Shown: in pieces, positions 1 to 64,000 of the stretch
Layout: every line of letters begins with the position of its first letter
How positions within the stretch are numbered: position 1 is the stretch's first letter
Source of the DNA: Azohydromonas caseinilytica
GTDB lineage: Bacteria > Pseudomonadota > Gammaproteobacteria > Burkholderiales > Burkholderiaceae_C
DNA: 64,000 nt
Direction: 5' to 3'
Assembly (NCBI RefSeq): GCF_012927045.1
Contig: NZ_JABBFW010000002.1
Coordinates: forward strand, 352,801-416,800
The notes under the pieces: generated by a model
Databases searched by the model: none
What the model was told of the DNA's origin: nothing
What the model saw: only the letters and a program-made list of their open reading frames with translations
Translations under genes and position numbers: made by a program

Positions 1-2
1 CC

Positions 3-53
3 GCCGTGGAAGTGGCCTTCTTCTTCCCCGGCATGCAGGTCTTCAGCCGCTGA
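3..53 (+). CDS. ndk: Nucleoside diphosphate kinase, C-terminal 16 residues (partial)
   Basis: Only the tail of this gene is in the window. The frame that starts at base 3 reads AVEVAFFFPGMQVFSR and then stops, which matches the usual C-terminus of Ndk (hydrophobic AFFF followed by a short VxSR ending). Ndk transfers the gamma phosphate between nucleoside triphosphates. The position directly upstream of rlmN is the usual one in Burkholderiales and supports the call. No active-site histidine can be checked because it lies outside the window. Confidence 0.8.
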   Translation, partial: AVEVAFFFPGMQVFSR

Positions 54-98
54 TACAAGGCTGAATACCGCTTGACCGCCTGAACAGGCCCCGCAGCC

Positions 99-1253
<1,155 letters not shown>

Positions 1254-1287
1254 GGCCGCGCGGCCGCCAGACGTCCAGCCCGACTCG

Positions 1288-2067
1288 ATGCCTCTCGCCC
1301 GCCCGAGCCCGTTGCTGCCCGGCCTGCTGAGCGCGGCCCTGCTGCTGGCCGGCTGCGCCGCGGGGCCGGCGCGCGTGGCCGAGCCTGATGCGGACCAGCG
1401 CCGCGCGCAGACCCGGCTGGCGCTGGCCACGGCCTACTTCGAGCAGGGGCAGGCCGAAACGGCGCTGGAGGAGGTGGATCGGGCGCTGGCGGCCGATCCG
1501 CTGCTGGCGCCGGCCCATGGCCTGCGCGGCCTGGCACAGGCCAGCCTGGGCCAGAACGTGGCGGCGCAGGCCAGCTTCACCCGGGCGCTGGAGCTGGCGC
1601 CGCGCGACGCCGACACGCTGCACAACCACGGCTGGTTCCTGTGCCAGCAGCAGCGCTGGGACGAGGCGCAGTCCCGCTTCGAGCAGGCGCTGGCGCAGCC
1701 GGACTACCGCGGCACGGCGCGCAGCCTGCTGGCGCTGGGCGTGTGCCAAGGGCGGGCGCAGCGCTGGGAGGCGGCCGAGCACAGCTTGGCGCGTGCCTTT
1801 GAGCTGGACCCGGCCAACACCGCCACGGCACTGGGCCTGGCCGAGGTGCTGCTGCGCCGTGGTGACGCCGAGCGCGCGCGCTGGCATGTCGAGCGCGTCA
1901 GCCGCTCGGGCACGCCGGCCGATGCGCAGACGCTGTGGCTGGCCGCGCGCATCGAGCACCGGCTGGGCCGCCACGCGGCCGTGGAAGCCTTCGGGCGCGA
2001 ATTGCGCCAACGTTATCCGCAGGCGCCACAGACGCTTGCCCTGGACCAAGGACGTTTTGATGACTGA
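1288..2067 (+). CDS. pilW: TPR lipoprotein, type IV pilus biogenesis/stability protein (PilF/PilW type)
   Basis: A 259-residue lipoprotein. A signal peptide runs to a lipobox LLAGC with the lipidated Cys at residue 23. The mature part is made of tetratricopeptide repeats (TLHNHGWFLCQQQRWDEAQ and similar). PilF/PilW proteins act at the outer membrane as pilotins that help the PilQ secretin assemble. The gene sits between rlmN and rodZ, its conserved place in proteobacteria. Its last 8 bases overlap the start of rodZ, so translation is probably coupled. No other pilus genes are in the window, so the pilus role comes from family and position. Confidence 0.85.
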   Translation: MPLARPSPLLPGLLSAALLLAGCAAGPARVAEPDADQRRAQTRLALATAYFEQGQAETALEEVDRALAADPLLAPAHGLRGLAQASLGQNVAAQASFTRALELAPRDADTLHNHGWFLCQQQRWDEAQSRFEQALAQPDYRGTARSLLALGVCQGRAQRWEAAEHSLARAFELDPANTATALGLAEVLLRRGDAERARWHVERVSRSGTPADAQTLWLAARIEHRLGRHAAVEAFGRELRQRYPQAPQTLALDQGRFDD

Positions 2068-2959
2068 GCCGAGCGCATCGCCCTCGCGTGGTGATTCCCC
2101 CGGTGCGCTGCTGCGCCAAGCGCGCCAGCAGCAGGGCGTGGAACTGGACACGCTGGCCGCCGCCATCAAGGTGCGGCCGGAGAAGCTTGCGGCGCTGGAA
2201 AGCGACCGCTACGACCAACTGCCTGACATGGCGTTCACGCGCGCGCTGGCCAAGACGCTGTGCCGCACGCTCAAGATCGACGCCGCGCCGGTGCTGGCCG
2301 GGCTGCCCTCCAGCATCGACGGCGAGCGTCTGGAGCAGGTGGCCACCGGGCTGAACACGCCGTTCCGCGAGCGTGCGGGCCGGCATGAGACGCGTGACTG
2401 GGGCCCGCTCAAGCGCCCCTTGCTGTGGGCCGTGGCGCTGCTGCTGCTGGGGGCGGCTGCGATCGTGCTGATGCCGGCCGAATGGTTCAGGTTCGGCAGC
2501 GGAGCCACCTCGGAAACGCCCGAAGCGGCGGCCACGACCGGCGCGGACCCGGCTGCTTCGGGCGTGGTGGAGACGCTGATCACGCCGTCCACGCCGCCGG
2601 CCGCCGATACGACCGCTCCCGCGCCGGCCCCGGCGACGCCGGCTTCGGTCCCGGCCTCGACCCCGGCGGCCGCCGCGACCCCGGCGGTCACGGCGGATAC
2701 GACGCTGGTGGCCGCCGCCACCAGTGGCCTGCTGGTGATGCGCGCCAGCGCCCAGTCCTGGGTGGAGGTGCGCAACAGCGCCAACCAGGTGCTGCTGTCG
2801 CGTGCGCTGCAGGCCGGTGAAACCGTCAACCTCGACGGCGCGCCGCCGCTGCGCGCCACCATCGGCAACGCCGCCGCCACCGCGGTGAGCTTCCGCGGCC
2901 AGGCGCTGGATCTGCGGTCACAAGCCCGTGACAACGTGGCGCGTCTCGAACTGAAGTGA
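2060..2959 (+). CDS. rodZ: Cytoskeleton protein RodZ (helix-turn-helix plus DUF4115)
   Basis: RodZ links MreB filaments to the cell-wall elongation machinery across the inner membrane. The 299-residue product has a cytoplasmic HTH_25 domain (about residues 15-85, beginning [19 protein letters not shown]), one transmembrane helix (about 121-138, [17 protein letters not shown]), a Pro/Ala/Thr-rich periplasmic linker (about 150-235) and a C-terminal beta domain (about 236-299). I chose the ATG at 2060 because it overlaps the pilW stop and gives a normal N-terminus; the same frame is open further upstream, but only as a shadow of pilW. Confidence 0.9.
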
Positions 2960-2970
2960 GCCCCGATCCG

Positions 2971-4242
2971 ATGAACACGCCTTTGGAACCGATTGCCGTG
3001 GCCCAGCCCGCCGCTCGCCGCTCGCTGCAGGCGCGCGTGACCTGGGGCGGCCGGGTGCTGACGCTGGGCGGCGACGCGCCGGTGCGCGTGCAGTCGATGA
3101 CCAACACCGACACCGTGGACGTCATCGGCACCGCCATCCAGGTCAAGGAACTGGCGCTGGCCGGCTCGGAGCTGGTGCGCATCACCGTCAACACGCCCGA
3201 GGCGGCGCAGGCCGTGCCGCACATCCGCGAGCAGCTCGACCGCATGGGCCTCTCGGTGCCGCTGGTCGGCGACTTCCATTACAACGGCCACCGCCTGCTG
3301 AGCGAGTTCCCGGACATGGCCGCCGCCCTGTCCAAGTACCGCATCAACCCGGGCAACGTGGGCAAGGGCGACAAGCGCGACCGCCAGTTCGCCCAGATGA
3401 TCGAGGCCGCCTTGAAACACGACCGCCCGGTGCGCATCGGCGTGAACTGGGGCAGCCTGGACCAGGAGCTGCTGGCCGCGCTGATGGACGAGAACGCCCG
3501 GCGCGCCCAGCCCTGGGACGGCAAGCAGGTCATGTACCAGGCGCTGGTGCAGTCGGCGCTGTCTTCCGCCGCCTTCGCCGTGGAAATGGGCATGGACCCG
3601 GCGCAGGTGATCCTGAGCTGCAAGGTCTCCGGTGTGCAGGACCTGGTGAGCGTCTACCGCGCCCTGGCCGCGCGCTGCCGGCATCCGCTGCACCTGGGCC
3701 TGACCGAGGCCGGCATGGGCACCAAGGGCACGGTGGCCTCCGCCGCGGCGCTGTCGCTGCTGCTGCAGGAAGGCATCGGCGACACCATCCGCGTCAGCCT
3801 CACGCCGCAGCCGGGCGAGCCGCGCACGCAGGAGGTGGTGGTGGCGCTGGAGATCCTGCAGGCCCTGGGCCTGCGCGCCTTCAATCCCAGCGTCACGGCC
3901 TGCCCGGGCTGCGGCCGCACCACCAGCACCACCTTCCAGGAACTGGCCAAGCAGATCGACGACTTCCTGCGCGCGCAGATGCCGGTGTGGAAGGCGCAGT
4001 ACCCGGGGGTGGAGAACCTCAAGGTCGCGGTGATGGGCTGCATCGTCAACGGCCCCGGCGAGAGCAAGCACGCCGACATCGGCATCAGCCTGCCCGGCAC
4101 CGGCGAGGCGCCGGCCGCGCCGGTGTTCATCGACGGCGAGAAGGCGCTGACGCTGCGCGGCGAGGGCATCGCCGCGGACTTCCAGAAGATCGTCCAGGAC
4201 TACATCGAGAAGCGCTTCGGCGCGGCGGCCGAGGTGCGCTGA
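2971..4242 (+). CDS. ispG: 4-hydroxy-3-methylbut-2-enyl diphosphate synthase (flavodoxin) IspG
   Basis: Penultimate enzyme of the MEP isoprenoid pathway, reducing MEcPP to HMBPP with a 4Fe-4S cluster. Cluster cysteines are visible in CPGCGRTT (near base 3901) and in [17 protein letters not shown] (near 4036). The product has 423 residues, longer than the 372 of E. coli IspG; long forms are usual in Betaproteobacteria. The start is ambiguous: a GTG at 2956 overlaps the rodZ stop by four bases, and the ATG at 2971 has an AGTGAG sequence upstream. I chose the ATG. dxr of the same pathway is at 27414. Confidence 0.95.
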
Positions 4243-4278
4243 GCGCGCCGGCCCGGCCCGCGGAGGCTGCTTCTTTTC

Positions 4279-4376
4279 CCGTTTGGGCTGAGCTTGTCGA
4301 AGCCCCGCCGCGCGGCTGGGCCGCGGCCCCTCGACAGAGCCTGGCCTGAGCCTGTCGAAGGGCTCAGGGCGAGCGG
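4279..4376. repeat. REP-like palindromic element (inverted pair)
   Basis: Two copies of a short motif face each other. Copy 1 (about 4279-4302) contains GGGCTGAGCTTGTCGAAG. The second (about 4344-4376) contains CCTGAGCCTGTCGAAGG and CTCAGGGCGAGCGG, which reads as a related sequence on the other strand. The core (CTGAGC.TGTCGAAG) is the type of extragenic palindrome scattered through many Burkholderiales and Xanthomonadales genomes. It lies wholly in the ispG-hisS gap. It could form a long hairpin between the two genes. I saw no second complete pair in this window. Confidence 0.6.
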
Positions 4377-4423
4377 AAACCTATTTCCCGGCCGCTGCCG
4401 GTGCAGCGGCCACGACAACACAC

Positions 4424-5752
4424 ATGGCTGAACAACCGAAAAACAAGGTCGAGCCGCTGCGCGCGGTCAAGGGCATGAACGACATCCTGCCGCCCACGTC
4501 CGCGCACTGGGAGTGGCTGGAGGACAAGCTGCGTTCGCTCATGCGCCGCTACGGCTACCTCAACGCGCGCACGCCCATCGTCGAACCCACGGCGCTGTTC
4601 GTGCGCGGCCTGGGCGAGGTCACCGACATCGTCGAGAAGGAGATGTACTCCTTCGAGGACTCGATGAACGGCGACCGGCTGACGCTGCGCCCGGAGAACA
4701 CCGCCGGCATGGTGCGTGCCGTCAACGAGCACGCGCTGCTGCACGACGGCGGCAAGCGGCTCTTCTACATCGGCCCCATGTTCCGCCACGAGCGACCGCA
4801 GAAAGGGCGCTACCGCCAGTTCCACCAGGCCGGCGCCGAGGCGCTGGGCTACGCCGGGCCGGATGTGGACGCCGAGCTGATCCTGATGTGCCGGGCGCTG
4901 TGGCGCGAGCTGGGGCTGGTGGAAGGGCGCGACGTCACGCTGGAGCTCAACAGCCTGGGTCAGCCCGACGAGCGCAACGCGCACCGCGCGGCGCTCATCG
5001 CCCACTTCGAGGCCCATGCCGAGCTGCTGGACGAGGACGCCAGGCGCCGCCTGCACAGCAACCCGCTGCGCATCCTCGACAGCAAGAACCCGGCGATGCA
5101 GCCGGTGATCGAGGCGGCGCCCAAGCTCATGGATTACCTGGGCGCCGAGTCGCGCGCGCACCTCGATGGGCTGTGCGCGATCCTGGATGCCGCGGGGCTG
5201 GCCTACCGCGTCAATCCGCGCCTGGTGCGCGGCATGGACTACTACAACCTGACCGTCTTCGAGTGGGTCACGACGCGCCTGGGCGCACAGGGCACGGTGT
5301 GTGGTGGCGGGCGCTACGACCCGTTGATCGCGCAGCTGGGCGGCAAGCCGGCGCCGGCCGTGGGCTGGGCCCTGGGCATGGAGCGGCTGCTGTTGCTGCT
5401 GGAAGAAGCCGGCGTGCTGCCGCCGCCCCCGCCGCCGCGCGTGTACGCGGTGATTCCCTCGGCGGCGGCGCTGCCGCAGGCCTTCGTCGCGCTGGAGGCG
5501 CTGCGCGCCGCCGGCGTGGCGGCGCTGATGCACCCGGGGCAGGGCAGCATGAAGTCGCAGTTCAAGCGCGCCGACGCCTCCGGGGCGCAATGGGCGTTGA
5601 TCTTCGGCGACGAGGAGCTGGCCCGCGGCGAGGTGGCGCTCAAGGCGCTGCGCGCGCTGCCCGATGGTTCGCAGCTGCCGCAGCGCAGCCTGGCGCTGGC
5701 GGAGGTGGCGGCTTGGGCGTCGCACCTGCTGCACGATAATCCCGCGTTTTGA
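4424..5752 (+). CDS. hisS: Histidyl-tRNA synthetase
   Basis: Class II aminoacyl-tRNA synthetase that charges tRNA-His. The 442-residue product begins with the family-typical [11 protein letters not shown]. It contains motif 2 ([14 protein letters not shown] with [16 protein letters not shown]), the histidine-binding [14 protein letters not shown] and the [10 protein letters not shown] motif. A C-terminal anticodon-binding domain of about 90 residues follows. The ATG at 4424 starts [17 protein letters not shown]. The upstream gap holds the REP-like element. The gene is followed within 14 bases by the yfgM homologue, the conserved hisS-yfgM-bamB-der order. Confidence 0.97.
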
Positions 5753-5766
5753 CAGCCTTCAGCCTC

Positions 5767-6450
5767 ATGGCCACCTCACTCGACCTGCAGGAACAGGAAC
5801 AGATCGACCAGCTCAAGGCGTTCTGGAAGCAGTACGGCAACCTCATCACCTGGGTGCTGATCGTGGTGCTGGGCGCCTTCGCGGCCTGGAACGGCTGGAA
5901 CTGGTGGCAGCGCGAGCAGGGCTTCAAGGCCGGCGCGCTGTACGGCGAGCTCGAGCGCGCGGCGCAGTCCGGCGAGGCCGACAAGGCGGCGCGGGCCTTC
6001 AATGACCTGCGCGAGCGCCATGGCGGCACGGCCTACGCCGCGCAGGGTGCGTTGCTGGCGGCCAAGGTGCAGGCCGACAAGGGCCAGGCCGATGCGGCCC
6101 GCGCCACGCTGGCCTGGGCTGCGGACAAGGCCGATGGCGACGCTTATCGCGACATCGCGCGGCTGCGCCTGGCGGCGCTGCTGATGGACCAGAAGCAGTA
6201 CGACGAGGCGCTCAAGGCGCTTGACGGCGTCAAGGGCGACGAATTCAAGCCCCTGGCGGCGGACCGCCGCGGCGATGTGCTGCAGCTGCAGGGCAAGGCC
6301 GCCGAGGCCAAGAGCGCCTACCAGACGGCCTGGGCCGGCATGGACCCGGCCATCGAATACCGCCAGCTGGTCGAGGCCAAGCTCACCGCGCTGGGCGCGG
6401 CGCCCACGCCGGCCAACGCGGCTTCCGCCGCCAGCGGGGTGGCGCAATGA
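5767..6450 (+). CDS. yfgM: YfgM-family tetratricopeptide inner-membrane protein
   Basis: A 227-residue protein with a cytoplasmic N-terminus, one transmembrane helix (about residues 25-42, NLITWVLIVVLGAFAAW) followed by WNWW, and a periplasmic TPR-like domain. YfgM in E. coli binds the SecYEG translocon and PpiD and assists periplasmic chaperone networks. I took the ATG at 5767 (MATSLDLQEQEQIDQLK), which matches the family start; a TTG at 5749 in the same frame overlaps the hisS end and is less likely. The stop overlaps the bamB start in ATGA, so the two are translationally coupled. Confidence 0.88.
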   Translation: MATSLDLQEQEQIDQLKAFWKQYGNLITWVLIVVLGAFAAWNGWNWWQREQGFKAGALYGELERAAQSGEADKAARAFNDLRERHGGTAYAAQGALLAAKVQADKGQADAARATLAWAADKADGDAYRDIARLRLAALLMDQKQYDEALKALDGVKGDEFKPLAADRRGDVLQLQGKAAEAKSAYQTAWAGMDPAIEYRQLVEAKLTALGAAPTPANAASAASGVAQ

Positions 6451-7562
6451 GCCGCCGCCTGTTGAGCGCCGCGCTGGCCGTGGCGGTACTGGCCGCGGGC
6501 TGCGCCTCCAGCAACAAGCCCAAGCCGGCGCCGCTGGAAAGCTTCACGGCGCAGCTGGCTGCCCGGCCGCTGTGGAACACCAGTGTCGGCACGCTGAACT
6601 TCGCGCTCACGCCCGCCCTGAGCGGCAACACGCTGGTGCTGGCCGGCAGCGATGGCCAGGTGCTGGCGCTGGCGGCCGACAGCGGGCGCGAGCTCTGGCG
6701 CGCCGGCGCTGGCGCGCCGCTGTCTGCCGGTGTGGGCAGCGACGGGCGCTTTGCCAGTGTCGTGACGCGGGACAACGAACTGCTGACCTTCGAGGCCGGC
6801 AAGCTGCTGTGGCGCCAGCGCCTGGGCTCGCGCATCGTCACCGCGCCGCTGGTGGCCGGCGAGCGCGTGTTCGTGCTGGGCCTGGACCGCGCGGTGCAGG
6901 CCTTCGATGCCATCGACGGCCGCCTGCTGTGGAAGCTGCAGCGCCCGGGCGAGCCGCTGACGCTGCTGCAGCCGGGCGTGCTGGCGCCGTTCAAGGACAC
7001 ACTGCTGGTGGGGCTGGGGCCGCGCCTGGTGGGCGTCGATCCGCTGCAGGGCACGGTGCGCTGGGAAGTGCCGATCGCGCTGCCGCGCGGCAGCAACGAG
7101 GTGGAGCGGCTGGCCGACCTGGTGGGACCGGTGCAGCGCACGGGCGACGTGGTCTGCGCGCGCGCCTTCCAGGCGGCCGTGGGCTGTGTCGATGCCGAGC
7201 GCGGTGCGCTGCTGTGGGCCAAGAACGCCAACGGCACTGCTCCGCTGGGCGGCGATGCCCGCCAGGTGTTCGGTGCCGATACCAGCGACCGCATCAGTGC
7301 CTGGAACGCCGCCAGCGGCGAGCCGGCCTGGACCAGTGACAAGCTGCTCAATCGCGACCTGAGCGGCGCGCTGGTGCTGGAGCGCGCCGTTGTCTTTGGC
7401 GACGCGGAAGGCTACGTGCACTTCCTGTCCCGTGATGGTGGCCGGACGCTGCAGCGCTTGCCCACCGACGGCTCGCCCATCCTGGGCAAGCCGCTGCGCG
7501 CGGGTGACGCCGTGGTGGTGCTCACGCGCAAAGGCGGCGTGTTCGCCTTCCGACCTGAATGA
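6447..7562 (+). CDS. bamB: Outer membrane protein assembly lipoprotein BamB
   Basis: BamB is the beta-propeller lipoprotein of the BAM complex and binds BamA at its POTRA domains. The 371-residue product has a lipoprotein signal with lipobox LAAGC (Cys at residue 19). After it come repeated PQQ-type propeller blades, with recurring motifs such as [27 protein letters not shown] and GALLWAKN. It starts in the last codons of yfgM (ATGA overlap). BamA is also in the window at 29978. der follows after a 10-base gap that holds a GAGGAAACG ribosome-binding site. Confidence 0.94.
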
Positions 7563-7572
7563 GGAAACGTTG

Positions 7573-8916
7573 ATGAAACCCGTGGTGGCCCTGGTGGGCC
7601 GACCCAACGTCGGCAAATCGACGCTGTTCAACCGCATCACCAAGAGCCGCGACGCGATCGTGGCCGACTTCGCCGGGCTCACGCGCGACCGCCACTATGG
7701 CGACGCGCGGCTGGGCTCGCGCGAGTTCATCGTCATCGACACCGGCGGCTTCGAACCCGACAAGCCTTCCGGTGTGGTGGCGGAGATGGCCAAGCAGACC
7801 AAGCAGGCGGTGGCCGAGGCCGACGCCGTGGTCTTCGTCGTGGACATGCGCAACGGTGTCTCCGGACAGGACCATGACATCGCGCGCTACCTGCGCCAGT
7901 GCAACAAGCGCGTGTTCCTGGCCGTGAACAAGGCCGAGGGCATGGCCGACTCGCCGCTGCTGGCCGAGTTCCACGAACTCGGCATCGGCGAGCCGCACCC
8001 GATCTCCTCGGCGCACGGGCAGGGCATCCGCAGCCTGCTCGAAGCGGTGCTGGAAACCTTCGACTTCGGCGACGAGGACGAGGCGGAGAGCGAGGAAGAA
8101 GCCGCCAACCGGCCGATCCGGCTGGCCGTGGCCGGGCGTCCCAACGTCGGCAAGAGCACGCTCATCAACACCTGGCTGGGCGAGGAGCGGCTGGTGGCCT
8201 TCGACATGCCGGGCACCACGCGCGACGCCATCAGCGTGCCCTTCGAGCGGCTGGGGCAGAAGTTCGAGCTCATCGACACCGCCGGCCTGCGCCGCAAGGG
8301 CAAGGTGTTCGAGGCCATCGAGAAGTTCTCGGTGGTCAAGACGCTGCAGGCCATCGCCGACGCCAATGTCGTGCTGCTGCTGGTGGACGCCATGCAGGGC
8401 GTGAGCGAGCAGGACGCGCACATCGCCGGCTACGTGCTCGACTCGGGCCGCGCGGTGGTGATCGCCATCAACAAGTGGGACGCGGTGGACGGCTACCAGC
8501 GCGAGATGGTGGAACGCTCCATCGCGCAGCGGCTGGCGTTCCTGAAGTTCGCCCCCATCCTGCACATCTCCGCGCTCAAGCGGCAGGGCCTGGGGCCGCT
8601 GTGGAAGGCGATCGCGGACGCCCATGCCTCGGCCACGCGCAAGATGCCCACTCCGGTGCTGACGCGGCTGCTGCACGAGGCGGTGGAGCACCAGGCTCCG
8701 AAGCGCGCCGGCCATTTCCGGCCCAAGCTGCGCTATGCGCACCAGGGCGGCATGAATCCGCCGGTGGTGGTGGTGCACGGCAACTCGCTGGAGCATGTCA
8801 CCGACAGCTACAAGCGCTTTCTGGAAGGCCGCATTCGCGACCATTTCAAGCTCGTGGGCACCCCGTTGCGCATCGAGATGAAGTCCTCGCACAACCCCTT
8901 CGTCGACAAGGAGTGA
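7573..8916 (+). CDS. der: Ribosome-associated GTPase Der (EngA)
   Basis: Essential double-GTPase needed for 50S subunit assembly. Two G domains are visible: Walker [10 protein letters not shown] at residues 9-17 and again at 188-196, with DTGG and DTAG switch II motifs. The base-recognition motif is NKWD in domain 2 but NKAE (residues 119-122) in domain 1; this relaxation in the first domain is something I believe is frequent in beta-proteobacterial Der. A C-terminal KH-like domain follows. The start at 7573 has a good ribosome-binding site (GAGGAAACG) and gives 447 residues. The same frame upstream is only a bamB shadow. Confidence 0.96.
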
Positions 8917-9008
8917 GGGGGTTGATCGTCTGCATGAACCGTGCCCGGCGGGCCTTTACGCCCCTGTGTTAACGTGCAGACTTTCTGGACTTTCATCACG
9001 GAGAACAC

Positions 9009-9251
9009 GTGAGCAACAAAGGGCAACTCCTACAAGACCCGTTCCTGAACCTGCTGCGCAAAGAGCACGTGCCGGTCTCGATCTACCTGGTCAACGGCAT
9101 CAAGCTGCAGGGTCACATCGAATCCTTCGACCAGTACGTGGTGCTGCTGCGCAACACGGTGACGCAAATGGTCTACAAGCACGCGATTTCTACCGTCGTG
9201 CCTGGGCGCGCAGTGAACTTCCACGCCCAAGAACAGAACGAAGCTTCCTGA
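9009..9251 (+). CDS. hfq: RNA chaperone Hfq
   Basis: Hexameric Sm-like RNA chaperone that pairs small RNAs with mRNAs. The 80-residue product starts with GTG ([20 protein letters not shown]). It carries the Sm1 motif ([20 protein letters not shown]) and the Sm2 motif [10 protein letters not shown], both close to consensus. The C-terminal tail after the Sm fold is short, ending QNEAS. GGAGA a few bases upstream of the GTG serves as ribosome-binding site. It begins the hfq-hflX-hflK-hflC group, the same order as in E. coli. Confidence 0.97.
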
Positions 9252-9252
9252 C

Positions 9253-9273
9253 CCGCCACTATTGCGGTGGCGG
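9253..9273 (+). other. Hairpin directly after hfq
   Basis: CCGCCAC (9253-9259) and GTGGCGG (9267-9273) are perfectly complementary with a 7-base loop, two bases after the hfq stop. No T-run follows, so it is not a classical intrinsic terminator. It may mark a processing site or partial attenuation between hfq and hflX. Confidence 0.45.
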
Positions 9274-9306
9274 CCCTTCAAAGCAGCGTTCACCATTACT
9301 AACACC

Positions 9307-10572
9307 TTGAGTTCCGACACCTCCGCCGCCGCGTCGTCTGCCCAGCAGCCGGCGCGGGCGGTTCTGGTCGGGGTCGATCTGGGCCCTGACGCTTCCTTCG
9401 ATCCCACGCTCGACGAACTGGCACTGTTGGCTGAATCGGCCGGTGACGAAGTCGTTGCGCGCGTGATCGCCCGCCGCAAGGCGCCTGATGCCGCACTGTT
9501 CGTCGGTTCCGGCAAGGCCGACGAGATCAAGCTCCTGGTGGACATGCACCAGGCGCATGGCGTGATCTTCGATCAGGCTCTCAGCCCCGCGCAGCAGCGC
9601 AATCTGGAGCGCCACCTCGGCGTGCCGGTGGCGGACCGCACGGCGCTGATCCTGGAAATCTTCGCCCAGCGCGCCCAAAGCCACGAGGGCAAGCTGCAGG
9701 TGGAGCTGGCGCGGCTGCAATACCTTTCGACCCGGCTGGTGCGGCGCTGGAGCCACCTGGAGCGCCAGCGCGGGGGCATCGGCACTCGCGGTGGCCCGGG
9801 CGAGGCGCAGATCGAGCTGGACCGCCGCATGATCGGCGAGCGCATCAAGGCGCTCAAGGTGCGGCTGGACAAGGTCAAGCGCCAGCGCGGCACACAACGC
9901 CGAGCGCGCGCGCGCAGCGGCACCTTCCGCGTCTCGCTGGTGGGCTACACCAACGCAGGCAAGTCCACGCTGTTCAATGCGCTGGTCAAGGCACGCGCCT
10001 ACGCGGCCAACCAGCTGTTCGCGACGCTGGACACCACCACGCGCTCCATGTTTTTGGAGCAGGCGGGACGCGCGGTGTCGCTCTCCGACACCGTGGGCTT
10101 CATCCGGGATTTGCCGCACAAGCTGGTGGAGGCCTTCGAGGCCACGCTGCAGGAGGCAGCCGATGCTGACCTGCTGCTGCATGTCGTCGATGCGGCCAGC
10201 CCGGTGCTGCAGGAACAGATGGAAGAGGTGGACCGCGTGCTGGTCGAGATCGGCGCCGCGGACATTCCGCAAGTGCTGGTCTACAACAAGGTCGATGCAC
10301 TGCCCGAGTCGCAGCGCCCGCGCCAGGCGGTCGATGCGCTGGAACGGATGCCCGGGGTACGCACGCCGCGCGTGTTCGCCAGCGCGCTGCAAGGGCAGGG
10401 ACTGGATGCACTGCGTGACCTCATCGCGCAGGCCGCCACAGGCACCGAACCGGCCGACACCCAGATGACGCAGGATGCCGGCGTCGCTGATGACGAAGCC
10501 CCTCTGCCTTCGCCGTCCGGGCCCGCAGCCCGTGATGACGACGACTCCTCTCCTCGATCGATGCAAGCATGA
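9307..10572 (+). CDS. hflX: Ribosome-associated GTPase HflX
   Basis: HflX is a GTPase that binds the 50S subunit and splits stalled ribosomes under stress. The product has an N-terminal HflX domain (with GTRGGPGEAQIELDRR), a coiled linker and a G domain with Walker A GYTNAGKSTLFN, DTVGFIRDLP and NKVD. No ATG is available near the 5' end. I take the TTG at 9307 (SSDTSAAASS after the initiator), which gives 421 residues; another TTG at 9262 would add 15 unlikely residues. The 3' end overlaps the hflK start in ATGA. The C-terminus is a low-complexity tail. Confidence 0.92.
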   Translation: MSSDTSAAASSAQQPARAVLVGVDLGPDASFDPTLDELALLAESAGDEVVARVIARRKAPDAALFVGSGKADEIKLLVDMHQAHGVIFDQALSPAQQRNLERHLGVPVADRTALILEIFAQRAQSHEGKLQVELARLQYLSTRLVRRWSHLERQRGGIGTRGGPGEAQIELDRRMIGERIKALKVRLDKVKRQRGTQRRARARSGTFRVSLVGYTNAGKSTLFNALVKARAYAANQLFATLDTTTRSMFLEQAGRAVSLSDTVGFIRDLPHKLVEAFEATLQEAADADLLLHVVDAASPVLQEQMEEVDRVLVEIGAADIPQVLVYNKVDALPESQRPRQAVDALERMPGVRTPRVFASALQGQGLDALRDLIAQAATGTEPADTQMTQDAGVADDEAPLPSPSGPAARDDDDSSPRSMQA

Positions 10573-11861
10573 GCATCCACCCTGACTCTTCCCTGCCATC
10601 GCCTTTGCGCTCCGTGGCCGGTGCCGCGCGGGCACTGCTGCGAGGGCTGGCGCGGCCGCTCCTGATGAGTAACGGCCGCAACGATGGGCCGCCCGACCTC
10701 GACGAGCTGTGGCGCGATTTCAACCGCAAGCTCTCCAACCTGTTCGGCGGCAAGTCGGGCCGGCCGGGGCCCAGCGGTGGCGATAACAATGGCGGCCCGT
10801 CCTTCCAGCCCGACATGAAGAGCGCGGGCATCGGCGCCGGGCTGATTGCCGGCGTGGTGCTGCTGATCTGGCTGGGCAGCGGCGTGTTCATCGTGCAGGA
10901 AGGCCACCAGGCGGTGGTGACCTCTTTCGGCCGCTATGCCTATACGGCCGATGCCGGCATTCAGTGGCGCTTCCCGTATCCGTTCCAGGCCCATGAGACG
11001 GTGCCGGTGACGCAGCTGCGCTCGGTGGAAGTCGGACGCAACACGGTGGTGCAGGCCACCGGGCTGCGCGACTCCTCGATGCTCACGCAGGACGAGAACA
11101 TCGTGGACATCCGCTTCACGGTGCAGTACCGGCTCAAGGACGCGCGGGCCTACCTGTTCGAGAACCGCAATCCCGACGAGGCGGTGGTGCAGGCTGCGGA
11201 ATCGGCGGTGCGCGAGATCGTGGGCCGCAGCAAGGTTGATTCGGTGCTGTACGAGCAGCGCGACGCGGTGGCGCAGGATTTGGTCAAGTCCATCCAGGGC
11301 CAGCTCGACCGGCTCAATGCTGGCATCGTGGTCGCCAACGTCAACATGGGCAGCGTGCAGGTGCCCGAGCAGGTGCAGGCGGCCTTCAACGACGCCGTCA
11401 AGGCCGGCGCCGACCGTGACCGCTTCAAGAATGAAGGTCAGGCTTACGCCAGCGATGTCATTCCCAAGGCGCAGGGCACGGCCGCACGGCTGCGTCAGGA
11501 GGCCGAGGGCTACCGCTCCCGCGTGGTGGCGCAGGCCGAGGGCGATGCCCAGCGCTTCCGCTCGGTGCTGGTTGAGTACCAGAAGGCGCCCGCTGTCACG
11601 CGTGACCGCCTCTACATCGACACCATGCAGCAGGTGCTGTCCAACGTCAGCAAGGTGCTGGTGGACAGCCGCAATGGCTCCAATCTGCTGTACCTGCCGC
11701 TGGACAAGCTGATGCAGCAGGCCGGGGCAGCGACCGCGGTGGCGCCGCCGCCTGCGGCATCCAACGTGCCCACGCCCGACAACAACAGCAACACGGCAGG
11801 CAACGTGGCTGACGTGCGTTCACGCGAGAACGCACGCGGCCGCGAGCGCGAAAGCCGCTGA
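10569..11861 (+). CDS. hflK: HflK, SPFH-domain regulator of FtsH
   Basis: HflK and HflC form a large membrane-anchored cage around the FtsH protease and moderate its activity. The product has a Gly/Asn-rich cytoplasmic N-terminus containing DGPPDLDELWRDF, one transmembrane helix (GLIAGVVLLIWLGSGVFIV) and an SPFH/Band 7 domain with the typical GIQWRFPYPFQ and SVLYEQRDAVAQD. The ATG at 10569 overlaps the hflX stop (430 residues). A second ATG at 10665 (MSNGRNDGPPDLDELW) would remove 32 residues and fits many family N-termini, so the start is uncertain. Confidence 0.93.
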   Translation: MSIHPDSSLPSPLRSVAGAARALLRGLARPLLMSNGRNDGPPDLDELWRDFNRKLSNLFGGKSGRPGPSGGDNNGGPSFQPDMKSAGIGAGLIAGVVLLIWLGSGVFIVQEGHQAVVTSFGRYAYTADAGIQWRFPYPFQAHETVPVTQLRSVEVGRNTVVQATGLRDSSMLTQDENIVDIRFTVQYRLKDARAYLFENRNPDEAVVQAAESAVREIVGRSKVDSVLYEQRDAVAQDLVKSIQGQLDRLNAGIVVANVNMGSVQVPEQVQAAFNDAVKAGADRDRFKNEGQAYASDVIPKAQGTAARLRQEAEGYRSRVVAQAEGDAQRFRSVLVEYQKAPAVTRDRLYIDTMQQVLSNVSKVLVDSRNGSNLLYLPLDKLMQQAGAATAVAPPPAASNVPTPDNNSNTAGNVADVRSRENARGRERESR

Positions 11862-11887
11862 CCGCAGCGAGAAAGAGACAACAAGCA

Positions 11888-12772
11888 ATGAACCGCATCG
11901 GACTCATTGTGGCCAGCGCGCTGATTGCGCTGATGCTGGCGGCCTCGACCCTGTTCATCGTCGATCAGCGCCAAGTGGCGGTGGTGTACGCGCTGGGTGA
12001 GATCAAGGAAGTCATCACCGCGCCGGGACTCAAGCTCAAGCTGCCGCCGCCGTTCCAGAACGTGGTGTTCCTCGACCGGCGCATCCAGACCCTGGACAGC
12101 CCCGAATCGCGGCCGATTTTCACGGCCGAGAAGAAGAGCTTGGTGATCGATTGGCTGGTGAAGTGGCGCATCGCCGAGCCGCGCCAGTTCATCCGCAACA
12201 ACGGCACCGACCTGCGCAACCTGGAGAACCGGCTGGCGCCGGTGGTGCAGGCGGCCTTCAACGAGGAAGTGACGCGGCGCAGCGTCAGCGGCGTGCTTGC
12301 CACCGAGCGCGAGCGCGTGATGAACGACGTGCGGGCACGGCTCACCGACGAGGCCAAGGCCTTCGGCATCGAGATCGTGGACGTGCGCGTCAAGCGCGTC
12401 GACTTCGTGGCCGACATCACGGATGCGGTCTATCGCCGCATGGAATCCGAGCGCAAGCAGGTGGCCAATGAGCTGCGGTCCACCGGCGCCGCCGAGGCAG
12501 AACGCATCCGTGCCGACGCCGACCGGCAGCGCGAGGTGATCGTGGCCGAGGCTTACCGCGACGCGCAGAAGATCAAGGGCGAGGGTGACGCCCAGGCCTC
12601 GGCGCTGTACGCCGACGCCTTCGGGCGGGATCCGCAGTTCGCACAGTTCTATCGCAGCCTGGAGGCCTACCGCGCCAGCTTCCGCCAGAAGAGCGACGTG
12701 ATGGTGCTGGAGCCCGGCAGCGACTTCTTCCGCGCCCTGCGCAGCCCCGGCACCGCGCCGGCATCCCGCTGA
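11888..12772 (+). CDS. hflC: HflC, SPFH-domain regulator of FtsH
   Basis: Partner of HflK. The 294-residue product has an N-terminal transmembrane anchor (GLIVASALIALMLAASTLFIV) followed by an SPFH domain starting VDQRQVAVVYALGEIKEVI. A long helical region rich in charged residues ends in the conserved segment DPQFAQFYRSLEAYR. The gene lies 26 bases after hflK. In E. coli a small DUF2065 gene (yjeT) lies between hflC and purA; here only 128 bases separate hflC from hisZ, and no such gene fits. Confidence 0.95.
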   Translation: MNRIGLIVASALIALMLAASTLFIVDQRQVAVVYALGEIKEVITAPGLKLKLPPPFQNVVFLDRRIQTLDSPESRPIFTAEKKSLVIDWLVKWRIAEPRQFIRNNGTDLRNLENRLAPVVQAAFNEEVTRRSVSGVLATERERVMNDVRARLTDEAKAFGIEIVDVRVKRVDFVADITDAVYRRMESERKQVANELRSTGAAEAERIRADADRQREVIVAEAYRDAQKIKGEGDAQASALYADAFGRDPQFAQFYRSLEAYRASFRQKSDVMVLEPGSDFFRALRSPGTAPASR

Positions 12773-12794
12773 CAGGCCTCAAACGGGACGGCAT

Positions 12795-12812
12795 GCCGGC
12801 GGCGTCGCCGGC
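12795..12812 (+). other. GC hairpin after hflC
   Basis: GCCGGCG (12795-12801) pairs perfectly with CGCCGGC (12806-12812) around a GCGT tetraloop, 22 bases after the hflC stop. There is no following T-run. A TACAAT hexamer at 12867-12872 between this hairpin and hisZ may be a -10 element. Together they suggest that hisZ can be transcribed separately. Confidence 0.4.
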
Positions 12813-12900
12813 TGTCACCGGCTCGGGTTGAAGCACCCGGGCGCGGGGGATGTCTGCCGTGCTGGGTACAATCCCGTTTTTAATCCCCCGCTCGTTTTCC

Positions 12901-15434
<2,534 letters not shown>

Positions 15435-15453
15435 ACTGCAAGGACGCCATCCC

Positions 15454-15975
15454 ATGCTCACTGACGACGGCAAGCATCTCTACGTCTCCTGGGACGAGTA
15501 CCACCTGCTCACCGAGCGCCTGGCCCTGAAGGTGGCGGCTTCAGGCTGGGAGTTCGACCAAATCCTGTGCTTGGCGCGCGGTGGCCTGCGCCCGGGCGAC
15601 GTGCTCTCGCGCGTGTTCGACAAGCCGCTGGCCATCATGTCCACGAGCTCCTATCGCGACGAGGGCGGCACGCTGCAGGGCCGCCTGGACATGGCCAAGT
15701 ACATCACCATGCCCAAGGGCGAGCTCGCCGGCCGGGTACTGCTGGTGGACGACCTGGCGGACTCCGGCGTCACGCTCAAGGCGGTGGTGGAGCGGCTGCG
15801 CGGCATTCCGGCCATCAAGGAGCTGCGCTCGGCCGTGATCTGGACCAAGGGCGTTTCTTGCTACACGCCCGACTATTTCGTCGAGCTGCTGCCCACGAGT
15901 CCGTGGATTCACCAGCCGTTCGAGGAGTACGACAACCTGCGCCCCGACGGACTGGCACGCAAGTTCGCGGTTTGA
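15454..15975 (+). CDS. Purine-type phosphoribosyltransferase (Gpt/Hpt-like)
   Basis: A 173-residue type I phosphoribosyltransferase. The PRPP-binding loop VLLVDDLADSGVTL (hydrophobics, DD, then SGVT) is clear, preceded by ILCLARGGLRPGD and a flexible-loop region with STSSYRDEGG. Such proteins transfer phosphoribose to hypoxanthine, guanine or xanthine for salvage. Substrate specificity cannot be read from sequence, so I give no symbol. Its position directly behind purA, and a strong terminator 10 bases after the stop, make it the last gene of the hisZ-purA unit. Confidence 0.85.
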   Translation: MLTDDGKHLYVSWDEYHLLTERLALKVAASGWEFDQILCLARGGLRPGDVLSRVFDKPLAIMSTSSYRDEGGTLQGRLDMAKYITMPKGELAGRVLLVDDLADSGVTLKAVVERLRGIPAIKELRSAVIWTKGVSCYTPDYFVELLPTSPWIHQPFEEYDNLRPDGLARKFAV

Positions 15976-15985
15976 CGACCCCAGC

Positions 15986-16015
15986 AAAAAGGCCTGCGAC
16001 TGCAGGCCTTTTTTT
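15986..16015 (+). terminator. Intrinsic terminator of the purA-phosphoribosyltransferase unit
   Basis: AAAAAGGCCTGC (from 15986) pairs with GCAGGCC plus a T-run (16002-16015), with a GACT loop. Seven Ts follow the stem and are immediately abutted by the insertion sequence, so the element still looks functional. Confidence 0.9.
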
Positions 16016-16639
16016 CTAGGACGGCAAAGCCAGCTGATCAGCCAGTTGCTCCAAGTTGGCGAGGTACTGCTCGGGATTGCGCCGGAACCGGGTGCGCTGC
16101 ACGCGTGCGCAGCGACGCCGTTCCAGTTGTGCCCGTAACTCCTGCCAGCGTTGTCGGTTGGCACGGGCGAGTTCGCGTGGCGTGACCAAGCGCCCCCGTG
16201 TGGCAGTGGCCGCGAGCAGTCGCACCGCGCCACGCAATACCGTAGCAGGACTGGCAGCCTTGCGGCCCGTAGTGCGCCGTTCGTGATAGCGGTACGAGCC
16301 AAACAGCTGTTCGAGATCGTTGTTGGTGCGCGGCAGCTCGGCGTTGTCGTAGCAGTGGAACAGTCCCGCGTGCCAGCAGCGCGCCACGTGCGCGAAGCGC
16401 TCCAGCGCCGGGGCCAGCGTGCCCGCGTGATGGCCGTGGCGGCTCATGGCCCCAAGCAGTCCATCGAAGCGTCGCTGCACCACTCGGGCATTGGCCCCGT
16501 CCTCATTGCCCAGGATGTGAGCGGCCTTGTGCACCCAGTGCCAGGCGTAGATCACGTCAGGCCACAGCGCGGCCGTGCGTTGCAGCGCGCGCTCAAGCAG
16601 CCCCTGCAGCTTCGTCAGCGGTGCGGGGCACCGCGTCCC
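16016..16639 (-). CDS. IS transposase, downstream -1 frame (orfB part)
   Basis: Continues the transposase in the -1 frame from the A4G6 run to a TAG stop formed by the terminal repeat itself (16018-16016). It supplies the presumed catalytic Glu in TNNDLEQLFGSYRYHERR and a basic C-terminal tail (RRCARVQRTRFRRNP). The only start codon I found in this stretch is a GTG at 16555, with no convincing ribosome-binding site, so independent translation is unlikely. A -1 shift at 16639-16645 would join it to the upstream frame as one 535-residue protein. The alternative is a one-base indel that has killed the gene. Confidence 0.7.
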   Translation of the reverse strand, partial: GTRCPAPLTKLQGLLERALQRTAALWPDVIYAWHWVHKAAHILGNEDGANARVVQRRFDGLLGAMSRHGHHAGTLAPALERFAHVARCWHAGLFHCYDNAELPRTNNDLEQLFGSYRYHERRTTGRKAASPATVLRGAVRLLAATATRGRLVTPRELARANRQRWQELRAQLERRRCARVQRTRFRRNPEQYLANLEQLADQLALPS

Positions 16640-17622
16640 CCCTTTTGCGCCACCCGCTGCAGGCTCTGGCTGACGGCTTCAAGCCGCTGCTTCAGGCGCA
16701 CTCCGTCGGCATCCAACGGCGGGTGACCGTCATCGGTGATCGCGCTGCGCACGGCCGAGCAGTAGCCGCGCACGACCTGGGCCTCGGCGTCGTCACGCCC
16801 TTCAACCGAACGCTCGATAGGACGCACGCCCCTGACTTGCGCCTTCAGCAGCTTCTTTGCGTGGCGGTCGGCTTCGAACACCGGCAGCGCCGCCTCGCGC
16901 AGGAAGTGGAACTGGCACAGCTGGTGGGGCACCCCGGGCAGCTCCTGCGCCACCGCCCGCCGGATCGTGTCCTGCCCGTCGCTGATCACACCTACCACCG
17001 GTATCTTGCCCAGCGGCTGCAGCGCCTGGCGCAGCAACCGGGCCAAGTCTTCGCACGTGCTGGAGAGCAAGCTGTGCGCAAGCAGCACCTGGCTGGAGAG
17101 GCAGTCGCGCAGCACCCACAGCACCTCGTGCCCCACGTCAGGCTGCAGCCCGTCGAGCGCCAGTACCACGCGGCCTTGGGCAACGAGTTCCTGGCGCAGC
17201 CGCGCGCTGTCGCCCAGCGCCGTGGCCAGCAACTCGTCGTAGCGGTCCACCAAATTCGTCACGCTGCGCTCGCAGATGGCTACGCCACGCGCCACCAAGC
17301 TCGCATGGATCTCCGGCACGCTGCGATGCTCTTGGTAGCGCAGCGCGCCCACCAGTGCCAGCACATCCAATCCAAACTCGTGCTGCGGCAGTACCAGCGC
17401 GCCTTCGGCTTCTGGACGGTAGGGTCGGTGGTAGCGCTCGCACGATGCGTTCTCGCAACGCGCGATCCTCATGCGCAACCCCAGCATGCCGCCCAGCGTC
17501 GCCACCGTGCGGCGGTTCTCATAGCGCCAGCGCATCGACTCACCGCACGCCGGGCATTGCTGCCTCAGCGCCGTCAGCAGCTGAACTTGCTCGGGCGATC
17601 CTCTGGTGATGAGCCGCGCCAT
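16615..17622 (-). CDS. IS transposase, upstream frame (orfA)
   Basis: Encodes 335 residues. The ATG at 17622 has GGAGG six bases upstream; a TTG further up (17649) is less likely. It begins with a zinc-ribbon-like segment (CPACGESMRW and CENASCERYH), then a region with the first catalytic Asp (VLALDGLQPD), the second Asp (VGVISDGQD) and the C-x2-H signature QLCQFHFLREA, characteristic of Mutator/IS256-like DDE enzymes. The frame stops at 16615, before the expected catalytic Glu, which is found in the -1 frame downstream. Alone it would be an inactive fragment. See the frameshift signal at 16618-16646. Confidence 0.8.
   Translation of the reverse strand: MARLITRGSPEQVQLLTALRQQCPACGESMRWRYENRRTVATLGGMLGLRMRIARCENASCERYHRPYRPEAEGALVLPQHEFGLDVLALVGALRYQEHRSVPEIHASLVARGVAICERSVTNLVDRYDELLATALGDSARLRQELVAQGRVVLALDGLQPDVGHEVLWVLRDCLSSQVLLAHSLLSSTCEDLARLLRQALQPLGKIPVVGVISDGQDTIRRAVAQELPGVPHQLCQFHFLREAALPVFEADRHAKKLLKAQVRGVRPIERSVEGRDDAEAQVVRGYCSAVRSAITDDGHPPLDADGVRLKQRLEAVSQSLQRVAQKGGRGAPHR
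16618..16646 (-). promoter_or_regulatory. Candidate programmed -1 ribosomal frameshift signal
   Basis: On the minus strand the run AAAAGGGGGGA (16646-16636) contains two overlapping XXXYYYZ heptamers in the correct phase, A AAG GGG and G GGG GGA. It is followed by a 7-bp GC-rich hairpin, GCGGTGC (16634-16628) and GCACCGC (16624-16618) with a CCC loop. The zero-frame stop TGA (16617-16615) comes directly after the hairpin. The spacer from A AAG GGG to the stem is 4 bases. This is the geometry used by other IS elements for transposase frameshifting. Confidence 0.55.
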
Positions 17623-17902
17623 CGCATACCTCCGCGTGGCAGCAAACAACTCCTCTTGGACGCTTCAGCCCTCAGCAAGTTCTGCCGTCCTAGTTTTTTT
17701 CACCAGTGCTGGTCTCGTTGCCGCACGCATTGCGGTGCTGCGCGGCAAGGCTGCGGTTACGTGGCACGGCACGGCGTTTGCTCCCGTTGCGCGAGCAACT
17801 GCTGGTTGGTCGACGGGGTGCGCCGGGGTGGGCAAGGTGTCCGAGGCGGCGTCCAAGGATGGTGCGCGTAAGGACGCGTTCAAAAACGAAGTGCCCAACG
17901 AA

Positions 17903-17929
17903 AAAGGCCAGCGCATTGCGCTGGCCTTT
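17903..17929 (-). terminator. Intrinsic terminator of the tRNA-Leu gene
   Basis: AAAGGCCAGCGC (17903-17914) and GCGCTGGCCTTT (17918-17929) are perfect complements with a 3-base loop. Read on the minus strand the stem is followed by a run of five Ts, ten bases downstream of the tRNA 3' end. The rest of 17694-17938 holds no gene that I can support. Confidence 0.85.
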
Positions 17930-17938
17930 ATGATGTTG

Positions 17939-18023
<85 letters not shown>

Positions 18024-18053
18024 TTTGTTTCCGTCGTTTCGAAAACAGCTGAG

Positions 18054-18083
18054 ATTCTATCATCAAAACAAAGCAGAAAGCAA
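18054..18083 (-). promoter_or_regulatory. Candidate sigma70 promoter of tRNA-Leu
   Basis: On the minus strand TTGCTT (18083-18078) and TAGAAT (18059-18054) are separated by 18 bases in a locally AT-rich stretch, about 30 bases upstream of the mature tRNA 5' end. The -10 matches 5 of 6 consensus bases; the -35 only its TTG. Confidence 0.5.
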
Positions 18084-18106
18084 ATGCCGGCCTCGGCACA
18101 GCGCTC

Positions 18107-20533
18107 ATGAGCGAAGTCGAGGGTGTAGTGCAGGGCCATCGCGACGGCCATGGCTTCGTGCTGCGCGATGGGGACGGCGACGTCTACCTCTCGCCGCAGG
18201 AAATGCGCTCGGTGCTGCACCGCGACCGAGTGCGCGTGCGCATCGTGCGCTATGACCGCAAGGGCCGGCCTGAAGGACGGGTGCTGGAGATCCTGGAGCG
18301 ACGGCGGACGCCCATCATCGGGCGGCTGCTGCACGAGAACGGCGTGTGGCTGGTCGCCCCCGAGGACAAGCGCTACGGCCAGGACATCCTCATCCCCAAG
18401 AATGCCACGGGCAGCGCCACGGCCGGGCAGGTGGTGGCCATCGAGCTCACCGAGGAGCCCTCGATGTACTCGCAGCCTGTGGGCCGCGTCACCGAGGTGC
18501 TGGGCGAGATCGACGACCCGGGCATGGAGATCGAGATCGCGGTGCGCAAGTACGAGGTGCCGCACCGCTTCTCGCCCGAGACGCTGGCGCAGGCCGCGGC
18601 ACTGCCGGACAAGCTGCGCCCCGCCGATCGTCGCCACCGCATCGACCTCACCGACGTGCCGCTGGTGACTATCGATGGCGAGGATGCGCGCGACTTCGAC
18701 GATGCCGTCTACTGCGAGCCGCACAAGAGCGGTCGGGGCAAGAACGCCTTCAGCGGCTGGCGGCTGGTGGTGGCCATCGCCGACGTGAGCCACTACGTCA
18801 AGCCGGGTGACGCGCTGGACGAGGACGCCTACGAGCGCGCCACCTCGGTGTACTTCCCGCGCCGCGTCATTCCGATGCTGCCGGAGAAGCTCTCCAACGG
18901 ACTGTGCTCGCTCAATCCGCTGCAGGATCGGCTGTCCATGGTGTGCGACATGCTCGTGCGCGAGGACGGCGAGGTGCAGGCCTACCAGTTCTTCCCGGCC
19001 GTCATCTGCTCGCATGCGCGGCTGACCTACACCGAGGTGGCGGCGATCCTCGGCAACACGCGCGGCCCCGAGGCGGCACGGCGCGCCGACCTGGTGCCGC
19101 ACCTGCTGCACCTGCACGAGGTTTACCGCGCGCTGCTCAAGCACCGCGGCAACCGCGGGGCGGTGGACTTCGAGACCACCGAGACGCAGATCGTGTGTGA
19201 CCCGCAAGGACGCATCGAGAAGATTGTGCCGCGCGTGCGCACCGAGGCGCACCGGCTCATCGAGGAGGCGATGCTGGCGGCCAACGTCTGTGCCGCCGAC
19301 TTCATCGAGCAGCACAAACATCCGGCGCTGTTCCGCGTGCACGAAGGCCCCACGCCCGAGAAGCGCGTGACGCTGCAGAACTACCTGCGCGCGCTGGGGC
19401 TGGGGATGTCGGTGAGCGACGAACCCACGCCGGGCGAATTTGCCGCCATCGCGGAGGCCACCAAGGACCGTCCCGACGCGCAGCAGATCCACACCATGTT
19501 GCTGCGCTCGATGCAGCAGGCCATCTACACCGCCAGCAACTCGGGCCATTTCGGCTTGGCCTACGAGGCCTACACGCACTTCACCAGCCCGATCCGGCGC
19601 TATCCCGACCTGCTGGTGCATCGTGTCATCAAGGCCCTGCTGGCGGGCAAGCGCTACCGGCTGGCCAGCGGCGCGCTGGAGGAGGCGCCCAAGACCCGCT
19701 CCGGCGGCAAGGCGGCCAAGGCACATCCGCAGGAGATGGAGCTGTGGGAGGCCGCGGGCGCGCACTGCAGCGCCAACGAGCGCCGCGCCGACGAGGCCTC
19801 GCGCGACGTCGAAGCCTGGCTCAAGTGCCGTTACATGCGCGACCGGCTGGGCGAGGAGTTCAGTGGCACCGTCACCGCGGTTACCAGCTTCGGCCTGTTC
19901 GTGACGCTGGACGCGCTCTACGTCGAGGGCCTGGTGCACATCACCGAGCTCGGCGGCGAGTACTTCCGCTACGACGAGGCGCGCCAGGAGCTGCGTGGCG
20001 AGCGCACCGGCGTGCGCTACGTGGTGGGCTCGCGCGTGCGCGTGCAGGTCAGCCGCGTCGACCTGGACGGCCGCCGCATCGACTTCCGCCTGGTACACGA
20101 GGGTGCCCAACTGCGCGTGACCGGACGGCGCGGTGTGCAGGGCAAGGCCGTGGAGGGCGAGGCGCGCGCTCGCGCTCGCCGTGGCCGCAAGGGCGGCGAA
20201 ACAGCGCGCGAAACCGTGCCCCAGGCTTTCTCTGGCCTGGGCGAGGCCGACATGCCCTCGGCCGACACGCCGCCCGTGGACCGGCCGCATGCGCTGGCAC
20301 CCATGGGTGGCGAGGCGACCAGGGGAGCGGCCGTTTCAGACAGTGGCGGCCAGGAGGAGCAGGCTCCCAGCGCCGTGGAACAGCTGCAGGCCCTGAAGGA
20401 GGAAAGCCGCGCCCACAAGGCCGCCGCGCGCACCGCGCGCAAGACCGGCGCACGCAAGAGCGCGGCCCGCAAGACGGCGTCGGCCAAGACCGCTGCCAAG
20501 GCCGCGGCACGCAAGAGCAAGGCGCGCGGCTGA
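18107..20533 (+). CDS. rnr: Ribonuclease R
   Basis: Processive 3'-to-5' exoribonuclease of the RNB family that degrades structured RNA and works in trans-translation. The 808-residue product has N-terminal cold-shock-type RNA-binding domains, then the catalytic core with DGEDARDFDDAVY (metal-binding Asp cluster) and the family signature around THFTSPIRRYPDLLVHR. An S1 domain follows (EEFSGTVTAVTSFGLFVTL). The last 70 or so residues are a Lys/Ala/Arg-rich tail of RARKTGARKSAARK type, longer than in many homologues and likely RNA- or ribosome-binding. The ATG at 18107 is 84 bases from the divergent tRNA. Confidence 0.96.
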   Translation: MSEVEGVVQGHRDGHGFVLRDGDGDVYLSPQEMRSVLHRDRVRVRIVRYDRKGRPEGRVLEILERRRTPIIGRLLHENGVWLVAPEDKRYGQDILIPKNATGSATAGQVVAIELTEEPSMYSQPVGRVTEVLGEIDDPGMEIEIAVRKYEVPHRFSPETLAQAAALPDKLRPADRRHRIDLTDVPLVTIDGEDARDFDDAVYCEPHKSGRGKNAFSGWRLVVAIADVSHYVKPGDALDEDAYERATSVYFPRRVIPMLPEKLSNGLCSLNPLQDRLSMVCDMLVREDGEVQAYQFFPAVICSHARLTYTEVAAILGNTRGPEAARRADLVPHLLHLHEVYRALLKHRGNRGAVDFETTETQIVCDPQGRIEKIVPRVRTEAHRLIEEAMLAANVCAADFIEQHKHPALFRVHEGPTPEKRVTLQNYLRALGLGMSVSDEPTPGEFAAIAEATKDRPDAQQIHTMLLRSMQQAIYTASNSGHFGLAYEAYTHFTSPIRRYPDLLVHRVIKALLAGKRYRLASGALEEAPKTRSGGKAAKAHPQEMELWEAAGAHCSANERRADEASRDVEAWLKCRYMRDRLGEEFSGTVTAVTSFGLFVTLDALYVEGLVHITELGGEYFRYDEARQELRGERTGVRYVVGSRVRVQVSRVDLDGRRIDFRLVHEGAQLRVTGRRGVQGKAVEGEARARARRGRKGGETARETVPQAFSGLGEADMPSADTPPVDRPHALAPMGGEATRGAAVSDSGGQEEQAPSAVEQLQALKEESRAHKAAARTARKTGARKSAARKTASAKTAAKAAARKSKARG

Positions 20534-20534
20534 A

Positions 20535-20567
20535 CCACCGCGCGCCGGCACGCCGGGCGCGCGGTGG
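20535..20567 (+). other. 12-bp perfect hairpin after rnr
   Basis: CCACCGCGCGCC (20535-20546) and GGCGCGCGGTGG (20556-20567) are exact complements with a 9-base loop, starting two bases after the rnr stop. No T-run follows. It would be a very stable 3' end structure, fitting for an mRNA whose product degrades RNA from the 3' end, but that link is inference. Confidence 0.6.
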
Positions 20568-20933
20568 GGCTGGCCTCGGGGTATGGCTGGGTGCTTTCCA
20601 CCGGCAGCCAAGCGCCGGGGCTGCTCCCTTTTTCTTTCGGCGCTGCGCCCGGACGGGTTGAGGCGCTGGACGGGGTGGCCATGGGGCAGCCGGACTCACT
20701 GGCTGTGGCCGTCCTCCCTGCCCGAAGAGGTAGTCAGAAGATTGTTTCCCGGTGGTTCGCAATCCGCTCGTTGGGCGGTACTCATCGGATGGATTGTGCT
20801 GCTGAGGGCAGCAATCCTGGTTTGACTCAGAGGCGTGTCGCGGTTTGGCTGAGGCTTGATGTGGAAGGCAGACGGTGCGATGAGCTTCTGGGTACGCCCT
20901 GGTGTGGCCGCCGTCGTCCATGCTCCGCGCGTT
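20568..20933. other. 366-base gene-free stretch between convergent rnr and nnr
   Basis: No frame here has a coding look or a recognisable product; the open frames are short and low in complexity. The middle part (about 20720-20860) is visibly less GC-rich than the flanking genes. A bulged inverted repeat is present around 20791-20818 (GGATTG...GCTGC and GCAGCAATCC). I see no tRNA, repeat pair or terminator with a T-run in it. It may be a decayed gene or a remnant of past insertion. Confidence 0.5.
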
Positions 20934-22427
20934 TCAGGCCAGGCGCCGCATGGCGTCGATCAAGTCCAGTGCCAGCAGCGGGCCGTGCAGCACGTGGGCA
21001 TCGGCGGCGGCACCGTGCAGTTGCACGCCGGCAGCTACCAGCGCCTGCAGCGCGCCGGTCCCGGCCTGGGTACTCCACTGCCCGGTGAGCCAGCCCGCGA
21101 GCACGTCGCCCGTGCCGGGGCTGGCCAGCGCCGCGTTGCCGGTGGGGTTCACGTAAGGCAGCGCGCCGGGCGCGGCCACCACGCTGCCCGAGCCCTTGAG
21201 CACCACCACGGCGCCCAGATCGTCGGCCAGACGCTGGGCTGCGGCGAGCCGGTTGGCCTGCACCTGGGCCGCGCTGCAGCCCAGCAGTCGCGCCGCTTCC
21301 AGCGGGTGCGGCGTCAGCACTGTGGCTTGGTTGCGGCCGGCTCGCGCACGCAGCGCCTGCGCCAGGGCCGGGTCCGCGGCTACGGCATTGAGGCCGTCGG
21401 CATCGAGCACCAGCCGCACGGCCTGTTCCAGCAGCAGCGGCAACGCCGCGGCCACGGCTTGGCCTCCGCCGCAACCGCACAGCACGGTGGCGCTGCTTAG
21501 TCGTTCGACGCCGGCGCGCCACAGCGCGTCGCGCAACATCAGCTCGGGCCGGGTCGGGTCCAGGGCCAGCGTGCCTTCGAGCAGGCTCATGTAGACCCGG
21601 CCCGCGCCGGCGCTCAAGGCGGCGCGCGCGGCCAGCAGCGCCGCGCCGTGCATGCCCTGCGCGCCGCCGATCACCAGCGCGTCGCCGTAGCTGCCCTTGT
21701 GCTGGGCATGAGCACGCGGAGCACGCGCGGTGTCGCGCAACGCGCGGCCGGCCAGCCAGGCCTGTGGGGGCTCATCGTCCACCACGTCCAGCGAGGCCAG
21801 CCACAGGCGGCCGCAGTGCGCACGGCCGGCACCGGTGAACAGGCCGGTCTTGAGGTTGAGCATGGTCAGCGTGTCGGTGGCCTGCGCCACGGCGCTGCCC
21901 ACGGTGCGGCCGGTGCCGGCGTCCAGGCCCGAGGGCACATCCACCGCCAGCCGCGTGCCGGTGATGGCGTTGAAGCTCTGCACTGCCCGGGCCATGGCGC
22001 CCTCGATGGCGCGTGCGCTGCCAATGCCCAGCAGCCCATCGAGCGCCAGCGCGCAGTCCGCGGGCGGCGTGGGGCTGTTCAGCAGGATGGTGGCGCCGGC
22101 CTCGCGGGCGCGTTGCAGCGACTGCGCGGCGGCGGGCACCAGCGCCTGCAGGTCCGCGGCGAAGACGCTGGCCGTCACGGCGCGGCCGCTGCGCGCCAAG
22201 TGCCAAGCGGCTTCCAGCGCGTCGGCGCCGTTGTGGCCGGGCCCGGCCAGCACCCAGCAGCACCGATCGTGCGGCGCCAGGGCCAGCGTCAGGCGCGCCA
22301 AGGCCAATCCGGCGCGTGCCACCAGGGTGCCCGGCGGCACTGCGGCGAGCGCGCGCTGTTCCAGGCGCCGCGTGGCGGGCAGGTCGTGCAGAGGGAGGTT
22401 GCGACCGGGAGAAGTGATGAGTTGCAT
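20934..22427 (-). CDS. nnr: Bifunctional NAD(P)H-hydrate repair enzyme (NnrE epimerase + NnrD dehydratase)
   Basis: Repairs damaged NAD(P)HX: the N-terminal YjeF-type domain (about residues 1-225) epimerises it, and the C-terminal kinase-like domain (about 235-497) dehydrates it with ADP. Visible motifs are [12 protein letters not shown] in the epimerase, and [24 protein letters not shown] and [19 protein letters not shown] in the dehydratase. The epimerase loop reads [10 protein letters not shown] instead of the common GxGNNGGDG. From the ATG at 22427 the protein has 497 residues; a TTG at 22466 is a poorer start. It is transcribed away from rpsB. Confidence 0.92.
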
Positions 22428-22489
22428 GGCGCGGCGCAGGCTAGTCCAAGCGGGGCAGGGGGGCAACGCGGCGGCCGGGTTGGCGTCGG

Positions 22490-22498
22490 TGCTACAAT
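22490..22498 (+). promoter_or_regulatory. Extended -10 promoter of rpsB-tsf
   Basis: TGC-TACAAT forms an extended -10 element 152 bases upstream of the rpsB start. No good -35 hexamer lies 17 bases upstream, as is usual for extended -10 promoters. It stands in the gap divergent from nnr. Confidence 0.55.
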
Positions 22499-22504
22499 CT
22501 TCGG

Positions 22505-22649
22505 GTTTTTCCCCGGCCGGGCAATGGTGCCTGGCGCGCGGAGAAAAACGACTCGCGAAGCCGGCGGTCCAAGGTGTCCCTTCAGGCGCTCAAGCCTCTC
22601 TCACAGGGATTCTCGCCGGCCTTCAAGACCCAACCTTCTGGAGCTTTCC
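22505..22649 (+). promoter_or_regulatory. Structured 5' leader of rpsB (possible S2 autoregulatory element)
   Basis: The leader from the predicted start to rpsB is about 145 bases long. Its second half can close by AAG-CCGGCG (22558-22566) pairing with CGCCGGC-CTT (22614-22623) with one bulge. Inside are shorter pairings such as AGGC/GCCT. S2 represses its own mRNA through a leader structure in several proteobacteria, so this is a plausible counterpart. I cannot show that it matches the known motif. Confidence 0.45.
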
Positions 22650-23396
22650 ATGTCCGTCAGCATGCGTGAAATGCTGGAAGCCGGTGTCCACTTCGGCCAC
22701 CAAACGCGCTTCTGGAACCCCAAGATGGCCCCGTACATCTACGGCCATCGCAACAAGATCCACATCATCAACCTCGAGAAGACGCAGCCGCTGTTCGAGG
22801 AAGCGATGAAGTTCGTGCGCCAGCTCTCGGCCAAGCGCGGCAACATCCTGATGGTGGGCACCAAGCGCCAGGCGCGCGACATCATCGCCCAGGAAGCCCA
22901 GCGCGCCGGCATGCCCTACGTCGACCAGCGCTGGCTCGGCGGCATGCTGACCAACTTCAAGACGGTCAAGGGCTCGCTGAAGAAGCTCAAGGACATGCAG
23001 GCCCAGGTCGAGGCCGGCACCCAGCCCGCGATCAAGAAGGAAGCGCTGATGTTCCAGCGCGAGATCGCCAAGCTGGAAAAGGACATCGGCGGTATTGGTG
23101 ATCTGACTGCGCTGCCCGACGCGCTGTTCGTGATCGACGTGGGCTACCACAAGATCGCCGTGGCCGAGGCCAAGAAGCTGGGCATCCCGGTGGTGGGCGT
23201 GGTGGACACCAACCACTCTCCGGACGGTATCGACTACGTGATCCCGGGCAACGACGACTCCGCCAAGGCCGTCGCGCTGTACGCGCGCGCCGTGGCTGAC
23301 GCGGTGCTGGAAGGCAAGGCCAACGCCACCAACGATCTGGTGCAGGCCGTGTCCGCTGGCGGCGACGAGTTCGTCGAGGTCAACGCCGAAGCCTGA
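22650..23396 (+). CDS. rpsB: 30S ribosomal protein S2
   Basis: 248 residues starting [20 protein letters not shown], the universal S2 N-terminus. Conserved blocks include [31 protein letters not shown] and [21 protein letters not shown]2 joins the small subunit late and is needed for S1 binding. The long open frame upstream is non-coding leader; the ATG at 22650 has GGAG ten bases before it. The gene forms the standard rpsB-tsf pair, with an intercistronic hairpin between them. Confidence 0.98.
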
Positions 23397-23428
23397 TCCG
23401 TCACGCGCCGGATGCGACCGGCCTGACG

Positions 23429-23453
23429 AAGGGGGCTGTTTCAGCCCCCTTTT
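23429..23453 (+). terminator. Hairpin/attenuator between rpsB and tsf
   Basis: AAGGGGGCTG (23429-23438) and CAGCCCCCTT (23442-23451) pair perfectly around a TTT loop and are followed by TT then C. The T-run is short, so partial termination, lowering tsf relative to rpsB, is more likely than a full stop. Confidence 0.7.
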
Positions 23454-23473
23454 CACAATCTACGGAGATTCAT

Positions 23474-24370
23474 ATGCCCGCAATTACCGCAAGCATGGTC
23501 GCCTCGCTGCGCGCCAAGACCGACGCGCCGATGATGGAGTGCAAGAAGGCGCTGACGGAGGCCGACGGCGACATGGACCGCGCCGAGGAGATCCTGCGCG
23601 TCAAGCTCGGCAACAAGGCCGGCAAGGCCGCTTCGCGCGTGACCGCCGAGGGCGTGGTCGCCGCGGTCGTCAACGGCACGACCGGCGCCATGGTCGAGGT
23701 CAACTGCGAGACCGACTTCGTCACCAAGAACGACTCGTTCCTGGCCTTGGCCAAGAACATCGCCGGGCTGATCGCTCAGCACAACCCGGCCGACGTGGAC
23801 GCCATCGGCGCGCTGCCGCTGGACCAGGACGGCTTCGGCCCGACGGTGGAAGACGTGCGCAAGGGCCTGATCGGCAAGATCGGCGAGAACATGTCCATCC
23901 GCCGCTTCAAGCGCTATGAGGGCGGCGGCAAGCTGGCCTCGTACCTGCACGGCACGCGCATCGGCGTGGTCGTGGAGTTCGAGGGCGACGACGTGGCGGC
24001 CAAGGACGTGGCCATGCACGTGGCGGCCATGAAGCCCGCGGCGCTGTCCGGCGCCGAAGTCTCGGCCGAGCTGGTCGAGAAGGAGCGCAAGATCGCCGCC
24101 GAGAAGGCCGCCGAGAGCGGCAAGCCGGCCGAGATCGTGGCCAAGATGGTCGAAGGCTCGGTGCAGAAGTTCCTCAAGGAGGTTTCGCTGCTGGACCAGG
24201 TCTTCGTCAAGGCCGCCGACGGCAAGCAGACCGTGGGCGCGATGCTCAAGGACAAGCAGACCACCGTGAAGGGCTTCACGCTGTACGTGGTCGGCGAGGG
24301 CATCGAGAAGAAGGCGGACGACTTCGCCGCCGAGGTGGCCGCGCAGGTCGCCGCCGCCAAGGGGCAGTAA
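23474..24370 (+). CDS. tsf: Elongation factor Ts
   Basis: Nucleotide exchange factor for EF-Tu. The 298-residue product starts [20 protein letters not shown] and contains the signature [22 protein letters not shown], then [14 protein letters not shown] and [10 protein letters not shown]. The length matches proteobacterial EF-Ts with its coiled-coil and C-terminal modules. A GGAG site precedes the ATG. It lies between rpsB and pyrH as in most proteobacteria. Confidence 0.98.
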
Positions 24371-24377
24371 GCCCGAT

Positions 24378-24432
24378 GTGCCTTCCGCGCGTTGAGCGTG
24401 GAAGGCACCCGGGGCCGCCCTGGGGTGGCCCC
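24378..24432 (+). other. Tandem hairpins between tsf and pyrH
   Basis: GTGCCTTCC (24378-24386) pairs with GGAAGGCAC (24400-24408), and the stem extends inward by CGC/GCG. A second stem GGGGCC/GGCCCC lies at about 24411-24432. No long T-run follows. They probably separate tsf and pyrH mRNA levels by processing or partial termination. Confidence 0.5.
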
Positions 24433-24473
24433 TTAGACTCTCGCAGTTTCCATCCTTCAGGGAGAAACGCCGC

Positions 24474-25184
24474 ATGCCGGCCTACAAGCGCATCCTGCTG
24501 AAACTTTCGGGCGAAGCCCTCATGGGCGACGACGCCTACGGCATCAACCGCGCCACCATCGTGCGCATGGTGCGCGAGATCCAGGAGGTGACGCAGCTGG
24601 GCTGCGAGGTGGCGGTAGTCATTGGCGGGGGCAACATCTTCCGCGGCGTGGCCGGCGGCTCCGTGGGCATGGACCGTGCCACGGCCGACTACATGGGCAT
24701 GCTCGCCACCGTGATGAACTCGCTGGCCCTGGCCGACACGATGCGCCAGGAAGGCATGACCGCGCGCGTGATGTCGGCCATCAACATCGAGCAGGTGGTG
24801 GAGCCCTACGTGCGGCCCAAGGCGCTGCAGTACCTCGAAGAGGGCAAGGTGGTGGTGTTCGCCGCCGGTACCGGCAATCCCTTCTTCACCACCGACACCG
24901 CCGCCGCACTGCGCGGCGCGGAGATCGGCGCCGAAGTGATGCTCAAGGCCACCAAGGTCGATGGCGTCTACACCGCCGACCCCAAGAAGGACCCCAGCGC
25001 GACGCGTTACGCCCGCATCAGCTTCGACGAGGCCATCGTGCGCAACCTGCAGGTGCTTGATGCCACCGCCTTCGCGCTGTGCCGCGACCAGAAGCTGCCG
25101 ATCAAGGTGTTCTCGATCTTCAAGCCCGGCGCGCTCAAGCGCGTGGTGCTGGGTGAGGACGAGGGCACGCTGGTGCATGTGTAA
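24474..25184 (+). CDS. pyrH: UMP kinase
   Basis: Phosphorylates UMP to UDP; amino-acid-kinase family, hexameric and regulated by GTP and UTP. The 236-residue product shows [13 protein letters not shown] at the N-terminus, [13 protein letters not shown] (glycine-rich loop), [17 protein letters not shown] and the [16 protein letters not shown] segment typical of bacterial PyrH. A GGGAGAAA ribosome-binding site precedes the ATG. frr follows in 12 bases. Confidence 0.97.
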
Positions 25185-25196
25185 GAGGAGCGATCG

Positions 25197-25757
25197 ATGA
25201 GCATTGCCGACATCCGCAAGACGGCCGAACAGAAGATGGCCAGGACCATCGAGGCCTTCAAGAACGAATTGCAGAAGGTGCGCACCGGCCGCGCCCACCC
25301 GGGCCTGCTGGACCAGGTGCACGTGGAGTACTACGGCTCGATGCTGCCGCTGAGCCAGGTGGCCAACGTCAGCCTGCTCGATGCCCGCACCATCAGCGTG
25401 CAGCCCTGGGAAAAGGGCATGGGCGCCAAGATCGAGAAGGCCATCCGCGAGTCGGACCTGGGTCTCAATCCGTCGTCGCAGGGCGACCTGCTGCGCGTGC
25501 CGATGCCGGCGCTGACCGAAGAGCGCCGCAAGGAGCTGACCAAGGTCGTGCGCCACGCCGGCGAGGATGCCAAGGTGGCCGTGCGCAACCTGCGCCGCGA
25601 CGCCAATGAGCACGCCAAGAAGCTGCTCAAGGACAAGGCCATCACCGAGGACGAGGAGCGCCGCAGCCTCGACGAGATGCAGAAGCTCACCGACCGCACC
25701 GTGGCCGAGATCGACAAGCTCGTCGCGGCCAAGGAAGCCGAGATCCTGGCGGTCTGA
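25197..25757 (+). CDS. frr: Ribosome recycling factor
   Basis: Splits post-termination ribosomes together with EF-G. The 186-residue protein has the expected three-helix bundle segments and the family signature [20 protein letters not shown], then [22 protein letters not shown] and [19 protein letters not shown]. It sits between pyrH and uppS in the usual order with a short gap. Confidence 0.97.
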
Positions 25758-25780
25758 CCTCAGTCCGGCATGTCCTTGTG

Positions 25781-26524
<744 letters not shown>

Positions 26525-26531
26525 AGCGCCA

Positions 26532-27356
26532 ATGCTCAAGCAGCGTGTGATCACGGCGCTGGTCCTGCTGGGGCTGCTGATCCCGGCGCTGCTGGCCTCC
26601 GACCCCCGCTGGTTCGCCCTGCTGACGCTGGCCTTCATCGGCGCGGCCGGCTGGGAGTGGATGCGCCTCAATGGCGCCGGCTCGGGCTTGGCCATCGTGC
26701 TGGGCGTGGCTCTGGCCGCGGCCTGCGCCGGCGCGCTGGCCGCGGGTTGGACGCAACGTGAGCCCACGCCGGCCTGGGGCTTGGCTGCCGTGGCCTGGGT
26801 GCTCGGCGGCACGCTGGCGCTGCGCAGCGGCGTGGCCGGTTGGCCGCGGCTGCCGCGCGTGCTGCGCGGCGCGCTGGGCCTGGTGCTGCTGTGGCTGGCC
26901 TGGCTGGCGCTGGCGCAGGCGCGCGCGCTGGGCCTGAACTTCATCCTGTCCGTCTTCTGCCTGGTGTGGATGGCTGACATCGCGGCCTATTTCGGTGGCC
27001 GGCGCTTTGGCCGGCGCAAGCTGGCACCGGCCATCAGTCCGGGCAAGAGTTGGGAGGGGGCCATCAGCGGCCTGCTCGGCGTGCTGGTGCTGGCGCTGGT
27101 ATGGCTGCTGCTCGACGGCGAAGGCAGCAGCCTCTACGGCCGCTTGGCGAACGCGCATGGCCCGGTCCTGCTGGTGGCGGGCGTGCTGCTCCTGGCCGGC
27201 ATGAGCGTGGTGGGCGACCTGTTCGAGTCGCTGGTCAAGCGCGCGGCCGGCGCCAAGGACAGCAGCGCGCTGCTGCCCGGCCACGGCGGTGTGCTCGACC
27301 GCGTCGACGCGCTGCTGCCGGTCTTCCCCATCGCGCTGGCGCTGGCCGCGCTCTGA
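26532..27356 (+). CDS. cdsA: Phosphatidate cytidylyltransferase
   Basis: Makes CDP-diacylglycerol, the branch point of phospholipid synthesis, in the inner membrane. The 274-residue product has several hydrophobic helices and the conserved C-terminal blocks MADIAAYFGGRRFGRRKLAP, SPGKSWEGAI and VGDLFESLVKRAAGAKDSS followed by LLPGHGGVLDRVDAL, the CDS signature. The ATG at 26532 follows uppS by 7 bases. The upstream open frame is a uppS shadow. Confidence 0.95.
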   Translation: MLKQRVITALVLLGLLIPALLASDPRWFALLTLAFIGAAGWEWMRLNGAGSGLAIVLGVALAAACAGALAAGWTQREPTPAWGLAAVAWVLGGTLALRSGVAGWPRLPRVLRGALGLVLLWLAWLALAQARALGLNFILSVFCLVWMADIAAYFGGRRFGRRKLAPAISPGKSWEGAISGLLGVLVLALVWLLLDGEGSSLYGRLANAHGPVLLVAGVLLLAGMSVVGDLFESLVKRAAGAKDSSALLPGHGGVLDRVDALLPVFPIALALAAL

Positions 27357-27413
27357 CCCGCCCGCGCATCGCCAACGCCTCGTGCGCGCCGGGCTCCACA
27401 CGAAATCATCGTC

Positions 27414-28607
27414 ATGACTTGCAGCAAGCAGCGGCTCACGATCCTGGGCGCCACCGGTTCCATCGGCACCAGCACGCTGGACGTGGTGGCGCGCCATCCG
27501 CAGCGCTATGAGGTCTTCGCGCTGAGCGCGCACCAGCGCATCGAGGAGCTGGCGGCGCAGTGCCTGCAGTGGCGGCCGCGCTTCGCCGCCGTGGCCGACG
27601 AGGCCGGCGCCCGCCGTCTGCGTGCGCTGCTGAGCGACGCGGGCTGCGACACCGAGGTGCTGTCCGGCCCCGAGGCGTTGTGCGAGCTGGCCGCGCATCC
27701 GGAGGTGGACGCGGTGATGGCTGCCATCGTCGGCGCCGCCGGACTGGCTCCCTGCCTGGCCGCGGCGCGTGCCGGCAAGCGGCTGCTGCTGGCCAACAAG
27801 GAGGCGCTGGTGGTGGGCGGTGCGCTGTTCATGGAGGCGGTGCAGGCCGGCGGCGCCACGCTGCTGCCCATCGACAGCGAGCACTCGGCCATTTTCCAGT
27901 GCCTGCCCGACGACCGTGCCGCCTGGGCCGCGCGCATCGATCACATTGTGCTCACCGCTTCCGGCGGGCCGTTCCGGCAGCGCGATCCGGCCACGCTTGC
28001 AGCCGTGACACCGCAGGAAGCCTGCGCGCATCCGAACTGGGTCATGGGGCGCAAGATCTCGGTGGACTCCGCGACCATGATGAACAAGGCGCTGGAGGTC
28101 ATCGAGGCGCGCTGGCTGTTCGACCTCACGCCCGAGCAGATCCGCGTGGTCATCCACCCGCAGAGCATCATCCACTCGATGGTGGTGTGCCGCGACCGCT
28201 CGGTGCTGGCGCAGCTGGGCACGCCCGACATGCGCGTGCCCATTGCCGTGGGGCTGGCGCATCCGCAGCGCATCGAGTCCGGCGCCGGGCTGCTGGACTT
28301 CTCGCGGCTCTCGGCCCTCACGTTCGAGCCGCCCGATGCGCAACGCTTCCCGGGCCTGCAGCTGGCCTTCGACGCCTTGAAGGGGCCGGAGGGCAGCACC
28401 GCGGTGCTCAATGCCGCCAATGAGGAGGCGGTGGCCGCCTTCCTTGGCGGCACGATCGGATTCATGGACATCCACCGCGTCAACGCCGCGACCGTCGAGT
28501 GTGTGCTGCCGCAACTGCCCGCGCAGGCGGCGCTGCAGGACTTGCTGGCACTGGACGAGCGGGCCCGCGCGCAGGCGCGGCAATTCGTCAGGGGACTAGC
28601 GAGATGA
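27414..28607 (+). CDS. dxr: 1-deoxy-D-xylulose 5-phosphate reductoisomerase
   Basis: First committed enzyme of the MEP pathway, the fosmidomycin target. The 397-residue product shows the NADPH-binding [24 protein letters not shown], the substrate and metal site around [12 protein letters not shown] and SGGPF, and [20 protein letters not shown]. Its stop overlaps the rseP start (ATGA). Together with ispG and uppS the window holds three steps of isoprenoid metabolism, at two sites. Confidence 0.97.
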
Positions 28608-29965
28608 GCACGCTGCTGTCCTTCCTGCTGACGCTGGGCGTGCTCGTGGTGGTGCACGAGTACGGGCACTACCGCGTGGCGCGGGCTTGCGGCGTCAAGG
28701 TGCTGCGCTTCTCGGTGGGCTTCGGCAAGGTGCTGTGGCGGCGCCAGAAGGGCGACACCGAGTTCGTGGTCTCGCTGCTGCCGCTGGGGGGCTACGTGCG
28801 CATGCTTGACGAGCGTGAGACACCCGTGGCGCCGCACGAGCGTGGCGAAGCCTTCAACAACAAGCCGCTGTGGCAGCGCGCCGCCATCGTGCTGGCCGGC
28901 CCGATGGCCAACCTGCTGCTGGCGGTGCTGCTGTACGCCGCGGCGAGTTGGATCGGCACGCAGGAGGCCAAGCCGGTGCTGGGCGCGCCGGCGGCGGGCA
29001 GCCTGGCCGAGCGTGCCGGGCTGCGCGCGGGCGACTGGGTGCGCGCCGTCTCGCGCGACGGAACCGATTGGGAGGACGTGGCATCGGTCACCGAGCTGCG
29101 CTGGCAGGTGACGCAGGCCGCGCTGGCGGGCGAGCGGCTGCAGCTGATGGCCAGCAATGCGCAGGGTCAGGCCACGCGCACGCTGGTGCTGGATCTGCAG
29201 AGCGTGGCCGGGCAGGAGGTCGATGCGGCACTGATGCAGCGCATCGGGCTGGGCGCGCCCTACAGCGAGCCGGTGCTCGGCGAGGTCAAGAGCGACGGCC
29301 CGGCCGCGCGCGCGGGGCTGCGCGCCGGAGACCGGGTGCTGCGCGTGGACGACGTGCCGGTAATGGACGCGGCGGGCCTGCGCGAGCGCATCGCCGCCAG
29401 CGTGCGCAACGGTGTGCCGCAGCCCATGCGCTGGCAGATCGAACGCCGAGGCCAGACGCTGGAATTGAGCGTGCAGCCGCGGCTGCATGGCGAAGGCCCG
29501 CGCGCCATCGGTCGTGTTGACGCCTACGTCGGCCAACCGCCCGAGATGGTGCTGGTGCGCCGCGGCCCAGTGGACGGGCTGGTGCAGGGCGCGCAGCGCA
29601 CCTGGGAGGTGTCGGTGCTGACGCTGCAGATGATGGGGCGCATGCTCACGGGCGAGGCCTCGCTCAAGAACCTCTCGGGCCCGTTGACCATCGCCGACTA
29701 CGCCGGCCAGTCCGTGAACCAGGGCCTGTCCTACTACTTGGGCTTTCTGGCGCTGGTGAGCGTGAGCCTGGGGGTGCTGAACCTCCTGCCGCTGCCCATG
29801 CTCGATGGCGGACACCTCATGTATTATCTTTTCGAGGGATTGACCGGACGCCCGGTCTCGGAGCTGTGGCTCAAGTGGCTGCAGCGTGGCGGCGCGCTGA
29901 TTCTGCTGCTGCTGATGTCCCTTGCCCTGTCCAACGATCTGGCCCGCCTGCTGGGCCAGCACTGA
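28604..29965 (+). CDS. rseP: Site-2 zinc metalloprotease RseP
   Basis: Inner-membrane intramembrane protease that cleaves anti-sigma factors such as RseA and clears signal-peptide remnants. The 453-residue product has HEYGH (residues 18-22) as the zinc site in the first transmembrane helix, two PDZ domains in the periplasmic part, and the third zinc ligand region [16 protein letters not shown] near the C-terminus. The ATG at 28604 overlaps the dxr stop. Its place just before bamA is conserved and fits a role in envelope stress signalling. Confidence 0.96.
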
Positions 29966-29977
29966 CGCGCGCTTCCG

Positions 29978-32278
29978 ATGCTGTTTCCCTTATCTGTGAG
30001 CCCGCTGCGCCCCGTGGCGGCCAGCGTGGCGGTGGCGGTTGCTGCCTGTGCCCTGCCGGCCATGGCGGCCGAGCCTTTCGTGTTGAAGGACATCCGCATC
30101 GAGGGCCTGCAACGCACCGATCCGGGCACCGTGTTCGCGGCGCTGCCGTTCCGCATCGGTGACACCTACACCGACGAGAAGGGCTCGGCGGCGCTGCGCG
30201 CGCTGTTCGCCACGGGCCTGTTCCGCGACGTGCGGCTGGAGGTCGAGGGTGACGTGGTGGTGGTGGTGGTCGATGAGCGCTCCATCATTGCCAACGTCAA
30301 CTTCGTGGGCCTCAAGGAGTTCGATCAGGACACGCTGCTCAAGTCGCTGAAGTCCGCCGGCATCGGCGAGGGGTTGCCGTTCGACCGGGCTACCGTGGAC
30401 CGCGCCGAGCAGGAGATCAAGCGCCAGTACCTCTCGCGCAGCCTCTACGGCGCCGAGGTGGTCACGACCATCACGCCGCAGGAGCGCAACCGCGTCAACG
30501 TCACCTTCACGATCGTCGAGGGTGAAACCGCGCGCATCAAGGACATCCGCATCGTCGGTGCCAAGGCGTTCTCCGAGCGCACGCTGCTGGGATTGCTGGA
30601 GCAGACCACCGGCGGCTGGCTGACCTGGTACACCAAGACCGACCGCTACTCGCGCGCCAAGCTCAACGCCGACCTGGAGACGCTGCGCGCCTACTACACC
30701 AACCGCGGCTACCTGGAGTTCAACGTCGAGTCCACGCAGGTCACGATCTCGCCGGACAAGCAGGAGATTTCGATCACGATCTCCATCCGCGAGGGCCAGC
30801 CTTACACCGTCACCGGAGTGCGCCTGGAAGGGGACCTGCTGGGCAAGGAAGACGAGTTCCGTTCGCTGGTGAAAATTCAGCCCGGCGAGCCGTACCGCAG
30901 CGAGGACGTGGCCGAGACGGTGCGCCAGTTCACCGAGCGCTTCGGCTTCTACGGCTACGCCTTCGCGCGCGTGGAGTCGCGGCCCGAGATCGACCGTGCC
31001 AACGGCCAGGTGGCGGTGGTGCTGTCGGCCGAGCCGCAGCGCCGCGTGTACGTGCGCCGCATCAACGTCGCGGGCAACACGCGCACGCGCGACGAGGTGA
31101 TCCGGCGCGAGTTCCGCCAGTTCGAGTCGTCGTGGTACGACGGCCAGCGCATCAAGCTGTCGCGCGACCGCGTCGACCGCCTGGGCTACTTCAAGGAAGT
31201 CGCCATCGACACCGAGGAGGTGCCCGGCGCGCTGGACCAGGTGGACCTCACCGTCAATGTGGCCGAGAAGCCCACCGGCAACCTGATGCTGGGCGCGGGC
31301 TTCTCCAGTGCCGAGAAGCTCACGCTCTCGGGCTCGATCCGGCAGGAGAACGTCTTCGGCAGCGGCAACTACCTGGGTGTGGAAGTCAACACCAGCCGCT
31401 ACAACCGCCAGCTGGTGTTCTCCACCGTCGATCCGTACTTCACGATCGACGGCATCTCGCGCGCGGTGGACCTGTACTACCGCACCAGCCGCCCGATCAA
31501 CAGCCAGGGCGAGGACTACCAACTCGTCACCCCCGGTGCCGCCGTGCGCTTCGGCGTGCCGTTCTCCGAATACGACACGGTTTACTTCGGCGTCGGCATT
31601 GAGCGCACCGAGATCCGCGGCAGCGCGCTGCCCAACGCCTACTTCGTGTACCGCGAGCGCTTTGGCGACACGGCGCTGTCGGTGCCGTTGACGCTGGGCT
31701 GGGCGCGGGACCAGCGCGACAGCGCCCTGGTACCCACGCGCGGGCGCTACCAGCGCGTCAACGTCGAGCTGTCGCCGGGGGGCGATGCCCGCTATCTGCG
31801 CAGCAACTTCCAGGTCCAGCAGTACTTTGCGCTGGGCCCGCGTTTCACGCTGGGTCTCAATGGCGAGCTGGGTTACGGCAAGGGCCTGGGCGGCCGGCTG
31901 TACCCGGTGTTCAAGAACTTCTACGGCGGTGGCCTGGGCTCGGTGCGCGGCTTCGACCAGAGCTCGCTGGGTGTGGTCGATCCCACCGGTGCCTATCTGG
32001 GCGGCAACCGCAAGATCAATCTCAATGCCGAGCTCTACGTGCCCGTGCCGGGCTCGGGCAACGACAAGACGCTGCGCCTGTTCGGTTTCGTGGACGCGGG
32101 CAACGTGTGGGGCGAAGAGGAGAAGGTCAAGCTCGATGACCTGCGGGTGTCCGCTGGCCTGGGCTTGAGCTGGATCTCACCGGTGGGTCCGCTCAAGCTC
32201 AGCGTGGGCGCGCCGGTGCGCAAGCAGCCGGCAGATAGAATTCAACGTTTCCAATTCCAGATCGGGACCGCGTTTTGA
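29978..32278 (+). CDS. bamA: Outer membrane protein assembly factor BamA
   Basis: Central beta-barrel of the BAM complex that inserts outer membrane proteins. The 766-residue product has a signal peptide ending near ALPAMAAEP, five POTRA domains (about residues 33-430; for example VKDIRIEG-type starts and RRINVAGNTRTRDEVIRREF), and a C-terminal 16-strand barrel. The barrel includes GGLGSVRGFD, which carries the conserved loop-6 VRGF motif, and a terminal aromatic (QIGTAF). BamB is encoded at 6447. The stop overlaps the skp start by one base. Confidence 0.97.
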   Translation: MLFPLSVSPLRPVAASVAVAVAACALPAMAAEPFVLKDIRIEGLQRTDPGTVFAALPFRIGDTYTDEKGSAALRALFATGLFRDVRLEVEGDVVVVVVDERSIIANVNFVGLKEFDQDTLLKSLKSAGIGEGLPFDRATVDRAEQEIKRQYLSRSLYGAEVVTTITPQERNRVNVTFTIVEGETARIKDIRIVGAKAFSERTLLGLLEQTTGGWLTWYTKTDRYSRAKLNADLETLRAYYTNRGYLEFNVESTQVTISPDKQEISITISIREGQPYTVTGVRLEGDLLGKEDEFRSLVKIQPGEPYRSEDVAETVRQFTERFGFYGYAFARVESRPEIDRANGQVAVVLSAEPQRRVYVRRINVAGNTRTRDEVIRREFRQFESSWYDGQRIKLSRDRVDRLGYFKEVAIDTEEVPGALDQVDLTVNVAEKPTGNLMLGAGFSSAEKLTLSGSIRQENVFGSGNYLGVEVNTSRYNRQLVFSTVDPYFTIDGISRAVDLYYRTSRPINSQGEDYQLVTPGAAVRFGVPFSEYDTVYFGVGIERTEIRGSALPNAYFVYRERFGDTALSVPLTLGWARDQRDSALVPTRGRYQRVNVELSPGGDARYLRSNFQVQQYFALGPRFTLGLNGELGYGKGLGGRLYPVFKNFYGGGLGSVRGFDQSSLGVVDPTGAYLGGNRKINLNAELYVPVPGSGNDKTLRLFGFVDAGNVWGEEEKVKLDDLRVSAGLGLSWISPVGPLKLSVGAPVRKQPADRIQRFQFQIGTAF

Positions 32279-32787
32279 TGAACATGGGTGGATTGAAGTC
32301 GCTGGTTCTTGCCGCGGCGCTGGCGGCTGCCGGTGCTGGCGCGCAGGCCCAGGAATTGAAGATCGGCTACGTCAACAGCGAGCGCGTGCTGCGTGAGGCG
32401 ACGCCGGCCAAGGCGGCGCAGAGCAAGCTGGAGGCGGAGTTCGGCAAGCGCGAGCGCGAACTGGCCGACATGGCCAACCGGCTCAAGGCGGCGTCTGACA
32501 AGCTGGAGAAGGACGCGCCCACGCTGGCCGAGGCCGAGCGTACGCGGCGCCAGCGGGACCTCGTGGAGCAGGACCGCGACTTCCAGCGTCGCCGCCGCGA
32601 GTTCCAGGAAGACCTCAACCAGCGCAAGAACGAGGAGCTCGCCTCCGTGGTCGAGCGTGCCAACAAGGTCATCAAGCAGATCTTCGACCAGGAAAAGTAC
32701 GACCTGATCCTGCAGGAAGTGGTGTTCGCTGGTCCGCGCGTGGACATCACCAAGAAGGTGATCGACGCGCTCAACGCCGGCAAGTGA
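32278..32787 (+). CDS. skp: Periplasmic chaperone Skp/OmpH
   Basis: Trimeric jellyfish-shaped chaperone that carries unfolded outer membrane proteins to BAM. The 169-residue product has a signal peptide ([19 protein letters not shown], cleaved near AQAQE), then [20 protein letters not shown] and a long charged coiled coil (about residues 45-120, rich in E, K and R), ending [16 protein letters not shown] take the ATG at 32278, overlapping the bamA stop as TGATG. It is followed by a strong terminator. Confidence 0.93.
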
Positions 32788-32853
32788 GGCGCCCTGCGGC
32801 GCCGGGCCTGCGCCAAGCCGCGCGGGCCAGGCGCAGCGGGCATCATTGCCAGT

Positions 32854-32892
32854 GCTGCGGCCGCCTTCGGGCGGCCGCAGCCTTTGTTTTTT
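32854..32892 (+). terminator. Strong intrinsic terminator between skp and lpxD
   Basis: GCTGCGGCCGCC (32854-32865) and GGCGGCCGCAGC (32870-32881) pair perfectly over 12 bp around a TTCG tetraloop, followed by CTTTGTTTTTT. This is a textbook terminator inside what is often drawn as one operon. lpxD starts 16 bases later. Confidence 0.88.
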
Positions 32893-32908
32893 GATTGAGC
32901 CTGCAACC

Positions 32909-33934
32909 ATGAGCGTCGCGCTTTCCGACATTGTGGCCGCACTTGGCGGCGAGCTGCTGGGCGATGCGTCGGCGCGCATCGACGCCATCGCGCCGCTGGA
33001 CGGCGCCGGCCCCTCGGCCATCAGCTTCCTGGCCAACCCGCGCTACCGCAGCCAGCTCGGCAGCACTCGGGCCGGCTGCGTGATCGTGGCCCCGGCGCTG
33101 CGCGATGAGGCCGCCGCGCGTGGCGCCGCGCTGGTCACGCCTGATCCCTATCTCTACTTCGCGCGCCTGACGCAATGGTGGGCCGTGCGCACGCGCGCGG
33201 CCCTGCCGGCCGGCGTGCATCCCGGCGCGGTGGTGGAAGAGGGGGCGTACATCGACCCCACGGCGCGCGTCGAGGCCCTGGCCTTCGTCGGTGCCGGCGC
33301 GGTGGTGGAGGCCGGCACGGTGGTGGGCGCGCAATCCTTCGTGGGCCGCGCGGCCCGAGTCGGCGCGGGCTCGCGCCTGGCCGCCCGTGTGGTGCTGGGC
33401 GAGCGCTGCACGCTGGGCCAACGCTGCATCGTGCACAGCGGCGTGGTGATCGGCGCCGACGGCTTCGGCTTTGCGCCGGACCAGGGGCGCTGGGAAAAGA
33501 TCGAACAGCTCGGCGCGGTGCGCATCGGCGACGACGTGGAGATCGGCGCCAACACCTGCATCGACCGCGGGGCGCTGGGCGACACCGTCATTGAAGACGG
33601 CGTAAAGCTCGATAACCTGATCCAGATCGCCCACAACGTGCACATCGGCGCGCACACTGCCATCGCGGGCTGCGTGGCGATCGCCGGCAGCACCCGCATC
33701 GGGCGGCACTGCACCATTGCCGGCGCCTCCAGCGTCGTTGGCCATATCGAGCTCGTGGACCATGTCCATGTCTCGGCCTGCACGCTGGTGAGCCGCTCGA
33801 TCCGCCAGCCGGGCCGCTACAGCGGCTCCTTCCCCTTCGACGACAATGCGAGCTGGGAAAAGAACGCAGCCACCCTGCGTCAGCTGCATGCATTGCGCGA
33901 GCGCCTGAAGGCCCTCGAGAAAAAGATTTCATGA
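32909..33934 (+). CDS. lpxD: UDP-3-O-(3-hydroxyacyl)glucosamine N-acyltransferase LpxD
   Basis: Third step of lipid A synthesis: adds the N-linked hydroxyacyl chain from acyl-ACP. The 341-residue product has an N-terminal uridine-binding domain and a left-handed beta-helix of hexapeptide repeats ([16 protein letters not shown] and so on) with the catalytic His in [12 protein letters not shown]. The family-typical C-terminus ([19 protein letters not shown]) is present. The ATG at 32909 lies just after the terminator; the same frame upstream crosses that hairpin and is not coding. The stop overlaps the fabZ start. Confidence 0.96.
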
Positions 33935-34371
33935 TGGATATCCACCAGATTCTCAAGAAGCTCCCCCACCGCTATCCGATCCTGCTTGTGGACCGGGTGC
34001 TGCAGGTGGAGAAGGGCGAGCGCATCGTGGCGCTCAAGAACGTCTCCATCAACGAGCCGTACTTTGTGGGCCATTTCCCGCACCGCCCGGTGATGCCGGG
34101 CGTGTTGATCCTCGAAGCGCTGGCGCAGGCCTCGGCGCTGCTGGCCTTCGCCAGCGACGACACGGGGCCTGACGAGAACACCGTTTACTACTTTGCCGGT
34201 ATCGACGGCGCGCGCTTCAAGCGCCCGGTGGAGCCGGGCGACCAGTTGCGCCTGGAGGTGTCGCTGGACCGCATGAAGGCCGGCATCGCCAAGTTCACCG
34301 CACGTGCCCTGGTGGACGGCGAGCTCGCCACCGAGGCGCAGCTCATGTGCACGATCCGCAAGATCGCCTGA
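33931..34371 (+). CDS. fabZ: 3-hydroxyacyl-ACP dehydratase FabZ
   Basis: Hotdog-fold dehydratase of fatty-acid elongation. The 146-residue product begins [16 protein letters not shown] and has the catalytic His and Glu in [20 protein letters not shown]. It draws on the same 3-hydroxyacyl-ACP pool as LpxA and LpxD, which explains its conserved place between lpxD and lpxA. The ATG at 33931 overlaps the lpxD stop; an ATG three bases later is equally possible. Confidence 0.96.
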
Positions 34372-34378
34372 CGCACCG

Positions 34379-35170
34379 ATGGCCCTGATCCATCCCACCG
34401 CGCTCGTGGACCCGGCGGCCGAGCTGGCCGAGGACGTCAGCGTCGGCGCCTACACGCTCATTGGCCCCCAGGTCGTGATCGGTGCGGGCACCACCGTCGG
34501 GCCGCATTGCGTGATCGAGGGCCGCACCACCATCGGCCGCGACAACCGGATCTTCCAGTTCGCCTCGCTGGGCGCCGCCCCGCAGGACAAGAAGTACGCC
34601 GGCGAGCCCACCGAGTTGCACATCGGCGACCGCAACACCATCCGCGAGTTCTGCACCTTCAACCGCGGCACGGCTCAGGATGTGGGCGTTACGCGCGTGG
34701 GCGACGACAACTGGATCATGGCCTACGTGCATATCGCGCACGACGTGCAGCTGGGCCACAAGACCATCCTGGCCAACAACGCCACGCTGGCCGGCCATGT
34801 GCATGTGGGCGACTGGGTGATCGTGGGCGGCCTCACCGGTGTGCACCAGTTCGTGCAGATCGGCGCGCACGCCATGATCGGTTTCGCCACGGCGCTGTCG
34901 CAGGACGTGCCGCCGTTCATGATGATCGACGGCAACCCCGCGCAGGCGCGCGGCTTCAACATCGAGGGCCTGCGCCGGCGCGGCTTCAGCCGGGCCCGCA
35001 TCGCGCAGGTCAAGCAGATGCACAAGCTGCTCTACCGCGAAGGCCTGACGCTGGACAACGCCAGGGGCCAGATCGAGGCGCTGCGCGGCGGCGCCGACGC
35101 GGACGGCGACGCCGACCTGGGGCTGATGCTCGAATTCCTGGAACGCGCCAAACGCGGCATCGTGCGCTGA
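34379..35170 (+). CDS. lpxA: UDP-N-acetylglucosamine acyltransferase LpxA
   Basis: First step of lipid A synthesis. The 263-residue product is a left-handed beta-helix acyltransferase starting [20 protein letters not shown], with [11 protein letters not shown], the catalytic-His region [18 protein letters not shown] and [12 protein letters not shown] before the C-terminal helical domain. The ATG at 34379 follows fabZ by 7 bases. It is followed by lpxB after 5 bases. Confidence 0.96.
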
Positions 35171-35175
35171 CCGCC

Positions 35176-36330
35176 ATGGCATCCATCGCAGGCGATCCTC
35201 GCTTCTCGATGGTCGCCGGCGAAGCGTCCGGCGACCTCCTGGCCTCGCTCCTGCTGGGCGGGCTCAGGCAGCGCTGGCCGCGGCTTTCGGCCACCGGCAT
35301 CGGCGGTCCCAAGCTCACTGCACAGGGCTTCACCGCCTGGTGGCCCTCGGAGAAGCTGGCCGTGCATGGCTATGCGGAAGCGCTGCGGCACTACCGCGAG
35401 ATCTCGGGCATCCGCGAGGCGCTGGCCGCGCGGCTGCTGCAGGAGCGGCCCGACCTGTTCATCGGTGTGGACGCACCCGACTTCAACCTCGGGCTGGAAG
35501 CGCGGCTCAAGGCCGCGGGCGTGCGCACCGTGCACTTCGTCTGCCCGTCGATCTGGGCCTGGCGCGGCGGGCGTGCCAAGCGCCTGGCGCGCAGCACGGA
35601 CCATGTGCTGTGCCTCTTTCCCTTCGAGCCCGAGCTGCTGCGCGGCCATGGCATCGAGGCCAGCTATGTGGGCCACCCGTTGGCAGACACCATCCCGCTG
35701 GAGGTGCCCCGCGCCGCGGCGCGCGCGGCATTGGGTCTGAGCGACGGCGCGCCCGTGCTGGCCCTGCTGCCCGGCAGCCGCCGCGGCGAAATCGCGAACC
35801 TGCTGCCGACCTTCCTGGGCGCGGTGAGGTTGCTGCATGCGGCGCGGCCCGACCTGCGCTGCGTGCTGCCGGTGGCGCCGGGCCTGCGCGGGCTCGTCGA
35901 TGCGCAGATCGCCACCCATGGCGCCGGGCTGCCGCTGACGCTGCTCGACGGCCGCTCGCACGAGGCGCTGGCCGCCTGCGACGTCACGCTCATTGCCAGC
36001 GGCACCGCCACGCTGGAGGCGGCGCTGTTCAAGCGGCCCATGGTCATCGCCTACCGCATGGCCGCGCTGAGCTGGCAGATCATGAAGCGCATGCGCTATC
36101 AGCCCTGGGTCGGGCTGCCCAACATCCTGTGCCGCGATTTCGTGGTGCCCGAGCTGCTGCAGCACGATGCCACGCCCCGCGCGCTGGCCGACGCGGTGCT
36201 GCAGTGGCTCGATGCGCCGCAGCGCGCGGCCGCGCTGGAACAACGATTCATGGAACTTCATCACCTTCTGCGGCGCGATACGGCCCGCACGGCCACGGAT
36301 GCGATTGCACGACTGCTGGATCGGGCCTGA
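35176..36330 (+). CDS. lpxB: Lipid-A-disaccharide synthase LpxB
   Basis: GT19 glycosyltransferase that joins UDP-2,3-diacylglucosamine and lipid X into the tetra-acyl disaccharide at the inner leaflet. The 384-residue product has [53 protein letters not shown] and the C-terminal [11 protein letters not shown] with [12 protein letters not shown], all family blocks. The ATG at 35176 is 5 bases after lpxA. Confidence 0.96.
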
Positions 36331-36334
36331 GCAG

Positions 36335-36940
36335 ATGGCGCTGTGCTTTGACGTGCCCGGCCTGGTGGCCGGTGTGGACGAGGCCGGGCGAGGCCCGCTG
36401 GCGGGGCCGGTGGTGGCCGCGGCCGTGATCCTGGACGATGACGATCCCATCGAGGGCCTGGCCGACTCCAAGGCGCTCACCGCGCGGCGGCGCGAGCTGC
36501 TGTTCGACCAGGTGCGCGCCCGCGCGCTGAGCTTCTGCATCGCCGAGGCCAGCGTGGAGGAGATCGACCGCCTCAACATCTTGCACGCCACCATGCTGGC
36601 CATGAAGCGGGCCGTGGAGGGACTGCGCCTGAAGCCGGCCAAGGCGCTGGTGGACGGCAACCGGTTGCCGCCGCTGCGCATTCCGGCCGAGGCCATCGTG
36701 CGCGGCGACGCGCTGGTGGCTTCCATTTCGGCCGCGTCCATCCTGGCCAAGGTGCACCGTGACCGGTTGTGCGCGCAACTCCATGCCGAGTACCCGCACT
36801 ACGGCTTCGACGTGCACAAGGGCTATCCCACGCCGGCGCACCTGGCGGCGCTGCGCGCGCATGGCGCCAGCGCCGTGCATCGGCGCAGCTTCAGGCCCGT
36901 GCGCGAGGCGCTGGCCGCCGGCGGCCGGGAGGTGGCGTGA
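36335..36940 (+). CDS. rnhB: Ribonuclease HII
   Basis: Removes ribonucleotides from RNA-DNA hybrids and single misincorporated ribonucleotides. The 201-residue product has the catalytic DE pair at residues 15-16 in [16 protein letters not shown], then [15 protein letters not shown] and [15 protein letters not shown], and the [13 protein letters not shown] segment. It starts 4 bases after lpxB and its stop overlaps the next start. The lpxB-rnhB link is common in proteobacteria. Confidence 0.95.
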
Positions 36941-37716
36941 TGGGCGAGCCGGTACGCATCACCTCGCGCGACAACCCGCTGCTGGTGAAACTGCGCAAGC
37001 TCACGCAGGATCCGTCGGCGTACCGCAAGCTCGGCCTGGTGTGGCTGGAAGGCGACCACCTGTGCCGGGCGCTGCTCACGCGCGGGCAGCGCCCGGCACA
37101 GGCCGTGGTGAGCGAGTCAGGCTGGCTGCAGCCGGCGCTGCGCGAGCTCGCCGCCGCGGCGCCCAAGGCCATGGTGCTGCCGGACGCGCTCTTTGCCGGC
37201 ATCAGCGCCTTGGAATCGCCCGCACGCATCGGCTTCACCTGGGTGCCGCCGGCGCTCTCCGACATCGCCGCCGGGCAGGCCAGCGTGGTGCTGGACCGGG
37301 TGCAGGACGCGGGCAACCTCGGCAGCATCCTGCGCAGCGCCTCGGCCCTGGGCTTTGGGCAGGTGATCGCGCTCAAGGGCAGCGCCGCGCTGTGGTCGCC
37401 CAAGGTGGTGCGCGCCGGCATGGGCGCCCATTTCAACCTGCGCCTGGTCGAGGGTATCGAGCCCGAAACCTTGACGGCGCTGCAACTGCCGTTGGTGGCC
37501 ACCAGCTCCCATGCGGCGCAGGCGGTGCATGAGGCCCCGCTGCCCTGGCCCTGTGCCTGGGTGATGGGGCATGAGGGGCAGGGCGTGCGCGAGGAGTTGC
37601 TGCAGCGCTGCGACCTCACCGTGCGCATTGCGCAGCCCGGGGGCGAGGAGTCGCTCAACGTTGCCGCCGCGGCGGCGATCTGCCTGCACGAGTCGGCGCG
37701 GCGGCGCACCGGCTGA
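36940..37716 (+). CDS. SpoU/TrmH-family RNA 2'-O-methyltransferase
   Basis: A 258-residue SPOUT methyltransferase with an N-terminal substrate-binding domain and the knotted catalytic domain. Motif 1 region VVLDRVQDAGNLGSILRSA carries the conserved Asn and Arg; motif 2 is AWVMGHEGQGV; motif 3 is ESLNVAAAAAICLHE. It methylates a ribose in rRNA or tRNA, but the exact nucleotide cannot be read from sequence. The ATG overlaps the rnhB stop by one base. Confidence 0.85.
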   Translation: MGEPVRITSRDNPLLVKLRKLTQDPSAYRKLGLVWLEGDHLCRALLTRGQRPAQAVVSESGWLQPALRELAAAAPKAMVLPDALFAGISALESPARIGFTWVPPALSDIAAGQASVVLDRVQDAGNLGSILRSASALGFGQVIALKGSAALWSPKVVRAGMGAHFNLRLVEGIEPETLTALQLPLVATSSHAAQAVHEAPLPWPCAWVMGHEGQGVREELLQRCDLTVRIAQPGGEESLNVAAAAAICLHESARRRTG

Positions 37717-37724
37717 CGGGCTTC

Positions 37725-37751
37725 GGCGCGGGTTCCCGGGCAGCCCGCGCC
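37725..37751. terminator. Hairpin between convergent rRNA methylase and ppsR
   Basis: GGCGCGGG (37725-37732) and CCCGCGCC (37744-37751) pair perfectly around an 11-base loop, 9 bases after the methylase stop and 15 before the ppsR stop. It lacks a clear T-run on either side, so it could serve both genes only as a weak terminator. Confidence 0.45.
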
Positions 37752-37766
37752 AGGTTGCCCGCTGGC

Positions 37767-38588
37767 TCAGTAGATGAGCCGGTCGGGGCGGATGTCGCGC
37801 AGGATGGTGGTGGCGATCTCCTCGATCGACTTGTGCGTGGAGCTGAGCCAGCCGATACCCTCGCGGCGCATCATGGCTTCGGACTGGCGCACCTCCCAGC
37901 GGCAGTTCTCCAGCGCCGCGTACTTGCTGCCCGGTCGGCGCTCGTTGCGGATCTGCGAGAGACGCTCCGGGTCGATACTCAGGCCGAAGCACTTGCGCTT
38001 GTGCGGCGCCAGCGAGGAGGGGAGCTGGCCGCGCTCGAAGTCCTCGGGAATGAGCGGGTAGTTGGCGGCCTTGATGCCATGCTGCATGGCCAGGTAGAGC
38101 GAGGTGGGCGTCTTGCCGCTGCGGCTCACGCCCACCAGGATCACGTCGGCGCTCTCCAGGTTGCGCGCGGACTGCCCGTCATCGTGCGCCAGCGAGAAGT
38201 TGATGGCCTCGATGCGCTCGTTGTACTCCTCGCTCTTGGCCACGTCCGAGAAGCGGCCGACGCGGTGGTTGGACTTCACGCCGAACTCAGCCTCCAGCGG
38301 CTCGACGAAGGTGTTGAACATGTCCAGCATCAGCCCGTGCGGCGACTCCTTGACGATGCGGCGCACGGCCTCGTTGACCAGCGTGATGAACACGATGGGG
38401 CGCTTGCCCTCGCGCAGCGCGGTGGCCTCGATTTCGGCGGCCACCTGCGCGGCCTTCTCTTCGGTGTCGATGAAGGGCCGCCGCACATGCCGGTGCTTGG
38501 CCGGGAACTGCGCCAGGATCGAATTGCCGAAAGTCTCGGCGGTGATGCCGGTGCCGTCGGAGACGAAGAACACGGTTCGGTTGGGCAT
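37767..38588 (-). CDS. ppsR: Phosphoenolpyruvate synthase regulatory protein (kinase/pyrophosphorylase)
   Basis: Bifunctional regulator that inactivates PEP synthase by ADP-dependent phosphorylation of a threonine and reactivates it by phosphorolysis (DUF299 family). The 273-residue product has the N-terminal RTVFFVSDGTGITAETFG, and the nucleotide loop VGVSRSGKTPTSLYLA typical of PSRP. The ATG at 38588 is preferred over a TTG 12 bases earlier. Its target gene, ppsA, is the divergent neighbour, which makes the assignment very secure. Confidence 0.95.
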   Translation of the reverse strand: MPNRTVFFVSDGTGITAETFGNSILAQFPAKHRHVRRPFIDTEEKAAQVAAEIEATALREGKRPIVFITLVNEAVRRIVKESPHGLMLDMFNTFVEPLEAEFGVKSNHRVGRFSDVAKSEEYNERIEAINFSLAHDDGQSARNLESADVILVGVSRSGKTPTSLYLAMQHGIKAANYPLIPEDFERGQLPSSLAPHKRKCFGLSIDPERLSQIRNERRPGSKYAALENCRWEVRQSEAMMRREGIGWLSSTHKSIEEIATTILRDIRPDRLIY

Positions 38589-38788
38589 GACGTACAGCAA
38601 GATGGAGTGTTGTGACGATCATAGGTGGCGGCTGCGTAGAATCACGCCCAATTCGCCTTGCGGCCCCGACGGCACGACTGCCCGGGATCTCCAAATCCAA
38701 GAACATCAAGAACAAATCCACACCGGGCACGTTTTCGTGTCGGCGGCTGCGCAGGGCTCCAGCTTTCCCATCATCACGGAGCTTTTCC

Positions 38789-41185
<2,397 letters not shown>

Positions 41186-41226
41186 GCCTTGCAAGGCCGT
41201 GCCCGCGCACGGTCACGCGACCCGAG

Positions 41227-41255
41227 AAAAAGCCCAAGCCCCGCTTGGGCTTTTT
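41227..41255 (+). terminator. Intrinsic terminator of ppsA
   Basis: AAAAAGCCCAAGC (41227-41239) pairs with GCTTGGGCTTTTT (41243-41255) around a CCC loop. A second, weaker hairpin (AGGCTCA/TGAGCCT) follows at about 41262-41280. Confidence 0.92.
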
Positions 41256-41307
41256 CCATGAGGCTCAGGCTTTGAGCCTGCCGCCCTGGCGGTCAATCCT
41301 GCTCGGC

Positions 41308-41316
41308 TGCTATAAT
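41308..41316 (+). promoter_or_regulatory. Extended -10 promoter of rpsF operon
   Basis: TGC-TATAAT, a perfect extended -10, lies 78 bases upstream of the rpsF ATG and directly after the ppsA terminator. No consensus -35 is visible at the usual distance. Confidence 0.75.
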
Positions 41317-41330
41317 CGCCGGCTTGCCTT

Positions 41331-41362
41331 GCCGTCCCTGCATGTTGACGCAGCGGGACGGC
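41331..41362 (+). promoter_or_regulatory. Leader hairpin of rpsF (possible S6:S18 autoregulatory element)
   Basis: GCCGTCCC (41331-41338) pairs with GGGACGGC (41355-41362), with inner TGC/GCA pairing and a two-base asymmetric bulge. It lies between the promoter and rpsF. Leaders of rpsF operons often carry a bulged hairpin bound by the S6:S18 pair. The shape and place fit; identity is not proven. Confidence 0.5.
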
Positions 41363-41393
41363 TTCCGTTTTTTGGAACCCACAAGGAGCATTC

Positions 41394-41756
41394 ATGCGTC
41401 ATTACGAGATCGTGCTGCTGATCCACCCGGATCAGAGCGAACAAGTTCCGGCCATGCTGGAGCGCTACAAGAACCTGGTCACCAACGCTGGTGGCAAGGT
41501 GCACCGCGTCGAGGACTGGGGCCGCCGTCAACTGGCCTACCTGATCCAGAAGCTGGCCAAGGCGCACTACCTGTGCCTGAACATCGAGTGCAGCAAGGAA
41601 ACGCTGGCCGAGCTGGAGACGGGCTTCCGCTTCAACGACGCCGTGCTGCGCCACCTGACCGTGGCCAAGGACAAGGCTGAGACGACCCCGTCGGTGATGA
41701 TGAAGGCCGTCGAGAAGGAAGAAGCCCGCAAGGCCGCTCAGGAGAGCGCCGCCTGA
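41394..41756 (+). CDS. rpsF: 30S ribosomal protein S6
   Basis: 120 residues, starting [22 protein letters not shown]. It contains [20 protein letters not shown], the S6 signature region, and ends with a charged tail. S6 binds S18 and the central domain of 16S rRNA. A good AAGGAG site precedes the ATG. Its stop overlaps priB by one base (TGATG). Order rpsF-priB-rpsR-rplI is standard. Confidence 0.98.
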
Positions 41757-42091
41757 TGAGCGCGGGCGCGTTTGCGCCGCTGCCGCAGGCCGCCGTCAGC
41801 GCGAACCGGCTGGTGCTCCATGCCCAGCTCGTCGAGCGCGGCGCCTTGCGTTATACCCCCGCCGGACTGCCGGCTTTCGACCTGGGGCTCAAGCACGAGT
41901 CGCAGGTCCTGGAAGACGGCCTGCCGCGCCGGGTCTCGCTGGAGATCCGGGCCGTGGCGATCGGGGAGATCACGCGGCGCGTCGGGGCGCTGGAGCTGGG
42001 AGACAGCGGTGAATTCGCCGGTTTCCTGAGCGCCGGACGCAACGGACGCGGACTGCTCTTCCATGTCACGGCACTCGACCCCGCCGGTTGA
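41756..42091 (+). CDS. priB: Primosomal replication protein N (PriB)
   Basis: A 111-residue OB-fold single-strand DNA-binding protein that helps PriA reload DnaB at stalled forks. Visible features are the [23 protein letters not shown] start of the OB fold and [11 protein letters not shown]. It lies between rpsF and rpsR, the diagnostic position. The DnaB helicase it helps load is encoded 3 kb away at 44975. The start overlaps the rpsF stop. Confidence 0.92.
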
Positions 42092-42135
42092 GCTGCACTG
42101 TTCGCAATTTCGAATCTGGATTCAAGGAGTCAAAC

Positions 42136-42426
42136 ATGGCCCCGCCCCGTGGAAAAGGTCGCTTCTCGAAGGACCGCAAGCCCAAGCGCAACCAACAGTC
42201 GCTGCTGTTCCGCCGCAAGCGCTTCTGCCGCTTCACCGTCGCCGGTGTTGAGCAGATCGACTACAAGGACATCGACGTGCTGCGCGATTTCGTCGGTGAG
42301 AACGGCAAGATCACGCCCGCGCGCCTGACCGGCACGCGCGCCTTCTACCAGCGTCAGCTCACCACCGCCATCAAGCGCGCGCGCTTCCTGGCGATGCTGC
42401 CGTACAGCGACCAGCACAAGCTCTGA
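42136..42426 (+). CDS. rpsR: 30S ribosomal protein S18
   Basis: 96 residues from the ATG at 42136 ([20 protein letters not shown]). It has the S18 signature region [27 protein letters not shown] and ends [17 protein letters not shown]. The GTG at 42088 in the same frame would add 16 residues inside the priB 3' end and is unlikely. An AAGGAG site precedes the ATG. Confidence 0.97.
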
Positions 42427-42441
42427 TAGGAAAGCAGCACC

Positions 42442-42894
42442 ATGCAAGTGATCCTGCTCGAAAAGGTCGCCAACCTGGGCAACCTGGGTGACGTCATCAA
42501 GGTCAAGGACGGTTACGCCCGCAACTTCCTGATCCCGACCAAGCAGGCGCGCCGCGCCACCGAGGCCGCGATCAAGGAATTCGAAGCCCGCCGCGCCGAA
42601 CTGGAAAAGGCCGCCGCCGACAAGCTGGCCGCCGCCCAGACGCTGGGCGAGCGCATCTCGGGCCTGACGGTCCAGATCGCGCAGAAGGCCGGCGTGGACG
42701 GCCGTCTGTTCGGCTCGGTGACCAACGCCGACATCGCCGAGGCCCTCAAGGCCAAGGGCTTCGACATCGCCAAGGCCCAGGTGCGCCTGCCCAACGGTCC
42801 GCTCAAGGCCGTGGGCGAGTTCCCCGTCGCCGTGGCTGCCCACACCGACGTGGTGGTCGAACTGACCGTCAAGGTCGTTCCCGAGGCGGAGTGA
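42442..42894 (+). CDS. rplI: 50S ribosomal protein L9
   Basis: 150 residues, starting [21 protein letters not shown], the L9 N-domain signature with [10 protein letters not shown] long connecting helix ([19 protein letters not shown]) and a C-terminal domain ending in TVKVVPEAE follow. L9 binds domain V of 23S rRNA and helps limit frameshifting. It ends the operon, followed by an imperfect repeat and a strong bidirectional terminator. Confidence 0.97.
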
Positions 42895-42920
42895 CGCCCC
42901 GGCGAGGCTGTCCGGAGCGC

Positions 42921-43007
42921 CCTGGCGATCCTTCAGCTTCGGCGAGCCTGGCCTGCGGAGCAGGAGCGGTCGCACCCCGCGGATCGCTTCTCGCCGGCTG
43001 ACCAGGC
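42921..43007. repeat. Imperfect nested inverted repeat after rplI
   Basis: CCTGG, CAGC and CGGCGAG (42921-42946) are matched in reverse order by CTCGCCG, GCTG and CCAGG (42990-43007), with short bulges. GCGATCC/GGATCGC (42925-42931 and 42981-42987) gives an alternative pairing. No gene covers this 125-base stretch. Confidence 0.4.
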
Positions 43008-43017
43008 TCCTCAACTC

Positions 43018-43056
43018 AAAAGCCCCTCCAGCTTCGGCTGCGAGGGGCTTTTTGTT
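43018..43056. terminator. Bidirectional intrinsic terminator between rplI and motB
   Basis: AGCCCCTC (43021-43028) pairs with GAGGGGCT (43042-43049) and an inner CAGC/GCTG closes a TTCG tetraloop. TTTTTG follows on the plus strand and AAAA precedes it, giving a T-run on the minus strand too. It can end both the rpsF operon and the convergent motA-motB unit. Confidence 0.92.
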
Positions 43057-43103
43057 GGGGCGGCAGGCTGAGGGTTCAGCCTGCGGGTCGTTGCCGTTCA
43101 GGC

Positions 43104-43976
43104 TCAGGGCGCGACGACGATGATGGCCACGCGCCGGTTGCGCGAGCGGCCCTCGGCGGTGGCGTTGTCGCCGACCGGCTTGGTGTCGGCCATGCCCACG
43201 GCGCTGAGCCGCGAGGCGCGCACGCCGTATTCCTGCAGCAGCCGCACCACGCGCGAGGCGCGGGCCGCGGAAAGCTCCCAGTTGCTCGGGTACAGCGCGC
43301 TCTGGATCGGCGATGGGTCGGTGTGGCCCTCGACCTGCAGCAGGTTGGGCCGCGAGACGAAGATGCGCGCCACCTGCGCCACGATGTTGCGGGCGCGCTG
43401 GTTGATGTCGGCCGTGCCGACCTCGAACAGCGCCGTGTCGCGGATCTCGACCTGCACGCCGCGCGGCACGCGCCGAGCGCGCACGTCGCCGCTGTCGATC
43501 AAGGGCGCCAGCGCCTCCTCGATCTCGGACAGCAGCAACTCCGGCGCACCGATGAGCTGGCTCGCCGGTGGGGCCACCTGCGAAGCCGCCTGCGGCTGGT
43601 CGTGCGGCACCACGCGCCCCAGCAGCTCCTCGTGCGTCTCCTTGGGCAGCAGCGTGTACAGCGCCAGGAAGAACACGAACATCAGCGTGATGAAGTCGGC
43701 GTACGACACCATCCAGCGGTCCACCGAAGCGCTGCCTTCGCCCTCGGCTGCGGACGCGAACAGCATCGGTGCGGGCTTGTTGTGGCTGGCGGAGCGGCTG
43801 GCGCGTTGTTGCAGGGCCTCGATCGCCTGATGGCCGGGTGCGTGGGCACCGATGTCGGCCAGCGCCTTTTCCAGTGCGCTGTCCGTGGCTTCGGAGGCGC
43901 GGAAACCGGTCGAGCCGGTGCCGCGAGCGTCCTCGTCCTGGGCGGTGTCGCACAGCTCGCTGCTTGCGGACCGCAT
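43104..43976 (-). CDS. motB: MotB/MotD-type stator protein (OmpA-like peptidoglycan-binding)
   Basis: The 290-residue product has one transmembrane helix with the proton-path Asp (D94 in WMVSYADFITLMFVFFLALY) and a C-terminal OmpA-like domain (VEGHTDPSPIQSALYPSNWELSAARA) that anchors to peptidoglycan. The cytoplasmic N-terminus before the helix is about 88 residues, against roughly 28 in E. coli MotB, and is Ala/Glu-rich. An internal Met at residue 71 gives a shorter option but lacks a clear ribosome-binding site. The gene starts two bases after motA. No flagellar genes are in the window. Confidence 0.85.
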   Translation of the reverse strand: MRSASSELCDTAQDEDARGTGSTGFRASEATDSALEKALADIGAHAPGHQAIEALQQRASRSASHNKPAPMLFASAAEGEGSASVDRWMVSYADFITLMFVFFLALYTLLPKETHEELLGRVVPHDQPQAASQVAPPASQLIGAPELLLSEIEEALAPLIDSGDVRARRVPRGVQVEIRDTALFEVGTADINQRARNIVAQVARIFVSRPNLLQVEGHTDPSPIQSALYPSNWELSAARASRVVRLLQEYGVRASRLSAVGMADTKPVGDNATAEGRSRNRRVAIIVVAP

Positions 43977-43978
43977 GC

Positions 43979-44731
43979 TCAGCTCGCCACGCCGTTGACG
44001 AAGGCTGTCAGGCGCTCGCGCACCCTGGACGGACTCTCACCGCTGGCAATGGCCGCAGCGGCTTCCATGCGCATCTCGTCGCGCAAGGTCATGGCGCTGA
44101 TGATCACCTTGAGCTTGCCGGCGATGGGCAGGTAGAGCAGGTTGGCCGTCACCAGTCCATAGATGGTGGCGACGAAGGCCACCGCGATGCCCGTTCCCAG
44201 CCGCGACGGGTCCTTCAGGCTCTCCATCACGTGCAGCAGGCCCAGCACCGAGCCCAGGATGCCGATGGTCGGCGCGTAGCCCGCGGCGGCCTCCCACACG
44301 CGTGCGCCCACGCGCAGCTGCGCGTCGCGGATCTTGATCTCGGTCAGCAGTCGCTCGCGGATGAAATCGGCCCGGTGGTTGTCGGCCACCAACTCCAGCG
44401 CTTTCTTCAGAAACGGGTCCTGCGTGACGCGGGCCGTGTCTTCCAGGCGCGGCAGACCCTTCTTGGCACCGATTTCGGCCATGGCCGTCCAGGTCTTGAT
44501 TTCTTCAGGCGTGATGCCCTTGGGCGGAATCACCAGCCAGGCCAGCATCTTCACTGCACGCAGCGCGCAGCCCGGCGTGCTTTGCACCAGCACGGCACCC
44601 AGGGTGCCGCCGATCACGATGAGAAATGCCGAAGGCTGGATCAAAGAAGAGGCCTTGCCGCCTTCCATCGCCTGGCCCGTGAGCACTGCCGCGATCCCGA
44701 CGATCAAGCCGAGCAGTGTGATAGCCAGCAT
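43979..44731 (-). CDS. motA: MotA/MotC-type stator channel protein
   Basis: The 250-residue product has the four-helix MotA/PomA pattern: two N-terminal helices (MLAITLLGLIVGIAAVLTG and SAFLIVIGGTLGAVL), a cytoplasmic loop with charged residues that face the rotor, and two C-terminal helices (GYAPTIGILGSVLGLLHVM and VAFVATIYGLVTANLLYLP). The EGG and IGGTLGAVLVQS motifs resemble MotC/PomA-type stators more than E. coli MotA. The leader upstream (about 44735-44790) is unusually AT-rich. With motB it forms an ion-driven stator, probably flagellar; a non-flagellar use cannot be excluded. Confidence 0.87.
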   Translation of the reverse strand: MLAITLLGLIVGIAAVLTGQAMEGGKASSLIQPSAFLIVIGGTLGAVLVQSTPGCALRAVKMLAWLVIPPKGITPEEIKTWTAMAEIGAKKGLPRLEDTARVTQDPFLKKALELVADNHRADFIRERLLTEIKIRDAQLRVGARVWEAAAGYAPTIGILGSVLGLLHVMESLKDPSRLGTGIAVAFVATIYGLVTANLLYLPIAGKLKVIISAMTLRDEMRMEAAAAIASGESPSRVRERLTAFVNGVAS

Positions 44732-44913
44732 GACACTCTTTCTGTATGTCTAATTTGTTGCTAAAAGTGTAGTTGACTGCCTTGAACCGGGGATTGCCAA
44801 GCGCGCCAGGGTTTACGCTGGCGCGAGGAGTTTTTGGCTCTTCAAGGTGGTTTGAAGTGGCCGGGTGGGCTGATTTCGGGCCGCGTGGGCTGGCCGCCAC
44901 AGCTGGCATGAGG

Positions 44914-44940
44914 ACGTCACGGTTGCCGGCACCGTGACGT
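44914..44940. promoter_or_regulatory. Perfect palindrome (10-bp arms) upstream of dnaB
   Basis: ACGTCACGGT (44914-44923) and ACCGTGACGT (44931-44940) are exact inverted repeats with a 7-base spacer. The site lies 34 bases before the dnaB start and just upstream of its likely -10. It could be an operator for a dimeric regulator or a hairpin. I know of no named regulator with this motif. Confidence 0.55.
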
Positions 44941-44962
44941 CAGCGGCGGTAGGGGGGCACCG

Positions 44963-44968
44963 TATCAT
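44963..44968 (+). promoter_or_regulatory. Candidate -10 of dnaB, implying a near-leaderless mRNA
   Basis: TATCAT ends 6 bases before the dnaB ATG, so transcription would begin at or next to the start codon. No Shine-Dalgarno sequence is visible upstream of that ATG, which agrees with a leaderless transcript. No consensus -35 is seen. Confidence 0.4.
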
Positions 44969-44974
44969 CGCCCG

Positions 44975-46384
44975 ATGCCTGCTGTATTTCCCCCCCGTGA
45001 CGCCTCTCCCGCCCCGCGTGACGAGGAAGTGGCACGCCTGCGCGTGCCCCCGCATTCCATCGAGGCCGAGCAAAGCGTGCTCGGCGGCCTGCTGCTCGAC
45101 AACGGCGCCTGGGACCGTGCCGGCGACACGCTCGCCGAAGGCGACTTCTACCGCTACGAGCACCGGCTGATCTACGCCGCCATTGGCGGCCTCATCAGTG
45201 CCAGCAAGCCCGCTGACGTCATCACCGTTTTCGAGCAGCTTCAGAGCTTGGGCAAGGCCGAGGAGTGCGGTGGCCTGGCCTACCTCAACGCCCTGGCGCA
45301 GAGCGTGCCCAGCGCGGCCAACCTGCGCCGCTACGCCGAGATCGTTCGCGAGCGCGCCATCCTGCGCAAGCTCATCGAGGCCAGCGACGAGATCGCCACC
45401 AACGCCTTCAATCCGCAGGGCCGTCCGGTGTCGCAGATCCTGGACGAGGCCGAGGGCAAGATCTTCAAGATCGGCGAGGAAGGCTCGCGCCAGAAGCAGG
45501 GTTTCCAGGGCATGGACCACCTGGTGATGCAGCTCATCGACCGCGTCACCGAGCTGGCCGAGAACGGTGCCGAAGAGGTGACCGGCGTGCGCACCGGCTT
45601 CTACGACATGGACCGCATGACGGCGGGCCTGCAGCCGGGCGACCTCATCGTCCTGGCCGCGCGCCCTTCCATGGGCAAGACCGCCTTCGCCCTGAACATC
45701 GCCGAGCATGTGGCGGTGCACGAGGGCCTGCCGGTGGTGGTGTTCTCCATGGAAATGGGCGCGGCGCAGCTGGCGTTGCGCATGGTGGGCTCGCTGGGCC
45801 GCATCGACCAGCAGCACCTGCGCACCGGCGCACTGCGCGACGACGAGTGGAGCCGCCTTACCGAGACCGTGGACCGCCTGAGCAAGGCCAGCGTCTTCAT
45901 CGACGAGACGCCGGCCCTCAATCCCGCCGAGCTGCGTGCGCGTGCCCGGCGCCAGGCGCGCCAGTGCGGCCGCCTGGGCCTGATCGTCATCGACTACCTG
46001 CAGCTCATGAGCGGCTCGGCGGGCAACGAGGAGAACCGCGCCACCGTCATCGGCGAAATCTCGCGCGGCCTCAAGGCCCTGGCCAAGGAGCTGCACTGCC
46101 CGGTGATCGCGCTGTCGCAGCTCAACCGCTCGGTGGAAACGCGGCCCGACAAGCGGCCGATGATGAGCGACCTGCGCGAGTCCGGCGCCATCGAGCAGGA
46201 CGCCGACGTGATCATGTTCATCTACCGCGACGAGTACTACAACAAGGAGTCCAAGGAGCCCGGCGTGGCGGAAGTGATCATCGGCAAGCAGCGTAACGGC
46301 CCGGTGGGCACGGTGAAGCTGACCTTCCTGAAGCCGCTGACCAAGTTCGACAACCTCGCCCCCGGCAGCGTGGCCGACTACTGA
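44975..46384 (+). CDS. dnaB: Replicative DNA helicase DnaB
   Basis: Hexameric 5'-to-3' helicase at the replication fork. The 469-residue product has the N-terminal DnaB domain (PPHSIEAEQSVLGGLLLDN), a linker, and the RecA-like C-terminal domain with Walker A AARPSMGKTAFALNIA, VVVFSMEMGAAQLALR and Walker B LIVIDYLQLMSG. It also has RNGPVGTVKLTFLKPLTKF near the end. A Pro-rich N-terminal lead of about 20 residues precedes the domain. No intein is present. PriB, its loader partner, is encoded nearby. Confidence 0.97.
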   Translation: MPAVFPPRDASPAPRDEEVARLRVPPHSIEAEQSVLGGLLLDNGAWDRAGDTLAEGDFYRYEHRLIYAAIGGLISASKPADVITVFEQLQSLGKAEECGGLAYLNALAQSVPSAANLRRYAEIVRERAILRKLIEASDEIATNAFNPQGRPVSQILDEAEGKIFKIGEEGSRQKQGFQGMDHLVMQLIDRVTELAENGAEEVTGVRTGFYDMDRMTAGLQPGDLIVLAARPSMGKTAFALNIAEHVAVHEGLPVVVFSMEMGAAQLALRMVGSLGRIDQQHLRTGALRDDEWSRLTETVDRLSKASVFIDETPALNPAELRARARRQARQCGRLGLIVIDYLQLMSGSAGNEENRATVIGEISRGLKALAKELHCPVIALSQLNRSVETRPDKRPMMSDLRESGAIEQDADVIMFIYRDEYYNKESKEPGVAEVIIGKQRNGPVGTVKLTFLKPLTKFDNLAPGSVADY

Positions 46385-46456
46385 CGCCACCGCCTTGCAG
46401 CCGTGGCACGGCGGCCACGGCCCCCCGGAACGCACCCCTGTGCAGACCGGTACGAC

Positions 46457-46476
46457 TACTGTATAAAACCACAGTA
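46457..46476 (+). promoter_or_regulatory. LexA box (SOS operator) abutting the radical SAM start codon
   Basis: TACTGT-N8-ACAGTA has perfect 6-bp arms and fits the CTGT-N8-ACAG consensus used by LexA in Beta- and Gammaproteobacteria. The last A of the palindrome is the first base of the downstream ATG. A TATAAA at 46462-46467 inside the box could be the -10, so bound LexA would directly cover the promoter. Confidence 0.85.
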
Positions 46477-47651
46477 TGCGTACCGCCCACACTCCTGCCG
46501 CCGTGCCCCTGCGCTTCATGCCCTACAAGGGGCGGGGCGCGTCGGGCCACATCGCGTCCCGTTTCGAGGCGCTGGACCGCGAAGGCTTCGATGACGGTTG
46601 GGGCACGCTGGCCCAGGCGGCGCTGCAGGAGCGCGCTGCGCCGCGCACGCAGCTCATCGAGCAGCACGCGCGCACCATCCTGTCGGGCAACGACTCGCCC
46701 GACATTCCCTTCGATCTGTCGATCAACCCCTACCGCGGCTGCGAGCACGGCTGCATCTACTGCTTCGCGCGCCCCACGCACAGCTATCTCGACTTCTCGC
46801 CGGGGCTGGACTTCGAGACGCGCATCGTGGCCAAGACCAACGCCGCCGAGAAGCTGCACGAGGCTTTCGCCAGCCCGGGCTACGAGCCGGCGCTGCTGAG
46901 CCTGGGCTCGGCCACCGACGCCTATCAGCCCGCGGAGCGGCAGCTGCGCATCACGCGCGGCCTCATCGAGGTGCTGTCCGAGCACCGCCACGCCTTCAGC
47001 ATCGTCACCAAGTCCGCCGGCATCGAGCGCGACCTGGATCTCATCGCGCCGATGGCGGCGCAGCGGCTGGCCGCGGTGTACGTCTCCATCACCACGCTGG
47101 ACGTGAAGCTCGCGCGGCTGATGGAGCCCCGGGCCGCCGCGCCCGCGCGGCGGCTGCGCACCATTGAAACGCTGGCGCGCGCCGGTGTGCCGGTGGGCGT
47201 GAGCGTGTCGCCGCTGATCCCGCTGCTCAACGAGCCGGAGCTGGAGCGCATCCTGGAGGCCGCGCGCGACGCCGGCGCCAGCCGCGCCTTCAGCGTGTTG
47301 CTGCGCCTGCCGTGGGAAGTGAACCCGCTGTTCCAGCAGTGGCTGCAACAGCACTTCCCGCAGCGCGCGGCGCACGTGATGGCGCGCATGCGCGAGCTGC
47401 GTGGCGGGCGTGACAACGACGCGCGCTTCGGGCGGCGCATGCGCGGGCAGGGCGTCTGGGCCGAGCTGCTGTCGCAGCGCCTGCACAAGGCCTGCGCGCG
47501 GCTGGGCCTCAACCGGCAGCCGCTGGAGCTGGATCTGACGCAGTTCCGCCGCCCGGCCGCGCCCGCGCGCCAGGCCGCAGCGGTACGCCGGGGTGCACCG
47601 GCCAGTGCCTTGACGACGCAGTTGGACAACCTGCAGGGCGAGTTGTTCTGA
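46476..47651 (+). CDS. PA0069-family radical SAM protein (SplB-related), SOS-controlled
   Basis: The 391-residue product has the radical SAM motif CxxxCxxC in YRGCEHGCIYCFARPTHSYLD, a SplB-like domain with TKSAGIERDLDLI, SITTLDVKLARLMEPRAAAP and VSPLIPLLNEPE, and a basic C-terminal region. Relatives include spore photoproduct lyase, which repairs a UV-induced thymine dimer, but the substrate of this subfamily is unknown to me. The N-terminal MPYKGRGASGHIASRFE segment is a subfamily trait. The LexA box at its start codon strongly suggests a DNA-damage role. It lies 91 bases after dnaB and can be transcribed independently. Confidence 0.88.
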   Translation: MRTAHTPAAVPLRFMPYKGRGASGHIASRFEALDREGFDDGWGTLAQAALQERAAPRTQLIEQHARTILSGNDSPDIPFDLSINPYRGCEHGCIYCFARPTHSYLDFSPGLDFETRIVAKTNAAEKLHEAFASPGYEPALLSLGSATDAYQPAERQLRITRGLIEVLSEHRHAFSIVTKSAGIERDLDLIAPMAAQRLAAVYVSITTLDVKLARLMEPRAAAPARRLRTIETLARAGVPVGVSVSPLIPLLNEPELERILEAARDAGASRAFSVLLRLPWEVNPLFQQWLQQHFPQRAAHVMARMRELRGGRDNDARFGRRMRGQGVWAELLSQRLHKACARLGLNRQPLELDLTQFRRPAAPARQAAAVRRGAPASALTTQLDNLQGELF

Positions 47652-47961
47652 GAAGAGCCTACAGGTCCACGGGGGGAGAGCAGGGCCGGGGCGGAGGTGG
47701 GCAGTGACGTCGCCCACCTCCGCCCGAGCCGGCCAAAGGGAGCTGTCTTCTTGCGTGCCACTGTCAACTCTGGAGCAACAAAGTTCTCATTGAGTGGAGG
47801 GAGATCGTCTCAATGTGAACCCGGCATAAACAACAGGGGATGCTGGGCACCAACTGCCTTGTCGTTGGCTTGAGGCATGCGCCATGGCGCCGGCTTCGCA
47901 GATGACCGTGGGAGTGCCCGGCAATCGTTCCGTCTGCAGTTGCTCGCCTTGGGTCTGGAGC
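47652..47961. other. 310-base gene-free stretch between convergent genes
   Basis: No convincing coding frame is present. A very stable hairpin lies near the 5' end (47689-47725). The following 230 bases are less GC-rich than the neighbours, with AT-rich patches (around 47770-47840), and show no other repeat, tRNA or promoter that I trust. Confidence 0.5.
47689..47725. terminator. 14-bp perfect hairpin after the radical SAM gene
   Basis: GGGCGGAGGTGGGC (47689-47702) pairs exactly with GCCCACCTCCGCCC (47712-47725) around a 9-base loop. GGCCGG/CCGGCC can extend it after a bulge. No T-run follows, so termination would be imperfect; RNA 3' protection is an alternative role. Confidence 0.6.
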
Positions 47962-49668
47962 TCAGTGGGCGGTCGCGTCCATTGGCCGACGACAGGGCGC
48001 GAAGACGTCCAGATCAGCCCGGTACTCCGTCGTCTTCACCTGCAGCCAGCCCAGCACGCTGTGCGAGAGATGGTCATGGGACAGCGGCTGCTGGCGCCGG
48101 CCGCGCAGGCAGCCCAGGTCGTGGCCCGTGGCGGCCTCGGTAGCCTTGGGCCACCAGGCGATGAGCGGCACATGCTTTTGGGCGCGCGGCGCCACGCTGT
48201 AGGGCAGGCCGTGCAGGTACAGGTTGTTTTCGCCCAGTGACTCGCCATGGTCCGACACGTACAGCAGCGCCGGTGTCCAGGCAGGCGTCTTGTGCTGCAG
48301 CCAGGCCGCCAGCGCGGTGAGCAGCCGGTCGGTATAGACGATGGAGTTGTCGTAGGCGTTCACCAACGCCTGCCGGTCGCAATGCTGCAGTGCCGTGTTG
48401 GTGCACTCGGGCTGGAAGGGCTTGCCGTCGGCCGGCGAGCGCAGGTGGTAGGCCGGACCGTGGCTGCCCATCTGGTGCAGCACCAGCACCACGCCGCGCG
48501 CGCGGGACTCGGCGGGCAGCTGCGCCAGGCGCTGGTCCAGGCCGTGCAGCATCGCCATGTCGAGGCATTCGCCGTTGTCCTTGCACAGGCCCGGCGGCAG
48601 CGGCGGCGCGCCGGGCACGGGATCGCTGGCCATGGCGTTGTGCACGCGGTCGCACAGGCCCTTGCAGCCGGACTGGTTGTCCAGCCACAACACCGCCAGC
48701 CCGGCGTGCTGCAGCACGTCCAGCAGGTTCTCCTGGGGCTGCCGCTGCGCCTCGAAACCCTCCCGGCCCAGCAGCGAGAACATGCACGGCAGCGAGGCCG
48801 CGGTGCTGGTACCGCAGGATGTGACGTCGGTGAAGCTTGCCACCGGCAGGCCTGACAGGCCCGGGTTGGTCGGCCGGCCGTAGCCATTGAGGGCGAAATG
48901 GTCGGCGCGGGCCGTCTCGCCCACCACCAGCACCATCAGCGGCGGCGGGGCGCCCTGGGGCCGCGCCGCCAGCACCGCGTCGCGGCCCACCGGTGCCGGC
49001 GGCACGTTGCGCTGCGCCGCAGCGGAGCGCGTGGTCGCGCGCGCCACCGAGTACCAGCCGTTGATCGGGCTGATCATGTAGCGCAGCGTGGTGTGGTTGC
49101 GCATCAGCGAGGAGAAGTCGGCGAAGGTGGCGTAGATCAGCCCCGCCGCCAGCGCCAGTCCGCCCACCAGCAGCGCGAGGTTGCGCAGCAGCCCGCGCGG
49201 CAGGCCCGGGCGCGCCAGCGGCTGGCGCCAGAGCCAGGCCATCGGCAGCAGCGCCAGCAGCAGGAAGCTCAGCAGCAGCGGCAGGCCCAGCAGGTCGCGC
49301 ACTTCGCGCGCGTCGGTCTGCAGCACGTTGACCATCATCGTCGGGTCGAGCACCACGCCGTAGCTGCCGATGAAGTGCGCCGCTCCCGCCAGGCACAGCA
49401 GCACGAGGCTCAGCAGCGGCTTGACCAGCCGCGGCCAAGCCAGCGGCGCCAGCAGCGCGGCCAGCACGCCGGCGATGCCCAGGCCCATCGACAGGCCCAA
49501 CACCGGCAAGCGCCAGCCTGCGAGCTCCGGCAGCGACATCAGGCGCTGCCACAGCGGCCAGTTGCCCGGACCGGCGCACCACAGTGCCGTGAGCACGACC
49601 AAACCCTGGGGGCTCCAGGCTTGGCGCGAGTTTCGGATTTCCGAGGAAAAGAGCACGCGGGATTTCAT
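47962..49668 (-). CDS. eptA: Lipid A phosphoethanolamine transferase, EptA/MCR type
   Basis: Transfers phosphoethanolamine from phosphatidylethanolamine to lipid A phosphates on the periplasmic face, which lowers polymyxin binding. The 568-residue product has five N-terminal transmembrane helices and a sulfatase-fold domain. Motifs match the family: VVGETARADHFALNGYGRPT (metal-binding E251), SCGTSTAASLPCMFSLL with the presumed nucleophile T289 and the Cys pair C285/C295, and VSDHGESLGENNLYLHGLP. The ATG at 49668 (MKSRVLFSSEIRNSRQAW) is preferred to an upstream start. It is divergent from another alkaline-phosphatase-fold enzyme. Confidence 0.92.
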   Translation of the reverse strand: MKSRVLFSSEIRNSRQAWSPQGLVVLTALWCAGPGNWPLWQRLMSLPELAGWRLPVLGLSMGLGIAGVLAALLAPLAWPRLVKPLLSLVLLCLAGAAHFIGSYGVVLDPTMMVNVLQTDAREVRDLLGLPLLLSFLLLALLPMAWLWRQPLARPGLPRGLLRNLALLVGGLALAAGLIYATFADFSSLMRNHTTLRYMISPINGWYSVARATTRSAAAQRNVPPAPVGRDAVLAARPQGAPPPLMVLVVGETARADHFALNGYGRPTNPGLSGLPVASFTDVTSCGTSTAASLPCMFSLLGREGFEAQRQPQENLLDVLQHAGLAVLWLDNQSGCKGLCDRVHNAMASDPVPGAPPLPPGLCKDNGECLDMAMLHGLDQRLAQLPAESRARGVVLVLHQMGSHGPAYHLRSPADGKPFQPECTNTALQHCDRQALVNAYDNSIVYTDRLLTALAAWLQHKTPAWTPALLYVSDHGESLGENNLYLHGLPYSVAPRAQKHVPLIAWWPKATEAATGHDLGCLRGRRQQPLSHDHLSHSVLGWLQVKTTEYRADLDVFAPCRRPMDATAH

Positions 49669-49741
49669 TTGGGGCGCGATTGTCCCGGACTGGCTGGGGC
49701 ACGCTCCGCTCGCGCGGTCCAAGTACCGACGCAGCGTGCGC

Positions 49742-49758
49742 CTTAATGCCGGCTTCAG
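49742..49758. promoter_or_regulatory. PmrA-box-like sequence between eptA and the LTA-synthase-like gene
   Basis: CTTAAT-N5-CTTCAG resembles the PmrA recognition pattern YTTAAK-N5-YTTAAK (first half perfect, second half one mismatch). It lies 74 bases upstream of the eptA ATG, a classical PmrA target. Inverted repeats AGTACCG/CGGTACT (49722-49728 and 49763-49769) flank it. No pmrAB genes are in the window, so this is a lead only. Confidence 0.35.
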
Positions 49759-49851
49759 CTCCCGGTACTAGATTGCGCCCCACCCGATGCGCAGCTCCTG
49801 TTGCGCTCCCACCAGACGCTTTCAGCGGCTCCTCCGTCGGCCGTCCCACCT

Positions 49852-51786
49852 ATGTCGTTTGCATCACCGACCGCCGGCCCGGCGCGATGGCTGCCCCGGC
49901 GCTTGCAGCCGCTGCTGCCCGTGCTCGTGGCTTTCCTGGTTTTCAATGCGCTGGTCCGGCTGGGCCTGCTGGCCTTCAACGGCCAGTGGTCGCTGGCGCT
50001 GCCCTGGCGGCTGCTGCCCATCCTGGGCATCGGCGCACTGTTCGACCTGGGCGTGGCCGCCTTCTTTTTGCCGCCGCTGGGCTGGCTGCTGCTGGTCTGG
50101 CCGGCGCGGCGTGCGCGCGGCCTGCGCTGGACGATGCTGGCGTTGCTGCTGCCGCTGTGCGTGCTGATGGTCTTCGTTGGCGTGGCCGAATTCACCTTCT
50201 GGAACGAGTTCGCCTCGCGCTTCAACTTCATTGCCGTGGACTACCTGGTCTACACCTCCGAGGTGCTGGGCAACATCCGCGAGTCCTACAACTTGCCGCT
50301 GCTGCTGGGCGGCGTGGGCGTGGTGGCGCTGGCGATCTGGGCCCTGCTGGCGCGACGGCTGGCGCGCCAGCAGGGCTGGGCCGCGGACGGCATGAGCTGG
50401 CGCCGGCGCGGCGCCGTGGCGCTGCTGCTGGCCGCGGCGCCGGTGCTGTCCTATGTCGCGTTGGACGAGCGCTACAAGGAGTTCTCCGCCGATGCGCAGG
50501 CCAACGAGCTGGCGGGCAACGGCTACTACGACTTCTGGTACGCCTTCTGGCACAACGAGATCGACTACGACCGCTTCTACAGCACGCTGCCCACGCGCGA
50601 TGCCGCGGCCGAGCTGGCGCTGGAGCTGGGCAGCCCGGCCGCGGCCCATCCCTTCGACCGCGAAGTGGTGCACGCCGGGCCGGAGAAGCGGCTCAACGTG
50701 GTGCTGGTGTCGGTGGAAAGCCTCTCCGCCAGCTTTCTGGGCGTCTTCGGCAACCAGGAGGGCCTGACGCCGAACCTGGACCGCCTGGCCCGGGACGGGC
50801 TGCTGTTCACGCGGCTGTACGCCACCGGCACGCGCACGGTGCGCGGGCTGGAGGCGCTGGCCCTGAGCGTGCCGCCCACGCCGGGGCACTCCATCGTCAA
50901 GCGCCCCGACAATGCCAACCTCTACACGGTGGGCGAGGTCTTCAAGAGCAAGGGCTACGAGCCGCTCTACATCTACGGCGGCTACGGCTACTTCGACAAC
51001 ATGAACGCCTTCTTCGGCGGCAACGGCTACACCGTGGTGGACCGCACGGCGCTCAAGTCCGACGAGATCCATTTCGAGAACATCTGGGGCGTGACGGATG
51101 AGGACCTGTTCAGCCTGGCGCTGCGCGAGCTGGACCAGCGCGCCGCGGCCGGCAAGCCGTTCTTCGCGCACGTGATGACCACCTCCAACCACCGGCCCTT
51201 CACGTACCCGGACGGGCGCATCGACATCCCGTCCAAGACCGGGCGCGAGGGCGGCGTGAAGTACACCGACTGGGCCATCGGCGACTTCATCGAGCGCGCC
51301 AGGAAGAAGCCCTGGTTCGACGACACGGTGTTCGTGATCGTGGCCGACCACACCCACAACGGCCGCGGCCGCCAGGAGCTGCCGCCGGACAACTACCACA
51401 TCCCCATGCTCATCTACGCGCCCAAGCATGTGGCGGCCGGGCGGGTGGACAGCATCGCCTCGCAGATCGACGTCGCGCCCACGCTGCTGGGGCTGCTCAA
51501 CTTCAGCTACCACAGCCGCTTCTTCGGGCAGGACATCCTGCGCGAAGGCCAGCAGCACCAGCGCGCGCTGCTGGCCAACTACCAGACGGTGGGCTACTAC
51601 CAGGACGGCCGCGTGGTCGAGCTCAAGCCCGGCGGCCGCTCGCGCGTGGTCGATGCCGACACCGGCCGCGAGCTGCCCGATGACGCGCTGAGCCAGCAGC
51701 TGCGCGAGGAAGCCATCGCCTACTACCAGGTCGCGGCCTCGGCCTACAAGAGCGGCGAGCTGCGCCTGGCCGCGGCCTCGCGCTGA
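49852..51786 (+). CDS. LTA-synthase-family sulfatase (phosphoglycerol/phosphoethanolamine transferase type)
   Basis: The 644-residue product has about five N-terminal transmembrane helices (residues 20-200) and a periplasmic alkaline-phosphatase-fold domain. Key residues fit the LtaS/OpgB group: metal ligand in VSVESLSASFLG (E289), the presumed nucleophile Thr in ATGTRTVRGLEALALS (T329), and FVIVADHTHNGRG. In Gram-negative bacteria members transfer phosphoglycerol or phosphoethanolamine to envelope glycans, for example osmoregulated periplasmic glucans. The substrate here cannot be told. The ATG at 49852 is preferred over the open frame upstream. It is divergent from eptA. Confidence 0.85.
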   Translation: MSFASPTAGPARWLPRRLQPLLPVLVAFLVFNALVRLGLLAFNGQWSLALPWRLLPILGIGALFDLGVAAFFLPPLGWLLLVWPARRARGLRWTMLALLLPLCVLMVFVGVAEFTFWNEFASRFNFIAVDYLVYTSEVLGNIRESYNLPLLLGGVGVVALAIWALLARRLARQQGWAADGMSWRRRGAVALLLAAAPVLSYVALDERYKEFSADAQANELAGNGYYDFWYAFWHNEIDYDRFYSTLPTRDAAAELALELGSPAAAHPFDREVVHAGPEKRLNVVLVSVESLSASFLGVFGNQEGLTPNLDRLARDGLLFTRLYATGTRTVRGLEALALSVPPTPGHSIVKRPDNANLYTVGEVFKSKGYEPLYIYGGYGYFDNMNAFFGGNGYTVVDRTALKSDEIHFENIWGVTDEDLFSLALRELDQRAAAGKPFFAHVMTTSNHRPFTYPDGRIDIPSKTGREGGVKYTDWAIGDFIERARKKPWFDDTVFVIVADHTHNGRGRQELPPDNYHIPMLIYAPKHVAAGRVDSIASQIDVAPTLLGLLNFSYHSRFFGQDILREGQQHQRALLANYQTVGYYQDGRVVELKPGGRSRVVDADTGRELPDDALSQQLREEAIAYYQVAASAYKSGELRLAAASR

Positions 51787-51829
51787 GCGGGGCGTCCCCG
51801 GCTTCGATCTCTTCCGAGCCGCCTGCAAA

Positions 51830-51862
51830 AAAGCCCCGCAGGCTCGACACCTGCGGGGCTTT
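51830..51862. terminator. Bidirectional intrinsic terminator between LTA-synthase-like gene and dnaJ
   Basis: AAAGCCCCGCAGG (51830-51842) and CCTGCGGGGCTTT (51850-51862) pair over 13 bp with a 7-base loop. On the minus strand six Ts follow, so it is strongest for the dnaK-dnaJ transcript. Confidence 0.9.
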
Positions 51863-51921
51863 GGCTTGAGGCCTTGCGCGCTGACCGAGCACTCGGATCA
51901 GGCTCAGAACGCGTCACGCAC

Positions 51922-53070
51922 TCACTTGAAGAGGTCCTTGATGCGATCGGTAAAGCTCTTGGCATTGGGCGAGTGGCGGTCGCCGGACTTCTTGAAGGAC
52001 TCGTCGAGCTCCTTGAGCAGCTTGCGCTGGTGCTCGGTGAGCTTCACCGGGGTCTCCACCGCGATGTGGCAGTACAGGTCGCCGGGGTAGCTGGAGCGCA
52101 GTCCCTTGACGCCCTTGCCGCGCAACCTGAAGGTCTTGCCGTGCTGGGTGCCCTCGGGCAGCTCGATCTCGGCCTTGCCGCCCAGGGTGGGCACTTCCAC
52201 CGCGCCGCCCAGCGCCGCCAGCGTCATGCCCACCGGCACGCTGCAATGCAGATCGTCGCCGTCGCGCTCGAAGATCTCGTGCGGCTTGATGCGGATCTCG
52301 ATGTACAGGTCCCCCGGCGGGCCGCCGTTGGTGCCGGGCTCGCCGTTGCCGGCCGAGCGGATGCGCATGCCCTCGTTGATGCCGGCCGGGATCTTCACTT
52401 CCAGCGTCTTCTGCTTGCGCAGCTTGCCCGCGCCGGAGCAGGTGGGGCAGGGCTCGGGAATGATGCGCCCGCTGCCGTGGCAGTGCGGGCAGGTCTGCTG
52501 GATGCTGAAGAAGCCCTGGCGCAGGTGCACCGTGCCCGAGCCGCCGCAGGACGGGCAGGTCTTGGGCGAGGTGCCGGGCTTGGCGCCGCTGCCGTGGCAG
52601 GTGTCGCAGCTCTCCCAGCTCGGGATGCGGATCTGCGTTTCCTTGCCGTTGGCCGCCTCCTCCAGCGTGATCTCCATCGTGTAGCTGAGGTCGCCGCCAC
52701 GGTAGACCTGCTGCCCGCCCGGACCGCGGCGCGCGCCGCCGCCGGCCTGGCCGAAGAGGTCGCCGAAGATGTCGCCGAAAGCCTCGGCGAAGCCGCCGAA
52801 GCCTTCCGGGCCCGGGCCACGGCCGGCGCCCATGTTGGGATCGACCCCCGCATGGCCGTACTGGTCGTAGGCGGCCCGCTTTTGCGAGTCGGAGAGCATC
52901 TCGTAGGCCTCCTTGGCCTCCTTGAATTTCTCTTCCGCCTTCTTGGCATCGTCACCCTGATTGCGGTCAGGGTGGTATTTCATGGCCAGCTTGCGGTAGG
53001 CCTTCTTGATGTCCTCCTCGCTGGCGTTCTTGGCCAGTCCGAGGACCTCGTAGTAATCACGCTTCGCCAT
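51922..53070 (-). CDS. dnaJ: Chaperone protein DnaJ
   Basis: Hsp40 co-chaperone that stimulates DnaK ATPase. The 382-residue product starts [20 protein letters not shown], has the J-domain HPDRN motif, a Gly/Phe-rich region ([20 protein letters not shown]), four CxxCxGxG zinc repeats ([32 protein letters not shown]) and the C-terminal substrate-binding domain. The ATG at 53070 is the family start; an upstream extension to 53121 would read through the dnaK-dnaJ hairpin. Confidence 0.97.
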
Positions 53071-53090
53071 GGCAATTGCTGCGTCGATGC

Positions 53091-53135
53091 AAAAAGCCCC
53101 CGTGTGCGCCTCAGAGCCCACACGGGGGTGTTTTT
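53091..53135 (-). terminator. Intrinsic terminator/attenuator between dnaK and dnaJ
   Basis: On the minus strand CCCCCGTGTG and CACACGGGGG (53128-53119 and 53106-53097) form a perfect 10-bp stem followed by CTTTTT. It lies 20 bases before the dnaJ ATG. It should lower dnaJ expression relative to dnaK, matching the lower need for the co-chaperone. Confidence 0.85.
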
Positions 53136-53168
53136 AGAACTTAGAAGTCAGTCGGGCTCAGCGGCGCG

Positions 53169-55130
<1,962 letters not shown>

Positions 55131-55170
55131 GTCTTGCTCCTGTTATGTCAGGGATGTCTGCTTGTTCTGG

Positions 55171-55198
55171 AGGTGTGGTCGCGCGGCCGGCTTTCAAG
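55171..55198 (-). promoter_or_regulatory. Sigma32-like promoter upstream of dnaK
   Basis: On the minus strand CTTGAAA (55198-55192) is a perfect -35, followed after 13 bases by CCACACCT (55178-55171), which matches 6 of 8 positions of the heat-shock -10 CCCCATNT. It lies 41 bases upstream of the dnaK ATG, inside the grpE-dnaK gap. Confidence 0.5.
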
Positions 55199-55219
55199 AC
55201 CGCACGTACGCCCTGGTCT

Positions 55220-55804
55220 TTACTTGGGGGCGGCCACCGTGACGAGGGCCGGGCGCAGCACGCGCTCGGCGATCAGGTAGCCCTTTTGCAGCACGTTGAC
55301 CACCGTGTTGGCTTCCTGGTCGGCCGGCACCATGCTGATGGCCTGGTGCTGATGGGGGTCGAAGCGCGTGCCCGCGGGCGGTGCCACTTCGACCACCTTG
55401 TTGCGCTCCAGCGCCTGGCTCAGCTGGCGCAGCGTGACCTGTACGCCTTCGAGCACCTGCTCAGTGGTGGCATTGGGCGTGGCCAGGGCGGCTTCCAGAC
55501 TGTCCTTGACGGGCAGCAGGCTCTCGGCAAAGCCCTCGACGGCGAACTTGCGCGCCTTGGCCACTTCCTCCTCGGCGCGGCGGCGCACGTTCTCGGTCTC
55601 GGCCTTGGCGCGCAGGTAGGCCTCGGAAACCTCGGCGTGGCGGGCTTCCAGCTCGCTCAGGCGCTGCTCCAGCGAAGGCGTGGCCTCGGTGGCGGCGCCG
55701 TTGGCCGCATCGACCGGCGCGGTTTCGGGAGCGGTGGCGGGAGTGTCGGCAGCCGGCGGCACGGCAGCCGCGTCCTGAGTCGTGGTGTTGTCGGTCTGGT
55801 TCAT
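55220..55804 (-). CDS. grpE: Nucleotide exchange factor GrpE
   Basis: Releases ADP from DnaK. From the ATG at 55804 the product has 194 residues: an Ala/Pro/Thr-rich disordered N-terminus, a long helix ([20 protein letters not shown]) and the conserved core [30 protein letters not shown] and [14 protein letters not shown] second ATG at 55822 adds six residues and has AGGTGG upstream. If the sigma32-like promoter is right, that longer start would be almost leaderless, so I favour the ATG at 55804 with GGAG upstream. Confidence 0.94.
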
Positions 55805-55832
55805 GGGTGTGGTGAACTCCATCGCCTCGCCA

Positions 55833-55859
55833 CCTGGGGGCTATCCCCCGGGCTTCAAG
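55833..55859 (-). promoter_or_regulatory. Sigma32-like promoter upstream of grpE
   Basis: On the minus strand CTTGAA (55859-55854) and CCCCCAGG (55840-55833) are separated by 13 bases, close to the heat-shock consensus CTTGAA-N13-CCCCATNT. The spacer and -10 contain GGGGG-ATAG-CCCCC, which could also form a small hairpin. No CIRCE element was seen. Confidence 0.45.
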
Positions 55860-55944
55860 AGGGTCAACGAAAAAAAGAAACGGCCGCCTGCACGGGCTGG
55901 CCGCCGCGGGCGCCGCGATCAGTGAAGCTGCGGCGGCATGGGGA

Positions 55945-56382
55945 TCACTCGTCGAGCTTGGCGCTCCAGCGGTCCCACTCGACACGCCCGCGCTGCTCGC
56001 GTTCGAGCTCGCGGCGGTCGCGCTTGGTGGGGCGGCCCTGCGTGATGCTGTGGGCCGGTTCGATGCCCTGGCGCCGCTGCTCGGCCGCGACGCGGCGGGC
56101 CTCCAGGCTCTCGGGCGTCTCGACGTACAGGGCCTGTGCCAGCGGCGCCGGGCCGCGCACTTCACTCAGGGCGCGCACCTCGACCTCGCGCAGCACGCCC
56201 TGCTGGCGCCACGACACGCGGTCGCCGGCCTTGAGCTCGCGCGAGGCCTTGGCCACCTGGCCGTTGACGCTGATGCGGTTCTTGCCGATTTCCTCGGCCG
56301 CCAGGCCGCGCGTCTTGAAGAAGCGGGCCGCCCACAGCCACTTGTCCAGCCGTACGCGTTCTTGGAGGGGCAGTTCGATCAT
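55945..56382 (-). CDS. hslR: S4-domain RNA-binding heat-shock protein Hsp15
   Basis: Hsp15 binds free 50S subunits that carry nascent chains and helps recycle them after heat shock. The 145-residue product has the S4 domain at its N-terminus (VRLDKWLWAARFFKTRGLAAE and NRISVNGQVAKASRELKAGD) and a basic C-terminal tail (SITQGRPTKRDRRELEREQRGR), as in E. coli HslR. Its ATG overlaps the stop of the sensor kinase gene in ATGA, so it is translated from the tctD-tctE transcript, while lying just upstream of grpE in the same direction. Confidence 0.9.
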   Translation of the reverse strand: MIELPLQERVRLDKWLWAARFFKTRGLAAEEIGKNRISVNGQVAKASRELKAGDRVSWRQQGVLREVEVRALSEVRGPAPLAQALYVETPESLEARRVAAEQRRQGIEPAHSITQGRPTKRDRRELEREQRGRVEWDRWSAKLDE

Positions 56383-57818
56383 GGGGCGCGATTGTCAGCC
56401 AGTGCCAGGTGCACCACGGCGTCCAGGCCTTCGAGGCGCTCCGCCGCGCCCCGGTCCAGCAGCTCGATGCGGCCACCCAGCGACATGACGATTTCGTGGC
56501 AAATCGCAAGCCCGAGACCCGAGCCGCCGGCGCTGGTGGAAGCCGCGAAGGCCTGGAACAGATGCCGGCGCTGCTCGGCCGGGATGCCGGGGCCGTCGTC
56601 GCGGATCGTGAGCACGGCCTGACCGTCCAGGTGCTGCAGGCGCACCAGCAGCAGCGAGCGCGTGTGGCGGATGGCGTTGTGCAGCAGGTTGCGCGTGAGC
56701 TCGCGCAGCGCCCACTCGTGCGCGCGCACCGGGGCGGGGCCGTCGCCCAGGTCCAGCTCGAAGTCCAGGCCGCGCTGCGCGATCAGCGCCGACAGCTCCA
56801 GCGCCACGCCCTGCACGATCGGCGCCCAGTCGCTCACCGGCGCGTCGCCCTGCTGGCGCAGCTGCTCGACCTTGGCCAGCGCCAGCATCTGGTTCACGAG
56901 CAGCGTGGCGCGTTCCACCGTGGTGCCGATCTCCCGCAGGGCCTGCTCGGGCGGCAGGTCGCCGCGCCGGGCGGACTGCACCTGCACCCGCAGCACCGCC
57001 AGCGGGGTGCGCAGCTGGTGCGAGGCGTCGCGCACGAAGCGCTTCTGCTGCGCCGCCGCCTGACCCAGGCGCGCCAGGACCTCGTTGGTGGCCCGGATCA
57101 GCGGCTGCAGCTCGCGCGGCGCGTCGGGGGCATGGATGGGCGCGAGCGTGTCCTCGTCGCGCGCGGCCACGTCCTCGCTGAGCCGGCGCACCGGCGCGGT
57201 GGCGCGCTGCACCACCCACACCACCACCAGCGCGATCACCGCCACCAGCAGCGCCTGGCGCCACAGCGTGTCCAGCAGCAGCTCGCGCGCCAGCGCGCGG
57301 CGCAGCTCCAGCGTCTCGGCCACCTGGATCGTCGCCATGCCCTGGCCCAGCGGCGAGGCCACCGGCTGCAGCAGCACCGCCATGCGCACCGGATCGCCGT
57401 GGTAGTGGTCGTCGTAAAAATCCACCAGCGCCGCGTAGGCCGGGCGGTCCGGGATGCGGCCCTGCCAGCGCGGCAGGTCGGCGTAGCCGGACAGCACCTC
57501 GCCCTCGAAGCCCGTGACCCGGTAGTAGAGCCGGCTGCGGTTGTCAGCCTCGAAGGCTTCCAGCGCGGCGTAGGGCACCGTGGCGTTCAGGCGCAGCTTG
57601 CCGCCCTCGTTGCTGAGATAAAGCAGCTCGCCGATGGACTTGGCGGTGGCCAGCAGCGTGCGGTCGTAGGCCTGGTTGGCCGCGCGCAGCGCCTGCCGGT
57701 ACAGGCTCCAGGCATTGAAGCTCACCAGCGCCAGCACCGGCACCAGCAGGCCCAGCAGCAGCCGCGCCCGCAGCGACAGCCGCGCCATGGGACCGCCGGT
57801 GTGTCCCGTCTCGCTCAC
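56379..57818 (-). CDS. tctE: Sensor histidine kinase, TctE type
   Basis: Membrane sensor that likely detects a tri- or dicarboxylate. Counting from the internal ATG (57788), it has transmembrane helices at about 10-28 and 178-194 flanking a periplasmic 2CSK_N-type domain. A HAMP-like region and the H-box VRDASHQLRTPLAVLR (H257) follow, then the N-box NLLHNAIRHT and ATP-lid motifs DDGPGIP and GSGLGLAICHEIV. The start is either the GTG at 57818, overlapping the tctD stop as GTGA (479 residues), or the ATG at 57788 (469). Its stop overlaps hslR. Confidence 0.9.
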   Translation of the reverse strand: MSETGHTGGPMARLSLRARLLLGLLVPVLALVSFNAWSLYRQALRAANQAYDRTLLATAKSIGELLYLSNEGGKLRLNATVPYAALEAFEADNRSRLYYRVTGFEGEVLSGYADLPRWQGRIPDRPAYAALVDFYDDHYHGDPVRMAVLLQPVASPLGQGMATIQVAETLELRRALARELLLDTLWRQALLVAVIALVVVWVVQRATAPVRRLSEDVAARDEDTLAPIHAPDAPRELQPLIRATNEVLARLGQAAAQQKRFVRDASHQLRTPLAVLRVQVQSARRGDLPPEQALREIGTTVERATLLVNQMLALAKVEQLRQQGDAPVSDWAPIVQGVALELSALIAQRGLDFELDLGDGPAPVRAHEWALRELTRNLLHNAIRHTRSLLLVRLQHLDGQAVLTIRDDGPGIPAEQRRHLFQAFAASTSAGGSGLGLAICHEIVMSLGGRIELLDRGAAERLEGLDAVVHLALADNRAP

Positions 57819-58483
57819 GCCGGTGCCTGCAGCAGGTAGCCCAGCCCGCGCAGCGTCACCAGCTGCACGCCGGTGGGCGCCAGCTTCTTGCGCAGCCGGT
57901 AGGCCACCACCTCGATGGCCTCGGGCTGCACCGTGGCGTCGCCGGCAAAGACCAGCTCGAACAGCCGCTCCTTGGCCACGGCGTGCCCGGGCTTGGCCAG
58001 CAGCGCGCGCAGCAGCGCGGCCTCGCGCGGGGCCAGCTCCAGCGGCCGGTCCAGGTGGTAGACGGCGCCGCTGGCCGCGTCCACGCGCAGCCCGCACCAG
58101 CTCGCCGGCTCGCCGCCGGCGCCACCGCGACGACGCACCAGCGCGCGCAGCCGCGCCTCCAGCTCGTCCAGGTCGAAAGGTTTAGGCAGGTAATCGTCCG
58201 CGCCGGTGTTGAGGCCCAGGATGCGGTCGCCCACCGTGCCGCGCGCGGTGAGGATGATCACCGGCGCCTCCTGCCCCTCGGCGCGGGCCTGCGCCAGCAC
58301 CTCCAGCCCGTCCACGCCCGGCAGGCTCAGGTCCAGCACCACCGCGTCGGGCACCGCGGCGCGCCAGCGCTCCAGCGCGCGCGCGCCGTCGCCGCAGACG
58401 CTGACCTGGATGCCGCGCCGCTCCAGCGCCCGCTGCAGTGCGGCCTGCATGGCCGCGTCGTCTTCCACCAGCAGCACCTTCAT
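57815..58483 (-). CDS. tctD: OmpR-family response regulator, TctD type
   Basis: A 222-residue regulator with a receiver domain (acidic D8/D9, phospho-acceptor D51 in VVLDLSLPGVDG, T79, K101 in YLPKPFD) and a winged-helix DNA-binding domain (LAPREAALLRALLAKPG to YRLRKKLAPTGVQLVTLRGLGYLL). The ATG at 58483 gives the normal MKVLLVEDD start. It is divergent from the tctC transporter gene and paired with tctE, as in the citrate-responsive TctDE system of Salmonella. A likely binding repeat lies between them. Confidence 0.93.
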   Translation of the reverse strand: MKVLLVEDDAAMQAALQRALERRGIQVSVCGDGARALERWRAAVPDAVVLDLSLPGVDGLEVLAQARAEGQEAPVIILTARGTVGDRILGLNTGADDYLPKPFDLDELEARLRALVRRRGGAGGEPASWCGLRVDAASGAVYHLDRPLELAPREAALLRALLAKPGHAVAKERLFELVFAGDATVQPEAIEVVAYRLRKKLAPTGVQLVTLRGLGYLLQAPA

Positions 58484-58515
58484 GTGCTTTGTTCTCCGTA
58501 CTTCCCCTGATGTCA

Positions 58516-58535
58516 TTGACAGCCGACTGACAGCG
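58516..58535. promoter_or_regulatory. Direct repeat, candidate TctD operator
   Basis: TGACAG occurs at 58517-58522 and again at 58528-58533, an 11-base period (one helical turn), in the 100-base divergent tctD-tctC gap. The match extends to [TC]TGACAGC. OmpR-family dimers typically bind such tandem repeats. It lies about 50 bases upstream of the tctC ATG. Confidence 0.55.
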
Positions 58536-58583
58536 CCCGTGCCAAGAATCGCCTCGCTTGCAAAGACAACAGGAGAGACAAGC

Positions 58584-59543
58584 ATGCGTCGAGACACCTT
58601 CCTGCGTTCGCTGCTCGCGCTGGCTGCCGCTGGCGCGCTGCCCCTGTCGGCCCGCGCCGCCGCCAACCTCAAGATGATGATTCCCGCCAACCCCGGCGGC
58701 GGCTGGGACACCACCGGCCGCGCCCTGGGCAAGGCCCTGATGGAAGCCGGCGCGGCCTCCTCGGTGAACTATGACAACAAGGGCGGCGCCGCCGGCGCCA
58801 TCGGCCTGGCGCAGTTCGTCAACAGCAACAAGGGCAATCCGGATGCGCTGATGGTGATGGGCGCCGTCATGCTGGGCGGCATCATCACCGGCAAGCCCCC
58901 GGTCAACGTGACGCAGGCCACGCCGCTGGCGCGGCTGCTGAGCGAGTCGCAGGTCTTCGTGCTGCCCGCCAATTCTCCCTTCAAGACCATGAAGGACGTG
59001 GTCGAGCAGATGAAGAAGGACCCCGGCAGCGTGAAATGGGGCGGCGGCTCGCGCGGCTCCACCGAGCACATTGCCGTGGCCATGCTCGCCCGCGAGGTCG
59101 GTGTCGATCCCACCAAGATCAACTACGTGGCCTTCCGTGGGGGCGGCGAGGCGGTGGCGGCCATCCTGGGCGGCAACGTCACGGTCGGCGCCAGTGCCTT
59201 CACCGAGTTCGGCGAGTACATCAAGACCGGCAAGATGAAGCCCATCGGCGTGACCGCCGAGCAGCGCCTCAAGGACGTGGACGCGCCCACGCTCAAGGAG
59301 CAGGGCTACAACGTCGTGATCAGCAACTGGCGCGGCGTCTACGGCGCTCCGGGCATCACGGCCGAGCAGCGCAAGGCGCTCATCGACATGATCACCAAGG
59401 CCACCCAGACCAACAGCTGGAAGCAGTCCGTGGCGCAGAACAACTGGACGCCGGCGCTGCTCACGGGTGATGCCTTCGGCAAGTTCGTGGACGACGAGTT
59501 CGCGAACCTGCGCGCAATCATGGTCAAGTCCGGGATGGTGTGA
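58584..59543 (+). CDS. tctC: Tripartite tricarboxylate transporter substrate-binding protein (TctC/Bug family)
   Basis: Periplasmic binding protein of 319 residues with a signal peptide (FLRSLLALAAAGALPLSARA, cleaved before AANL). The Bug-type fold is visible in MMIPANPGGGWDTTGRALGK (ligand loop), YDNKGGAAGAIGLAQFV and VKWGGGSRGSTEHI. It binds a carboxylate and hands it to TctAB. AGGAGA precedes the ATG at 58584. Its stop overlaps tctB by one base. Ligand identity (citrate or another acid) is not determined by sequence. Confidence 0.92.
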   Translation: MRRDTFLRSLLALAAAGALPLSARAAANLKMMIPANPGGGWDTTGRALGKALMEAGAASSVNYDNKGGAAGAIGLAQFVNSNKGNPDALMVMGAVMLGGIITGKPPVNVTQATPLARLLSESQVFVLPANSPFKTMKDVVEQMKKDPGSVKWGGGSRGSTEHIAVAMLAREVGVDPTKINYVAFRGGGEAVAAILGGNVTVGASAFTEFGEYIKTGKMKPIGVTAEQRLKDVDAPTLKEQGYNVVISNWRGVYGAPGITAEQRKALIDMITKATQTNSWKQSVAQNNWTPALLTGDAFGKFVDDEFANLRAIMVKSGMV

Positions 59544-60043
59544 TGAGCGCGCGTTCCGCACAGAGCCTGGTGGGCCTGGCGACGCTGGCCGGCGGCGCGC
59601 TGCTGGCCTGGGGTGCCTCGGCCATCCCGTCGGAGGCCGGCTATGCCGGCGTCGGCCCCAACTTCCTGCCCTGGCTGGTGTCGGTGGCGCTGCTGGCCTG
59701 TGGCGCCTTCCTGCTGTGGGAGGCCGCCAGCGGCGGCTTTCGCCAGCTGGAGGAGCCCGCGGCCGAGGAAAGCGCCTTCTGGTCCGGCTTCGTCTGGGTC
59801 TCGGCCGGGCTGCTGGCCAACGCGGCGCTGATCGAGCGCCTGGGCTTCGTGCTGAGCTGCGCGCTGTGCTTCATGCTGGCCGTGCGCGGCTTCAAGTCCG
59901 CCGAGGGGCGGCGCGACCGCTCGCCGGCCTCCTTCGTCAAGGACCTGCTCGTCGGCCTGGCCATCGCCGCGCCGGTGTACTGGATGTTCACCAAGGGCCT
60001 GGCCATCAACCTGCCGGGCCTCACCACCACGGGGTGGCTGTAA
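59543..60043 (+). CDS. tctB: Tripartite tricarboxylate transporter, small membrane subunit TctB
   Basis: A 166-residue protein with four predicted helices (LVGLATLAGGALLAWGASAI, FLPWLVSVALLACGAFLLW, FWSGFVWVSAGLLANAAL and a C-terminal pair after a basic loop), as in the TctB family. It starts at the tctC stop (TGATG) and ends directly before tctA with no gap, so the three genes form a tightly coupled operon. Confidence 0.9.
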   Translation: MSARSAQSLVGLATLAGGALLAWGASAIPSEAGYAGVGPNFLPWLVSVALLACGAFLLWEAASGGFRQLEEPAAEESAFWSGFVWVSAGLLANAALIERLGFVLSCALCFMLAVRGFKSAEGRRDRSPASFVKDLLVGLAIAAPVYWMFTKGLAINLPGLTTTGWL

Positions 60044-61567
60044 ATGGAACTCTGGAACGCTCTGCTGCAGGGCTTCGCCACCGCCGGTACGCCGGTGAAC
60101 CTGCTGTGGGCCCTGGTGGGCTGCACCATCGGCACGGCCGTGGGCGTGCTGCCGGGCATCGGCCCGGCCACCGCCGTGGCGATGCTGCTGCCCATCACGC
60201 TCAAGGTGGACCCGACGGCGTCGATGATCTTCTTCGCCGGCATCTACTACGGCGCCATGTACGGCGGCTCGACCACGTCGATCCTGCTGAACACGCCCGG
60301 CGAGGCCGGCTCCATGGTCACGGCCATGGAGGGCAACAAGATGGCGCGCAGCGGCCGCGCCGGCGCGGCGCTGGCCACGGCGGCCATCGGCTCCTTCGTG
60401 GCCGGCACCGTCGCCACCGTGCTGGTGACGCTGTTCGCGCCGCTGGTGGCCGAGTACGCCGTGCTGCTGGGCCCGCCCGAGTACTTCATGCTGATGCTGC
60501 TGGCCTTCTGCACCGTGACCGCGGTGCTGGGCAAGAGCGCGCTGCGCGGCCTCACCGCCTTGTTCATCGGCCTGGCCATGGGCCTGGTGGGCATGGACCA
60601 GATCACCGGCCAGGCCCGCTACACCGCCGGCATGCCCGAGCTGATGGACGGGCTGGAGGTGGTGCTCATCGCCGTGGGCCTGTTCGCCGTGGCCGAGTGC
60701 CTGTACGCCGTGCTCTACGAGGGGCGCACCCAGGAGACGCAGAACAAGCTCAGCCGCGTGCACATGACGCGTGACGAGTGGCGCCGCTCCTGGCCGGCGT
60801 GGCTGCGCGCCACCTTCATCGGCTTCCCCTTCGGCACCATCCCGGCCGGCGGCAGCGAGATCCCGACCTTCCTGAGCTACGCCACCGAGAAGAAGCTCTC
60901 CAAGCACAAGGAGGAGTTCGGCACCAGCGGCGCCATCGAGGGCGTGGCCGGCCCCGAGGCGGCCAACAACGCGGCCATCACGGCCACGCTCATTCCGCTG
61001 CTGACGCTGGGCATCCCGACCTCCAACACCGCCGCGATCCTGCTGGGCGCGTTCCAGAACTACGGCATCCAGCCCGGGCCGCAGCTCTTCGACAACAACG
61101 CCGCGCTGGTGTGGGCGCTGATCGCCTCGCTCTACATCGGCAACGTCATGCTGCTGATCCTGAACCTGCCGCTGGTGGGCTTCTGGGTGAAGCTGCTCAA
61201 GGTGCCCAAGCCCCAGCTCTACGCCGGCATCCTGATCTTCGCCACCGTGGGCGTGTACGGCATGCGCCAGTCCGCCTTCGACCTGGTGCTGCTCTACGCC
61301 ATCGGCGTGCTGGGCGTGGTGATGCGGCGCTTCGATTTCCCCACCGCGCCGGTGGTGGTGGGCATGATCCTGGGCCCGCTGGCCGAGGCGCAGCTGCGCA
61401 ACGCGCTGTCTATCGGCGAAGGGCGCTGGAGCGTGCTCATCGAGCGCCCGATGTCGGCCACGCTGATGGCGGTGGTGGTGCTGGTGCTGGTGCTGCCGCG
61501 CTTCCTGGCCTGGCGCCGCCGCATGAAGAGCGGGCCGCAGTCGCCGGCACCGATCCCGCACGCCTGA
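60044..61567 (+). CDS. tctA: Tripartite tricarboxylate transporter, large membrane subunit TctA
   Basis: A 507-residue permease with about 10-12 helices. The TctA signature is clear: [40 protein letters not shown], and the second half repeats the pattern with [20 protein letters not shown] and [16 protein letters not shown]. It forms the ion-coupled channel with TctB. The ATG follows the tctB stop immediately. A cluster of hairpins lies between it and the porin gene. Confidence 0.95.
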
Positions 61568-61584
61568 CGCGTGCCTGCAACAAC

Positions 61585-61617
61585 GGCCCGCCGGCATGCA
61601 CCGCACGCCGGCGGGCC
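61585..61617 (+). other. 11-bp perfect hairpin after tctA
   Basis: GGCCCGCCGGC (61585-61595) and GCCGGCGGGCC (61607-61617) are exact complements, 17 bases after the tctA stop. No T-run follows directly. It may attenuate transcription from tctA into the porin gene. Confidence 0.55.
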
Positions 61618-61702
61618 GGCTACCGTCAGGCCGGGCCTGCGGCTTTTAGCTTCGCTGTCGCCGCGACATGCCGCCTTCCGGCGGGGGCATGCCGGCTTCC
61701 AG

Positions 61703-61728
61703 CCCATGGCGCCCGACATCGCCATGGG
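61703..61728 (+). other. 9-bp perfect inverted repeat in the porin leader
   Basis: CCCATGGCG (61703-61711) and CGCCATGGG (61720-61728) pair around an 8-base loop, 68 bases upstream of the porin ATG. With a CCGCC-TTCC-GGCGG stem just before it, the leader is highly structured. Confidence 0.45.
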
Positions 61729-61795
61729 GTTCCAGACCGCCCCGCAAGAGGGCGGTGTCCCGTCCCGCTGTTCCACCACCCCGAGGAGAACTCCG

Positions 61796-62884
61796 ATGAA
61801 AAAACTCGCCTTCCTGCTGGCCGCGCTGCCCGCGGCCGCGGCCGTGCACGCCCAGTCCAACGTCACGCTCTATGGCCGCGTGGACATGGCCGTGGAGCAC
61901 ACCAACCACGCCAACGCCAACGGCGACTCGATCACCCGGGCCACCTCCGGCGCCATGAACACCTCGCGCTGGGGCCTGCAGGGCAGCGAGGACCTGGGCA
62001 ACGGCCTCAAGGCTGTGTTCCAGCTCGAAGGCGGGCTGCTGGCCGACACCGGCGCGATGGAGGACGGCACGTTGTTCGGCCGCCAGGCCACCGTGGGCCT
62101 GCAGGGCAGCTTCGGCCGCATCGTGGCCGGCCGCTCGTTCACCACCGTGTACGACTTCATGCTGCCCTTCGACCCGATGGGCTACTCGGCCAACTACTCG
62201 TGGGCGACCAACACCGACGCCTCGTCCCCCGCGCAGTACGGCCTGCGCTCGCGCAACAGCAACCTGCTCAAGTACCAGGGCAGCTTCGGCCCCGTCACGC
62301 TGGGCGCCTCCTACGGCTTCGGCGAAACGACGGGCAGCACGGCCGCCGGCGCCTTCTATGCGCTGGCCGCAGCCTACGCCGCCGGCCCGTTCAGCGCGGC
62401 CGTCACCGCCGAGCGCCTCAATGGCGGCCAGACCGCCTCGCCCCGTGACGAGACCACCGTGTACCACGTGGGCGCCGCCTACGAGCTGTCCAAGGCGCTG
62501 ACCTTCAAGGCGGCCTACCGCAACTACCGCAAGGACTTCGCCAACCCGGCCACGCGCGACCCGCGCGCCGATGTCTGGTGGGGCGGCGCCACCTACCAGA
62601 TCACCCCGGCCTGGAGCCTGACCGGCGCGGTCTACCACGTGAACGTCAAGACCGGCGTGACCGCCAGCGAGGCCGACCGCACGCTGTACGTGCTGCGCGC
62701 CAAGTACGCGCTGTCCAAGCGCACCGACCTGTACGCGGCCACGGGCCATGCCCGCGCCAAGGACAACCAGAGCGTCGGCCTGCTGCGCGACAACGCCGGT
62801 ACCCAGGCCAGCCCGGGCGTGGGCATCACCGGCTTCTCCGACACCCAGACCGGCGTGACGGTGGGCATCCAGCACCGCTTCTGA
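61796..62884 (+). CDS. Gram-negative general porin (trimeric, beta-barrel)
   Basis: A 362-residue outer membrane porin of the type abundant in Burkholderiales. It has a signal peptide (MKKLAFLLAALPAAAAVHA) and a mature start QSNVTLYGRVDMAVEH, the hallmark first strand. SRWGLQGSEDLGNGLKAVFQLE and the constriction-loop region (DFMLPFDPMGYSAN) follow, and the C-terminal aromatic strand is VGIQHRF. GAGGAGAAC precedes the ATG at 61796. The place right after tctCBA suggests it may admit the same organic acid, which is inference. Confidence 0.93.
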   Translation: MKKLAFLLAALPAAAAVHAQSNVTLYGRVDMAVEHTNHANANGDSITRATSGAMNTSRWGLQGSEDLGNGLKAVFQLEGGLLADTGAMEDGTLFGRQATVGLQGSFGRIVAGRSFTTVYDFMLPFDPMGYSANYSWATNTDASSPAQYGLRSRNSNLLKYQGSFGPVTLGASYGFGETTGSTAAGAFYALAAAYAAGPFSAAVTAERLNGGQTASPRDETTVYHVGAAYELSKALTFKAAYRNYRKDFANPATRDPRADVWWGGATYQITPAWSLTGAVYHVNVKTGVTASEADRTLYVLRAKYALSKRTDLYAATGHARAKDNQSVGLLRDNAGTQASPGVGITGFSDTQTGVTVGIQHRF

Positions 62885-62959
62885 CCCGGCGCCCGCAACG
62901 CTTCGCTTGCGCGCTCCCGCAGCCCGTCGCCAGGGTCGGGCTGCAGCGCAGGCTTTCGG

Positions 62960-62996
62960 CGGCCGCCCCGGCCCGCGCCGGGGCGGCCGTTTTTTT
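62960..62996 (+). terminator. Intrinsic terminator of the porin gene
   Basis: CGGCCGCCCCGGC (62960-62972) and GCCGGGGCGGCCG (62977-62989) form a perfect 13-bp stem with a CCGC loop, followed by seven Ts. The rest of the gap to hemH holds an 8-bp inverted repeat (GGCATTGT/ACAATGCC, 63072-63079 and 63093-63100). Confidence 0.93.
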
Positions 62997-63115
62997 GAGT
63001 CCTCAGGCCGGCATTGCTTCCTGCCGGGGTGGATTGGTCAGCACGGCTGGATAAATAGCGCAAACATTGAAGGCATTGTTCGGGTTTTCAGGACAATGCC
63101 GGCCCCGTCCCCGAC

Positions 63116-64000
63116 TCAGGCCGCGGCGCCCATGGCCAGCGCACGCTCGCGCTGCAGCGCCCGCTCGGCCGCGGGCGTTTCCGCCAGCGGCCAGCCCTGC
63201 AGATGGCGCTGCGCCAGATCGGCCAGCGCGTCCAGCCAGACCGGCGCGTCGTTGAGGCAGGGGATGTAGTGGTACTCGCGCCCGCCGGCCTGCACGAAGG
63301 CGGCGCGCACCTCCATGTTGATTTCCTCCAGCGTCTCCAGGCAGTCGGCCGGGAAGCCGGGGCACATCACGTCCACGCGCTTGAGGCCGTCGCGCGCGAG
63401 CTGGATGAGCGTGGGCTCGGTGTAGGGCTTCAGCCACTCGGCCTTGCCGAAGCGGCTCTGAAAGGTCACCACCCACTCGTCCTTGCCCAGGCCGAGCTGC
63501 GCGGCCAGCAGCCGCGCCGTCTTGTGGCATTCGCAGTGGTAGGGGTCGCCCAGCTCCAGCGTGCGCCTGGGCACGCCGTGGAAGCTCATGACCAGCTTCT
63601 GGCCGCGCCCATGCTGCTGCCAGTGCGAGCGCACCTGCGCGGCCAGCGCGGCGATGTAGCCGGCGTCGTCCGGGTAGTGGTTGACGAAGCGCACTTCGGG
63701 CTGGCGGCGCTGCCGGGCCAGCCAGGCGCCCACGGCGTCGTTGGCGGTGGCGGTGGTGGAGGCGGCGTACTGCGGATACAGCGGCAGCACCAGCACGCGC
63801 GTGGCGCCTGCGGCCGTGAGCTCGTCCAGCACTTGCGGGATGGCCGGATTGCCGTAGCGCATGGCGTGGCGCACCAGCACGCCGGCGCCCAGGCGCTGCT
63901 GCAGCCCCGCGGCCTGGCGCTGCGTCCACACCGCCAGCGGCGAGCCCTCGGGCGTCCAGATGCTGGCGTACTTGGCGGCGGACTTGGCCGGGCGCGTGCG
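63116..64000 (-). CDS. hemH: Ferrochelatase HemH (5' end outside the window)
   Basis: Inserts ferrous iron into protoporphyrin IX, the last step of haem synthesis. The visible 294 codons run off the window edge and include [39 protein letters not shown], the active-site His in [20 protein letters not shown], and [19 protein letters not shown] with [17 protein letters not shown]. An apparent GTG start at 63931 lies within the conserved domain and is not the true start. The C-terminal tail of about 40 residues is Ala-rich. Confidence 0.95.

Follow-up and report, generated by a model that had tools for sequence, protein, structure and literature searches.

Two features besides the catalytic core are kept with a radical SAM gene in the 64-kb stretch of DNA analysed here (the window): an SOS operator and, at the C-terminus of the product, a tail of the clamp-binding type. 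The tail motif, which a preliminary description of this DNA had missed, is the strongest new functional clue. We hypothesize, as the reading we somewhat favour, that the gene specifies a LexA-repressed, clamp-docked radical SAM enzyme acting on a DNA lesion.

As the preliminary description had proposed, the product belongs to the PA0069 family: it matches the NF033668 model at 457.9 bits (cut-off 360) over model positions 1-345 of 348. The three cysteines of its cluster motif are invariant in both of our family alignments, A1 (21 rows) and A2 (63 rows), which contain no other invariant cysteine. Among the relatives fetched, the closest named one is an Azohydromonas australica protein, 87% identical.

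Table 1. Features of the radical SAM gene and its product (window coordinates).
Feature	Position	Strand	Basis
LexA-type operator TACTGT-N8-ACAGTA	46457..46476	.	Pattern scan and conservation in relatives
TATAAA within the operator, possible -10 element	46462..46467	+	Inferred from the letters
PA0069-family radical SAM protein, 391 aa	46476..47651	+	NF033668 457.9 bits; Pfam Radical_SAM 55.9 bits
CEHGCIYC, CxxxCxxC [4Fe-4S]-cluster motif (C89, C93, C96)	46740..46763	+	Alignments A1 and A2
Variable linker, residues 361-386, low-confidence prediction	47556..47633	+	pLDDT
QGELF, clamp-binding-type motif, residues 387-391	47634..47648	+	Family alignment, consensus QxxLF

The C-terminal tail

The bacterial clamp-binding consensus is QL[S/D]LF or, more generally, QxxLF (PMC12309361, in the part available), and the available parts of two further papers place the motif C-terminally (PMC9690074; PMC4549789), frequently within unstructured sequence (PMC4549789). 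The tail of the window protein is likely to be disordered, to judge from the predicted model, whose pLDDT block means over residues 361-391 are 59, 56, 51 and 44 and which draws low-confidence helices there. QGELF satisfies QxxLF and not the strict consensus, positions 2 and 3 being G and E; on its letters it fits less well than QLSLF, which makes the host species not the best choice for a clamp-binding test. We stress that a motif match does not equal binding, since one QxxLF peptide described in the accessible text of PMC12309361 has an affinity of just ~78 uM for its clamp.

In alignment A2, Q387 is invariant and L390 nearly so; the stretch ahead of the motif is variable. Among 209 complete proteins (L156, a cut protein, was dropped), Qxx[LMI][FLWY] occurs within the last 25 residues of 200, against a mean of 10.0 and a maximum of 21 for shuffled tails, and Q..L[FL] stands at the exact C-terminus of 178, against a shuffled mean of 0.48 and a maximum of 4. 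The commonest tails are QGSLF (22), QLSLF (17) and QGELF (15), and a six-residue form, Q..L.[LF], occurs in 3 proteins. Of the 80 named orthologues, 68 terminate in Q..L[FL]; the same ending is absent from 1113 other ORFs of at least 150 aa in the flanks of the 80 named loci, a control set that includes spurious and cut ORFs. In the host itself, MutS carries QVDLF and a DinB-type polymerase ends near QPELPLF.

We also looked at ten more distant relatives from plasmid records, among them L322-L326 and L329, from Streptomyces, Nonomuraea, Arthrobacter, Tsukamurella, Roseburia and Gemmatirosa records. All four actinobacterial relatives are tailed (QLTLL, QLRLL, QEPLF, QESLF), and two of the four have GAAC-N4-GTTC upstream. 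An Aeromonas relative combines the tail QLRLF with a CTGT-N8-ACAG box; the Roseburia, Acetoanaerobium and Gemmatirosa tails read QQSLFD, QLSFF and QLSLGI, respectively, and the Paenibacillus and Priestia relatives (2 of the 10) have no clamp-type tail.

Ending the chain in 178 of 209 proteins, the motif might, instead of binding the clamp, serve as a structural latch or mark a short-lived SOS protein for proteolysis, and degradation is common among SOS proteins. However, a latch would not be expected in a tail modelled at such low confidence; the spacing between cluster motif and tail glutamine takes 25 different values; and a degron at the terminus should scarcely allow the further residues that trail the motif in 22 of the 209 proteins. 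We regard a latch or degron as unlikely and docking of the tail on the sliding clamp as probable. The literature searched, with subscription journals mostly outside it, yielded no radical SAM enzyme joined to a clamp motif, and if docking holds, this would be, as far as we found, the first radical SAM client of the clamp.

Fold, substrate and neighbourhood

The closest fold to the predicted structure is that of spore photoproduct lyase (SPL), which scores 5 Z units over the next row, and we consider it almost certain that the window protein is a radical SAM enzyme with, as modelled, an SPL-like fold. The kinship with SPL claimed in the preliminary description finds support in this predicted fold and, for the window protein, none in the family models: it matches neither TIGR04070 nor TIGR03886 at E ≤ 0.1, other members match them weakly (43/63, best 3.5e-6, and 13/63, respectively), and in the PDB a phmmer and two profile searches returned no SPL chain among their matches, so the link to SPL rests on the predicted fold.

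The enzyme's target might be RNA, a free nucleotide or a protein in the SOS response, the tail then being coincidental or a mere tether. Against this stand the 5 Z units that separate SPL from the next fold and the nearly invariant tail, which is of a DNA-replication type. A non-DNA target is in our estimate improbable, at about the level of the latch or degron, and DNA as the substrate is the moderately favoured reading.

A true photoproduct lyase, performing SOS-induced reversal of UV thymine lesions of the SPL type, would agree with the closest predicted fold and was proposed, in the available text of PMC3323433, for 'splB' of alpha- and beta-Proteobacteria. Against it speak the lack of any SPL-model match for the window protein at E ≤ 0.1 and the active site: the fourth cysteine of SPL, its H-atom donor (C140 as numbered in PDB entry titles), has no conserved counterpart, a cysteine lying within residues 134-142 in 19 of 63 members and not in the window protein (positions mapped by spacing, not by residue alignment). 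Moreover, spore photoproduct arises mainly in spores. We hold true photoproduct lyase activity to be quite unlikely.

The protein also matches the phage family PHROG 13321 (143.4 bits), and two unannotated faecal phage records contain partial matches at 33-34% identity to it. One sampled genome (G139; L152, L155) carries two near-full-length PA0069-family copies.

The gene lies directly downstream of dnaB (44975-46384) and is convergent with a gene on the reverse strand, at 47962-49722, for a phosphoethanolamine--lipid A transferase (NF028537, 509.9 bits, cut-off 500). Clustering of the neighbours (ORFs of at least 90 aa, up to 3 kb on either side, 80 named loci) ruled out a conserved operon partner: even the most widespread neighbour family was confined to 10 of the 80 loci at most, and adjoining dnaB is therefore not a general partner.

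The LexA-type operator and its conservation

The operator reads TACTGTATAAAACCACAGTA, with 0 mismatches to the pattern, and its final base, 46476, is the A of the ATG (46476-46478) that starts the 391-aa ORF; here the preliminary description was exact. It is the sole perfect match in the window. Allowing up to 3 mismatches adds one match, at 7852, and since shuffling gives 3.65 on average, more than this total of 2, the perfect match alone is informative. With independent bases at the window's 69.1% GC, chance should produce about 0.0003 perfect sites in 64 kb and 0.031 in 6.654 Mb, and the 6.65 Mb genome has 3. Sites with up to 2 mismatches are not in excess genome-wide (21 places per strand vs 39 for the reversed pattern), and weak sites there thus carry no meaning.

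The second perfect site lies 20 bp ahead of an ImuA equivalog (NF033429, 199.8 bits, cut-off 150), whose cassette also encodes an error-prone DnaE-type polymerase (1386.6 bits, cut-off 939); cassettes of imuA and an error-prone polymerase are classical SOS targets. A 513-aa ORF between imuA and dnaE2 has neither a family match nor a clear clamp motif. The third site (L016 3362-3381; G000:C20:46361-46380) precedes a 167-aa ORF with no Pfam or NCBIfam match, in surroundings that give the impression of a mobile element. At the host's own lexA (L026; G000:C23:97407-98063) the pattern is absent from the 3.7-kb locus at up to 4 mismatches, and just a half-site, GATGAAAATACAGGT, lies near the start.

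A strict sigma-70 scan returned no promoter at the radical SAM gene. The -10-like TATAAA in the box could place the transcription start at or beside the ATG, and the mRNA would then be leaderless and entirely under the repressor, with the caveat that TATA occurs in LexA boxes anyway.

We sampled 150 genomes of the same family, 120 of the order and 249 of the phylum, in which PA0069-type matches (E ≤ 0.001) were present in 108, 56 and 94 and exceeded the curated cut-off in 105, 54 and 88, respectively. Partial or broken matches were excluded beforehand (such as G057, G079, G081, G136, G101 and G031 in the family, G245, G197, G207, G200 and G184 in the order, and G453 in the class). The box scan took a fixed stretch upstream of the conserved core in 210 loci, of which three, one apiece from family, order and class, had an incomplete upstream stretch and do not enter the counts; the same-phylum set comprises 35 of 57 over-cut-off loci, the 30 best-scoring and 5 more, with 22 left out.

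The perfect box CTGT-N8-ACAG was found in 77 of 103 family loci, 9 of 48 order loci (same order, other families), 14 of 21 class loci and 0 of 35 loci from other classes of the phylum, counts that refer to sets of related sequences, the phylum set being mostly best-scoring loci. As controls, 11 scrambled half-sites gave 0-2 perfect matches and 6 wrong spacings 0-1. With at most one mismatch the counts were 92, 16, 14 and 1, against 3-25, 2-11, 0-3 and 2-8 for scrambled controls: a clear signal in family and class, a weak one in the order and nothing in the other classes. A LexA-type operator at the promoter or start is thus kept in orthologues, though not in most order loci. Among the same-family perfect boxes the ATG lies one base past ACAG in 35 of 77, the next commonest position being seven bases past (7). 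By parsimony, a rapidly built 207-locus tree required 30 changes of box state, a figure that lacks a shuffle control and gets no weight.

In the other classes the place of the box is taken by a perfect GTTC-N7-GTTC (29 of 35 loci; seven controls, 0-3), a direct repeat known as the alphaproteobacterial LexA site; from the motif and the named loci, we infer that this set is alphaproteobacterial. A prior-free count of all palindromic and direct-repeat 4+4 dyads ranked CTGT-N8-ACAG first in family and class, GTTC-N7-GTTC in the other classes and, in the order, the same palindrome one base wider. Among the named loci, which overlap with the sampled-genome loci, the perfect box was found in 7 of 7 from Pseudomonas and 9 of 9 from Burkholderia, Paraburkholderia and Caballeronia, and of 10 loci with alphaproteobacterial titles, 9 had GTTC-N7-GTTC. 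Neither motif, nor any TTAG-type site, was found in six loci of Xanthomonadales type. That the LexA motifs of alpha- and beta-Proteobacteria differ markedly is stated in the available part of PMC3323433.

Of 30 order relatives examined, 17 have a perfect CTGT-N8-ACAG upstream of lexA itself, and this speaks for the motif being a LexA site in the order. Nevertheless, no box turns up in 32 of the 48 order loci even when one mismatch is allowed; 20 of these loci belong to genomes whose LexA exceeds the cut-off, and LexA control was apparently lost or altered in the boxless loci. Loss of LexA accounts for part of this at most, as 14 of 34 genomes with a LexA over the cut-off and 2 of 14 without one carry the box (at most one mismatch; one-sided Fisher p 0.07), and a distinct operator motif was rejected, the dyad count on the 32 boxless loci giving GC-rich noise and a few CTGG variants.

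Any single site could be chance, and many order loci lack the box, but with 0.0003 expected per window, the box kept in 77 of 103 family loci and the motif switched in other classes, we dismiss a functionless chance palindrome. SOS control of the radical SAM gene is, we believe, very probable.

Such control is not new as such, judging by those parts of the literature available, and the preliminary description overstated the case in calling the system under-described as to regulation. PA0069 reportedly belongs to the P. aeruginosa LexA regulon of Cirz et al. (2006). In the accessible text of the papers concerned, LexA control of 'splB' is predicted in alpha- and beta-Proteobacteria, with divergent motifs (PMC3323433); SplB/COG1533 is called SOS-regulated in several species (PMC8565304); a radical SAM protein appears in the Gram-positive SOS core and in Balneolaeota (PMC7739468); a LexA-bound, damage-induced radical SAM gene is described in Streptomyces (PMC9380542); and SplB-like proteins are tied to SOS operons (PMC3765255). 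The 'splB' genes of PMC3323433 would fit the PA0069 family, as taxonomic groups and motif switch agree. In the same available text, LexA control of 'splB' was not observed in that paper's gamma-Proteobacteria; the Pseudomonas loci here are boxed in 7 of 7. Our literature searches found neither PA0069 together with radical SAM or LexA (PA0069 occurs as a locus label) nor Rv2578c together with mitomycin, and met no substrate for either family.

Proposed mechanism and known systems

Most simply, the gene would encode a stand-alone enzyme that is induced by damage and delivered to DNA by the sliding clamp. LexA would occupy the operator over the start, and perhaps the -10 element, of a single gene and repress it; after DNA damage, RecA-driven cleavage of LexA would allow expression. 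The product, a radical SAM enzyme with a predicted SPL-like barrel and one CxxxCxxC cluster motif, would be docked by its flexible QGELF tail on the beta sliding clamp and so reach replication forks or repair patches, where its 5'-deoxyadenosyl radical would reverse or modify a DNA lesion. Reversal as such we put at slightly less than an even prospect. Tentatively, one could go further and envisage a replisome-coupled pathway in which an SOS-induced enzyme of SPL fold, recruited by the clamp to forks, reverses a DNA lesion where it lies, without light, excision or bypass; if true, this would span Proteobacteria to Actinobacteria. SOS control alone tells only of DNA damage, and a conserved docking tail would tell where the enzyme works. 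If the proposal is correct, direct radical chemistry joins the tools that ride the sliding clamp, and published readings of such genes as photoreactivation under SOS need revising.

Polymerases, MutS and Hda are clients of the beta sliding clamp, and the window protein likewise carries QxxLF at its C-terminus, on a tail modelled with low confidence and probably disordered. Transposases are also among the clients (PMC4549789, in the part available), and the available portions of PMC4549789, PMC12309361 and PMC9690074 name no radical SAM enzyme. With SplB (PDB 4fhc, 4fhf, 4k9r) the window protein shares the fold by prediction, at 14-16% identity; it differs in having no SPL-model match, no conserved fourth cysteine and a clamp-type tail. 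The Rv2578c family (NF038135) is the next best model, at 209 bits over residues 60-297 and under its 430-bit cut-off, and the actinobacterial relatives end in QxxL[LF] in 4 of 4, with a Gram-positive-type SOS box in 2 of 4. With members of the PA0069 family (NF033668, a hypothetical equivalog) the window protein shares both CEHGCxYC and the C-terminal Qxx-L-F/L, and the sole difference found is its longer linker ahead of the tail.
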